DNA of 36,552 nt, from IMG/VR virus record IMGVR_UViG_3300042731_003976, positions 1-36,552 of that record. One strand, given 5' to 3'. The position numbers and the translations under genes were made by a program. The notes under the pieces were generated by a model. That model was not told where the DNA came from. It did no database searches and worked only from the letters and a program-made list of their open reading frames with translations. Source of the stretch: a virus. This document shows positions 1 to 36,552 of this stretch, one piece after another. Every line of letters begins with the position of its first letter. The first letter of the stretch is position 1.

Positions 1-1066
1 TGCCGCCTATGTCGCCATTTGTGACATCTAATGATTCGCTCAGGATAAATGCGAACTGGCCTTTAGCGCCAGTAGAAGTGTCTCCATAAAATTCTATGAT
101 TCCCAAGTCATCGTCATCAGCAGGGCTGGCGCCGTTTTTGTAAAACTGCAAGCGCCCGCTCAAAGCATCAGCATTAGTATTTTCAATCTCCAGCGTGGGC
201 CATGTGCTATTTGATGACTTTAGAGAAACGTCCACGCTATCAAATAGCCAGTTGACGCCCGTCCATTCTACCTGATTATTGCCGCTGACGTATTGTCCAA
301 CACCATCCGCGCCGTCTCCAAAATTCAATGGCTGGTCATCGGACACCTCAAGCCCGGCGTCAAAATTGTGCAACCCTGACCAGTTAGGTGTCTGGTCCCA
401 TATTACATCCGTCGCGTCAGTTGTCAGCGCATACCCCGCCGCGCCCGGATGCGCGTAGGCTTCCCAGTCAGCCGCGCCGCCCCGGATAATTGCGCCTTGC
501 GCCCACGAGGCCAGGTCAGTAAGCGGAAGCGGACCGCTCGATAGCACACCCCCTACATTAGATTGCACGGCTCCTGCGCCAAGAGCGCCCAGTGTAATCT
601 GACCGTCAGAACCTTGCACCTGGAGCGCATCGGCTACACCAGTGGCCTCGACGTGAAAATCAACGTCAAGGCCGCCATCGTTGAATTTTATCACGGGCTG
701 CGCGTTGGTGGAAATGATACGTAGATAATTCAGTCCGCCATCGTCGTATAGCGTCAGCGCATCAGCGGCATTATCTGGCACGTACAGGTCGCCGCCGTTC
801 AGATTTAAGTCGCCGCTGGTCAGCACGATCTGGTCGGGCGCGGGCGTTGAATCAAATACGAGCCGTCCGCCGCCGGGCAGGCCAATATAGGCGTCATCGT
901 TCATCGTCAGGTCATTGACGCTGACCCACGTCACGCCATTATCTTCCAGGTGGTAATATTGATTTCCGGCGGCTGGCAAGACGCCGCCGCCGCCAGTATG
1001 AACTTCCTGGCGCGTGACAAAATAGTGCGTGAGGTTCTCTATTAATTCAGGATTATTTTTTTGCAT
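1..1066 (-). CDS. Tail fibre-like structural protein, 3' end cut by the window edge
   Basis: An open frame starts at the ATG at 1066 and runs without a stop to base 1, giving at least 355 residues of the N-terminal part. The product is rich in Gly, Asp, Asn and Ala, with short beta-type segments such as GGDLYVPDNAADALTLYDDG and no membrane segment. This composition, together with its place as the last gene after the tape measure, distal tail and hub genes, is typical of siphovirus tail fibres or receptor-binding proteins. The start overlaps the stop of the upstream hub gene (TAATG), so it is translationally coupled. I recognise no catalytic domain; the receptor-binding end would lie beyond the window. 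The coding call is firm, the fibre role is an inference from position and composition. Confidence 0.8.
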   Translation of the reverse strand, partial: MQKNNPELIENLTHYFVTRQEVHTGGGGVLPAAGNQYYHLEDNGVTWVSVNDLTMNDDAYIGLPGGGRLVFDSTPAPDQIVLTSGDLNLNGGDLYVPDNAADALTLYDDGGLNYLRIISTNAQPVIKFNDGGLDVDFHVEATGVADALQVQGSDGQITLGALGAGAVQSNVGGVLSSGPLPLTDLASWAQGAIIRGGAADWEAYAHPGAAGYALTTDATDVIWDQTPNWSGLHNFDAGLEVSDDQPLNFGDGADGVGQYVSGNNQVEWTGVNWLFDSVDVSLKSSNSTWPTLEIENTNADALSGRLQFYKNGASPADDDDLGIIEFYGDTSTGAKGQFAFILSESLDVTNGDIGG

Positions 1067-2244
1067 TATGCCGCCTTTGTGCCTAATCCAGTCTGCGCCA
1101 ATTTTTGAGCAAACGTGTCAGTTTTGCCCCCGCGCAATTGCAATCCCCAGGGCGCAGTATACGTCACTGATTCGATGAACATGGCGCGGGGGTCCTGGCG
1201 CAAGTCATCTGGTTCGGCCTCGCCCACCAAAAAGTCGGAAAATGCCAGCCATTTGCCAGGCAACACGTGCCAGGGCAGCACGCGCCCCCCGCCCAGGGTG
1301 GTGATTTTTTGCTCCGGGTCACTCAATTGTTGCTGGTATTCCAGCGTCATTGGAGCCTGTTCGTACACGGGCATTTGATTAGCATAAATTCCAAACAGGT
1401 AACGGTTGTATGATGCGTCGCCAAACGATAGTAGACGCTTTATTACCTGCCAGCCGCTATTTTGTCTATTTTCATACGGCGCTACTTGGCGAGTGTTGCT
1501 CGTAATTCTCGACCAGCTTGTGTCAATCACGTCATTTAATTGCGCATCCAGCACGGCTATTATTTTGTCCGACAGGTCTATATCCACACCCGCCGCCGCA
1601 TCGTAGGGCATTTTATCGTACATATAAATGTAGCCCAGGCATTCGACCGAAACCTGCGGGGCGTTGGCGCTGCCCAGGTTGACGCTTTTTGAATTTGTTG
1701 GATAGGCATTTTCTAATAAATAGGTGGCGAGTTGATCGGCTGCCCGCGCATCGCTGATGTCGCCGCCCGATAGGGACGTGGGCCAATAGCCATATTTTGC
1801 AATAGAATCAGTATCATCCTGACTCAATTGTTTCTGAGCGCCAAATACCGGTGTAACGCCCGTCGTGTCGAGCGTCGTGTACTCTAAATCAACGTCGTTA
1901 TCCACGTCCATCATAGGACCCGCTACAAAATCAAGCGGACCAATGGACGTGCTCACCTTATTGACAAATCCTTCCCAGATGATGACGCTTGCGCTATCTG
2001 TTACCTCGATGTGCCTGCCTAAACCTTCCGTGATCCATTTTTCAAGCTCGCGTTGATTGGTATTGATCTTGAACTGCGCAGACCAGTAACCGCCAATCGC
2101 CTGGATAGTGTGCGAATAGTTCTCGATTTGCCTGGCGAGCGTGGGCAATACGGGCGTCCCTGGCAATATGTAATTGTCTGGCGAACCGCCAATGATGGGA
2201 TTGAACGCCGTGATGGTGGGCGAAAACTCTTGTTTGTGACTCAT
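1066..2244 (-). CDS. Tail protein, probable baseplate hub-like component
   Basis: A 392-residue protein with no signal peptide or membrane span. It lies directly after the large distal-tail-like gene and before the tail fibre, the slot where siphoviruses encode the tail-associated hub. The N-terminal half (about residues 45-130) has alternating beta segments around the motif VIIWEGFVNKV, in keeping with the beta-barrel domains of hub proteins. The rest is mixed alpha/beta. The start ATG overlaps the upstream stop (ATGA), so it is coupled to the 859-residue protein. No peptidase or lysozyme motif is visible. The hub assignment rests on position and the general look of the protein, and a direct family match was not possible. 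Confidence 0.6.
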   Translation of the reverse strand: MSHKQEFSPTITAFNPIIGGSPDNYILPGTPVLPTLARQIENYSHTIQAIGGYWSAQFKINTNQRELEKWITEGLGRHIEVTDSASVIIWEGFVNKVSTSIGPLDFVAGPMMDVDNDVDLEYTTLDTTGVTPVFGAQKQLSQDDTDSIAKYGYWPTSLSGGDISDARAADQLATYLLENAYPTNSKSVNLGSANAPQVSVECLGYIYMYDKMPYDAAAGVDIDLSDKIIAVLDAQLNDVIDTSWSRITSNTRQVAPYENRQNSGWQVIKRLLSFGDASYNRYLFGIYANQMPVYEQAPMTLEYQQQLSDPEQKITTLGGGRVLPWHVLPGKWLAFSDFLVGEAEPDDLRQDPRAMFIESVTYTAPWGLQLRGGKTDTFAQKLAQTGLGTKAA

Positions 2245-4820
2245 CGCTCGCCCCGCAGTGACAGGTAGCGCGCGTTGTTGAATGCCTGCATTCTTGCGCC
2301 CATCGAGAAGCGTCCAGCCCAGCCGTCAGTTGTGCCCCCGGTGTCCCAGTTCATCAACAAAAACCAAAGGCGCTGGTCGGCGTTGCTCTGTAGAAATGCC
2401 AGCGCGCCCTTCGTGCGCCAGATGGACAGCACGCGCCCGGTCGTATCGCGCGTCAGCGAGCGAATGGTAGCCTTTGGGTTGGTTGTACTATCAATGCTCA
2501 AAGTCTCATCCTGCGCCACTGCGCCGCCGTCTGTTTTCTCTGTTTTGATCTGAGCGTCTATCAACATTTCGTCAGCGGGCATTAGAATCAGGTCGTAAAA
2601 ATCAAGCGTGCCCGCGCCTTGTGAGCTGGCGTGAATCTCGATAATGAGCGTTTCCAATCGCTCGTCGCCCGTCAATACCCCCGTGCCGTCTGGGATGTCA
2701 ATGCGGCCCAGGTCTACGATTTCAGGAAAGTCAACGTCTTTCACCGACGCCGGGCTATTGCTACTGTTGTAAGTCTGGTCTCCAATGTCAATAGTGAGTT
2801 GGAGTTCAAAATCATCCACCGCCCCCGCCGTTTGATCTACGCGGGCAAATGCGTGGTACGAACCGTACCATTGCAATGTGGGGTTAATTACGCTTGAGCC
2901 AACGTCCTGAAACGTCCATTTCCACCGGCGCGCCATCGCTACCGCCCCGCCAGGAGACCAGCGCCCTATGCGCTCAGTGGGAGCCTGGGCGCTCGTGGTA
3001 ATGGTGGCGGGCGCATCAGCCGTTGCATCTATGGCGGGTATTTCTTGCTGGTCGCTACAGTTCAGATACGGCGTGAAATTTAAGCCCCGCTCGTTGGAGC
3101 GCAGAGCCATAATGACGCGCGCAATGTCAGCGTCCGTACCGTAACGCGCCTGATTGTCAAGCGCAGCGCGCAAAAGCGCCTCAATGTCGCCCAGGACTTG
3201 GCCCTCGTCTGTTTCTACGTAAGGCCAGAGAGTGGTATACACATCGCGGTTCTGTTGTGTCGGGGGCGTGGGCGCCGCCGCCGCCGTGACGATCAAGCGT
3301 ACCCAGTAGCCCGTGACGGCGTTCACGGCGTTGGCGGCCCACGTACTTTCCTCTTGCCAATGCACTGAATTGACGCCCGTGGTATCGAGCGGCTGACCGC
3401 CGTCGTCTGTATTGTCAGCCACGGTCAGCGCGGCCCACGCGCCGCCATTCCAAAATTCCCAACCATTGCCAAATGTACAGCCTGTTTGCCCGGCTGACAA
3501 ATCGAAAACGAGTGAGAAAAACGGGCCGCCGCCCGTGATACTGCTCAGCGGGCCATCTTCAATGCCAAAATATAGCACATCGTTGACTGCTGGCACAGCG
3601 GGCAAGAGATTGTACGGCGTCCCAGAACCTAGCAGATTGGCCGAAAACACGCCGCCGTCGTCATACCAGACATGTGTCAGGCCCTTGTAATTGTGTTTGT
3701 TGGCTATGTACACTTCAGCGTCGCACGTTGCGGAGCGCCCAGCGCCTTTGGATGAGATATAGGTAATGTGCAACTCTGCCGGAGCGCCTACGCCGTCCAC
3801 GATACTATAAAACTCACGGTGTATATTCAGCGGCGAGCCATTATCTTCGGCGGCAACGACGATACTATTACCTGACTGCCAATCAGGCTTGTTGATGATG
3901 AGTTGAATCAGGCTCACGAGGCTGGGCGTGTCATATTGATTTCCCATCACCCAGGCCCCAGGATTCCACGCAATGCCCGCGCTCAGGTCGCGGGCTTCCC
4001 AGTCAGTTGTCGTGGTTAGAGTATCCGTATCGGCATCATCCTGGACTTTAACGGACAGCACTGGCGCGCCGCCGTCGTTGGCCGCCGCCTCGTAGCGCAC
4101 AAGGGCTGTCGTGATGATACTGCCCTGCGGAATGGTCACGTTCTGAAAGCGCACCAGGCCGTCATATTCAAGGTTCGCAATAGCATTGCCCATATAGTTT
4201 GAGTTTGATGTCAGCGTCATGGCCGGGCTATTGTCATAACTTCCGTCATCGCTATGCAGCACGGGGTAGAAAATATCGTCGGTTTCGTGACCCTCGCCGC
4301 CCATCCCGCTGATTTCAATGCAGGCTTCGTCTCCTGGCGGATTTGCCAGCCAGTTACCGCGCTCAATACTAATGGAAAAGTTGACCATGCCTGGCGTCTT
4401 GCCAGCGAATGGCTCGCGCAAAATCTGGTCCAGGCCAGGAATAGCATAATCATAGATGAGCGCGTAGCGTCTTTCGGTCTCGCACCCCGCCTTGTCTACC
4501 CAATACACGGGAGTATTTTGCCACGCGGCAGTCCAATACTGGACGGCTTTTTCCATCAGCCGTTCAAGTTCTTGCAACTGATGCGCCCAACTGTCTTGCG
4601 TAGCGGCGCTGGCTGACAACTCTATAGTCTCAATCGCGTTGCCGCGCTGGCGATTCACCAGCCGTCGCCCCTCGGCCAGCGGGGAACTTTGCCACGTCCC
4701 GCCGCCTTTGGCCTGGACGATGGTCATGCGGCGCGATTCGACTTTGAAAAATGGCTCAAGCAATGAAACCGTGCCTGCCGCCGTACCGTCTGTAAATTCT
4801 AACAGTGGATAACTGGTCAT
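2241..4820 (-). CDS. Large distal tail (Dit)-like protein with DNRLRE-like carbohydrate-binding-type domain
   Basis: An 859-residue protein immediately downstream of the tape measure gene, where siphoviruses encode Dit, the ring linking the tube to the baseplate. Residues 1-160 look like the Dit N-terminal region (LLEFTDGTAAGTVSLLEP, then a segment ending in the FSISIERGNW strand). Residues about 185-355 follow the pattern of a DNRLRE-type beta-sandwich, with VTIPQGSIITTALVRYEA, a TTTTDWEARDL segment and a final LHITY strand. A second beta module follows at about 365-540, and the C-terminal third is also beta-rich. The extra domains suggest surface or glycan binding. The gene is coupled to both neighbours by four-base overlaps. 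The Dit role is inferred from position; the DNRLRE resemblance is from memory of the family. Confidence 0.65.
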   Translation of the reverse strand: MTSYPLLEFTDGTAAGTVSLLEPFFKVESRRMTIVQAKGGGTWQSSPLAEGRRLVNRQRGNAIETIELSASAATQDSWAHQLQELERLMEKAVQYWTAAWQNTPVYWVDKAGCETERRYALIYDYAIPGLDQILREPFAGKTPGMVNFSISIERGNWLANPPGDEACIEISGMGGEGHETDDIFYPVLHSDDGSYDNSPAMTLTSNSNYMGNAIANLEYDGLVRFQNVTIPQGSIITTALVRYEAAANDGGAPVLSVKVQDDADTDTLTTTTDWEARDLSAGIAWNPGAWVMGNQYDTPSLVSLIQLIINKPDWQSGNSIVVAAEDNGSPLNIHREFYSIVDGVGAPAELHITYISSKGAGRSATCDAEVYIANKHNYKGLTHVWYDDGGVFSANLLGSGTPYNLLPAVPAVNDVLYFGIEDGPLSSITGGGPFFSLVFDLSAGQTGCTFGNGWEFWNGGAWAALTVADNTDDGGQPLDTTGVNSVHWQEESTWAANAVNAVTGYWVRLIVTAAAAPTPPTQQNRDVYTTLWPYVETDEGQVLGDIEALLRAALDNQARYGTDADIARVIMALRSNERGLNFTPYLNCSDQQEIPAIDATADAPATITTSAQAPTERIGRWSPGGAVAMARRWKWTFQDVGSSVINPTLQWYGSYHAFARVDQTAGAVDDFELQLTIDIGDQTYNSSNSPASVKDVDFPEIVDLGRIDIPDGTGVLTGDERLETLIIEIHASSQGAGTLDFYDLILMPADEMLIDAQIKTEKTDGGAVAQDETLSIDSTTNPKATIRSLTRDTTGRVLSIWRTKGALAFLQSNADQRLWFLLMNWDTGGTTDGWAGRFSMGARMQAFNNARYLSLRGER

Positions 4821-7741
4821 GGTATCGCCTCTGCCAATACGCGTCGGATCATAGCCTCGAATTGCGCCTCGTCCATTCCGCTGTTGATATTATTGCCGCC
4901 CAGTTGAAATGTGTTTTGCGTGCTGTTGCTGACGCCGGCCATCGTGGGCGGCGCAAAAACAGGCGCTTGCGTCATCGTTGTGGCAGACGAGCCGCCAAAG
5001 TTCAAGTCGGCCTGCGTCTGCTCAATGATCTGCTGCATCGCTGCTGTTGTGGCCTCTACGATCTCGGATGCGCTGGCGTCAGCCGTTAGCCCCCCCAACA
5101 CCTCTTGAGCATCGAGGCCGTGTTCTTGTACCAGTTTCATCAAATCAAGTTGCTGTTGCAAGAGCTGCATTTGCTGCTGCGCCTCTTGAAATTCTGCAAT
5201 CCGCGCCTCTTGTTCAGCGCGTTCGGCGGCCAACCTGGCGCGTTCCGCCTCAAGCTCGCCGATTTGCTGGAGCGCCTTTTGCTGGTCCTCGAGGTCGGCG
5301 GTAGGGTCTTCAAGCGCCCGCCGCCATTGCTCTAGCGACTCATCTACTGTTTTTAGCTCCTCGTCTAGCGGCTTCAGCTCATCCTCTAGCGTCTTCATGG
5401 CCGTCTGGCCCAGGCCAGAAAGCGCGTCAAAGAGTCGGCCTGGCAATTCCTCGGCAGCCTTTGCCGCCGCCTCCATTTCACGTTCTATATCACGCGCCAC
5501 TTTTTCGGCTAGCTTTTCGGCCTCTCGCTCAGCCTTTTCTCGCTCGCGCTCTGCATCGCGTTCGGCCTCTTTGCGCTGGCGTTCAGCCTCTTTTTCGACC
5601 TCTTTGGCCGCGCGCTCGGCTTCTTTTTCAGCTTCTTTGATAGCCTCGGCCTGCGCTTTTGTAGCTTCAATGGAACCAACTTGTGTATCAATGAGTGCAT
5701 CCAATTGCGCCCGGTAGTCTTCCATCGAAAGTGTACCGCTTGCAAGTCTGGCGTTTAGCGCGTCCATGCCCTCGGCCAGCGCGCGCCCTTCCTCACCAAC
5801 CAGGCCATAATCGTCTTGAACGCCGCGCACAAGCTCTTGATATTCTTCAAGCGACAGCGCGCCCTCGTCAAGCAATTGGTTCAGGCCATCTATCGCCGCG
5901 CTTGCGGCTCCGGCGGCGTCAACGTCGCTCAGGGCTTCAGCCTGTTCCAATAATGCAACCGTGTGCTCTTGCGCGGCCTGCGCGGCTTCCTCTTGCCGCT
6001 GGCGCGTTTCCTCAAGTTTTTGTTGATAAGCTTCCTGTTTTTCTCTGCTTTCCTCAAGCGCCCATACGAGCCGTTTTTGCGCCGCCTCTTCCTCATCGGT
6101 GACAATCACGCCGTCCTCTTTGGCTTTTATCAGCGTGAACATTTTGGCATCCACTGCGGACATGGCCTCGTCAACGGCCTTTAATTCCTCAGCGGTCATC
6201 TTGATGGCATCAATGTCGGCCTCGCGGGCGGCTTTCGCTTCAATTTCAGCCCAGGTCAACCCCTGCGTAGCCTGAATTGAATCCATGATGGCCTCTTGAT
6301 TTTCGCGTTCAGCGTTAGTCAAGTTTTCCCAATCTACTTTGGATTGCTGAATGCGCTTGTGCATTTCAAATGAGGCCTGGTCCACGGCGACGATAGACTG
6401 GCCCGTCTCTTTTAGCGCCTCATTGGCAAGCTCCACCTGGGTTATGTATTGACTATAGTTTTCTGTTCCTTCCTGTATTTCCCGATCAAGCGCAGAGACC
6501 GCAGCGCCCATCGTGGCGGCAAATTCCGCGTCAGTGCCCAACATATCCCCCAGGATGCCGCCAGTGACAATATTCTTGTTGTATTTCTCGGTTGCCTGCT
6601 CCATCTTGGCGGCGATAGAGTCTATTTCCGCGCCCCACGCCGTACTTCCTGCTGTCAGGTCTTTTAGCCCGTCGGCAACTCCCGCGCCGCTCTCCCGGGC
6701 GGCGTCTTGGGCCTTTTCCATTTTTTCAAATTGTGCATCTGCCCGTTCAAGCGCAGCTACCAAAATGGCAAGCTCTACACCTAGCGCGCCCAGGGCCTTG
6801 CCAGATGTGCCCAATTTTTCAATGAGCGGCCCCAGGCCCCCGCTGAATTTTGTAGCAATGCCAAACGCGCCAGTCATGGCTGTTACCAGCGCGATAGTTG
6901 AGCTTTCCATCTCTGCGATAGTCCCAGCGGCCACCCCTGCAGCCCCGGCCAGCTTTTGTCCAACCTCAATGCGTGTGTCCTCGATCTTGGCCCGCGCCTG
7001 CTCCATTTTGGCGGCGTTGTCCTCGACTCTATCGCCTAGCGTCGCCAGGCTACGCTCGCTGGCCTCGAACACGGCTTGGGCAAACGCCTGCTCTCGCGTC
7101 ATGTCAAAATTAGCCTCTTGCAACTCTATGATGCGCTCGCGCACATAGCCCGCGCTCAGGCCGTAGGCATCGAGACGGGGAATTGAGGTATTTGCAAGCA
7201 TTAGCGCAAAGTCACTAACCCTATCGCCCGCGCTTTGCGTCTGGTCTCCCAGTCGGGTGGCCGCCTCAACTACCTTTTCCATTTCGGCGGCGTTGCCGAC
7301 AATGCCCATCTGCAACAACTGTGAGGCCGATGTCATGGCCTCCATCTTGTTGACGGTCCCGCCCGCGCCGCGCTGGAACGCTTCAAGGTTTGCAGCCGCG
7401 CCCCCGGCCTGTTCAGCAAAAGCCTCAAAGCGCGCTTGCTGGCGGTCGAAATTAGCGCCCAGTTCTGCCAGCCCCAGCCCGGAGCGGATCAACTCCTCGG
7501 CTTGTGAATAGGCTTTTTCGACAAGCTCAACGCTGGCGGCCAACTCAACGTTGCTCTGGGCCGATTCCTCAATAGACGTATCAACCCCCTTGAGCGCCTG
7601 CGACATCTGCATAGCGCCAGATTTCGCCTCGCCGGTAGCCGCCTCCATAGCATCAAGCCCGGCCAGGTAGCGGTCTAGCCCGGCTTGAAATTGTTCATCC
7701 AGGAGTACGGCTTCTAGCCCTATTCGCTCGCCGTCCGTCAT
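4817..7741 (-). CDS. Tail tape measure protein
   Basis: A 974-residue, largely helical protein. Length, composition and position right after the tail assembly chaperone pair identify it as the tape measure protein, which sets tail length and fills the tube lumen. An Ala/Gly-rich N-terminal part is followed by a moderately hydrophobic stretch (around residues 310-340), then long heptad-like helices. Around residues 670-740 there is an almost pure Lys/Glu/Arg/Ala stretch (EKEAERAAKEVEKEAERQR and onward) that may form a single stable helix, followed by Gln-rich helices. I chose the ATG at 7741 because it forms an ATGA overlap with the upstream stop and follows GAGGAG; an in-frame upstream start at 7777 would overlap the chaperone gene by 40 bases. 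At the usual 1.5 Å per residue the tail would be roughly 145 nm, which is an inference. Confidence 0.92.
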   Translation of the reverse strand: MTDGERIGLEAVLLDEQFQAGLDRYLAGLDAMEAATGEAKSGAMQMSQALKGVDTSIEESAQSNVELAASVELVEKAYSQAEELIRSGLGLAELGANFDRQQARFEAFAEQAGGAAANLEAFQRGAGGTVNKMEAMTSASQLLQMGIVGNAAEMEKVVEAATRLGDQTQSAGDRVSDFALMLANTSIPRLDAYGLSAGYVRERIIELQEANFDMTREQAFAQAVFEASERSLATLGDRVEDNAAKMEQARAKIEDTRIEVGQKLAGAAGVAAGTIAEMESSTIALVTAMTGAFGIATKFSGGLGPLIEKLGTSGKALGALGVELAILVAALERADAQFEKMEKAQDAARESGAGVADGLKDLTAGSTAWGAEIDSIAAKMEQATEKYNKNIVTGGILGDMLGTDAEFAATMGAAVSALDREIQEGTENYSQYITQVELANEALKETGQSIVAVDQASFEMHKRIQQSKVDWENLTNAERENQEAIMDSIQATQGLTWAEIEAKAAREADIDAIKMTAEELKAVDEAMSAVDAKMFTLIKAKEDGVIVTDEEEAAQKRLVWALEESREKQEAYQQKLEETRQRQEEAAQAAQEHTVALLEQAEALSDVDAAGAASAAIDGLNQLLDEGALSLEEYQELVRGVQDDYGLVGEEGRALAEGMDALNARLASGTLSMEDYRAQLDALIDTQVGSIEATKAQAEAIKEAEKEAERAAKEVEKEAERQRKEAERDAEREREKAEREAEKLAEKVARDIEREMEAAAKAAEELPGRLFDALSGLGQTAMKTLEDELKPLDEELKTVDESLEQWRRALEDPTADLEDQQKALQQIGELEAERARLAAERAEQEARIAEFQEAQQQMQLLQQQLDLMKLVQEHGLDAQEVLGGLTADASASEIVEATTAAMQQIIEQTQADLNFGGSSATTMTQAPVFAPPTMAGVSNSTQNTFQLGGNNINSGMDEAQFEAMIRRVLAEAIP

Positions 7742-7995
7742 GTCTCCTCTTTTGGCCTGCTCAAGTATGCAATCCAATCACTCATAGTGCGCTCTGATTT
7801 CCATACCTCGACCATTCTGCCGCGATGCTCGTCGCTCAATTCGTCCCAGATATGGAGTGGAACGCGCCAGGCGTAGGCCGCCCGGTCGTAGGTGAACTGT
7901 TGATTATGATACCAACTGCCTAGCGATCCGGACGCTTTTGCTAACACCTCACGAATTTGTGATAGCGTCCAGCCGTCCGATTTGTTCCATCGCAC
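7738..7995 (-). CDS. Tail assembly chaperone, downstream (gpT-like) frame, probably made by frameshifting
   Basis: An 85-codon frame between the 189-residue chaperone gene and the tape measure gene, in the position of lambda gpT. Its only early start is a GTG at 7995 with no Shine-Dalgarno sequence ahead of it, inside the 3' end of the upstream gene. The frame stays open upstream of that GTG for a further six codons, to a TAG at about 8016-8018. It is offset +1 (equivalently -2) from the upstream gene, so fusion by programmed frameshifting within roughly 7950-8015 is the likeliest way it is expressed. It contains several Trp residues and ends LSRPKEET. Independent initiation at GTG cannot be excluded. 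Confidence 0.65.
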   Translation of the reverse strand: MRWNKSDGWTLSQIREVLAKASGSLGSWYHNQQFTYDRAAYAWRVPLHIWDELSDEHRGRMVEVWKSERTMSDWIAYLSRPKEET

Positions 7996-8518
7996 GTCGA
8001 AATGTATCGGCGGCTAATTGCCGCCCCGCCTCTGTAAAATTGCTCTGACCCTGGATGAGCTTAACCAGCCAAATTAACTCCTGATTGGAAACCACGACCT
8101 CGGTTTCTATCCAGTGCATTTTGCGCTCGTCTGGGTCTTCTGGTATTTCGAGCCCGCGCCGCTCTTGTTTTTCTACCCAGCCGTTTTCGGGCGGGTCCGG
8201 CATTCCATCCAGTAGATAAACGCGCGCCGTGCGCGTCCATACCAGCCCGTTAAGCTCACGCCTTAGTTCAATATAGCGCGCCCAAAGCGCCTTTTCTTCC
8301 TCTGTGCCGTCTAGTATGGTTTTCTCGGTGTGCGTGCGCGTTTCGGTCCAATTGCCAAACGGGCCGCCGCCGCACTTGATCTCGTAGGTGGGCCGCTCTG
8401 GCATAGCGCCGTGCTCTTTTTCAAATTCTGCTTGTACCTGGGCACGCACCTTTGTAATGAGGAAATCCGACACGGGGCGCAATTCTAATTCTGTGCCGTT
8501 TTGCGTAATGTGTGTCAT
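7949..8518 (-). CDS. Tail assembly chaperone (gpG-like)
   Basis: A 189-residue protein directly upstream of the tape measure region. It is charged and mostly helical, starts MTHITQNGTELELRPVSDF and contains no membrane segment. Position, size and the overlapping second frame match the tail assembly chaperone pair (lambda gpG/gpGT) that holds the tape measure protein during tube polymerisation. Its last 46 bases overlap the next frame. Near the end a TTT followed by C could serve as a +1 slip site, and no classical XXXYYYZ -1 heptamer is needed because the partner frame is not -1. It starts with an ATGA overlap with the upstream small gene. Confidence 0.7.
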   Translation of the reverse strand: MTHITQNGTELELRPVSDFLITKVRAQVQAEFEKEHGAMPERPTYEIKCGGGPFGNWTETRTHTEKTILDGTEEEKALWARYIELRRELNGLVWTRTARVYLLDGMPDPPENGWVEKQERRGLEIPEDPDERKMHWIETEVVVSNQELIWLVKLIQGQSNFTEAGRQLAADTFRRAMEQIGRLDAITNS

Positions 8519-8895
8519 GATATTGTCCCCCAGTTGGGAGTTTCAATATCGCAGGTAAAGGCTATTTTGATCCTTAGCATGTTCCCGTTAGCCTCAACGG
8601 CATTCGGTATACGTCTATCGTCTATTTTGCAATCCACGAAACGGTGCATTAAAACACCGTTGATGCACGCCTCGTTTTTGGGGCCGCATTCGGTGTAATA
8701 AAGCTCGAACGCTTCACCATCTAGCATTGTAATTAAATCTTGTCGAAAAGGAAGCGCGCCAATCAGGCGAAAACCCATAACGGGATTGAATTGTATCTCT
8801 GACACACAAATATGATCGAGATACAGCAAGTCTCCGTTGGTTTTTTTCCAAAAAAGCGCCGTACCATCATTAGTTATTGGAAGTCCCGGTATCAT
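8515..8895 (-). CDS. Unrecognised small tail-region protein
   Basis: A 126-residue protein between the second tail-tube-like gene and the chaperone pair. I chose the ATG at 8895 because AAAGGGGA lies six bases before it; a TTG 20 codons upstream has no such support. The sequence is soluble, with a beta-rich N-terminus (ALFWKKTNGDLLYLDHI) and a middle containing YYTECGPKNEACINGVLMHR. It matches no family I can name. Its site suggests a minor tail or tail-maturation role. The Shine-Dalgarno sequence lies in the 3' arm of an 8-bp inverted repeat (8901-8941), so translation may be damped relative to the abundant tube proteins. Confidence 0.6.
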   Translation of the reverse strand: MIPGLPITNDGTALFWKKTNGDLLYLDHICVSEIQFNPVMGFRLIGALPFRQDLITMLDGEAFELYYTECGPKNEACINGVLMHRFVDCKIDDRRIPNAVEANGNMLRIKIAFTCDIETPNWGTIS

Positions 8896-8900
8896 TTTTT

Positions 8901-8941
8901 GTCCCCTTTTTGGAGTGCGGGCGACTATCCGGGAAGGGGAC
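8901..8941 (-). promoter_or_regulatory. Inverted repeat that could sequester a Shine-Dalgarno sequence
   Basis: GTCCCCTT (8901-8908) and AAGGGGAC (8934-8941) are perfect inverted repeats in the 84-base gap after the first tail-tube-like gene. In the minus-strand mRNA the second arm contains the AAGGGGA ribosome-binding site of the gene starting at 8895. The hairpin is not followed by a U-tract, so it does not look like a terminator. A role in lowering translation of the next gene is an inference. Confidence 0.4.
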
Positions 8942-8979
8942 AACCAACCCCTCAAGTCACCCGCGAACTCATACTAAAA

Positions 8980-10482
8980 CTATCCGCTGACGCTAGCAAT
9001 AAATGAGGTTGCCGCGTTCACCTCGCCAACCAAAAATGCCTGGTTGGAGTGGCAGATATTTAGCCAATTCATGCCACTGTTAGTGACTGTATTTTCAGCC
9101 ACCCACGAGTCGCCGCCGTCAATGGATTTATACACGCGCCCCACCGGTGCAGCGGTGTTTTTGAGCAAAAAGCCCGTCAGGCCATCTGGCAAAAACGTCA
9201 CGCACTCAATGGTGTCCGTGGCCGCCGCACTCAAACCAGTGCTCTTGACTTCCCAGGTCGTCGTACCGTCAAATGACATGTACAGCGGGACTGCGGCTGC
9301 TACGCCGTTGTTGGTGCCGACAATCAGCCGGTTCTCGCTGAAAACGCAGACGGTGTTAAGCGTGTCGCCGCTGCCCGTGGCCGTCTGCGCCGTCCAGTTC
9401 ACGCCGCCGTCCACCGTGCCGATTATCACGTCAGTTGCACCCACGGCATAGCCCACATTTTCGTCACAGAAATGTATGGCGCTCAAAGACGTTGCGCCGC
9501 TGGCTGATAGCGCCGTCGTTTGTTCAGCCCAACTCGCGCCGCCGTCAAGGCTTTTGTAGACCCTGCCGCCATCTGTGCAAATGTAGCCAATGGTCGTGCC
9601 GGGCACAAAAAACATACTGCCGCCGCCGACTGTGGCCTCTGCGTTAGTTGAACCGACATCAACCTGCGTCCATGTAGCCGTCGCATCATCGCTGTACTCC
9701 ACCTGCAATGGCGTAGCCGCCAGCGTGCCGCGCACGTAGATGTATCGCTCGGTGTTGGTGTCAATTTGCAAAATCTTTCCGCTGTTAACGTTCGTGCCAG
9801 CTGCAAATCCCGATGCCGGACTGGTCCAAGTCGCGCCTGTATCAGTGCTCAAGAACACGTCAGGAATAGCCGCCGCGACGGTATCGGCGCTGGCCGTCAT
9901 CACCTCACATTTCCCACGCCTCGCGCCGCAAGCCCCGGCACAGCGTTGAGCGGCTGCCGTGATGTGGTTTAGCGCCGCCGTCTCGCTGGTGGCAATGCGC
10001 GCCACGGTAAGCGGTCTGTGGTCAATGCGCCCAATCCAGCCGGTCACAGCCCACGTGTGATCGAGCAGTGTTCCCGTTTCGCGCTGCACGGGATTGACAA
10101 CAACGTCGTCAGTCAAGCGCGCGCGGCGATACACCCATGCGCGCTCGCGGTTGCCAAACACCTGCTTGCTGTCACACTTGCTCACGACGACATACAGATT
10201 AAAGGGGCACCCGTCGTCTTTGACGCGCTCCAGGAAATTCGCCGCCGGGCCTTCGTAGGACGTGATATTAAACGCCGGTTGCGCGGCAGGCGACAATTCC
10301 TCTGCCACCTGTTTGTACTCCCTGGTTACGCTATCAACACAATGGCGCGGCGTTGGCGTTGGTTTAGGATTGGGCAGATTGTCTACCATGACGCACTCAC
10401 CCAACGGGAATACCTCTGTCCCATCTCCAAATTGGATGAATACCGCACCGTCTAGGCCATCATAAAGTGTCGGATCACTCAT
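8980..10482 (-). CDS. Tail tube-like protein fused to BNR/Ycf48-like beta-propeller (copy 2)
   Basis: A 500-residue protein in two parts. Residues 1-180 carry the domain shared with the next gene upstream (FIQFGDGTEVFPLGEC, then CPFNLYV, ERAWVYR and GRIDHRPLT), in the genomic place of the major tail protein. A Cys-rich linker follows (about 181-193). Residues 200-500 contain six Asp-box-type repeats: STDTGATW (212), YSDDATATW (263), KSLDGGASW (310), GTVDGGVNW (355), MSFDGTTTW (402) and KSIDGGDSW (452). They are interleaved with Ycf48-like GYAVG strands, which predicts a beta-propeller of six or seven blades. The start at 10482 follows GGAG with good spacing. The propeller probably projects from the tail surface and binds glycans or cells. 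No sialidase catalytic set (Arg triad, Tyr-Glu) is apparent, so a binding rather than enzymatic role is likelier. Confidence 0.8.
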   Translation of the reverse strand: MSDPTLYDGLDGAVFIQFGDGTEVFPLGECVMVDNLPNPKPTPTPRHCVDSVTREYKQVAEELSPAAQPAFNITSYEGPAANFLERVKDDGCPFNLYVVVSKCDSKQVFGNRERAWVYRRARLTDDVVVNPVQRETGTLLDHTWAVTGWIGRIDHRPLTVARIATSETAALNHITAAAQRCAGACGARRGKCEVMTASADTVAAAIPDVFLSTDTGATWTSPASGFAAGTNVNSGKILQIDTNTERYIYVRGTLAATPLQVEYSDDATATWTQVDVGSTNAEATVGGGSMFFVPGTTIGYICTDGGRVYKSLDGGASWAEQTTALSASGATSLSAIHFCDENVGYAVGATDVIIGTVDGGVNWTAQTATGSGDTLNTVCVFSENRLIVGTNNGVAAAVPLYMSFDGTTTWEVKSTGLSAAATDTIECVTFLPDGLTGFLLKNTAAPVGRVYKSIDGGDSWVAENTVTNSGMNWLNICHSNQAFLVGEVNAATSFIASVSG

Positions 10483-10503
10483 TGTAACTACTCCTTTCGC
10501 GGA

Positions 10504-11982
10504 TTATCCGCTAATTTTTGCTATAAAACTTGTGCCGCCCTGGGCGTCGCCCACTACAACCCCCAAGTTGGGCTGGCAAACCGCTAATGCTTTTAAGAAG
10601 TTACTCGTAGGCGTTTCAATCAAGCGCCAGTTATAGCCACCGTTTATGCTCTTGTAAATGTTGCCTGCGCTGGCAACCACACTTTTGATAGCATATCCCG
10701 TCAGGCCATCTGGCAAAAACCGGACATCGTAGCCCACCGTCACGCCTGTGACAACGGCCCAGCGCGTGACATCAGTCCAGGTAGTAGCGGCATCGTAGCT
10801 CATGAACAAATTGCCGCCTGAACCAGCGATAGAATAGTTGCCCATTATGAGACGTTGACGGTCAAAGACATGCAAGGCCAGCCAATCCTCGCCGAGGCCG
10901 CTGGGATTATCGGTCCAGGTCTTGCCGCCATCTGTAGTAGACAAAATGGTATCGTTGTCGCCTACGGCGTATCCCACCAGCGCGTCAGCAAAATGAATGG
11001 CAATTAGCTGGTCGCCGCCGCTGGCCGTCGCCGCGCTATCCTGTTCGGTCCAGTCTACGCCATTGTAAAAATAGACTCTGCCGTCATTGCTACACATCCA
11101 GCCATGACGGCGGTCAAGGAAAAATAATGATGTGTCCTTAGGAGTTCCATCGCCGGGCGTTTCACCCACTACAGTATCCACCCACGAGCCGCCCCAAAGC
11201 GCGGTTTCAACTTGCGCCGCCAGGCCAGTTACACTCTCTCGCGCCAGAAATACTCTGCGCCCGTCTGGAGTTGGGACGCACGAAACGGCGGTTATGCCGC
11301 TGCCGGCCTGAAATCCAGATGCGGAAATGGTGATATTGTCACCGCCGTCAGTTGTGCTATAAACATCCGGCGCTGCGCCGCCTACCGTGTCAGCGCCCAT
11401 GGCGAACTGCTCACAGGCCCCTAGCGCCTCGCTGCAATCTGTAGCACAGTTGGGCGCGCAAATTCCCAGGCCGTTCAGGTCTGCCGTGCCAATTGTGGAG
11501 ATGCGCGTTATCGTCACCGGTCTATGATCCACGCGCCCGTTGCGCGCCGTGACGTTGAACGAGTGCATTGTCAGCGTGTCGGCTTCAGTCTCCACAGCAT
11601 TCTCTATGGGATCGTCTGTAAATGTGCAATCACGATAGGCCCACGCACGCTCATAATTGTCGAAAGATCGAGCCGTCCCCTTGCGCGCCTGCAACACGTA
11701 CAGATTGAACGGGCAATTTGCCTCTTTGGCCCGCTCCAAATAATGCGCCGCTTCTCTGACGTACACGGTGATGGTCAGATTGGTTGCAGCCGGGGGGCCT
11801 GGCTCAAACCCAATCTGGTTGTAATCGCGTGCGCCAATGGAACTATACACGGGACGTCTGTCAGGCGAGGGGCTGGGCAGCGTCGGCAGAACAGTACAGT
11901 CTCCCAGGTAAAATATCTCTGTCCCGTCGCCAAACTGGACATAGACAAAAGTATCGAGAGAGTGAATCAACTTTTCGTCCAC
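10504..11982 (-). CDS. Tail tube-like protein fused to BNR/Ycf48-like beta-propeller (copy 1)
   Basis: A 492-residue paralogue of the next gene downstream, sharing its whole architecture. The N-terminal tube-like domain has VYVQFGDGTEIFYLGDC, CPFNLYVL, ERAWAYR and GRVDHRPVTITRI. A Cys cluster follows (CAPNCATDCSEALGAC), then a propeller with better or worse preserved Asp boxes: STTDGGDNI (209), a short WGGSW (263), FYNGVDW (305), STTDGGKTW (348), MSYDAATTW (394) and KSINGGYNW (444). It begins at a GTG preceded by AGAGGT. The two copies are diverged along their length but collinear, so this is an old tandem duplication. Whether both proteins build the tube, or one is the tube and the other a decorating subunit, cannot be decided from sequence. 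Confidence 0.8.
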   Translation of the reverse strand: MDEKLIHSLDTFVYVQFGDGTEIFYLGDCTVLPTLPSPSPDRRPVYSSIGARDYNQIGFEPGPPAATNLTITVYVREAAHYLERAKEANCPFNLYVLQARKGTARSFDNYERAWAYRDCTFTDDPIENAVETEADTLTMHSFNVTARNGRVDHRPVTITRISTIGTADLNGLGICAPNCATDCSEALGACEQFAMGADTVGGAAPDVYSTTDGGDNITISASGFQAGSGITAVSCVPTPDGRRVFLARESVTGLAAQVETALWGGSWVDTVVGETPGDGTPKDTSLFFLDRRHGWMCSNDGRVYFYNGVDWTEQDSAATASGGDQLIAIHFADALVGYAVGDNDTILSTTDGGKTWTDNPSGLGEDWLALHVFDRQRLIMGNYSIAGSGGNLFMSYDAATTWTDVTRWAVVTGVTVGYDVRFLPDGLTGYAIKSVVASAGNIYKSINGGYNWRLIETPTSNFLKALAVCQPNLGVVVGDAQGGTSFIAKISG

Positions 11983-11983
11983 G

Positions 11984-12376
11984 CTACCTCTTTGCCGCTC
12001 GCTTTAGCATTTCCTCAAGCAGGGGATTGACCAGGACGCGCTGTAGGGCGGCGCGCGCTTCAGCGGACCCGGCAAGAAAATCACGCCTGGTGTAAATTCG
12101 CGCTGCGTACAACTGCGCGGCAAACTCATCAGCGCCAGGCCCGTCCATCCAGGTGCGCCAGTCCTCGCCATAAAGCGTGCATTTTTCAAGGTCGGATTCC
12201 GAGATTTCGTTACCCTTGAGTTTATCAACCGGGCAAAAATATCGCCTGTCATCGTGCTGGATAATGACACCCTGGTTGTCACGGTCTATGATCGCAACGG
12301 TCAGATTGCGTGCCCGCATGCTTTTCTTGCTTCGCTTAGAGCTTTCTCCATTCGTCTCTTGAATATCGTCTGCCAT
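11984..12376 (-). CDS. Unrecognised protein in the tail terminator/completion position
   Basis: A 130-residue charged protein between the gp10-like gene and the first tail-tube-like gene, where siphoviruses usually place the tail terminator. The N-terminus is basic and disordered, followed by a small beta segment (LTVAIIDRDNQGVIIQHDDR) and helices rich in Ala and Arg to the end. The ATG at 12376 has AGGGAG upstream but overlaps the preceding gene by 76 bases; an internal ATG at 12319 would reduce the overlap to 19 bases. I cannot name a family. The tail-terminator idea rests on position only. Confidence 0.55.
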   Translation of the reverse strand: MADDIQETNGESSKRSKKSMRARNLTVAIIDRDNQGVIIQHDDRRYFCPVDKLKGNEISESDLEKCTLYGEDWRTWMDGPGADEFAAQLYAARIYTRRDFLAGSAEARAALQRVLVNPLLEEMLKRAAKR

Positions 12377-12819
12377 TTTTTCTCTATCTCCCTGCTAAAC
12401 TCTCGCGCTTTAATGCCTGGGTGTGTCACGTAAGGCCGCACGGTGTCAATTGAGCCTCGCGCCCCTGCGCTTGAGCCGATGACGCCTGGAATTGTTTTGG
12501 GTGCAAACTGGCTAGAAAATGCCAGGGCTTTTTTGTTGCTCTTGCCGGTGAATATTCCGGCAAAAATTGGATACGGTCCCTTTGTGCCCTTGTCCACGTA
12601 GCCATAGATTTTATTTTCCGTGTATACCTCAACCGACAGACCGCCCGAAAGGCTGATCTGCATTTCAAACTTGACATCAGTATCCCAGGTCGCCGTCGTC
12701 TTCTTAAAGTCCGCTATGATGTCGCGCCCAGCCTTGCGCAACTCGTTTAGAAATATCGGGCGAAAGGCGTCGCGGCGTAGCGTGGCAGGTTTCAATTCTT
12801 TGATTACAAGCGCGCTCAT
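12301..12819 (-). CDS. HK97 gp10-like neck/tail completion protein
   Basis: A 172-residue protein with the pattern of the HK97 gp10 family, which completes the head-tail junction in siphoviruses. After an N-terminal helix, the central segment has YGYVDKGTKGPYPIF and KKALAF, followed by YVTHPGIKAREFS and a C-terminal amphipathic helix. The order (valine/glycine-rich strand, GT motif, KAL-F, HPG-K-REF) is characteristic. It is coupled to the upstream small gene by a four-base overlap. Family resemblance is from memory of the consensus, with no search behind it. Confidence 0.75.
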   Translation of the reverse strand: MSALVIKELKPATLRRDAFRPIFLNELRKAGRDIIADFKKTTATWDTDVKFEMQISLSGGLSVEVYTENKIYGYVDKGTKGPYPIFAGIFTGKSNKKALAFSSQFAPKTIPGVIGSSAGARGSIDTVRPYVTHPGIKAREFSREIEKKWQTIFKRRMEKALSEARKACGHAI

Positions 12820-13067
12820 TCATCCACCACCTCAAAAAAAACCTGCTGACCGTCCTCGACCTCTGCGGCAAACATTCCAGCGTCAAAGGCGTCAACGAAT
12901 TTTTGCGCGCCAGGCGAGAAAACGTAAAGCGCCTCGGTCGTGCGGCTCTGCATCATTTTCACCCTTTCCTTACCGCGATACTCTATCAACAAATACCCAT
13001 CACGCAAGGGTAGGTTTTTCTTGATCTCGCCAATCGCGCGCCTTCGCGCCGCTGGACAACAACTCAT
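12816..13067 (-). CDS. Small head-tail connector-region protein
   Basis: An 83-residue protein coupled by ATGA overlaps to both neighbours. It has a basic N-terminus with a Cys pair (MSCCPAARRR), then a beta-rich middle (GYLLIEYRGKE, ALYVFSPGAQKFVDAFDAG) and an acidic end. Small beta proteins with a Y-F plus VD-DA pattern are common in this part of siphovirus genomes as stopper-like proteins. I do not recognise a specific family, so a connector role is inferred from position between the adaptor-like and gp10-like genes. Confidence 0.55.
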   Translation of the reverse strand: MSCCPAARRRAIGEIKKNLPLRDGYLLIEYRGKERVKMMQSRTTEALYVFSPGAQKFVDAFDAGMFAAEVEDGQQVFFEVVDE

Positions 13068-13750
13068 GATGACGTTATAGCGATGCGATTAGCTATAATC
13101 CGAGCAGCATTGAACACGGTAAGCGACTGTTCGGCCCAAGCGGCGCTAGGATAATCACTCCCCGTTGCTCCATCGCACACGTCAAGCTTGCCCGTTCTAA
13201 TGGCGTCAAGTTGCATATTAGACTGTGTAAGCCAATGCGTGCGCTCCTCCGGCGTCATGCGTTGGCCTGGCATTCCACAACGACACGTGTGATAAGCTCC
13301 GGCCTCTATGATGTTGATTTTGCCAAGAAAGTCGGAACCGTCCAGGTTGCCATTGTAGGCCCAGGACGCCAGTGTGCAATCGCAGGCTCCAACGCTGGCA
13401 AGTACGGCATAGATATTTCCAGCCGTCACGTTCAGATAGTGTTCAATCGTTGCTATTTCTGAGCCACTAATTGAAACTGTGCGATAGGCGTCGCCATCGT
13501 CCCAGGCGACGCCCGTCGCTGTTAAAGTCGTCTCTGTAACCGCTGTAATAGACCCGCTCGTGTTCTGCGTGGTGTTGTAAAGGATCATTCCTTCGTTTGG
13601 CTGCAATCCAGCGTTGTCGAAGTTGGCCTGGCTGTCTTGCAGGCTTGGATTAGCCGCGCCGCCAGAATCGTCAAGGCCCATTTGCAACGAACCAACACAC
13701 CAGAAAACAGCGTATGCCCAAGCATTGGCGTATTTGCTAGAACATGTCAT
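13064..13750 (-). CDS. Probable head-tail adaptor with inserted beta domain
   Basis: A 228-residue protein. Residues about 25-100 resemble a small beta domain often seen in environmental phage proteins (SLQDSQANFDNAG, then a TTLTATGVAWDDGDAYR turn). The C-terminal half has the helical look of connector/adaptor proteins, with IATIEHYLNV, a Cys-containing loop (CDCTLASWAY), HTCRCGMPG and then TPEERTHWLTQSNMQLDAI followed by GKLDVCDG. The last pattern is like the D-x-I-x-x-G-x-L end of DUF1320-type adaptors. The four clustered Cys could bind a metal or form disulfides. AAAGGTGT precedes the start. Adaptor is the best guess. Confidence 0.55.
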   Translation of the reverse strand: MTCSSKYANAWAYAVFWCVGSLQMGLDDSGGAANPSLQDSQANFDNAGLQPNEGMILYNTTQNTSGSITAVTETTLTATGVAWDDGDAYRTVSISGSEIATIEHYLNVTAGNIYAVLASVGACDCTLASWAYNGNLDGSDFLGKINIIEAGAYHTCRCGMPGQRMTPEERTHWLTQSNMQLDAIRTGKLDVCDGATGSDYPSAAWAEQSLTVFNAARIIANRIAITSS

Positions 13751-13765
13751 TTGACACCTTTTGCT

Positions 13766-13993
13766 CTATCCCGCTAACGCATCCATTCGCGCCTGCAAGA
13801 CATCGCAGAGCAAATTGCGGTCCTTTTGCTCCAGGTGCGCCACGGCCTGCTGTACAGCCGCCATATCAGGGGCGGTATTGACAGCCTCGATTTCAGCGCC
13901 CAGCTTATCCAGACGCTTCTGACGCGCCTTGCGGTCCTTTATTATTGCAGCCTGTCGTTTTTCATACAACTCAACCGCTGTCAATTCTGTCAT
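13766..13993 (-). CDS. Small coiled-coil protein, unknown function
   Basis: A 75-residue protein, strongly helical throughout, rich in Lys, Arg, Glu, Ala and Leu (RQAAIIKDRKARQKRLDKLG and a second helix with VQQAVAHLEQ). A GGAG Shine-Dalgarno sequence lies eight bases before the ATG. It lies between the beta-helix protein and the adaptor-like gene, so it belongs to the head module. No family recognised. It could be a small assembly factor. Confidence 0.6.
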   Translation of the reverse strand: MTELTAVELYEKRQAAIIKDRKARQKRLDKLGAEIEAVNTAPDMAAVQQAVAHLEQKDRNLLCDVLQARMDALAG

Positions 13994-14005
13994 GTCAAAA
14001 CTCCT

Positions 14006-15010
14006 TTACGCAGGCGGTAGAATCGTAATGCCGTTGTCAGCCACCTCTACTTCGGCTATGTCCGGGCTGAAATTCCCGTACCACTCGTCAGCCGCGCCGC
14101 CTCGATAACCACCAGCTATCGAGTAGTCGCCAGCAAAATAATTGCCAACGACGTGATTATCGTCGCCAGGATTGGCTACAATAGATGTGTTGAACGCCTG
14201 TACCATTGAATAGGCGTATCCCACCGGCTTGACATAGTTGTGAGCAAAACGGCTTCCATTGCTAGGCCAAATCATTCCGTTATCGCTGTCCTCAAAGATG
14301 TTGCAAAGGACATGATTGCGATATGGAATAGCCAGCGGAGTCGTGGTAACTTCCATGCCAATGGCCGTATTGCCTACGTTATTCCAGAGCATGAACGTAT
14401 TGCCGACTACCCAGACATCGTAACAGCCGTGACTCTCCAATCCTCGCAGGCCAGTTGTTAGGCCATCAAAGTAGTTGTTGTCTATAATAGTCCTGATGGC
14501 AATGTCATTAGCCCCGGTGTCGGTGTGACGCAACACAACTGCCGCCGCGCCAGTTTTGCCGTAGAACCTGAAGCCGCTGACGCGCCAGCCAACGCAACGC
14601 AAGTCCAGGCTTGCTGTGTTGGCATCAGAACCTTCCCATGCCGGGCTATAGCGCGACGGTCCTACGCCAATGATACTGACGTAAGATGGCATAGTCACAT
14701 AATCGCCCGTCTGCACATCCTCGGCAACAGTGCCGCTAACCCAGATCGTGCTATAGTTCTGCAACGTTACGGGATTAACTGATGCGCCGGTCGAGCGATC
14801 AATAAGTTCCTGAACAGTCGCTAGAGGATACTCTGGATCAAGTCCTTCATTGCCATCGTTGGCATTGGCATGGCCGCTATCAACGTAAAACTGCGGCGCG
14901 TCTACATTCGTCACACGCCCTTCGCGCCCCGTGCCAAAGAAACCAAGTATTCCCTGGCGCTGTTCCTGAAATCCTTGCGGAACAGTCGGTGCTGGAAATC
15001 CTAAAGTCAT
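14006..15010 (-). CDS. Right-handed parallel beta-helix protein in the head module
   Basis: A 334-residue protein. After a 35-residue N-terminal tail, the segment FYVDSGHANANDGNEGLDPE with YPLATVQELID is the typical beginning of a pectate-lyase-fold protein (DSG...NDG...P..T...A). Repeated short strands with Asn and Val then follow (NDIAIRTIIDNNYFDG, CYDVWVVGNTF, NHVLCNIFEDSDNGM, NHVVGNYFAGDY), as in stacked beta-helix coils. It lies directly downstream of the capsid gene and its small partner and has an excellent GGAGGTGA ribosome-binding site. Position argues for a capsid-attached fibre or decoration rather than a tail spike. No catalytic residues can be assigned, and the substrate, if any, is unknown. 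Confidence 0.75.
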   Translation of the reverse strand: MTLGFPAPTVPQGFQEQRQGILGFFGTGREGRVTNVDAPQFYVDSGHANANDGNEGLDPEYPLATVQELIDRSTGASVNPVTLQNYSTIWVSGTVAEDVQTGDYVTMPSYVSIIGVGPSRYSPAWEGSDANTASLDLRCVGWRVSGFRFYGKTGAAAVVLRHTDTGANDIAIRTIIDNNYFDGLTTGLRGLESHGCYDVWVVGNTFMLWNNVGNTAIGMEVTTTPLAIPYRNHVLCNIFEDSDNGMIWPSNGSRFAHNYVKPVGYAYSMVQAFNTSIVANPGDDNHVVGNYFAGDYSIAGGYRGGAADEWYGNFSPDIAEVEVADNGITILPPA

Positions 15011-15020
15011 GACTCACCTC

Positions 15021-15365
15021 CTATGCCGCGCCAGTAACACGGGCATGCTGCCGCCTGCGCCAGGCAGAACGAGTGGAAATCACGGCTGGTTTGGCCTTGA
15101 GCGCGGCAAGATATGCCTTGGCTTTCTTGTAATCTGCCATAGGCCAGCGTGTCGGGTCTGCGTCGCGTTCTTTGATAATGGCCTCGGCCTCGTCTTTGGT
15201 CATTCCGTCATAGCCGGTTGATAGCAGTTGCTCGTGCGCTTTAGTGCCTCTTTCAATTTTAGGCTGCGCTTTTTCAAGCGCCTCGACACTATTGCCCTGA
15301 TTTGCTCGCTTGACCAGTTCGTCAAGCAATTGTTGCGTTCGCCTTATCTCAGCTTGAATATCCAT
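15021..15365 (-). CDS. Small helical protein downstream of the major capsid gene
   Basis: A 114-residue, helical, charged protein with an N-terminal coiled-coil-like segment (IRRTQQLLDELVKRANQGN) and a C-terminal basic tail with several Arg. AAGGAG lies close to the ATG. Its position between the major capsid and beta-helix genes, with short spacers, makes it part of the head operon. No family can be named. It could be a head-associated adaptor, or could anchor the beta-helix protein. Confidence 0.6.
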   Translation of the reverse strand: MDIQAEIRRTQQLLDELVKRANQGNSVEALEKAQPKIERGTKAHEQLLSTGYDGMTKDEAEAIIKERDADPTRWPMADYKKAKAYLAALKAKPAVISTRSAWRRRQHARVTGAA

Positions 15366-15374
15366 TTCGTCTCC

Positions 15375-16565
15375 TTATGGCGTTGTGCCGCTTGAATAAT
15401 AAATGCCGCGAAAGTCCGTTACACCGACATAGTCCGCGTCATCCCAGCCGCCGATAATATCCTCGACAGCAAACTCAATATCCCCTGTGGCAAAACTGCC
15501 CATTAGAAATGCTTGCGGAACCGTGCCGCTTACCATCTGAATGTCAGAGCGTTTCATAAACGCGACTGGACCATCCCAGCCCTGCAAACGCGCCACCGTT
15601 ACGGTCGGAACCTCAGACGGGTCAGCAAACAGATACCACGGCACATTAGCGCCGGCAAAACCGATATACGGATCAACGCGCACACCAGCCACGAATTGAT
15701 TCAGTACATTGCCGCCAGCGCCGCCGTATTGCAATAGGTCTTGAAGAATCTGCGCTGCCTGAAGCTCCAACACTTTCGGGATAACCAACCAAACTCGATT
15801 AATGTTCATCTGGTTGCCATTCACGTCCACACGCTGCATCATGGCGTTGAGTCCAATTGCCAGATTCGCAGGAGTCAAGCGCCCCGTCCCGGCATAGACT
15901 ACACCAAGAGCAACAAGCGCCGCTTGAGTTGTGGCATTGTCATACAGCGCCGATACCCACTCGTCCAACCAACGCCGCGCTGCATTCACCATGCGCGTTG
16001 GCGTCTCGCGGATCTTGCCCAGGTCATCGTTCAAGATGGTCTGCCAGCTCACATCGAACTGATCTCCATATTCCTCAACACCGTACTGAATCTGCGTTGG
16101 AGTGATGGATGTGGCGGAGAGCTGCTGTTTGTCACGCCGCTTGTACAGCGTGCCTGGCTCTGACATCCTGAACCGCTTTACATCCCGAAAGTCCGGCGTG
16201 GTATCAGGGTAGGTATAATCGCGCCAGCTGCCAACGTCGTACTGATAATCATCATAAAAGGCGCGACTCAGCGCGTCTGCAAAGTAGTTAGCGAAATGTC
16301 CCCGCGTCATTACCTCTAAAAAGGTTTCGCTATCTCGTATTTCGCGCCATTCACGCAACTCGCGCAAAGCGGCAAGATGCTGGGCGCGTTGCTGTGGATT
16401 GAGCACCTGACGCGGCGTACCTCGCGGCGTGGTACTCACCCGGCTGGTTCCAATAAGTTGCGCCAGGTCACTCTCGCTCAAATTGACCGCATGGCGCGTT
16501 TCGTCTTCATTCAGTCCCGCGTCTCCGCAGGCCGAATCGTAAACCCATCTTATTACACTATCCAT
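15375..16565 (-). CDS. Major capsid protein (HK97 fold)
   Basis: A 396-residue protein preceded by the protease/scaffold and decoration genes, with AGGAG upstream of the ATG. The first 60-100 residues are helical (delta-like). The body has features of HK97-fold capsid proteins of the Mu gpT-like kind: FRDVKRFRMSEPG, YGVEEYGDQFDVSWQTILND, then NPAN-like TPANLAIGLNAM, a VWLVIPKVLE strand, and a C-terminal part with FATGDIEFAVED and VGVTDFRGIYY. The length is usual for the family. It would form the procapsid shell with the upstream protease and scaffold. The call rests on the combination of order, length and sequence pattern. Confidence 0.85.
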   Translation of the reverse strand: MDSVIRWVYDSACGDAGLNEDETRHAVNLSESDLAQLIGTSRVSTTPRGTPRQVLNPQQRAQHLAALRELREWREIRDSETFLEVMTRGHFANYFADALSRAFYDDYQYDVGSWRDYTYPDTTPDFRDVKRFRMSEPGTLYKRRDKQQLSATSITPTQIQYGVEEYGDQFDVSWQTILNDDLGKIRETPTRMVNAARRWLDEWVSALYDNATTQAALVALGVVYAGTGRLTPANLAIGLNAMMQRVDVNGNQMNINRVWLVIPKVLELQAAQILQDLLQYGGAGGNVLNQFVAGVRVDPYIGFAGANVPWYLFADPSEVPTVTVARLQGWDGPVAFMKRSDIQMVSGTVPQAFLMGSFATGDIEFAVEDIIGGWDDADYVGVTDFRGIYYSSGTTP

Positions 16566-16577
16566 GTCTCATTACTC

Positions 16578-17069
16578 CTATATGCCAGCGCCGCGTATCA
16601 TGACCTGGCAGTTCTGCGTTGAAGCTGTAGCGCCGCCAAGTGGATACAATGCCGCTGCTTCACTGGTAATGGTAGCGATTGCGCCAAGCAATGTATTGGC
16701 TACACCCAGGTTGTCAAGCGGCGATGTGCTCAGATAAACGCCCGCTGGCATCGTGGCGCTATTGTCGTAATAGATCAAATCGCCGTAACCAATCGCGCCC
16801 CAGGTGGCCTCGACCGCCGCTGCATAGGTCCGCACATTGCGCACCTGCCAGTTGAAAATTGCACTAGACGCAACGTTAACGATAGCAATAGAATCATTTG
16901 CATCCAGGCTCGTAATCGCGCCACACACGGCAGTTCCAGCTAGCAAACTGGCAATCTCACATGGATTGCCCAGCGTTGGCGTAGCGTCAGTAAGTTCAGC
17001 ATACGGCACGGCTATAGTAAAGACCGGGCCGCTGCTGTGCTGATAATCGTTCAAAATTTGTTCCGTCAT
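16578..17069 (-). CDS. Capsid decoration (cement) protein, DUF2190-like
   Basis: A 163-residue, beta-rich, Gly/Ala/Thr-rich protein between the protease/scaffold and major capsid genes, the usual place of a head decoration gene such as lambda gpD. It has strands around a GxPCEIASLLAGTAVCG segment, WGAIGYGDLIYYDN, and a central VYLSTSP, resembling DUF2190 cement proteins. A GGGAGA ribosome-binding site precedes the ATG. It probably binds the outside of the expanded capsid. The family assignment is tentative. Confidence 0.65.
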   Translation of the reverse strand: MTEQILNDYQHSSGPVFTIAVPYAELTDATPTLGNPCEIASLLAGTAVCGAITSLDANDSIAIVNVASSAIFNWQVRNVRTYAAAVEATWGAIGYGDLIYYDNSATMPAGVYLSTSPLDNLGVANTLLGAIATITSEAAALYPLGGATASTQNCQVMIRGAGI

Positions 17070-17073
17070 TTTA

Positions 17074-19101
17074 CTATCTCCCTAGCCAGCGCGCATTGAT
17101 ATTACTCTGGCGTTCTCTTTGCTTTTCTGCTAATTCCGCGATGTTGACGACCGGTTCAGGCTCTTGCCTTCCTGCCGTAACCGGCTTGCCGCTATTGGTA
17201 ACAGCCATGAGATAATCAATCTCAATGGCAATCACGCGACGCGCTTCGTCTTCATTTGGAAACTGGCGTTCTAGCAAACGTAACTTTGTCTCGTTTGGCA
17301 GATGGTCAGGCACTAGCGCCCTGACATCCGCCTCGCTCAAGAATGCTGGTTCGGTCTCGATAGATGCGGCCTCTTGCGATTCCGCCGGTTCAGCCTGCGC
17401 TTCCCCAGGTTCAGCTTGCACATCTTCCTCTATCTGGACTTCCTCAACTGGCGCTTCCTGCGTTGCGCTTTCATTCTCGAGCTCTCGTTCTTGCGTCTCT
17501 TGTTCGGCCATTTCTTCCTCGCTTTCGAGCAGGCGCATAGCATGACCGCCAGCGCCCGCCCGGCTAACCCAATCTATAGAATGCCCCGTCGATAACTCTT
17601 GGACTTTTTTGCCCTTGCGGCCATTCAATTCAAATCCAGGCGTTGCGTTGCCGCTGCCGCGAATGGAACACTCTAGTTTGCTTAACAACGGCTTGCCCGT
17701 TGACTTTTCCAATTCGTACAAATTCACAACGCGCTGTGCAAAGGACGGATTGTGAATTCCAACTATGCCAATCGGCGCGCCGTTGTGAAACTCTTTAGTT
17801 TCAATATATGTAGAAACCCAGTTGCGATTGTTGGTTTCCTCTGCCACGTGATTTGTTTCGTACATTTTTACGCCGTCGAACGCTTTAGCAAAGTCGCGCT
17901 CTAGCATATCAGCAGGATAAAAATTGTTGTCGCGCTCATTGCCCCAACCGGGCTCAATTGGAGCTATTTCTAAAAGCAATGGCTTGCTGCCGCCCTCTGC
18001 CACGTCGCCAACTTCTACCAGGCGCGTGACGTGACCGACTGATGACTCGGAAATATCTATCGTGGCAAATTGGCTATTGTTGCCAGTGGTTTCATTTTCT
18101 TTTGGCTCGACCTGTTCTACCATCGCCTCGCCAAGCGTCTCACGAATCAGCGTGACAAATTCTCCTGCCAGCGATTCGATAGCGGTAGTCTTGTCTGTAA
18201 TAGTGACATCGGCCATGATGTTGCTAATCAGGCTTTGAAACTGATACGTGAGCCGATGAACCTCTGACGCGGCCATATCCGCCTGTTCGGCGGTATGCAA
18301 ATCAGAGAAGCTAGTTGCTCCCTGCGGCGTATAAGACATGGCGCACACATCAGCCATTTCGGTTGTTGCTGATTCAGTGGATGGCATTTCAATATCCTCG
18401 TCTCTGTACATCGCTCTCAAATCGCGAATGGCCTGCTCTTTACCGGGGCCCTCGTATTTGTTGCCATGTGAACCCTTGTGCAAAGCTGCCCAGGCCGCGC
18501 CCATCAAGCGCCGGTCAATCTCTCCGTTGACCTTGACAGGCAAATGCCAGGTTGACGGCTTCTCTGGATCGTCTACTACCAAAAAGTCGCCTGCCGGGCG
18601 TGGCTTGCCATCAACCGTCTTCGTCGCTTCTGATAATTGCATTTCTTCTACCTCGTCGCCGGCTACCAACGCCGCACTGCACTCTGGACACTCTAGTGAG
18701 CGGCACGGTACGCCGCGCTCTTTTTCAATTTTGTAATCGCAGTCCGGGCAAACACACATGCCAGGGCCGCCCAGCGCTTGCTCTGCATAGCCGTTCAGCT
18801 TCGATAGTATTCCGCGCGCCCAGTCAGATGTGTCACCGTCGTCTCGCTCGACCAGACTACGCAACTCGATGACCGACACAGCGCCGTCAATCCTGGTAAA
18901 TTTTGGCGCGGTGAATATCGCCATTTCGTCAAATACCACGCCGTTCGCCATGCGAAACGCGACTCCCTCGCAATCGTCGCCGTTCTTTTCCTGGCAGCGC
19001 TCAAAGGCGCTGTTCCACACATCAACCCATTGGCGGCGCTTTTTGTCACCCAGGGCCTTGACGTTATCTGGCAGGCGGGGATCATCCACGGTATACGGCA
19101 T
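17074..19101 (-). CDS. Prohead protease-scaffold fusion with ChaB, zinc-ribbon-like and DUF6582-like segments
   Basis: A 675-residue modular protein. Residues 8-55 match the ChaB pattern (LPDNVKALGDKKRRQWVDVW, then the EGVAFRMA end). Residues 116-141 hold six Cys (CVCPDC, then C133 and CPEC), suggesting a metal-binding ribbon. Residues about 170-240 resemble DUF6582 (DFLVVDDPEKPSTWHLPVK, LMGAAWAALH). Residues about 345-525 look like a head maturation serine protease (NNFYPADMLE; H418 in ETNHVAEE; S479 in LECSIRGSG; IDWVSRAGAGG). The C-terminal 150 residues are acidic and helical, as expected of a scaffold. The role is capsid assembly: the scaffold part fills the procapsid and the protease removes it. 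H418 and S479 are my best candidates for catalytic residues. The start overlaps the upstream stop (TAATG). Confidence 0.8.
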   Translation of the reverse strand: MPYTVDDPRLPDNVKALGDKKRRQWVDVWNSAFERCQEKNGDDCEGVAFRMANGVVFDEMAIFTAPKFTRIDGAVSVIELRSLVERDDGDTSDWARGILSKLNGYAEQALGGPGMCVCPDCDYKIEKERGVPCRSLECPECSAALVAGDEVEEMQLSEATKTVDGKPRPAGDFLVVDDPEKPSTWHLPVKVNGEIDRRLMGAAWAALHKGSHGNKYEGPGKEQAIRDLRAMYRDEDIEMPSTESATTEMADVCAMSYTPQGATSFSDLHTAEQADMAASEVHRLTYQFQSLISNIMADVTITDKTTAIESLAGEFVTLIRETLGEAMVEQVEPKENETTGNNSQFATIDISESSVGHVTRLVEVGDVAEGGSKPLLLEIAPIEPGWGNERDNNFYPADMLERDFAKAFDGVKMYETNHVAEETNNRNWVSTYIETKEFHNGAPIGIVGIHNPSFAQRVVNLYELEKSTGKPLLSKLECSIRGSGNATPGFELNGRKGKKVQELSTGHSIDWVSRAGAGGHAMRLLESEEEMAEQETQERELENESATQEAPVEEVQIEEDVQAEPGEAQAEPAESQEAASIETEPAFLSEADVRALVPDHLPNETKLRLLERQFPNEDEARRVIAIEIDYLMAVTNSGKPVTAGRQEPEPVVNIAELAEKQRERQSNINARWLGR

Positions 19102-19655
19102 TAGTCATGCTCCCAGTAGACAACGCTGATCGTGATTGTGGCCTGGTTCGCCAGCCCGTCGCTGGACGCCAGCCGCGCGCGAATCTGAGAATTGGCCGCT
19201 ACTTCCTCAGAACCTAGTATGTACACCTGATTCCCAAAAAAGCCCCCCGCTACGGCAAAGCGCACCGCCGTGATAATATCATCAGCGGCGCCTTTGTATA
19301 GCTCTAGCTGAAAGACGGCGTTCTTGTCGCAGGACTCTATTGATACAGCGGTAATGTGAAAGTCAGCGGCGATAGTGTTGATGGGCACGACGGTAGCATA
19401 CGCGCCATAAGCCCAGTCAGCGTTAGCCGACACGACTGTTGCGCCAGCCGCCAGCGTGGGGTATACTTTTCTCTCAAGCTGAAACGCATCGTACAACTCA
19501 TCAACGCGAGAGTACAGGCTGTTCCCGTTGTGCGTGTCTTGCTTGCCGCCAATAACATCGCCCCAGTCTTCATTGTCGGCGCTGTCTACCGCCGGTACGT
19601 CAAAAAAGCCCTCTTGTACCTGCGCTTGCTGCGTCAAGGATACTCCGTCTGTCAT
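19101..19655 (-). CDS. Small head-region structural protein, unknown function
   Basis: A 184-residue protein with an N-terminal helix-turn segment (THNGNSLYSRVDELYDAF) followed by a beta-sandwich-like body (FHITAVSIESCDKNAVFQLE and an alternating Val/Ile-rich end, TITISVVYWEHD). It recalls a kind of phage protein found in environmental genomes next to capsid genes, for which I know no function. It is coupled on both sides by overlaps, so it is co-translated with the protease/scaffold gene. A head fibre or decoration role is plausible and unproven. Confidence 0.65.
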   Translation of the reverse strand: MTDGVSLTQQAQVQEGFFDVPAVDSADNEDWGDVIGGKQDTHNGNSLYSRVDELYDAFQLERKVYPTLAAGATVVSANADWAYGAYATVVPINTIAADFHITAVSIESCDKNAVFQLELYKGAADDIITAVRFAVAGGFFGNQVYILGSEEVAANSQIRARLASSDGLANQATITISVVYWEHD

Positions 19656-20119
19656 GAAAACACCGCCTCGATTTGCAGCGTGCCAGGATTGCCCACTGCA
19701 CCGCTCTCCCTGGCCCTGACTCGAATCCGCTCAATCGTGCCCCGAAGTTCGATGGGGCCAAAGCTGAAATCCTCAGCCGGCGCGCCTTGGCTGGTGTAGC
19801 TCTGTAGCTCGCGCTGCACCAGGCTGGTAGTATCAACGCCAGCCGCCACGGCTCCGGCTGCGTAAATGCTCTCTGTCACCCACTCGCTAGCGCCGACAGG
19901 CGCGTTGGCTGCTATGCTGTATGGGCTTGTCTCAATTTGAAAATCAAATGCGCCTGCTTGTGCGCCTTGCGTGTAGGTGAAAGATAAAGTGAGGTGGTCA
20001 AAATAAGGACAGGCCATCTCTGTCGGCGCAGGGTCCCACGCGCCAGCCGCCGGTAGGGCTGCGTTGGCCCGCGCCTCTTGCACGTTCAGATAAATTGCCG
20101 ATATTGGGACCGTTGTCAT
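19652..20119 (-). CDS. First structural-operon gene, beta-rich head-region protein
   Basis: A 155-residue beta-rich protein. I chose ATG 20119 because GGAG sits six bases upstream; a GTG 12 bases earlier would lie within that ribosome-binding site. Features include FDHLTLSFTYTQGAQAGAFD, IYAAGAVAAGVDTT and an ERIRVRARESGAVG strand near the end, typical of small phage head proteins of unknown role that come in pairs with the next gene. It is the first gene after the promoter, structured RNA and terminator at 20134-20395, so its expression must depend on passage through that terminator. Confidence 0.65.
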   Translation of the reverse strand: MTTVPISAIYLNVQEARANAALPAAGAWDPAPTEMACPYFDHLTLSFTYTQGAQAGAFDFQIETSPYSIAANAPVGASEWVTESIYAAGAVAAGVDTTSLVQRELQSYTSQGAPAEDFSFGPIELRGTIERIRVRARESGAVGNPGTLQIEAVFS

Positions 20120-20133
20120 AATAGTCTCCACAA

Positions 20134-20176
20134 ATAAAAAAAGCGCCAGTGTCCGCTTTAACGGACGACTGGCGCT
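20134..20176 (-). terminator. Intrinsic terminator/attenuator ahead of the capsid operon
   Basis: On the minus strand AGCGCCAGT and GTCCG arms pair with CGGAC and ACTGGCGCT (142-150 with 168-176; 151-155 with 162-166; one bulged base; six-base loop), followed at once by seven Ts. The 5' arm is duplicated just upstream (AGCGCCAG at 177-184), allowing an alternative, shifted pairing. The U-tract ends only a few bases before the GGAG of the first capsid-operon gene at 20119, so the element either ends a short RNA or acts as an attenuator. Confidence 0.85.
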
Positions 20177-20204
20177 CTGGCGCTCGTTGTTATTTTATTG
20201 ATTG

Positions 20205-20354
20205 GGCGCGGTGTGCTATTACGCTAAAGGGATTTACCTGCCTTTATCCGGCGATATTAATGCCGGTCCCTTTCTGGTGTAGGTTCGGTCTGTTTCCAGT
20301 GACCGTTGTCCCACTCATTATAAGATGGCTGCCTCTAGGCCCACCTTCCACGCC
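20205..20354 (-). ncRNA. Candidate structured RNA of unknown family
   Basis: The minus-strand transcript of this non-coding stretch folds by hand into a compact branched structure. GGCGUGG (20348-20354) pairs with CCGCGCC (20205-20211), closing the domain with 7 bp including one G-U. Inside, AAAGGGA (20267-20273) pairs with UCCCUUU (20226-20232) and encloses a CCGGC/GCCGG hairpin (20248-20266). GGUG (20342-20345) pairs with CACC (20276-20279) and encloses a hairpin with a GAAA tetraloop (20286-20305). GCCU (20337-20340) could form a pseudoknot with AGGC (20240-20243). A promoter lies just upstream and a terminator downstream. I matched it to no riboswitch, ribozyme or phage RNA family that I know. 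Confidence 0.6.
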
Positions 20355-20365
20355 TAATTAGAGTT

Positions 20366-20395
20366 ATTGTATCACATTTCAGACTGACTTGTCAA
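20366..20395 (-). promoter_or_regulatory. Sigma70-type promoter driving the structured RNA and capsid operon
   Basis: TTGACA at 20395-20390 is a perfect -35 box and TACAAT at 20371-20366 is one base from the -10 consensus, spaced 18 bp, with a TGA extension in front of the -10. Expected start near 20359, five bases before the closing stem of the structured RNA. The -35 box lies two bases downstream of a perfect 15-bp palindrome (20398-20412), a suitable place for a regulator. Confidence 0.75.
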
Positions 20396-20787
20396 CTGTT
20401 ACGCCGCGTAACATCCCGCGCCACCTCATTGAGCAAATCGCCAAAGTCAACCCCTGACCACGATTCACTCTCGGCGGAAACATCAATCTTTTGACCGTAT
20501 TTGGCAAGGGATAATTCCATAGAAACTCTCTCTGGGGCATCTCCGCCATCAGGATCACTGCTTTGCTCCCTGAACTCAATCACAAGGTTGTAGTAGCGCG
20601 CCTTGATTTTATCTCTCATCAATTCGTGGAAATTGCTCAGGGGTGTATCTTGCCCGATCAAATCAAGTTGCTCGATTTTCCTTAATTTATACTGGCCCGC
20701 TAGTTCCCATAATCGCTCTGGTGTAAATGTAAAAGAAACAGGCCCGCGTTTCAATGTAACTTCTTTTTCAGTCTGCGTTATTTCCAT
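20392..20787 (-). CDS. Unrecognised accessory protein ending in VTRRNS
   Basis: A 131-residue soluble protein with a mixed charged sequence (MEITQTEKEVTLKRG, then IEQLDLIGQDTPLSNFHELM). A strong GGAGAGGGG ribosome-binding site precedes the ATG. The gene ends over a 15-bp palindrome that encodes the terminal VTRRN, as does the next gene upstream. Its last bases also form part of the -35 region of the capsid-operon promoter. No family recognised. It is the last gene of the accessory block before the structural operon. Confidence 0.6.
   Translation of the reverse strand: MEITQTEKEVTLKRGPVSFTFTPERLWELAGQYKLRKIEQLDLIGQDTPLSNFHELMRDKIKARYYNLVIEFREQSSDPDGGDAPERVSMELSLAKYGQKIDVSAESESWSGVDFGDLLNEVARDVTRRNS
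20398..20412. repeat. 15-bp perfect palindrome, copy A
   Basis: GTTACGCCGCGTAAC: six-base arms around CCG. An identical copy lies at 20806-20820. This copy is just upstream of the -35 box of the capsid-operon promoter, centred near -46 relative to the predicted start, so an operator or activator site is possible. Each copy also lies at the 3' end of a gene and encodes VTRRN. Confidence 0.7.
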
Positions 20788-20799
20788 TCTGCCCCTCTC

Positions 20800-21063
20800 C
20801 TATTTGTTACGCCGCGTAACAATGCGGCGTTTCGGCTCGCGTGGCATCCTGCCTGCTGGCCTGCAAGGCGCAGGGGCGGGCGCTGGCTCTAACTTCTCAA
20901 ACTCGCTAATAGGGATGAGCACGCGAGAACACTGTAAGCGCGCCCGGTCTGCTGGATGCTTGACGACAAACTCTAGCGCGCCGTCTACGAGGCGCACGGG
21001 CAAGCACACGCCGTCATAGCGGATAAAGCCTTTGGAGTCCAGGGTTAGTAGATTGCTGCTCAT
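20800..21063 (-). CDS. Unrecognised accessory protein ending in VTRRNK
   Basis: An 87-residue protein from the ATG at 21063, which overlaps the stop of a decayed gene (ATGA); an upstream TTG at 21093 is a weaker choice. The N-terminal two-thirds is beta-like with GFIRYDGVCLPVRLVDGAL, followed by a Pro/Ala/Arg-rich basic tail (PAPAPAPCRPAGR) ending in VTRRNK. The basic tail suggests nucleic acid or protein contacts, but no function can be named. Confidence 0.55.
   Translation of the reverse strand: MSSNLLTLDSKGFIRYDGVCLPVRLVDGALEFVVKHPADRARLQCSRVLIPISEFEKLEPAPAPAPCRPAGRMPREPKRRIVTRRNK
20806..20820. repeat. 15-bp perfect palindrome, copy B
   Basis: Identical to the copy at 20398-20412 and likewise at the 3' end of a gene, with the last codon and stop following directly. 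No promoter-like sequence is obvious beside this copy. Confidence 0.7.
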
Positions 21064-21176
21064 ATTACACTTTCGTATGTAAACATATCCCAATCTAGCC
21101 AGTTAATAATCACCCACTCGTCATCAGAACAAAAAGAATCTTTAGTGGTGCGCCAGATATAGATTTTTTCAATGCT
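21060..21176 (-). pseudogene. Decayed C-terminal fragment of a paralogue of the 21204-21464 gene
   Basis: A 38-codon open frame with no start codon reads EWVIINWLDWDMFTYESVI at its end. This parallels the end of the next gene, which reads VWINWVDWNEFEYESVGF. A stop codon lies immediately upstream of the fragment and no start codon is available. Its own stop still overlaps the following ATG (21063) as ATGA, the normal coupling in this genome, which supports it being a relic of a real gene. Confidence 0.6.
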
Positions 21177-21203
21177 CTAAGAAAAACATTCATAATCTTT
21201 AGA

Positions 21204-21464
21204 CTAAAACCCTACACTTTCATACTCAAATTCATTCCAATCAACCCAGTTTATCCAAACATGCAGTTTGGCCCTCGTCTCATCGTCAACATCTAGCAGA
21301 ATAGTTATCATTGCGCCATTGCCCAGGTCATTGTTTGCAAAAAACAGCGTTGATTCTTCAAACTTTATACTCCCAGTCAACTTTTGAACTGGCGCGCAGG
21401 GTGTTTGAATAAAGAGATTAGATTTACAGTCAGGGAATCTTTCTCGCGTAAAAAAGTTATTCAT
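21204..21464 (-). CDS. Small accessory protein, member of a local paralogous family
   Basis: An 86-residue protein from ATG 21464. Its middle (QKLTGSIKF, LFFANNDLGNG, a VD-rich strand) parallels the protein of 22012-22224 (LKHTGTITL, PFFADNDKGGG), and its end parallels the fragment at 21060-21176. The shared TG-I...FFA-ND-G-G pattern suggests a small all-beta fold. The stretch before the start has no good Shine-Dalgarno sequence but holds a perfect 12-bp inverted repeat (21470-21481). Function unknown. Confidence 0.6.
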   Translation of the reverse strand: MNNFFTRERFPDCKSNLFIQTPCAPVQKLTGSIKFEESTLFFANNDLGNGAMITILLDVDDETRAKLHVWINWVDWNEFEYESVGF

Positions 21465-21469
21465 TGTTA

Positions 21470-21481
21470 GCACCAAGGTGC
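21470..21481. repeat. 12-bp palindrome just upstream of a start codon
   Basis: GCACCAAGGTGC, a perfect palindrome ending six bases before the ATG at 21464, where a ribosome-binding site would be expected. It could be a protein-binding site; as RNA its loop would be too tight unless the arms are shortened. Confidence 0.4.
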
Positions 21482-21515
21482 TCTAAACCAAATTTTCATA
21501 GTCTTGTTATATTTC

Positions 21516-22049
21516 TTAAATACATTGTAACAATTCATCATCGGTAAAGCGCCTTCCAGTAAATGCTTTTAGTAGATCGCGCAAGTCCTCACCCGCCAAT
21601 TCTGAAATTTGCACTCTATACTCATAATCATGCGTAATACCCCGTGATAAAAGAAACTTGGCGCTTGAGGTCAATTTCTCTTTTGCTTTTGTACGCATTA
21701 TACACAATACCACCGCCTTAAACTTTATACTATCCGGCAAATGTGTAAATCCCCATTCAATCTTAAGTGCCTTTTCCTCTGCCGTTAGTGTTCTGCGTTT
21801 ATATATTGCACCCTTAAACTCAACAACTATCCACCTGTTGGCGGGGAAAAGCTGCCAAATTTCTAAAAGTGATTGTCCGCAAAAATGTCCATCGCCTAAA
21901 ATGGGTACAGGTTCACACCCTCTCTTTGATGGATTAGACAGCATGCGCTCTACTACCTGACCTATATCTCGCAAAACACTTATGCTACTTCTAGCCTGTT
22001 CATTCACAATCTTACCATCTCCCATCTCGCAATTCATAATCGCTATCAA
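21516..22049 (-). CDS. Accessory protein with a possible PD-(D/E)XK-like nuclease signature
   Basis: About 165-177 residues; the start is uncertain (ATG 22049, 22037 or 22025, or GTG 22007), as the first codons overlap the upstream gene. Counting from 22049, there is an N-terminal helix (RSSISVLRDIGQVVERML), then ILGDGHF with D53, and a buried strand WIVVEFKG with E77 and K79. D...ExK on adjoining strands is the PD-(D/E)XK nuclease pattern, and a conserved-looking helical C-terminus follows. The match is loose and no partner such as a methylase or integrase lies beside it. It could equally be an unrelated phage protein. Confidence 0.45.
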   Translation of the reverse strand: MIAIMNCEMGDGKIVNEQARSSISVLRDIGQVVERMLSNPSKRGCEPVPILGDGHFCGQSLLEIWQLFPANRWIVVEFKGAIYKRRTLTAEEKALKIEWGFTHLPDSIKFKAVVLCIMRTKAKEKLTSSAKFLLSRGITHDYEYRVQISELAGEDLRDLLKAFTGRRFTDDELLQCI

Positions 22050-22224
22050 TTCCTATCGTCAACTTAATTACTGACCCGCCGCCTTTGTCGTTGTCTGCAA
22101 AAAATGGATTAGACCCAGGTAGCGTTATTGTTCCGGTGTGCTTGAGCATAGAACAATAGGGTTCAATTATTCTAAATTCAAAGTTGCAGCTGGAAGACCC
22201 GTTAGTAAGTTCAGACATGTTCAC
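22012..22224 (-). CDS. Small paralogue of the 21204-21464 protein
   Basis: A 70-residue protein starting at GTG 22224 (GTGA overlap with the previous stop) or ATG 22218. The segment from LKHTGTITL to FFADNDKGGG and the following hydrophobic strand is clearly related to the 86-residue protein encoded 0.5 kb downstream. It ends in DYELRDGRW, an ending nearly shared with the otherwise different protein at 23144-23590. Function unknown; it is a member of a small duplicated family within the accessory block. Confidence 0.6.
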   Translation of the reverse strand: MNMSELTNGSSSCNFEFRIIEPYCSMLKHTGTITLPGSNPFFADNDKGGGSVIKLTIGIDSDYELRDGRW

Positions 22225-22412
22225 CCTATCACCACGCGCTTGCTATTTGGAGCGCCACTCGTGGCCCTGGTATCTCCCGCCTCTCTAACACTCAAATCTT
22301 CTGGGCTGTCTAGTTGGAACTCACACCAGTCCAAGAAAACAGTGATAGGCAATTCGCCCCCGTGCTCCTCGCGTATTTCTTCCAGGCGCTTGATTAGATC
22401 ATCGAGAGTCAT
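22221..22412 (-). CDS. Small phage protein of the LxxLIxxLExIREEHG kind
   Basis: A 63-residue protein beginning MTLDDLIKRLEEIREEHGG followed by LPITVFLDW. Short proteins with this helix-HGG-strand pattern are frequent in phages and are of unknown function. The ATG overlaps the stop of the tiny membrane protein upstream (ATGA). The tail is polar and Ser/Arg-rich. Confidence 0.65.
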   Translation of the reverse strand: MTLDDLIKRLEEIREEHGGELPITVFLDWCEFQLDSPEDLSVREAGDTRATSGAPNSKRVVIG

Positions 22413-22588
22413 GATGATTCAATCAATAAAACGATTATAGCATAAATCCACGGCCACAAACGAGCTACCAAGTCGGGAAGTGCTTTGCGCAACGGCTCGT
22501 ATGGCTTGGGGAGCGGGGCAGCCTGTGCCAGAATGGCGGTTGATGTAATGCCGCCTATTCCCCACAACAGCATTCGTCCCATGCTCAT
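22409..22588 (-). CDS. Tiny two-helix membrane protein
   Basis: A 59-codon gene with ATGA overlaps at both ends (start in the stop of the Tat-signal gene, stop in the start of the next gene), good evidence that it is real. Residues 4-22 are hydrophobic (RMLLWGIGGITSTAILAQ) and so are residues about 42-57 (ARLWPWIYAIIVLLI), joined by a Pro-rich loop. The two-helix hairpin is of holin-like size but lies far from the endolysin. Together with the adjacent Tat-signal protein it may act at the membrane. Confidence 0.65.
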   Translation of the reverse strand: MSMGRMLLWGIGGITSTAILAQAAPLPKPYEPLRKALPDLVARLWPWIYAIIVLLIESS

Positions 22589-22956
22589 AATCTCATTCTC
22601 CTATCCCCACAAGTCCAGTTCTCGCCATCCGTCGTGCGCCACTGGTCGCCGTCTGGGCTGGTGAGGGTTGCCAATTTCCACAGATCATTTACATCACCTA
22701 TTACTGCGCGCGTTCCGCCAGTTTCTACGGGCATTCCCCAGTGCAATGTTCCCTGTAGGACAAATGGCTTAAAGGTAGTGGGGGCGCTGCCTAGCAACCT
22801 TAACAGTTCTGACTCATCAAAACTTAGTGTCCACTCTTGCGGGCCGCTCAATGCCCGCGCCACTGTCTCGAGCCGACGATCAAACTGCGCCGCGATGGTT
22901 GCGCCTGCTAGAGCGCCTAGAGTCTGAATGAATTCACGACGAGTTACGTCAGTCAT
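22585..22956 (-). CDS. Small protein with a twin-arginine signal sequence
   Basis: A 123-residue protein beginning MTDVTRREFIQTLGALAGAT. R6-R7-x-F-I followed by a short, weakly hydrophobic Ala/Gly stretch is a good match to the Tat export signal. The rest is a small soluble domain with GTLHWGMPVETGGTRAV and several Trp in the C-terminal part (DLWKLATLTSPDGDQW, ENWTCGD). Export of a folded small protein to the periplasm or cell surface is implied if the host has a Tat system. There is no lipobox. Overlaps with both neighbours. I recognise no enzyme motif. Confidence 0.6.
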   Translation of the reverse strand: MTDVTRREFIQTLGALAGATIAAQFDRRLETVARALSGPQEWTLSFDESELLRLLGSAPTTFKPFVLQGTLHWGMPVETGGTRAVIGDVNDLWKLATLTSPDGDQWRTTDGENWTCGDRRMRL

Positions 22957-23147
22957 CTGTAGTTAACCAACTTTCCGTGTTCTAACCACATCCAATCACG
23001 GTATTCATTCTCAATCAATGCAATTTCATGCTCTGAAAGTGCTACGAGTTCGTGCAAATGATCTTCTGTTTGCACTCCCGTCGGCGTCATTTCAACTAGG
23101 CCCCAGGGTAAAAGCATAGTTATTCTGCGCCAATCAAGACCGGTCAC
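22953..23147 (-). CDS. Unrecognised small accessory protein
   Basis: A 64-residue protein starting at a GTG that forms a GTGA overlap with the upstream stop. It is acidic and mostly helical, with LLPWGLVEMTPTGVQTEDHL and a C-terminal HEIALIENEYRDWMWLEHG helix. No family recognised. Coupled to the Tat-signal gene downstream. Confidence 0.55.
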   Translation of the reverse strand: MTGLDWRRITMLLPWGLVEMTPTGVQTEDHLHELVALSEHEIALIENEYRDWMWLEHGKLVNYR

Positions 23148-23590
23148 AATTTCACCATCTCCCCGTCTCGCAATTCATAGTCACCATCTTCTGGAAACTG
23201 CACCTTTGGTCCACTCCACACATCGCCCAGCCTGACGCGCCTTTTGGCATCCGGATTCATTCGTTGAAATAGCTCACGATAAGCACGGCTAATGTCCCGG
23301 TCGGTCTTGGGGCGCACCGGGAACCAGCCCGGATATGGTCGCCGCCGCGCTATCAGCTGCCGCCCAGCCTCTTGCTCTGCGACGGTCCAGACAACAAAGT
23401 CGGGCCTGTCTGGAAATTGTTTTTTTAGCTCTTGGTAGAGTTGGGCCAGGGGTGGATAGGCGCGGTCTGGCGTCCAACCGTCAGGCTTACGGTGCGAGCC
23501 GCCATTGTCACGGCTGTATGGGGCTAGGTAAGGCTTGAGGAGTATGCCATTCTCTATACGAAGGGGCAACGGCTTGCCATTAGTTGTCAT
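23144..23590 (-). CDS. Unrecognised accessory protein ending in DYELRDG
   Basis: A 148-residue protein from ATG 23590, whose start overlaps the previous gene by 11 bases; a GTGG stretch lies just ahead. It is basic and Pro/Arg-rich, with LPLRIENGILLKPYLAPYSR, a helix (LAQLYQELKKQFPDRPDF) and a C-terminal DYELRDGEMVKL. The last residues parallel the ending of the 22012-22224 gene even at DNA level, although the rest differs. Function unknown. Confidence 0.55.
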   Translation of the reverse strand: MTTNGKPLPLRIENGILLKPYLAPYSRDNGGSHRKPDGWTPDRAYPPLAQLYQELKKQFPDRPDFVVWTVAEQEAGRQLIARRRPYPGWFPVRPKTDRDISRAYRELFQRMNPDAKRRVRLGDVWSGPKVQFPEDGDYELRDGEMVKL

Positions 23591-23885
23591 TGTCCACCCA
23601 CTTATCATCGGGTCCGCCGCTGTAAAAAGTCTGTGGGTTTAGCCGTTCGCCTGACGCGCTTCGCAATTCATAGCGTTTGTTGCCAGCGGTGTCATCCCCA
23701 ACAAGATACCACACTGGACTGTCGATTGTCACACGCGCACGCTTCACCATCGCCTGAACCAGCCCCACTCCATACGCCACTGGCCCTCCAAGCGGATCGT
23801 ATGTATCCAGGCGCTCATTGACCCTGTGCTCTAATTCACACGTGGCGCTGGCGACTACGAGAATGTAGTTATTGTCGTTGCTCAT
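23580..23885 (-). CDS. DUF1737-like small protein
   Basis: A 101-residue protein. ATG 23885 is chosen because AGAGGAGG lies five bases upstream; an earlier in-frame start has no such support. The N-terminal half (YILVVASATCELEHRVNERL, DPLGGPVAYG, VQAMVK) follows the DUF1737 pattern of a short alpha/beta domain with a Gly-Gly turn and a QA-V-K end. The C-terminal half carries RYELRSASG, an echo of the YELRDG ending found in two neighbours. Function unknown. Confidence 0.6.
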   Translation of the reverse strand: MSNDNNYILVVASATCELEHRVNERLDTYDPLGGPVAYGVGLVQAMVKRARVTIDSPVWYLVGDDTAGNKRYELRSASGERLNPQTFYSGGPDDKWVDNDN

Positions 23886-23920
23886 TCTACCTCCTCTGGC
23901 AAACCAATTGGATGCCGTTA

Positions 23921-24202
23921 TCACTCCCCATTGTATCCTCTTGGCTCTGAATGTACCATTCCATCCACCAAAAACCAGTGATGGCGTTTATATTCTGAAA
24001 TGTAACATATCTTACTCACATCCATAATCATTGGGCTGGGCGGGCTGTTGTTGCTTGGATGATAGCACAAACATTCAATGACGCCGCTGCCAGCCTTCAT
24101 CATTTCGCGCATTCTGTCTAGCGCGCTAGCCTCTATCAAGAATACGAAAAACCGATCTTCTGCAACAAATAGGATTTGTCCGTGACTTAGTTCAGTTTTC
24201 AT
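23921..24202 (-). CDS. Unrecognised small accessory protein
   Basis: A 93-residue protein with alternating hydrophobic strands (GQILFVAEDRFFVFLIEAS) and a Cys-containing middle (GVIECLCYHPSNN), ending HHWFLVDGMVHS. No clear Shine-Dalgarno sequence is seen, though the ATG fits the spacing to the upstream gene. It appears more AT-rich than the structural genes. No family recognised. Confidence 0.5.
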   Translation of the reverse strand: MKTELSHGQILFVAEDRFFVFLIEASALDRMREMMKAGSGVIECLCYHPSNNSPPSPMIMDVSKICYISEYKRHHWFLVDGMVHSEPRGYNGE

Positions 24203-24222
24203 CTTGAATTGTTACTTTTGCT

Positions 24223-24582
24223 TCACTGCCCCCTACTGCCCAAAAAGCCAGGCTTGGGCACAACGATTTGGCTCGCCGCCTGTCTTTGCGCCGCTTGAAT
24301 CATGGCCTGATTTTGAATTGCAAAAAACTTGTGCATTGCAGCTAAGTAGAATTCGTCGGCCACGAGTTGAACTTGCCAATCTTGTATATTTTTGGACCTA
24401 AAAATTACATGCCCCTGAAAGACAATTTTGTCACTTCCGTACTCTAAGCGCCCTATAGGAATATGCTCATTTTTTAATCTTTGCGCCAGCACAAGCAGTT
24501 CTCGGTGTGTCAAATCTCTAGCATCAACCTTAAACTTTGTTCTGTCCGCACTTTCAAATATTACAACTATTTCTTTGTCCAT
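24223..24582 (-). CDS. Unrecognised small accessory protein
   Basis: A 119-residue protein from ATG 24582, supported by AGGGGG four bases upstream; an in-frame extension to 24654 has no ribosome-binding site. The N-terminus is alpha/beta (EIVVIFESADRTKFKVDA), with a helix LTHRELLVLAQRLKNEHIP, then strands and a Gln/Ala-rich helical C-terminus ending VVPKPGFLGSRGQ. Function unknown. Confidence 0.55.
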   Translation of the reverse strand: MDKEIVVIFESADRTKFKVDARDLTHRELLVLAQRLKNEHIPIGRLEYGSDKIVFQGHVIFRSKNIQDWQVQLVADEFYLAAMHKFFAIQNQAMIQAAQRQAASQIVVPKPGFLGSRGQ

Positions 24583-24643
24583 TTTGCCCCCTTTTTGTTG
24601 AGCGCCACACAGCTTGCTTGCCGCTCTAGCGTCATTATTCTCC

Positions 24644-24955
24644 TCAAGAAACATATATAATCAACTCCAGAACGTCTGGTGGAATATCTGAAGCAGAAAT
24701 TGTCAATCCTTCACTATAACAGGCATCTCCGCTGCCATCAACCGAAATATCTATTGTTTTTTGGCTGTCATCTATTGATATCGGCTCACTTCCCCAGCAC
24801 TCACAAGCGTCATCTCCTAATGCGCTGCGCAATTTTTCTGTTAGGCTTAGCGGAACATCATGAGAGCCAGCTATCAACTGATTGTACAGTTGTGCATCAG
24901 CAAGACTCTGCCGAGAAATTTTGCAACGCGCTATTACATTGACCGTTCTTGACAT
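24644..24955 (-). CDS. Unrecognised small acidic accessory protein
   Basis: A 103-residue acidic protein, first gene of the accessory block. AAGGGGGAC precedes the ATG and starts directly after a TAG (24972-24974) that ends the read-through frame of the head morphogenesis gene. Contains CECWGSEPISIDDSQKTIDI and an alternating Ile/Val C-terminus (DVLELIIYVS). No family recognised. Confidence 0.55.
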   Translation of the reverse strand: MSRTVNVIARCKISRQSLADAQLYNQLIAGSHDVPLSLTEKLRSALGDDACECWGSEPISIDDSQKTIDISVDGSGDACYSEGLTISASDIPPDVLELIIYVS

Positions 24956-24971
24956 TTGTTTTGTCCCCCTT

Positions 24972-25040
24972 CTATTTCAAAAGTCCTTTCGGAAATCTCC
25001 CCGGCGTCACGCGCTGGTCCGTATCATCCAATCGGCACAG
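24972..25040 (-). other. In-frame extension of the head morphogenesis gene beyond a TGA
   Basis: Directly after the TGA (25041-25043) the same frame stays open for 22 codons reading LCRLDDTDQRVTPGRFPKG and ending LLK, then TAG, and the next gene's ribosome-binding site follows immediately. The family's C-terminus normally reads CGG-x-x-C-x-C-R-L followed by a T-D-x-x-VTPGR-like tail, so the TGA sits exactly where a Cys is expected. Either the stop is suppressed or recoded, or the gene was truncated by one substitution, or the base is a sequencing error. Confidence 0.65.
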
Positions 25041-25634
25041 TCAACGATAGCCGCCGCAAGCCAATCGTCGCGATCGGGGCAATGCGCCATTGTCGAGCCA
25101 GGTTGAATAACGATATACGCGGCTCTCAAATCCGCCGCAGGACTCACAGTGCTTTTCAGTTGGCCCTAGCACCCAGACTTTCTTTCTGTTGCCACACGCC
25201 ATTGCCGCCGCCTGGAATTTAGCTTCTGAGTAACGATTTACCCATAGCTCAGTGCGCTGAAATAGCGGGCCAAGTTTGCCGCCAAGCGCCTTTGTATTTT
25301 GCTCAATGGCGATAGCAAAAAAGCCAACTTGCATGACCTGCTCGCCGATAAATGTCTGCAACGCCCGAACTTCCTCAAGGCTCCATTCACTGGCGGATAT
25401 ACCACACTCTGCTGTGCCATCTTCCCAGGCGCGCACAATGCCTTCGCGGATGTCGGCGCTAAAGCCGTCTACAAAATCGTCATAGTTAAAGAATCCACCC
25501 CAGAAGCCGCGCACGCGGGCGCGTAGCGCAGACCTGTAAGCGGATTCGCTCTCCGCAAAGAGAAAGATTAGCTTTGCAAGTTCTTGCTCTGAGATATTCC
25601 AGAAAGCGTCAGTGTTGCCGTGCCAATGGGTCAT
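25041..25634 (-). CDS. Minor head (head morphogenesis) protein, Mu gpF-like, ending at an in-frame TGA
   Basis: A 197-residue protein (219 residues if the TGA is read through). It follows the portal and ASCH-like genes. The N-terminal two-thirds is helical; the C-terminus has the zinc-knuckle-like signature of Mu gpF/SPP1 gp7-type minor head proteins, LGPTEKHCESCGG, then GALPRSRRLACGGYR, followed by the stop and LCRL. These proteins sit inside the capsid with the portal and are needed for DNA ejection or head assembly. Without the extension the terminal C-x-C would be lost. ATG 25634 has only a weak ribosome-binding site. Confidence 0.75.
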   Translation of the reverse strand: MTHWHGNTDAFWNISEQELAKLIFLFAESESAYRSALRARVRGFWGGFFNYDDFVDGFSADIREGIVRAWEDGTAECGISASEWSLEEVRALQTFIGEQVMQVGFFAIAIEQNTKALGGKLGPLFQRTELWVNRYSEAKFQAAAMACGNRKKVWVLGPTEKHCESCGGFESRVYRYSTWLDNGALPRSRRLACGGYR

Positions 25635-25637
25635 TTT

Positions 25638-26114
25638 TTATGGCCTATATAGTATTGATTTAACAGACATCAACCGTCTATCTGATACGATGGACTTTGG
25701 CGGATACATTTTCCAGTTTTCAAGGACCCCGGCATTTGTCCATTCAACTTTATCCTCTGGATGAATAAAATCAGCGCCATTGGCCCAAATTTCCAACACA
25801 AGGCGCGATATACAGGCTGGCATTTGTTCCGCTGGTACAAGCTCGTGCTCGCCTACAGAGCCATTCCAATAGTGTTTGTCAAGCCGCTGTCGCCACAGCG
25901 CGCGCCGCTTATCATTCCAAACTGTATCATCTATAAATCCGCCTAGACGATAATCAACAACGCCAGAAGTATCGCTATACGAAAACGGCTCTGCCACATA
26001 ATAGATGCCATCGTCTACTGCTGGCGACACAATAAAGTGCTGACTGGGCTTAAATAAACTGACTTTTTCTACTATCTCCCTGGGCCACCAGGTTATTGGT
26101 TTCCAATTCTTCAC
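25638..26114 (-). CDS. ASCH-like domain protein
   Basis: A 158-residue protein starting at a GTG that overlaps the portal stop (GTGA). It looks like the phage ASCH family, an RNA-binding/PUA-related fold: a GIYYVAEPFSYSD strand region, a long insert with several Trp, then MPACISRLVLEIW, which parallels the MPRWASRITLRI motif of ASCH proteins, and a final helical part. ASCH proteins are thought to bind RNA or modified nucleotides, with no fixed function in phages. It lies between two head genes, where no RNA-binding protein is normally needed, so it is probably an accessory insertion. Confidence 0.5.
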   Translation of the reverse strand: MKNWKPITWWPREIVEKVSLFKPSQHFIVSPAVDDGIYYVAEPFSYSDTSGVVDYRLGGFIDDTVWNDKRRALWRQRLDKHYWNGSVGEHELVPAEQMPACISRLVLEIWANGADFIHPEDKVEWTNAGVLENWKMYPPKSIVSDRRLMSVKSILYRP

Positions 26115-27802
26115 AATTTTATTCTCTCTTTGCGCAGTCTTCGAGCAAGCTGCGGGCCGGTTGTTATGCCTACAGTAAGTACATCCCACACCGCGCTGGC
26201 AAACTCTTGCGCTGTAATCTCATTAGCTGCCAGCTTGACAATCATCTCGTCTACCGCTGGCGGCATTTCATCCCTACTCTCAACCTCTTTCATCGGCTCT
26301 TGTAAATTCAGACCGTACCGCTCAAGTATCAACTTGGTCAACGCCTCGTTGGCTTGCCGCGCCTTGTTCATGTCAAGCGTGCCATTCATTGCAGCGCCGT
26401 CTATTGAATCCATCGCCGTCGCCACATCTGCAACGTCCACCAGCGTCGGACGGCTGACTGAAACTCTGGCGGAAAAATCGGTATAATTGCGCCGCCCTGC
26501 GGCGACCATCGCGCTACCAACGATCTCTGCCATTTCTCGATAGACAGTCTCCCATACTCCGGCGTAGCGGTCCATCTGTTCCTGCCAGGGAATAATGGTC
26601 ACGTCGGCCACGGCGCGATTTTGCGCTGCGTCAGGCCGGCCACGGAATGCCAGCGGCAAACCGTCTCCCGCTACAGCCTGAGCCAGTAACAGCATAGTAT
26701 CTTTCTGCCCATCCGCCGCGCCAGTGGTCATTGCCAGCCGACTGCGCGTGATAGCCTCATTCTCTATCCAGGTCGCCCCAGGAGCAGGCGGCGGGTTGCG
26801 GTCTGGGCCATAGCCGGTACTCACTAACGTAGAATCTAACTGCCCTTTTAGTTCGTCAGTATAGCGACTGCCGCCCTTGTGCTTTGCTTTACTGGGAAAT
26901 AATGAGACGTGCTGCATAACAGCAGCGCGACTTTTCAGTCCGTTTGTGTATTCCTCGTACCAGGGCAATGCTCGGTATATCGGCGGCCAGCCTCGTCCGT
27001 TGAAAATTTGATAGGCAACATGTTGCGCTACTACGCGGGTGTGCTCTTGCAAGTCCTGGGCATTGATAGCCTGGGGCGGAAGATCCACCTTGCTCAGTTG
27101 TTTTTCTGTTGCGCGCCAATCGGGATACCACACCTCACTGTATTGTTTATTGCTACTAATGGCGCTGTTGCCATTAGCGGTTACAACTCGATTCTCAACA
27201 TAAAATAGCGGCACGCTGGTATCGTCTTTTTCGTATTCTATGCGGTTAATAGATTTTGTGTCAAGCCACCTGATAGTCGTCGTCCCATCTGCGCCAATCC
27301 AGTAAATGAAAAATAGCTCGCCATCATGCACGACCGCGTTGCTCAGGTTGTGCATTTTAGACGGACTGAGCACGTAAGCATTGCGCTTGGCCGTCCAAAA
27401 CTCATCAAAGTCTTCTGCTAGCTCTGCATCGGCTGGTTCAACAATGGGGCGCTGACCAAATCCAAAGTCGGTCCAGGCATTGACGGCGCGCCCCGCCTGG
27501 CTGTCAAAATGAAAGGCCCAGCGCGTTTGGTCCACTATATTGAGGCGGTCTGACTCTGTGAATTTCAGATCAAAAATGCCGCGACCAAGAATTATGTCAT
27601 AGCCGCGTTGACGCAAAAGCAAGTCTACAAGCTGGCTGTCAACTTCCTCTAGCGCCGACACAAGCATTTGTGGCGTTTGTACGTAGGGGCCACGGCGATA
27701 GGCGCGAGTTAGAATGCTGACAGATTCTTCTAGCCTGTCTATTTCACCGCCAAGCAGAAAACGGCCTGCCCGTTGACGGATGGTTAGTTTTTGAGTGTCC
27801 AT
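26111..27802 (-). CDS. Portal protein
   Basis: A 563-residue protein that follows the terminase region. ATG 27802 was chosen because it starts just after the previous stop with a GTGGGG site upstream. The pattern is that of siphovirus portals: an N-terminal helix-rich clip/stem with WAFHFDSQAGRAVNAWTDFG, the FFIYWIGADGTTTIRWLD beta stretch, then RAAVMQHVSLFPSKAK, and a C-terminal crown/stem with helical repeats ending QLARRLRKERIKL. It forms the dodecameric ring through which terminase pumps DNA and to which the connectors attach. No doubt about the class, some about the exact family. Confidence 0.85.
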   Translation of the reverse strand: MDTQKLTIRQRAGRFLLGGEIDRLEESVSILTRAYRRGPYVQTPQMLVSALEEVDSQLVDLLLRQRGYDIILGRGIFDLKFTESDRLNIVDQTRWAFHFDSQAGRAVNAWTDFGFGQRPIVEPADAELAEDFDEFWTAKRNAYVLSPSKMHNLSNAVVHDGELFFIYWIGADGTTTIRWLDTKSINRIEYEKDDTSVPLFYVENRVVTANGNSAISSNKQYSEVWYPDWRATEKQLSKVDLPPQAINAQDLQEHTRVVAQHVAYQIFNGRGWPPIYRALPWYEEYTNGLKSRAAVMQHVSLFPSKAKHKGGSRYTDELKGQLDSTLVSTGYGPDRNPPPAPGATWIENEAITRSRLAMTTGAADGQKDTMLLLAQAVAGDGLPLAFRGRPDAAQNRAVADVTIIPWQEQMDRYAGVWETVYREMAEIVGSAMVAAGRRNYTDFSARVSVSRPTLVDVADVATAMDSIDGAAMNGTLDMNKARQANEALTKLILERYGLNLQEPMKEVESRDEMPPAVDEMIVKLAANEITAQEFASAVWDVLTVGITTGPQLARRLRKERIKL

Positions 27803-27804
27803 TG

Positions 27805-28263
27805 TCAATCGCCCCACTTTACAGCAACTTCGTCGCCGTTGACTGTAAAATCTATCTTCATACCACTCACGATCATTGATTTAATGATTATATCTTCTAA
27901 CTCGCCTGCACAATACTCCACGCTATCAATTCTTCCACCGACCAAAAATCTATGTATACTGCGCCGCTTGCGATCTGCCATGATATCATAGCGACCATCA
28001 CTTTCGTAAAGAATTTTTCCATTTCCATCTTCTATGCGCCAGGGAAAGAACACCGTTGCGTCTAGCGCGGCGCAATAGCCCGGCGGCATTTCATCATCAG
28101 TAGCGCCTTTGACACAAACTATATTTTTTAGTCCCAACATATCAATACAGTTATGTGCTTGAATAAGCGAAAAATGACTGACGCGCAAGAGTAGTGAGTG
28201 CCCAATTTCTATTTTGTCCAACGCATTATGTAAATTTTCAATCGTCAAGCTGTTATCTTTCAT
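27805..28263 (-). CDS. Unrecognised accessory protein between terminase and portal
   Basis: A 152-residue protein from ATG 28263, which overlaps the end of the zinc-finger gene and follows GGAGAAAGC. It is soluble, with an N-terminal helix (DNSLTIENLHNALDKIE), hydrophobic strands (SLLLRVSHFSLIQAHN), FPWRIEDGNGKILYESDGRY, and a beta-rich end with MKIDFTVNGDEVAVKW. Apparently more AT-rich than the portal gene. It is one of three small genes inserted between the large terminase and portal. No family recognised. Confidence 0.6.
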   Translation of the reverse strand: MKDNSLTIENLHNALDKIEIGHSLLLRVSHFSLIQAHNCIDMLGLKNIVCVKGATDDEMPPGYCAALDATVFFPWRIEDGNGKILYESDGRYDIMADRKRRSIHRFLVGGRIDSVEYCAGELEDIIIKSMIVSGMKIDFTVNGDEVAVKWGD

Positions 28264-28486
28264 CGCTTTCTCCAGACACAATGGCGATCACTGTATCCCC
28301 ACAAATAACATGCTCTACCATGCGCGGCCTATCCACTGGCACAAGTTCGACTGACGGCCAATGATATTCAATGCCACACAGTTCGCATGCAGGCCGCGTG
28401 CATCGAACAGTGTGCGTCTTTCTGTCAGGAAGCATTTTTCTGTCACACCCCGGGCATAAAATATCACTACGAATATAAGCCTTCAT
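28253..28486 (-). CDS. Small zinc-ribbon protein
   Basis: A 77-residue protein with two Cys pairs: CPGC near the N-terminus (residues about 11-14) and a Cys with CELC after a VRCTRPA stretch, the arrangement of a zinc ribbon. The C-terminal part is a short beta domain (EHVICGDTVIAIVSG). Overlaps the previous stop (ATGA) and the next start. Function unknown; such proteins often bind nucleic acid or partner proteins. Confidence 0.6.
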   Translation of the reverse strand: MKAYIRSDILCPGCDRKMLPDRKTHTVRCTRPACELCGIEYHWPSVELVPVDRPRMVEHVICGDTVIAIVSGESDER

Positions 28487-28857
28487 TGTTTTCGTTCACC
28501 TAAATAATCTTTAAGCCGCTTTTCGAAAAGGGCCTTCTGAGCTTTAGCCAAAGGCGCATTAGAAAACTCGCCCTGTCCAAAAGGAACGCCAACAATCAAC
28601 TCATCAAAAACGCTGGAGTGCCCTAGTTTATATCCATCAACCATCCTGTCAAGCTGCACAGTGTCTCTAGTTGGCTCTATGTATAAATCGCCCTGCTCAA
28701 TACGGAGTTTTTCTTCTACCTCTTTTATTTCACGCGCGCTCCTGGCTCTTTCCTCGCGCATCCATTGCGGAACTTCGCCAATCTCAGTGAGCGTAATTTT
28801 AGTATTTTTCGTAATTGAAATTCCGGCCTTAATTGCTAGTTCTTGGTATTTGTTCAT
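28483..28857 (-). CDS. Unrecognised accessory protein, helical
   Basis: A 124-residue charged protein that begins MNKYQELAIKAGISITKN with a GAGGTGAGG ribosome-binding site ahead of it, the latter overlapping the terminase stop. A long helix (EERARSAREIKEVEEKLRIE) is followed by a Gly-containing segment and a basic C-terminal helix (KALFEKRLKDYLGERKQ). No family recognised. Confidence 0.55.
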   Translation of the reverse strand: MNKYQELAIKAGISITKNTKITLTEIGEVPQWMREERARSAREIKEVEEKLRIEQGDLYIEPTRDTVQLDRMVDGYKLGHSSVFDELIVGVPFGQGEFSNAPLAKAQKALFEKRLKDYLGERKQ

Positions 28858-28860
28858 TCC

Positions 28861-30135
28861 TCACCTCGGCAAAATATCATACCACGCGCCGCCTGCATTG
28901 CGCTCCGGCCCGACCCAGGCATAGCGCGTTGAGTCAATAAGGTGGTACTTGTCTTTGTCCTGTATCGTCTTTTCATCTGGCAATCCGTCCCGTCCAATTT
29001 TTCGAGAATAACTCCCTATCTCATCCAGCAGCTTTGGACAAGAGTCATGTACTACTAACTCCCTGCCGTCCAGCGCCTCAATGAGTCTATCAATTCCAGC
29101 CCACACGTCACTGACGCCTGGCGTACACGCCGGCAGACCGTGGCTCTGAAAGTCAAGCCGTTGCTGGCGTTCGCTAGGCCCACCCGTCGCCCACCAGTGG
29201 ATAAATTCTCCCTGGCTCAAGTCCAGCATATTTTTTACGTGCTTTGACGTTGGAATACCAAATGGTTCACAGTACTCACGATAGACATGGAATACCTGGT
29301 CTGCCGGGTCGTAGGCTATCCATATCGCTGCGACATAAGCTCCAACCGGGTCCACTCCGGCGAACCTTGGCCACGACGGCGGAATTTCAAAGGCGCTGAC
29401 TTTATGACGCGACTCGTCAAAGACTTCAAAAATTGCTCCTTCAGGAGCAGCCCATAGACCCTGGAAAAGCCGCTTGCGGCGCGCGCCCGTCATGTTGCCC
29501 AACGTCTCGCGGGTCTCTATGCCCTGCGCCGTCCATTCGCTGCGCTCCCGGTTCCACAGCGTTGGGTTGTCCCTGTGTGTGGACGTGAACCGCTTGAGCT
29601 TGCCATCGCGCCCACGCTGGATAATCCAGCTTGTCGGGTGCGCCGGGTTGCAGTCGCCGCGCAATTGGGTGTATGGCATTATTTTGCCGCGACCTGTTAC
29701 ACAGCGAGTTAGCATTTCCCAGTCATTCAGGCTTAACTGCGCCGCCTGGCAAACGTAAATAATGTCCCGCTCGCTCGACAGCGTTTTGCCCGGCTCATCC
29801 AGGCCGCCAAGCCAAATACGGCTGCCGCCAGGATAATCGTACCATTGAGGCACTTTGCCGCCATAGTGATCCACGAACGGCGCGTAAGGTTCTAAAATAT
29901 CTCTTGTAAATGTGCGGAGGACTGAACCGTGCAAATCAGTCTTTTTTTTACGAATGATAGCAAATTGCGCGCCTGGATATTTGAGCGCGCAGGCGTGTAA
30001 TCGCCATAGCTCAGCTAGCGTCTTGCCGGTCTCGGCAGGGCCGTCGAGCATTGTTTCTTTGGCCTTGCATTTGATGGCCGCCAGGTTGCCGCCGTAGAAT
30101 TTATAAGGTACTCTAAATGTCGTCTTGCTCGACAT
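28861..30135 (-). CDS. terL: Terminase large subunit
   Basis: A 424-residue packaging ATPase/nuclease. ATG 30135 is the start that fits the fold, as the longer reading to 30306 runs through the small terminase gene in another frame. Walker A is GPAETGKT (32-39). A Walker-B-like strand follows at IIYVCQAAQLS, where the acidic residue expected after the strand is Gln, as in several close relatives. The C-terminal RNase H-like nuclease begins at FAGVDPVGAYV (Asp) and ends with a His-Leu-Ile-Asp-Ser-Thr-Arg-Tyr segment (HLIDSTRY). It drives DNA packaging through the portal and cuts concatemers. Position after the small subunit is canonical. Confidence 0.88.
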   Translation of the reverse strand: MSSKTTFRVPYKFYGGNLAAIKCKAKETMLDGPAETGKTLAELWRLHACALKYPGAQFAIIRKKKTDLHGSVLRTFTRDILEPYAPFVDHYGGKVPQWYDYPGGSRIWLGGLDEPGKTLSSERDIIYVCQAAQLSLNDWEMLTRCVTGRGKIMPYTQLRGDCNPAHPTSWIIQRGRDGKLKRFTSTHRDNPTLWNRERSEWTAQGIETRETLGNMTGARRKRLFQGLWAAPEGAIFEVFDESRHKVSAFEIPPSWPRFAGVDPVGAYVAAIWIAYDPADQVFHVYREYCEPFGIPTSKHVKNMLDLSQGEFIHWWATGGPSERQQRLDFQSHGLPACTPGVSDVWAGIDRLIEALDGRELVVHDSCPKLLDEIGSYSRKIGRDGLPDEKTIQDKDKYHLIDSTRYAWVGPERNAGGAWYDILPR

Positions 30136-30682
30136 TGCCATCAAAGATAATTGATATGCGCTCCCCGCCGCTTGTGATATCCGTCTCTGTCTTAGGCAAC
30201 GGCTCCCGCGTCGTGATCCGCGCCAGATCATCGGCGGCCTTGAGAATCGCCGCCACATCTTTGGCCCAGGCTGGCGATAATGGCTCGATGATATAAGTTT
30301 TCCCATCGTCGCCCGCGGTCGTGCGCTTGCTAACCGGAAAGCTCAAATAGCCGCGCGCCTTTTCGCGTAGCTTGCGTGCATCCTCAAAGCGCCCGGCGCG
30401 CCACTCGTCGCAGTCCTCGCGGAATTGCTCCTCTATGCGTTGCCGCTCGTGTTCATCCCAGGCCTCGGCGCGGGGTTGCCAGTCCCACTCATCGAACGCC
30501 TTGCGCCACGAGCCGGGCGTGTAATTTGACTCTTTTTGTCCGTTTTGGACTCGCCAGACGTTGACAACGGTCAAAAGCTTGCGCCCTGGTCCAGCCTTGC
30601 GCCATAGCCCAAATCTATCGAACCATAACATCGGTTCAAGTTTACCGTCTTTGCGTTGGCGGTCCCAGGGTTGGTTACTCAT
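30113..30682 (-). CDS. terS: Terminase small subunit
   Basis: A 189-residue, Trp- and Arg-rich protein just before the large terminase, which it overlaps by 23 bases. The N-terminal part holds EPMLWFDRFGLW and ESNYTPGSWRKAFDEWDWQP followed by RAEAWDEHER, the helix-turn-helix pattern of small terminases that recognise the packaging site; a basic central and C-terminal region follows. An 8-base overlap (ATGAGTAA) links it to the glycosyltransferase gene. The packaging site (cos or pac) itself was not identified. Confidence 0.75.
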   Translation of the reverse strand: MSNQPWDRQRKDGKLEPMLWFDRFGLWRKAGPGRKLLTVVNVWRVQNGQKESNYTPGSWRKAFDEWDWQPRAEAWDEHERQRIEEQFREDCDEWRAGRFEDARKLREKARGYLSFPVSKRTTAGDDGKTYIIEPLSPAWAKDVAAILKAADDLARITTREPLPKTETDITSGGERISIIFDGNVEQDDI

Positions 30683-31523
30683 CTAATTTTACCAATTTCA
30701 TTCCGTAATTATTCACGCCTTGTGGTATTTCTACTCCTGGCTTTTTTCTAAGACGATTGTTTTTGAATGGACGATAGTCCACCTGGTGCTGCCAGCGTCC
30801 CCACTTCCAGACTATTTTCGTTACATCGGGGTGCTGGCGTTGTAACGATTTTGCCATTTCAAGACGTCCATCAAAGCATTCGTCTTGGCGATAGAGTTCG
30901 TCTGTGTTGCCGCCCTTGCTAGTCATTGTGGTGGCCTTGTCCATAGTAAAGGCGTTGAATAGAATAGTACACCATCCAGATTTTAAACATCTAAGCGACA
31001 AATCGGTGTCCTCATTGTACCGTCCACGCCATCTATGACTAACTCGATTCTGTATCAAGATACAAGAGTACACCCTCGTATTTAACCTAATAGGCGACGC
31101 TTTGTCTCTTTGAATTGCAAAGGTTATGTACTGCATTCCAGCCATAGCTACATTTGTGTACCTATCAACAAAATCCTCAATTGCTCTAAAAGTAAATCCT
31201 GTGCTAATGTGATTGTGATAGTTGCGATTTAAATAATAAAATTCTCTAATGTTGTCATCTAGTATCCAGTGTCTTTCTGCGTCGCGCTCAATGGCATGTT
31301 CCCATACCCAATTACGCGCTGGGATTGAACCTTGCCCTAAATTTGAGAATGGCAAAACCAAAATCTTGCTCTCGTCTATCGCGGCTGCATATTGGTCAAA
31401 CTCCTGCGGTTCTATTACGATATGGTAGGGAACGTTTATTTTTTCGAGCGCCTTAGATGTTGCTCTACGCTCCCATCTACCCTTAGAAATAATATAAAGT
31501 GGATATCTAAGACTATTACTCAT
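30675..31523 (-). CDS. TET-associated-type glycosyltransferase (GT-A fold)
   Basis: A 282-residue protein whose N-terminus (PLYIISKGRWERRATSKAL, IVIEPQEFDQYA, LGQGSIPARNWVWEHA) matches the pattern I know for TAGT glycosyltransferases, which transfer sugars to modified cytosine or thymine in phage DNA. The metal-binding acid pair is at DDN (89-91), and EDTDLSLR (171-178) is the usual GT-A D/E catalytic stretch. The end reads PQGVNNYGMKLV. It sits between a ParB-fold gene and the small terminase, a neighbourhood described for DNA hypermodification systems. No TET, dCMP hydroxymethylase or methyltransferase is visible in the window, so the base acceptor would be made by genes elsewhere. It looks more AT-rich than its neighbours. 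Confidence 0.75.
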   Translation of the reverse strand: MSNSLRYPLYIISKGRWERRATSKALEKINVPYHIVIEPQEFDQYAAAIDESKILVLPFSNLGQGSIPARNWVWEHAIERDAERHWILDDNIREFYYLNRNYHNHISTGFTFRAIEDFVDRYTNVAMAGMQYITFAIQRDKASPIRLNTRVYSCILIQNRVSHRWRGRYNEDTDLSLRCLKSGWCTILFNAFTMDKATTMTSKGGNTDELYRQDECFDGRLEMAKSLQRQHPDVTKIVWKWGRWQHQVDYRPFKNNRLRKKPGVEIPQGVNNYGMKLVKLDE

Positions 31524-32145
31524 AAACGCCCTTGATTATTTTAGGCATTAGCGGGTACCAGACGCTTTTAGTATTCTCCGTCAAATGTTGCCCAATCAGC
31601 CCTGCAAAACTCTCCCGATCTCCCTCGCTGGCAAAATGCACCTTGATAGTTTGATATGGACTTAAATCTTCCTGCTCAAACTCAGGCATACCTTCCCAAA
31701 GCTCGCTTACATCATCATAGTCTACCGGCTCTGCACTCAACGCCCGCACTTCCTCAAGCCAATCCTCGTCAGCCCCAGGCACGCTCTCCGGCTCATCCAG
31801 GCTATCCAAGAGCTTCCCCAGCGCATCCAGGCTGAAATGACTCTTGTCGCCAAGTCGGTTATCAGCTATTGCATAGCGCGTCGCGGTCGTGGCGTCATCC
31901 TCGACCAGAATGGCCGCCACGTGCGTCCAGCCCAATGAGCACGCCGCCCTGAGCGTACCATTGCCCTTGAGCAACCTGCCCGTGCCGTTATTAAGAGCAA
32001 CCAACGGCGTCCGTTGCCCAAATTCGCGCAGACTCGCCGCTATGCCCGCGACGTCGTGACCCTCGCGGGCATTGGCCGGGTCCAGCGCCAGACTATCTAT
32101 TTCTACCAGGAGAGGCAAAAGCGCCTCGACAACCTTGTGCTTCAT
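31516..32145 (-). CDS. ParB/Srx-fold protein
   Basis: A 209-residue protein. The N-terminal half is a ParB-type domain: LVEIDSLALDPANAREG, then RTPLVALNNGTGRLLKGNGT with LRAACSLGWTHV and YAIADNRLGD. In phages this domain often precedes a DNA methylase or sits in base modification loci. No methylase domain follows; instead the C-terminus has TIKVHFASEGDRESFAGLIG and TKSVWYP, a small segment I associate with ParB/TAGT-type loci. A DNA-binding or nuclease role linked to the adjoining glycosyltransferase is inferred. Overlaps of four and eight bases couple it to its neighbours. Confidence 0.7.
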   Translation of the reverse strand: MKHKVVEALLPLLVEIDSLALDPANAREGHDVAGIAASLREFGQRTPLVALNNGTGRLLKGNGTLRAACSLGWTHVAAILVEDDATTATRYAIADNRLGDKSHFSLDALGKLLDSLDEPESVPGADEDWLEEVRALSAEPVDYDDVSELWEGMPEFEQEDLSPYQTIKVHFASEGDRESFAGLIGQHLTENTKSVWYPLMPKIIKGVYE

Positions 32146-32423
32146 TTTTCGTGTAGTGCCAATCTTACTTTTTCACTCTCTTTACTAATTATACCATATC
32201 GGTCAAGTTTGGACGCCGCTTCGATTTCATTCGTCAGCGGGTCCGCGTCCAGCATTGACTCCCAGTGCTCAACGCCTTCGTTGGCGAGAGCGACGTCGCC
32301 GACTGGATAGAATGGTCGTTCTCTCACCGGTCGCTCTATCTCGGTCGCCAGACGATTTAGCGCCAGGGCCAGCAGGCGGATAGAGTGCGCCAGATCGGTT
32401 CTGGCTTTGTCGTCAGCGTTCAT
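32142..32423 (-). CDS. Unrecognised small protein
   Basis: A 93-residue protein beginning MNADDKARTDLAHSIRLLAL, a helix, with a second helix near EIEAASKLDRYG. Its first codons are almost identical in DNA to those of the next gene upstream (ATGAACGCTGACGA), which may be chance, a shared leader motif, or a remnant of duplication. Overlaps the upstream stop by 11 bases. Function unknown. Confidence 0.55.
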   Translation of the reverse strand: MNADDKARTDLAHSIRLLALALNRLATEIERPVRERPFYPVGDVALANEGVEHWESMLDADPLTNEIEAASKLDRYGIISKESEKVRLALHEK

Positions 32424-32856
32424 ACATCACCCAGGCTGTCTTATATTCTGCCGCCCATTGCGTCATCGTTGACAAATATTCACTTTTGATTTGTTTGATG
32501 GCTAGTTCTGGCGTGTACTCCACAAATTTTGCCGGACTAAAAGCGCGTCGGAAATCTGGCAATCTATCAGGCCGCACCATAAAATATTGGTCGTTGCCAA
32601 ACGATCTGGCCGAACACAAAATAGACCTGCCGTACATCTCACTCGGCAAAGATTCGCACACGCGATAATAAACCACGGGCAACATCGCTCGCATCATAGC
32701 GATGTTTTCCAGCAACGCCTCGGTTGTCAGGGGCACAGGGGTATCGCCGCAACAGGTTGATGCGCTCTCGCCATGTACACCAAACAAATCCCGCTCAATA
32801 GAATGCAACATTGACTTGGCGGCTTGCGCCATTCGTGCTCGCTCGTCAGCGTTCAT
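32413..32856 (-). CDS. Unrecognised protein
   Basis: A 147-residue mostly helical protein (MNADERARMAQAAKSMLHSI) with a Cys pair (STCCGDTPVPLTTEALLENI) and a C-terminal half including FMVRPDRLPDFRRAF and a TQWAAEYKTAW helix. An AGGTG ribosome-binding site lies about six bases ahead of the ATG. The gene follows a 120-base gap with three hairpins. No family recognised. Confidence 0.55.
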   Translation of the reverse strand: MNADERARMAQAAKSMLHSIERDLFGVHGESASTCCGDTPVPLTTEALLENIAMMRAMLPVVYYRVCESLPSEMYGRSILCSARSFGNDQYFMVRPDRLPDFRRAFSPAKFVEYTPELAIKQIKSEYLSTMTQWAAEYKTAWVMYER

Positions 32857-32870
32857 ATTTTCACCTGCAA

Positions 32871-32933
32871 CCAGGTCAAGAACCTGGCAATCAAATCTAA
32901 CCGGTTCGTGGGCGAACCTTCCGCCTGGCGCGG
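32871..32933. repeat. Three consecutive short hairpins in an intergenic gap
   Basis: CCAGGT/ACCTGG (32871-32887, five-base loop), GGTTCG/CGAACC (32903-32918, four-base loop) and CCGC/GCGG (32921-32933) follow one another in the 120-base gap 32857-32976. None has a U-tract on the minus strand, and no promoter is obvious. They could be protein-binding sites or a structured leader ahead of the 32413-32856 gene. Confidence 0.4.
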
Positions 32934-32976
32934 GGTGTGTATTCGGTACGGTTTTGATGGGTTGAATGATGACGTG

Positions 32977-33582
32977 CTATTCACAAAAAATCAACTCCTC
33001 GCTGTACGGGCATTGCTCGCGAATCGCGGATAAAAACGTCTGCCACTCACCCAGCTTGTGGTGCTGTCTATCCAGGTAGATGTTACGCAAGACCTGGTAA
33101 TTACAGAGAACGCCGCGCAATTGCAAATAGTCCAGCGGCAGGTTAGCAAAAACGGATTGTTCGTAGCCCCCTCTGATAAAATCATTTAGCATACTAATTA
33201 CTGCGTGTTCTACCAGCGGACCAAAATCGTCAACCGTCAGTTCCCGGTCCATTATGCTGTTCATCGTCGAGGTGGACAAGGCAACCGTGCCGACTTTGTA
33301 CGTATCGAATTGTTTCCACCATTTGAGCGGCGCGGTAACGTCCATCCAGACCTGGATAACGCGGCACATCTTGGAGTGCGAGTCACGCGGGGCGGCGACA
33401 AGGGCGCGGGCCAGACGTTCATCGCGTGGGCCTAGCCAGACGCCAGATTTCATCTCCACTGTCTTTGCTCCACGGATATTGCTCAAGTCACATAATTCTG
33501 TATCGCCCTCGGTCTGCTTTGCATACCGCATCCAACGCAGGGCGTGGTTAATGCCGGCAACTTGGAGAATTTCAATGTTCAT
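32977..33582 (-). CDS. Conserved phage protein with a possible ThyX-like fold
   Basis: A 201-residue protein with the pattern of a widespread, uncharacterised phage family: HALRWMRYAK near the N-terminus, SKMCRVIQVWMDVTAPLKWW, then KQFDTYKVGTVALSTSTM. The spacing (His-Ser-Lys, strand, WW, QFDTY, STSTM) recalls flavin-dependent thymidylate synthases, but their RHRxxS motif is not present, so catalysis of that reaction is not supported. Remaining residues are helical and Tyr-rich. A phage nucleotide-related role is a guess. It ends just ahead of the hairpin region. Confidence 0.6.
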   Translation of the reverse strand: MNIEILQVAGINHALRWMRYAKQTEGDTELCDLSNIRGAKTVEMKSGVWLGPRDERLARALVAAPRDSHSKMCRVIQVWMDVTAPLKWWKQFDTYKVGTVALSTSTMNSIMDRELTVDDFGPLVEHAVISMLNDFIRGGYEQSVFANLPLDYLQLRGVLCNYQVLRNIYLDRQHHKLGEWQTFLSAIREQCPYSEELIFCE

Positions 33583-33670
33583 CTCGCCCTACTCGCCCAC
33601 ATCCGCCGCGTGTCGTGTGCGCAACGGGGAAGCTGTTGGCAAACAGCGCCAATGCCTGTGATACCGTCAC
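33572..33670 (-). CDS. Candidate tiny coupling ORF (32 codons)
   Basis: GTG 33670 overlaps the stop of the proteasome-like gene as GTGA and is preceded by AAGGAG at good distance; the frame ends ten bases after the next gene begins. It would encode MTVSQALALFANSFPV with a short basic end. The same GTGA junction is used by four real genes here (22224, 23147, 26114, 35346), so translation is plausible. It fills an otherwise empty 84-base gap; function unknown. Confidence 0.35.
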   Translation of the reverse strand: MTVSQALALFANSFPVAHTTRGGCGRVGRDEH

Positions 33671-34167
33671 GGCTTTCTCCTTGCCGGCTTCCTTATCACC
33701 CTAACGGGCGAATCGCACCAAACATTCAATTCAATAGCGGTCTCCACGGCCTTCTCGGCATCGTGTCCAAGATATAGCGCGGCCCGGGCAAAATCCATCC
33801 CTTCGCCAATAGCCTCAAAGGTTAAGACCTGCGTTATAAGCCAAGCGTCAAGCAGGAAAACTCTGTCGTCTAGGCCAATTAGAAAGGCGCTGTCAATATC
33901 GGTCTTTTTCCTTTTCCAGTCTGCGAACTCCGACCAAAATTCTAGGACGGCGCGCTCCGTGGGTTCCGCCGGTTTATGAGTCATGGCAAATAATTCCAAG
34001 AGCGCCATGTCCTCAGGTAGACCTACGCCGCCGATGACCAGGCCATCGACCTCGAATAGCTTCGAGAATCTTACGTTGTTTTTGGTCTTGGTGTACCCAT
34101 GCACGGATAGTGAATCGGCGGCGATTTCAAAGCCACCTGGCAAAATCTTACACGCTACAACCGACAT
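33667..34167 (-). CDS. Proteasome/HslV-like Ntn hydrolase with a predicted N-terminal serine
   Basis: A 166-residue protein. ATG 34167 follows AAGGAG at good spacing, giving MSVVACKILPGGFEIAADS. After Met removal Ser1 would be the nucleophile, in place of Thr. Counting from Ser1, Asp17 (AADS) sits exactly at the conserved proteasome/HslV position. The region TKTKNNVRFSKLF carries Lys26, Lys28 and Lys35, one of which must serve as the catalytic base, while residue 33 is Phe in direct alignment. Later segments (IGGVGLPEDMALLELF, EGMDFARAALYLG, AVETAIELNVWC) fit the proteasome-like alpha/beta/beta/alpha fold. A cytoplasmic peptidase or assembly-linked role is inferred. No ATPase partner (HslU) is present. 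Confidence 0.7.
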   Translation of the reverse strand: MSVVACKILPGGFEIAADSLSVHGYTKTKNNVRFSKLFEVDGLVIGGVGLPEDMALLELFAMTHKPAEPTERAVLEFWSEFADWKRKKTDIDSAFLIGLDDRVFLLDAWLITQVLTFEAIGEGMDFARAALYLGHDAEKAVETAIELNVWCDSPVRVIRKPARRKP

Positions 34168-34400
34168 TGCTTTCTCCTTGTCCGTCTTTTCATCAACCGC
34201 GCCACGCACCCCCGTCCACCGCGCGTCGTGTGCGCCACGCGGGTATCATGATGTAGAGATGGCTTAGGCTTGCGCTCGTTGATGCGCGGTTCTGGCTCGA
34301 TGTCCATCCAATCGACAATGGGTCCGGCTGTCAGTGACTCGGTTCCAACGTCGTAAAAACGTGCCAGGTCGAGCCAGGCGCTAACCAGGTCGTCAGTCAT
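34155..34400 (-). CDS. Unrecognised small basic protein
   Basis: An 81-residue protein, start ATG 34400 after GAGGGGGA. N-terminal half: LVSAWLDLARFYDVG and a VDWMDIEPEP segment; C-terminal half highly basic (RLMKRRTRRKQCRL). It overlaps the next gene by 13 bases. A nucleic-acid-binding tail is possible. No family recognised. Confidence 0.5.
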   Translation of the reverse strand: MTDDLVSAWLDLARFYDVGTESLTAGPIVDWMDIEPEPRINERKPKPSLHHDTRVAHTTRGGRGCVARLMKRRTRRKQCRL

Positions 34401-34442
34401 CGTTCACATCCCCCTCGCCGTCCAGGCAAGCGCCAGACCGCC

Positions 34443-34760
34443 TCAACGCAGCGCCAAACGCGGCTTTTTTTTTGCCCCAGGCTCTACCAGGTCTGCCAGT
34501 TGCCGCGCCGCGCTGGCAATCTCCGCCCCCACATCGGACATCGTGGCATTGAGGATTTCTAGCTGACCAGAGACGCGCGCCAGCAGACGGTCTCGCTCCT
34601 CATTTGCCTGCAATAGCTCCAGTCTATGTGCGGCGCGGTCCGTTCGCATCTCGTCAATTTTAGCATCTATGACGGCCACGGCTGCCATGATATTCTCCAA
34701 CTCTATTGTGTACTCTGTAATTTGCTGTGAAAGACGTTCAAATGGGTCAGGGGTCTTCAT
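34443..34760 (-). CDS. Coiled-coil protein near the lysis region
   Basis: A 105-residue, almost entirely helical protein with heptads (QQITEYTIELENIMAAVAVI, KIDEMRTDRAAHRLELLQAN) and a basic C-terminus. GGAG precedes the ATG with suitable spacing, and it overlaps the membrane protein gene upstream. No membrane segment or lipobox is seen, so it does not look like a spanin. Function unknown. Confidence 0.55.
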   Translation of the reverse strand: MKTPDPFERLSQQITEYTIELENIMAAVAVIDAKIDEMRTDRAAHRLELLQANEERDRLLARVSGQLEILNATMSDVGAEIASAARQLADLVEPGAKKKPRLALR

Positions 34761-35346
34761 TGGCTAGCTCCTGTTGTTGTTGAATGATGAAATTTCCCAA
34801 TGCCCCTAACTCGACCGTTTTACTGCGCAACTGCTCTACTTCTCGGTGTAGAACCTGCGCGTCACAATTCAGCCAACGCAGAACACAAAATGTCAGCGTC
34901 CCCGCTGCAAATACCAGCGCACCCGCCTGCCCCACGTCGCCGCGTATGCGCCCCGTGAGTACTCCACTTGCCGCCATTGCCAGCGCGCCGTAGGCCAGCG
35001 TGGCGCGCCCGTCCAGCGTCAGAACCGCCATGAGCAGCACGCCCAGGCACGGCGCAAGCTCCAGCGCGCTAAATCCGCCGCCGACGGCCTGATAATATTC
35101 TAGCATCGCGCCGACCGGTAAAAGCGCCGTGGCGCAGTAGAGCCACATCGCCCCCGTGGCCGTGGCGAACGAGAGAAGGAACGCCGCCACGGCCAACACG
35201 AAAAGGAGACATTGTTCTGGCAGGTAGGAATGCACTGGCGGCCAGAACAGGTTGACGATTATCCCTATCACCGGGACGAAGCCCAGAACCAGGAGCGCCC
35301 TTTGTGCGCGGTTCAGAAAATGCCGGTGGGCCAGCAGACTTTTCAC
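34747..35346 (-). CDS. Multi-pass membrane protein, possible lysis partner
   Basis: A 199-residue protein with about five to six hydrophobic segments (for example LLVLGFVPVIGIIVNLF, LLFVLAVAAFLLSFATA, LAPCLGVLLMAVLTL, ALVFAAGTLTFCVLRWL) and a charged C-terminal helix with a Gln repeat (IIQQQQELA). It starts at a GTG that overlaps the previous stop (GTGA). Its place two genes after the endolysin suggests a holin or other lysis factor, but the number of spans exceeds most holins, so this remains open. Confidence 0.55.
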   Translation of the reverse strand: MKSLLAHRHFLNRAQRALLVLGFVPVIGIIVNLFWPPVHSYLPEQCLLFVLAVAAFLLSFATATGAMWLYCATALLPVGAMLEYYQAVGGGFSALELAPCLGVLLMAVLTLDGRATLAYGALAMAASGVLTGRIRGDVGQAGALVFAAGTLTFCVLRWLNCDAQVLHREVEQLRSKTVELGALGNFIIQQQQELANEDP

Positions 35347-35666
35347 GCTGCCACCGCTCGAATGCCATCAGCTACCTTGCGCACGCGGGCAGCTGTTCGG
35401 TCAATATTGTCCAGGGTTTCAGGATCACCCAAGGCGGCAAAAAGATAATCGTTGTGCATTTTTTGCAGAATTTTCTCCCCGCCAATTTCAAAACCAGAAT
35501 CAACCGCAACGGTAAACAAATAAGGCCCAACCCCGTGCTTTCTTATTCCCTGTGTTGATTCTGGTGCATGTTCATGCACATGAGCTATCACAAGGCTAAC
35601 AAAGTCTGCGCTTCGTTCCCCTTCTGGCGTCCCATCGCGCCAGGGAGCTAAAATTTTGTCAGTCAT
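35343..35666 (-). CDS. Unrecognised small protein after the endolysin
   Basis: A 107-residue soluble protein from ATG 35666 (ATGA overlap with the endolysin stop, GAGAGG upstream). Begins MTDKILAPWRDGTPEGERSA, with VIAHVHEHAPES, a YLFTVAVDSG strand and a C-terminal helical segment LDNIDRTAARVRKVADGIRA. The domain is not known to me. It is in the lysis cluster by position only. Confidence 0.55.
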   Translation of the reverse strand: MTDKILAPWRDGTPEGERSADFVSLVIAHVHEHAPESTQGIRKHGVGPYLFTVAVDSGFEIGGEKILQKMHNDYLFAALGDPETLDNIDRTAARVRKVADGIRAVAA

Positions 35667-36280
35667 TTTATCGCCTCTCTCAATTTGCTGTAAAAACGTT
35701 CTTTCCACTTGTCCCAACCAGGGCAAATGGTTTGAATGTGATCTCTGTGGCCCTTGACCTGCTCAATGCTCGTCAGGCTGGGCAGATTCTCAATGGCCCA
35801 CACGCACAACCTGACAGCCGCGTCAAGCTGCACATCTGGCGGCTCAAGTATGTGCAATTTGCCAGCCAGCCCAACGCTCAGATTCGTGTTTTCGTGGCCT
35901 GTATGATCGTGCCAAAGCCCCCGATCTAGCGCCACGCACCAAAGAATTTCCCCGGTCTGCGTGATCCAGAATGTATACGGAATGGTGGGCCTGCCGCCGC
36001 CCTTGTTGATGTAATGCTCGGCTGTGGCATGAGGCGAGTTTGACAACGTGTGGTGTATCGTAACGCCGACGATCTGATCTAGTCGCCGTTGCCACCATCC
36101 ACCATCCCGATTCAGAGCCGCGTTTGTGTAAGGCCCCGGATTGGTCGCCAGTTCACCCCGAATGTCACGGTATTCCAGATTTAGCTCGTCGGGTTCTAGC
36201 CCTTCAATGTAATTCGCCAGGTCCTCGGCCAGATTGTCAGCCTGGATCGATAGCGCCTGTAGCCTCTCTAAATTATTCAT
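35663..36280 (-). CDS. Endolysin: N-acetylmuramoyl-L-alanine amidase (Amidase_2/PGRP-type)
   Basis: A 205-residue amidase that cleaves the MurNAc-L-Ala bond of peptidoglycan at lysis. Zinc ligands are visible: H76/H77 in VTIHHT, H178 in GHRDH and C186 in TICPG. An interior WHDHTGHENTNLSVGLAG segment follows the Amidase_2 pattern. An N-terminal helical extension of about 45 residues (ERLQALSIQADNLAEDLANY) precedes the domain and could tether or regulate it. There is no signal peptide, so a holin or other route is needed. An ATGAATAA overlap links it to the spike-like gene upstream. Confidence 0.9.
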   Translation of the reverse strand: MNNLERLQALSIQADNLAEDLANYIEGLEPDELNLEYRDIRGELATNPGPYTNAALNRDGGWWQRRLDQIVGVTIHHTLSNSPHATAEHYINKGGGRPTIPYTFWITQTGEILWCVALDRGLWHDHTGHENTNLSVGLAGKLHILEPPDVQLDAAVRLCVWAIENLPSLTSIEQVKGHRDHIQTICPGWDKWKERFYSKLREAIK

Positions 36281-36552
36281 CTATTCTCGCCCTCACCCGT
36301 CCGTATTCTCCAAAGCTGAACCAATACTCTCTACCCACGACGACATTTTGCGGCGGCATTGGCGCATCCTCGACGTATTGATATGCTCCCATCGTTGGTC
36401 GGTCGGCGTACTCTACGCCGTCCAGGTCCACCGTCAATTTATCGCAGGGGTCGCCCGGTGCATCAACCAGCGGGCGGTAATCATCATCCCACATGTCGGG
36501 ATCGACTGTTGCGCTGACGTAATTGCGCCCCAGTGCAAAATCAGCGTCAATT
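36273..36552 (-). CDS. C-terminus of a beta-helix (choice-of-anchor Q-type) spike protein, 5' end cut by the window edge
   Basis: The frame is open from base 36551 to the stop at 36273; the first Met (36494) is internal. The sequence DMWDDDYRPLVDAPGDPCDK, VDLDGVEYADRP and MGAYQYVE follows the usual end of right-handed beta-helix proteins (D-Y-R-L...SP..D-AG..D-LDG-R...IGAYEY). A tail spike or other surface protein is likely. This gene lies directly upstream of the endolysin. It does not join in frame to the fibre gene at the left edge. Confidence 0.75.
   Translation of the reverse strand, partial: IDADFALGRNYVSATVDPDMWDDDYRPLVDAPGDPCDKLTVDLDGVEYADRPTMGAYQYVEDAPMPPQNVVVGREYWFSFGEYGRVRARIDE

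Follow-up and report, generated by a model that had tools for sequence, protein, structure and literature searches.

Tail-tube-like proteins with a beta-propeller, in some cases in tandem, in the major tail protein slot of an uncultured phage lineage

We identify two adjacent paralogous genes in the major tail protein slot of a phage, each coding for an N-terminal domain that is tube-like by prediction, a Cys-rich linker and a beta-propeller. Taken as a whole, we consider it probable that these are siphovirus tube proteins with outward-facing, cysteine-fastened propellers that would bind a polymer or peptide of the host, and that the two would form a mixed tube. The window, by which we mean the whole stretch of DNA analysed, is the complete IMG/VR record IMGVR_UViG_3300042731_003976 (36,552 bases). 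Repeated ends were looked for in the record and none were found, so it may be a fragment. Head and tail genes of the window lie on the minus strand.

Architecture of the two paralogues

The two genes are collinear, as had been noted from the letters of the sequence, and 40% identical end to end; their parts are as follows.

10504..11982, minus strand: tube-propeller paralogue A, 492 aa, upstream of B
11533..11982, minus strand: N-terminal tube-like domain of A (predicted), about residues 1-150, 43% identical to the N-domain of B
10507..11532, minus strand: linker and propeller of A, 39% identical to B there
11413..11448, minus strand: Cys-rich linker of A (C179, C183 and C190, placed by alignment columns)
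8980..10482, minus strand: tube-propeller paralogue B, 500 aa (AlphaFold2 mean pLDDT 85.8, pTM 0.86)
10027..10482, minus strand: N-terminal tube-like domain of B (predicted), residues 1-152, from AlphaFold2 strand and helix order set against the tube fold in the available text of PMC8718954
8983..10026, minus strand: linker and propeller of B, residues 153-500, seven blades predicted from models
9907..9942, minus strand: Cys-rich linker of B (C181 and C185 in 30 of 32 family proteins, C192 in 18 of 32)

The C-terminal part of both proteins is a propeller and not an Ig-like tube decoration. Each exceeds the curated Pfam gathering cut-off of 27 bits for PF14870 (PSII_BNR/Ycf48), at 31.8 bits for A and 39.1 bits for B, and AlphaFold2 and structure matches agree, which supports the propeller of the sequence-only reading. 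Its count of six Asp-box repeats is accurate for B, with strict boxes at residues 212, 264, 311, 356, 403 and 453, and too generous for A, which has three strict boxes and otherwise degenerate ones. A chance origin of the repeats in B can be dismissed, given that strict boxes averaged 0.017 over 5000 shuffles of the protein and never numbered more than one. The predicted number of blades is seven, not six, over residues ~153-500, a region where a second AlphaFold2 model matches seven-bladed and WD40 chains at Z about 29. The VIA list for that model holds propeller chains only, aligned mainly over residues 107-500, and the absence of tube folds from it is uninformative. For the first AlphaFold2 model, Ycf48 tops the Foldseek list. 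Like Ycf48, the pair belongs to the PF14870 family and has a predicted seven-bladed fold; unlike it, the two proteins are fused to a viral tail domain and have no photosystem II link, and identity to Ycf48 is about 15%. The best viral structure match, extending across almost the entire length at TM 0.68/0.69, is A0A1P8DJ39 (497 aa). No pattern of residues typical of catalysis or ligand binding was seen in the propeller, whose invariant residues look structural.

For the N-terminal domain, we relied on AlphaFold2 run on the full-length protein with 18 homologues, a model that superseded one built from only three sequences, in which this domain was unreliable. The model predicts strands at residues 12-17, 24-26, 31-33, 43-49, 56-63 and 70-76, a single helix at 79-90, and further strands at 94-100, 114-129 (16 residues) and 141-147. 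In the available text of PMC8718954, the tube fold is a sandwich of beta1-beta3, beta4 and two long bent strands, beta5 and beta6, with one flanking helix, and the extra domain of YSD1 is inserted between the helix and beta4. The predicted order of strands and the flanking helix fit this description, an argument from the topology of the full-length model, and assembly into rings is likewise suggested by prediction. By sequence, no known tube protein among the PHROG profiles matches the N-domain, neither paralogue matches any PHROG, and the N-domain profile gave only chance matches against PDB sequences (a receptor kinase, E 0.12). The predicted strand and helix order speaks for the earlier description of a tube-like N-domain; these searches gave no sequence match to a known tube family. 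According to the available text of PMC6669499, the tube domains of 936 phages likewise have no HHpred match to the tube structures of lambda, T4 and T5.

A conserved slot across a phage lineage

Searches of 50,697 phage records by tblastn returned no match to the 8980 protein (E<=1e-5) or to its homologues from contigs L003 and L013. In the same records, the full-length L024 protein gave only partial C-terminal matches (E 0.04 or worse) and the L037 N-domain only chance-level ones. In Methanoculleus virus L4768, which has the nearest capsid match, an HMM search for the N-domain turned up no relative. When IMG/VR was scanned with the gene pair, a single contig came up, L003, whose match is full-length at 26%; using first the capsid protein and afterwards a capsid alignment as query yielded a total of 33 contigs, 14 of which have a propeller homologue. 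The tube-propeller gene is present in all 12 contigs whose sequence downstream of the capsid gene spans 8.4 kb or more and two more are cut inside it, so that the gene is in 14 of 14 capsid-related IMG/VR contigs reaching the slot. Among the 19 without it, the nine with most downstream sequence reach no further than the genes immediately preceding the slot and the other ten have at most 2.2 kb downstream. Two scans with sub-alignments of the tube-propeller protein yielded 12 additional distinct contigs. The final set is 32 distinct proteins from 28 viral contigs, window included, after leaving out refetched contigs and L060 and L062, whose proteins match those of L055 and L052. No family member found lacks the propeller, very divergent ones included. 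The propeller-on-tube design belongs to a whole phage lineage, usually in single copy.

A BNR protein beside a transporter-like gene in L004 (Telmatospirillum) was matched by its propeller part alone and is not counted as family. The N-domain profile gave two short weak matches in 398 genomes of the phylum of L004, one of them in a frame with stops, and both were taken as chance.

The neighbours of the pair in the window are these.

15375..16565, minus strand: major capsid protein (phrog_4523, E 2e-30), the query for relatives
12301..12819, minus strand: head-tail or tail-completion-like gene, 172 aa (cluster c2, in 14 of 14 loci compared)
11984..12376, minus strand: small gene directly upstream of the tube slot, 130 aa (28% over 82 aa to an L025 gene in the equivalent position)
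8515..8955, minus strand: 146-aa protein between the pair and the chaperone-like gene (weak N-domain profile match; homologue in L054)
7949..8518, minus strand: tail-assembly-chaperone-like protein, 189 aa (cluster c5, 11 of 14 loci)
7738..7995, minus strand: overlapping ORF in the +1 (= -2) frame, a lambda GT-like arrangement (frame relation common to 9 of 11 loci tested)
4817..7777, minus strand: tape-measure protein, 986 aa (27% over 162 aa to the L019 tape measure, E 1e-7; cluster members match tape-measure PHROGs)

Genes were clustered over 14 loci (the window, L003 and 12 others). The order from the capsid gene is a small gene, one to three beta-helix genes, a connector, the completion gene, a ~120-aa gene, the tube-propeller gene, a ~200-aa chaperone-like gene and the tape measure, from which L003 partly deviates. 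The product of 12301..12819 we presume, by position and length, to resemble HK97 gp10, and 11984..12376 is possibly the tail terminator, again judging by position. The open frame that overlaps the chaperone-like gene extends 57-79 codons past the first stop in the nine loci that have it, and such a layout is known for tail-assembly chaperones, as in lambda G/GT. The tape measure of the window has no tape-measure PHROG match at E<=0.1; those of relatives do in all four cases tested, and that of L028 matches annotated tape measures of cultured phages. In 24 of the 28 contigs an ORF of 566-1433 codons begins 0.7-2.2 kb downstream of the tube-propeller gene, and the remaining four stop within 2.0 kb downstream of it.

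Wherever the slot is reached, the gene thus lies between the completion and terminator genes on one side and the chaperone pair and tape measure on the other, which upholds the assignment to the major tail protein position and rules out, by synteny, a captured host gene outside the virion module. Since single-copy loci have no other ORF in the slot, the tube-propeller gene very probably codes for the tail tube protein. The same synteny bears on the idea that the proteins are not tube proteins but propeller-carrying nozzles, tailspikes or receptor-binding proteins of the kind seen in short-tailed phages or phi11. Several named viral structure matches are indeed fibre, baseplate or BNR-repeat proteins, and a match in Vibrio phage VP2 is located after the tail fibre gene of that phage. 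However, in all sufficiently long contigs the gene precedes the chaperone-like pair and the tape measure, outside the distal tail module, and the relative L033 has a separate distal propeller protein; we regard such a role as highly improbable. The receptor-binding protein of S. aureus phage phi11 reportedly uses a propeller domain in host recognition. It resembles the pair as a phage tail protein using a propeller, and is said to differ in being a baseplate protein of few copies, outside the tube and with another propeller type.

Further propeller or BNR-type proteins, without the tube-like N-domain, occur in tail modules of relatives (L033 15343-18138, L064 7154-8176, L003 13808-15970), which suggests that propellers are employed at more than one site in these phages. 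Between capsid and connector lies a family of ~300-aa genes in one to three tandem copies per phage (window 14006-15010; L018 12233-15282). Both L018 copies tested match right-handed beta-helix PF13229, and nothing in Pfam matches the copy in the window; the products are perhaps capsid or neck spikes. Elsewhere in the window, a glucosyltransferase-like gene (phrog_842, named for HMC glucosyltransferase) adjoins a ParB-like gene (30675-31523 and 31516-32145), which raises the possibility of DNA base modification. An N-acetylmuramoyl-L-alanine amidase (Amidase_2; 35663-36280), likely the endolysin, suggests a bacterial host with peptidoglycan.

Cysteines, duplication and divergence

Cysteine conservation was counted within two alignment columns, in the numbering of the 8980 protein, over the 32 proteins. 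The Cys-rich linker noted from the sequence is present (C181, C185, C192) and forms part of a larger conserved set with C30 (29/32), C92 (30/32) and C103 (29/32). C30, C92, C103, C181 and C185 are all absent from L031 and L065, a two-member clade; further losses are single, of C30 in L019 and of C103 in the 10504 protein. The joint loss of five cysteines points to one site, a metal site or disulfides, that would join the tube domain and the linker.

Tandem pairs are found in four of the 28 contigs (the window, L035, L051 and L052). The occurrence of a propeller on two adjacent tube genes, which had been singled out from the sequence as unusual, is thus real in the window and is the exception in the family. 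The window pair are mutual nearest kin (support 100/99), as are the L035 pair (100/100), and separate N-domain and propeller trees also join each of these pairs. In L051 and L052, first copies group together and second copies group together (100/100 each), so this duplication is older than the split of those phages and both copies have been retained. The groupings of the four pairs imply at least three origins of duplication.

The 146-aa protein at 8515..8955 may be a tube paralogue without a propeller. Among the 45 window proteins it ranks third against the N-domain profile, after both paralogues, and the match is weak (E 0.0027; E 0.0065 with a larger profile; P 0.0014 and probability 18% in HMM-HMM comparison). 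It has a homologue in the equivalent slot of L054 (6624-7040). We considered whether one paralogue alone builds the tube, with the other or the 8515 product serving as end rings or adaptor, or whether the 8515 product is the bulk tube protein. The resemblance to the N-domain and the L054 homologue speak for such an arrangement, as does the sufficiency of a single copy in most relatives. Yet 8515-like genes are absent from all contigs searched beyond L054, and the propeller gene is always present; we judge this arrangement rather unlikely. The separate L051/L052 lineages are compatible with a tube of one paralogue and with a tube of two, and their maintenance suggests that both copies are useful.

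Divergence is uneven along the protein. Between recent relatives the propeller is often the faster-changing part, with 85% identity there versus 93% in the tube domain for L018/L019, 66% versus 82% for the L035 pair and 68% versus 89% for the L051/L052 first copies; the second copies of L051/L052 show the reverse (79% versus 74%). In deeper pairs, for example L033/L039 (54% versus 28%), it is the tube domain that has diverged further. Conservation of the propeller above the tube domain between some relatives fits a fast-evolving adhesin poorly, and the pattern does not resemble that of a simple hypervariable adhesin.

These comparisons also bear on the main functional rival of a host-binding role, namely that the propellers are a structural sleeve which stiffens or protects the tube through contacts with neighbouring subunits and rings and binds no host. 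The faster change of the propeller in the recent pairs, second copies of L051/L052 apart, counts against a sleeve, and Asp-box propellers commonly bind glycans or peptides. Its presence in even very divergent members and its higher conservation in some pairs fit one, and the extra domain of YSD1 is reported, in the available text of PMC8718954, to stabilise the tail ring. On balance we find a purely structural sleeve unlikely.

Proposed working of the tail and its relation to known systems

We propose that both genes code for major tail proteins of a long-tailed siphovirus. The N-domains of these proteins would form hexameric rings piled along the tape measure, and each subunit would bear a seven-bladed Asp-box propeller on its outside, held to the tube domain by the conserved five-cysteine cluster. 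Tail length is about 1.5 angstrom per tape-measure residue. With ring heights of 38-43 angstrom, as given in the available text of PMC8718954, a 986-residue tape measure would correspond to roughly 35-39 rings and 210-230 subunits and propellers. We infer that the propellers would provide a low-affinity, high-avidity hold on a host-surface polymer or peptide, so that the virion stays close to the cell until its tail tip reaches the receptor, and that the second paralogue would make a mixed tube with two propeller surfaces. A fuller picture of that tube is possible but doubtful: two subunits, perhaps together with the 8515 product, a sleeve of ~200 propellers with two kinds of surface over the full length of the tail, a five-cysteine metal or disulfide clamp, and subunits that are not interchangeable in L051 and L052. 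The clamp would then set the position of the propeller and might be redox-responsive.

Exposed C-terminal Ig-like domains are described for the tube proteins lambda gpV, T5 pb6, YSD1_22 and JBD30 (available text of PMC8718954 and PMC11445458). As far as those accounts extend, the pair shares with them the slot and the sequence of an N-terminal tube domain followed by a C-terminal domain on the tail exterior. It differs in carrying a ~35-kDa seven-bladed propeller in place of a ~10-kDa Ig-like fold, in the conserved cysteine cluster joining the parts, and in comprising two tandem paralogues. The nearest tested precedent is TpeX of lactococcal 936 phages, which according to the available text of PMC6669499 is a BppA-like carbohydrate module placed on part of the copies by programmed frameshift, shown to bind host cells and able to reach about 180 copies. 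In both systems the major tail protein bears a sizeable additional module, and it is by this precedent, where host binding was demonstrated, that we suggest a many-copy, low-affinity host hold here. Unlike the TpeX module as described there, the propeller shares the reading frame of the tube domain in all copies. None of the titles and abstract openings searched, a scope outside which preprints and most subscription papers fall, describes a propeller on a tube protein. Exposed C-terminal tube domains, Ig-like or of the TpeX kind, are thus already known from the available parts of these sources; a full propeller in that place did not turn up in the literature searched.

The finding touches the question of why tail tubes carry exposed extra domains, a question for which the known examples are mostly small domains of Ig-like fold. 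In the present case, uncultured phages of a widespread lineage have a full propeller on what is very probably the tube protein, and the gene has been duplicated repeatedly. Relatives with one or two copies, and with the cysteine cluster kept or lost, offer a natural comparison that bears on host binding versus tail stabilisation, and the propeller itself could act as a probe for the host.

Follow-up and report, generated by a model that had tools for sequence, protein, structure and literature searches.

The window, by which we mean the whole 36,552-nt stretch of viral DNA analyzed here (IMG/VR record IMGVR_UViG_3300042731_003976, positions 1 to 36,552), carries on its minus strand a 272-nt gap at bases 20120 to 20391, between the stop of the open reading frame (ORF) at 20392 to 20787 and an ATG at 20119. 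The gene downstream (19652 to 20131) gave no match in Pfam or PHROG and no convincing one in the PDB, and the capsid genes come after it. A sigma-70-type promoter lies at 20395 to 20366, with TTGACA at 20395 to 20390, an 18-nt spacer, and TACAAT at 20371 to 20366; it agrees with the consensus at 11 of 12 positions, has an extended −10 element (TG before TACAAT), and overlaps the stop codon of the upstream ORF with its −35 element. An intrinsic terminator is found at 20178 to 20136, where a long G+C-rich stem (approximately 20178 to 20141) is followed by seven T residues, and the predicted transcript of about 220 nt would extend from just after the −10 element to the terminator T run (20359 to 20136). 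Folding of 20360 to 20134 gives z = −5.4, with none of 200 shuffled sequences being equally stable. The original prediction of a discrete minus-strand unit within this gap, consisting of a TTGACA/TACAAT promoter, about 150 nt of structured RNA, and a strong terminator, was thus borne out in all three parts.

Elsewhere in the window, two adjacent ORFs of about 500 amino acids (8980 to 10482 and 10504 to 11982) resemble paralogues, with similar starts and a beta-repeat texture. The gene at 30675 to 31523 matches TET-associated glycosyltransferases (Pfam TAGT, E = 2e-44), which suggests that the phage DNA is hypermodified.

Correspondence with the GTPase-associated center of 23S rRNA

The RNA had earlier been matched to no riboswitch, ribozyme, or phage RNA, and a covariance search against Rfam had been proposed as a check. 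At the gathering score, no Rfam family matches the window, riboswitches, ribozymes, and phage RNAs included, and to this extent the earlier statement holds. A permissive search, on the other hand, returned large-subunit (LSU) rRNA at the positions of the GTPase-associated center (GAC), in the 5′ third of the stretch (16 bits, E = 0.0085), and this match was the key to the identity of the RNA. The window RNA is the 23S rRNA GAC (helices 42 to 44, approximately Escherichia coli positions 1048 to 1111) with an 87-nt insert in helix 44 (H44). The GAC is the ribosomal binding site of protein L11 and of the translation GTPases. Compared with E. coli 23S rRNA (rrlA, positions 1051 to 1108; E. coli numbering is used throughout), the folding core of the phage RNA is a near base-for-base copy of the bacterial GAC, and we are almost certain that the window RNA is a mimic of it.

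Set against 23S rRNA, the order in the window is H43 and its loop (GGUGGGCCUAGAGGCAGCCAUC), then AUAAUGAGU, the 87-nt insert, the H44 loop GCGUAAUAGC, and ACACC, the whole RNA being closed by a helix that takes the position of H42. This closing helix is the GGCGUGG/CCGCGCC stem of the original prediction, which was drawn correctly; its 5′ strand lies at 20354 to 20348 (equivalent to 1049 to 1055) and its 3′ strand at 20211 to 20205, and the H42 pairs covary in the family described below. H43 and the 1082-1086 element occupy 20347 to 20317 and are assigned by identity with 23S rRNA, the equivalents of U1060, A1067, C1072, and A1088 being 20343, 20336, 20331, and 20315 and the 1082-1086 pair being A20321-U20317. 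The contiguous H44 stem of 23S rRNA (1087 to 1102) is interrupted in the window. GAGU (20316 to 20313) corresponds to 1087 to 1090, after which the insert follows, and the H44 hairpin, likewise assigned by identity, resumes at 20225 to 20214, with GCGUAAUAGC (20224 to 20215; equivalents 1091 to 1100) flanked by A20225 and A20214. The pair between G1087 and C1102 (20213) is kept, and this pair as well as the H44 pairs 1091-1100 and 1092-1099 are invariant in our alignment A1. The RNA is not embedded in an LSU rRNA gene, as no LSU match at the gathering score was found in the window.

A family of phage-encoded GAC RNAs

Searches with blastn against cultured phages gave matches of 39 to 45 nt in intergenic DNA of Pseudomonas, Aeromonas, Serratia, Erwinia, and Xanthomonas phages. 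A 16-base pattern found at least 119 stretches in viral contigs, and in most of them the H44 half follows at a distance of 50 to 400 nt. A second pattern search, directed at the 3′ half and placing no requirement on H43, gave 83 sites across viral and genome contigs; on the same strand, the H43 block precedes 69 of these. After removal of near duplicates, the GAC RNA is present at no fewer than 124 places, nearly all in virus contigs. Covariance model R1, trained on 27 other phage RNAs with the window excluded, matches the window over exactly 20356 to 20206 (89.1 bits, E = 8e-19 over 198 kb). It gives 84 matches in 94 pattern loci and recovers the cultured phages Astolliot, pf16, UNO-G1W1, XacN1, GAP32, CBB, BF, XbC2, and 4_4572. 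About 12 loci of the 16-base pattern list were chance matches in coding DNA and were dropped by R1. The exact pattern of the window type, GGCCTAGAGGCAGCCATCT, is absent from the viral contigs, indicating that the window carries its own variant without a close copy there.

In eight of the nine cultured-phage records whose neighborhood was inspected, the GAC RNA stretch is unannotated, and unannotated gaps of pf16, GAP32, CBB, XacN1, and Serratia phage BF contain the RNA; in Milchi, the only annotation to touch the stretch is a short hypothetical ORF on the opposite strand. One 174-kb phage contig (L064) has two different GAC RNAs in tandem, at 5124 to 5359 and 5441 to 5705.

Matches in plasmids and in some records labeled as phage were true 23S rRNA genes and were left out of the counts. 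The record of Paenibacillus phage Pd_22F (L233) is partly host DNA, since it includes a 23S rRNA gene of bacterial origin, and several short "phage" records are pieces of rRNA. Across the member loci, Rfam matches above the gathering score are confined to tRNAs and the true 23S gene of Pd_22F, and neither the window nor 15 member loci give an LSU rRNA match at that level.

Covariation and conservation

We ranked all column pairs, without guidance from a structure, in 75 cores less than 80% identical to each other. Ranks 1 to 15 belong to H42, to the lowest part of H43, to the 1082-1086 pair, and to a helix that closes the insert (here P-ins). Under a tree-aware null, in which the same substitutions are redistributed on a FastTree tree, ten pairs have an expected false count of 0.00 and fifteen have one of at most 0.11, the next pair standing at 1.2. 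Within H42, positions 1049 to 1053 covary with 1106 to 1110 (E = 0.00), and 1054 and 1055 reach E = 0.03 to 0.1; the 1082-1086 pair covaries at E = 0.00. In a control on the MAFFT alignment, 95% of cells were paired and the covariation score was 0.68, versus 0.16 for shuffled and 0.09 to 0.19 for slid alignments. The original prediction was to be given up if related phages had no homologous gaps, if the proposed helices had no covarying pairs, or if the RNA matched a known Rfam family. Homologues at so many places and the covariation of the H42 closing stem dispose of the first two, although one internal helix is contradicted by the same analysis (see below).

The 1082-1086 pair, a tertiary contact of the GAC known from L11-RNA crystal structures, is U1082-A1086 in 71 of 71 host 23S loci from three phyla. 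Among the 75 phage RNAs it is U-A in 32, C-G in 25, and A-U in 8. A pair that is fixed in the hosts and varied in the phages indicates that the fold is under selection and that the phage RNAs are not recent host copies; the compensatory nature of the change points to a long history of their own during which the fold was kept. This bears on whether the RNAs could be dead pieces of host 23S rRNA captured by recombination. The identity of H43 and H44 with 23S rRNA would suit such an origin, as would the R1 score of 51.7 bits for E. coli 23S rRNA, which the model matches at the GAC only. But H42 has been rewritten by compensatory changes, the 1082-1086 pair covaries unlike that of the hosts, the members have A at position 1101 (without exception; U in 23S rRNA) and a split H44, and rRNA flanks are absent. 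The covariation refutes the dead-fragment reading, to which we give almost no credence.

Conservation is uneven across the core. Positions 1059, 1060, 1063, and 1072 show 100% conservation across 65 RNAs whose selection took no account of H43, and the A1088 equivalent is present in 92% of the family. Residue 1067, which lies at the exposed tip and is contacted by thiostrepton and by the methylase that confers resistance to it, is A in 74% and G in 23% of members, residue 1068 is A in 26%, and residue 1095 is sometimes C or G, the last being an anecdotal observation from a search for H42 complementarity with many chance pairings. The members with G at the 1067 equivalent include L157, L165, L187, and L189; eukaryotic ribosomes also have G at this position. 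The sequence of H42 is unconstrained across the family. An invariant core fold with a relaxed 1067 tip fits L11 binding, or folding as such, rather than factor contact.

The same residues bear on whether the mimic engages some other ligand, such as the tRNA elbow, a translation GTPase, the L10-L12 stalk, a host toxin, or an RNA-modifying enzyme that recognizes the GAC. The L11 stalk of the ribosome makes contact with the tRNA elbow (PMC4974054), the GAC RNA sits in tRNA clusters, and the contact-surface loops around 1067 and 1095 are present in most members. Against this, the variation at 1067, 1068, and 1095 shows the contact tip to be less constrained than the fold, and the freedom of H42 argues against a sequence-specific contact there. 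We consider such a ligand fairly unlikely.

The insert in helix 44

The 87-nt insert lies between the equivalents of 1090 and 1091 (20312 to 20226) and is closed by P-ins, in which GGGA (20312 to 20309) pairs with UCCC (20232 to 20229), UUU following; inner hairpins are predicted, their structure being uncertain. In the ranking of all column pairs, those of P-ins stand at 1, 2, 9, and 13 (E = 0.00, 0.00, 0.00, and 0.10). The AAAGGGA/UCCCUUU helix proposed earlier is therefore doubtful, since the strongest covariation of the family assigns UCCC to GGGA at 20312 to 20309. That helix is nevertheless the favorite of the energy model (pair probability 0.49 to 0.57; 6.7 kcal/mol better than the alternative), whereas the R1 alignment of the window uses the family pairing. 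The two could be alternative states of the window RNA.

Insert length ranges from 35 to 349 nt across the family, and no common core was found beyond P-ins. About 20 members form a subfamily with CACCCCGGAAACGGUAAGGC, and jumbo-phage members (L005, L006, L016, L023, L055, and L234) have GACCCUUAGAG just before P-ins; the two groups look like separate insert types. In a subfamily alignment of inserts, that of the window joined no subfamily. One could suppose that the insert is the functional part, a fast-evolving RNA or binding domain for which the GAC is only a stable platform or nuclease-resistant end, and the recognizable subfamilies would accord with this. The spread in length and the lack of a shared core speak against it, as does a phage GAC with practically no insert (L019, 3709 to 3773), which lies directly upstream of an apparent tRNA gene, and we regard this possibility as very unlikely.

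Genomic context

Among the matches listed, the DNA examined contains a tRNA gene at 86 of the 124 places, and at 66 of the 124 the GAC RNA lies within 500 bp of one, always on the same strand (66/66). A tRNA gene is found within 300 bp in 55% of cases, compared to 24% for random placement in the same loci. The window phage differs from most members in that its record has no tRNA genes. It is also unusual in its signals, with a promoter found for 8 of 72 other members and a terminator for 3 of 72. Other neighbors include a 2′-5′ RNA ligase gene in XacN1 (L228) and an HNH nuclease gene in Vibrio phage 2.275.O (L234).

The relatives of the window phage by capsid protein, 17 in number, lack the GAC RNA by motif or R1, and it is absent altogether from four whole relative records. 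In five of six relatives examined (major capsid protein 57 to 76% identical, the sixth being weaker), the homologue of gene 19652-20131 is immediately preceded by a promoter, a leader, and a terminator. In 308 kb of relatives, both strands counted, TTGACA-N17-TATACT has five occurrences, all of them in this same gap. The leaders of the five (L128, L135, L136, L140, and L143) are completely different and unrelated in sequence; that of L140 is long enough for another structured RNA. We read this as a clade slot made up of a late-gene promoter and a terminated leader, into which the window phage has put a GAC RNA. That the window GAC RNA has a promoter and a terminator is thus explained by the slot, which carries both.

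The original prediction left open whether the RNA is a free phage noncoding RNA or a cis leader controlling capsid gene expression. As a leader in the window phage, it would control read-through of the terminator at 20178 to 20136 and hence the structural operon, perhaps sensing L11 or ribosome supply, by analogy with the lambda 6S RNA leader and terminator or a put-type antiterminator. We keep this option for the window phage because the same gap serves its relatives as a promoter-leader-terminator slot. Yet kin without a GAC RNA in the slot show that it is dispensable for operon control there, and most members are located elsewhere, often in tRNA clusters, with a terminator rarely following. 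The cis leader is accordingly the less favored option, and we judge it distinctly unlikely; the free RNA is the better of the two.

Comparison with known systems

H43 and H44 of the phage RNAs agree with those of the 23S GAC in sequence and secondary structure, and the 1082-1086 pair and the equivalents of U1060, C1072, and A1088 are shared as well; the phage RNAs differ from the 23S GAC in being free and phage-encoded, in the split H44, in the A at 1101, and in the unconstrained H42. The leaders of ribosomal protein genes (L1, L10(L12)4, and L20) are cis elements before cellular genes that mimic rRNA. Mimicry of rRNA to bind a ribosomal protein, as predicted for the phage RNA, would be a common trait, but the Rfam leader families are unmatched and no ribosomal protein gene lies next to the GAC RNA of the window. 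In lambda, the 6S RNA leader comprises promoter pR′, terminator tR′, and a short terminated transcript with structural genes downstream. The window's clade alone shows a similar arrangement, also conserved in kin, whereas the lambda leader does not mimic rRNA. Stable RNAs C and D of T4 are likewise phage RNAs of obscure function beside tRNA genes, but the T4 rnaC/rnaD locus has no motif by eye and no R1 match. GOLLD and ROOL are phage-associated structured RNAs, GOLLD being found with tRNAs (PMC12286853); these are much larger, their Rfam models are unmatched by the phage GAC RNA, and among the matches listed no member has a tRNA inside its insert.

Proposed function and implications

We propose that the phages make a free-standing noncoding RNA consisting of H42, H43, and H44 of the GAC, in which the tertiary fold is preserved and H44 holds a variable insert. 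Transcribed from its own promoter up to the terminator, the RNA would bind host uL11 in trans by molecular mimicry, so that uL11 may be withdrawn or redirected during infection. The rRNA site of uL11 is the GAC domain, and L11 is needed for RelA activation. The phage might plausibly gain from a weakening of L11-dependent signaling, RelA activation being one example, or from a change in how the translation GTPases work. The 58-nt GAC folds autonomously and is bound by L11 (PMC4409310), and the invariant fold with its relaxed tip would fit L11 better than factor or tRNA contact, which is an argument from conservation. The insert adjoins L11-contacting nucleotides and might disturb the binding of L11. 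As ribosomes far outnumber a single small RNA, titration would require strong expression or would act only on free L11.

On the sequence evidence, we put trans mimicry of the GAC binding uL11 at about an even chance as the explanation, and we are equally divided on uL11 as the main ligand. The broader reading, in which phages of many lineages imitate the GAC in trans to capture uL11 or another GAC-recognizing factor and thereby disarm a host response (RelA-dependent (p)ppGpp) or retune phage translation, is possible and is offered tentatively. RelA itself is unlikely to be the target of selection.

Neither Rfam nor a literature search, whose coverage is incomplete so that a prior description is possible, yielded a phage-encoded GAC RNA. 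Filters that discard rRNA-like matches hide real phage RNAs. With a ready hypothesis (uL11), a known test system (58-nt GAC RNA, thiostrepton, and rplK mutants), and cultured phages carrying the RNA, the question is testable at once. Known rRNA mimicry is that of ribosomal protein leaders, in cis and in cells, whereas the phage GAC RNA would act in trans; if this is true, ribosome mimicry in trans would join the tools by which phages take over their hosts.
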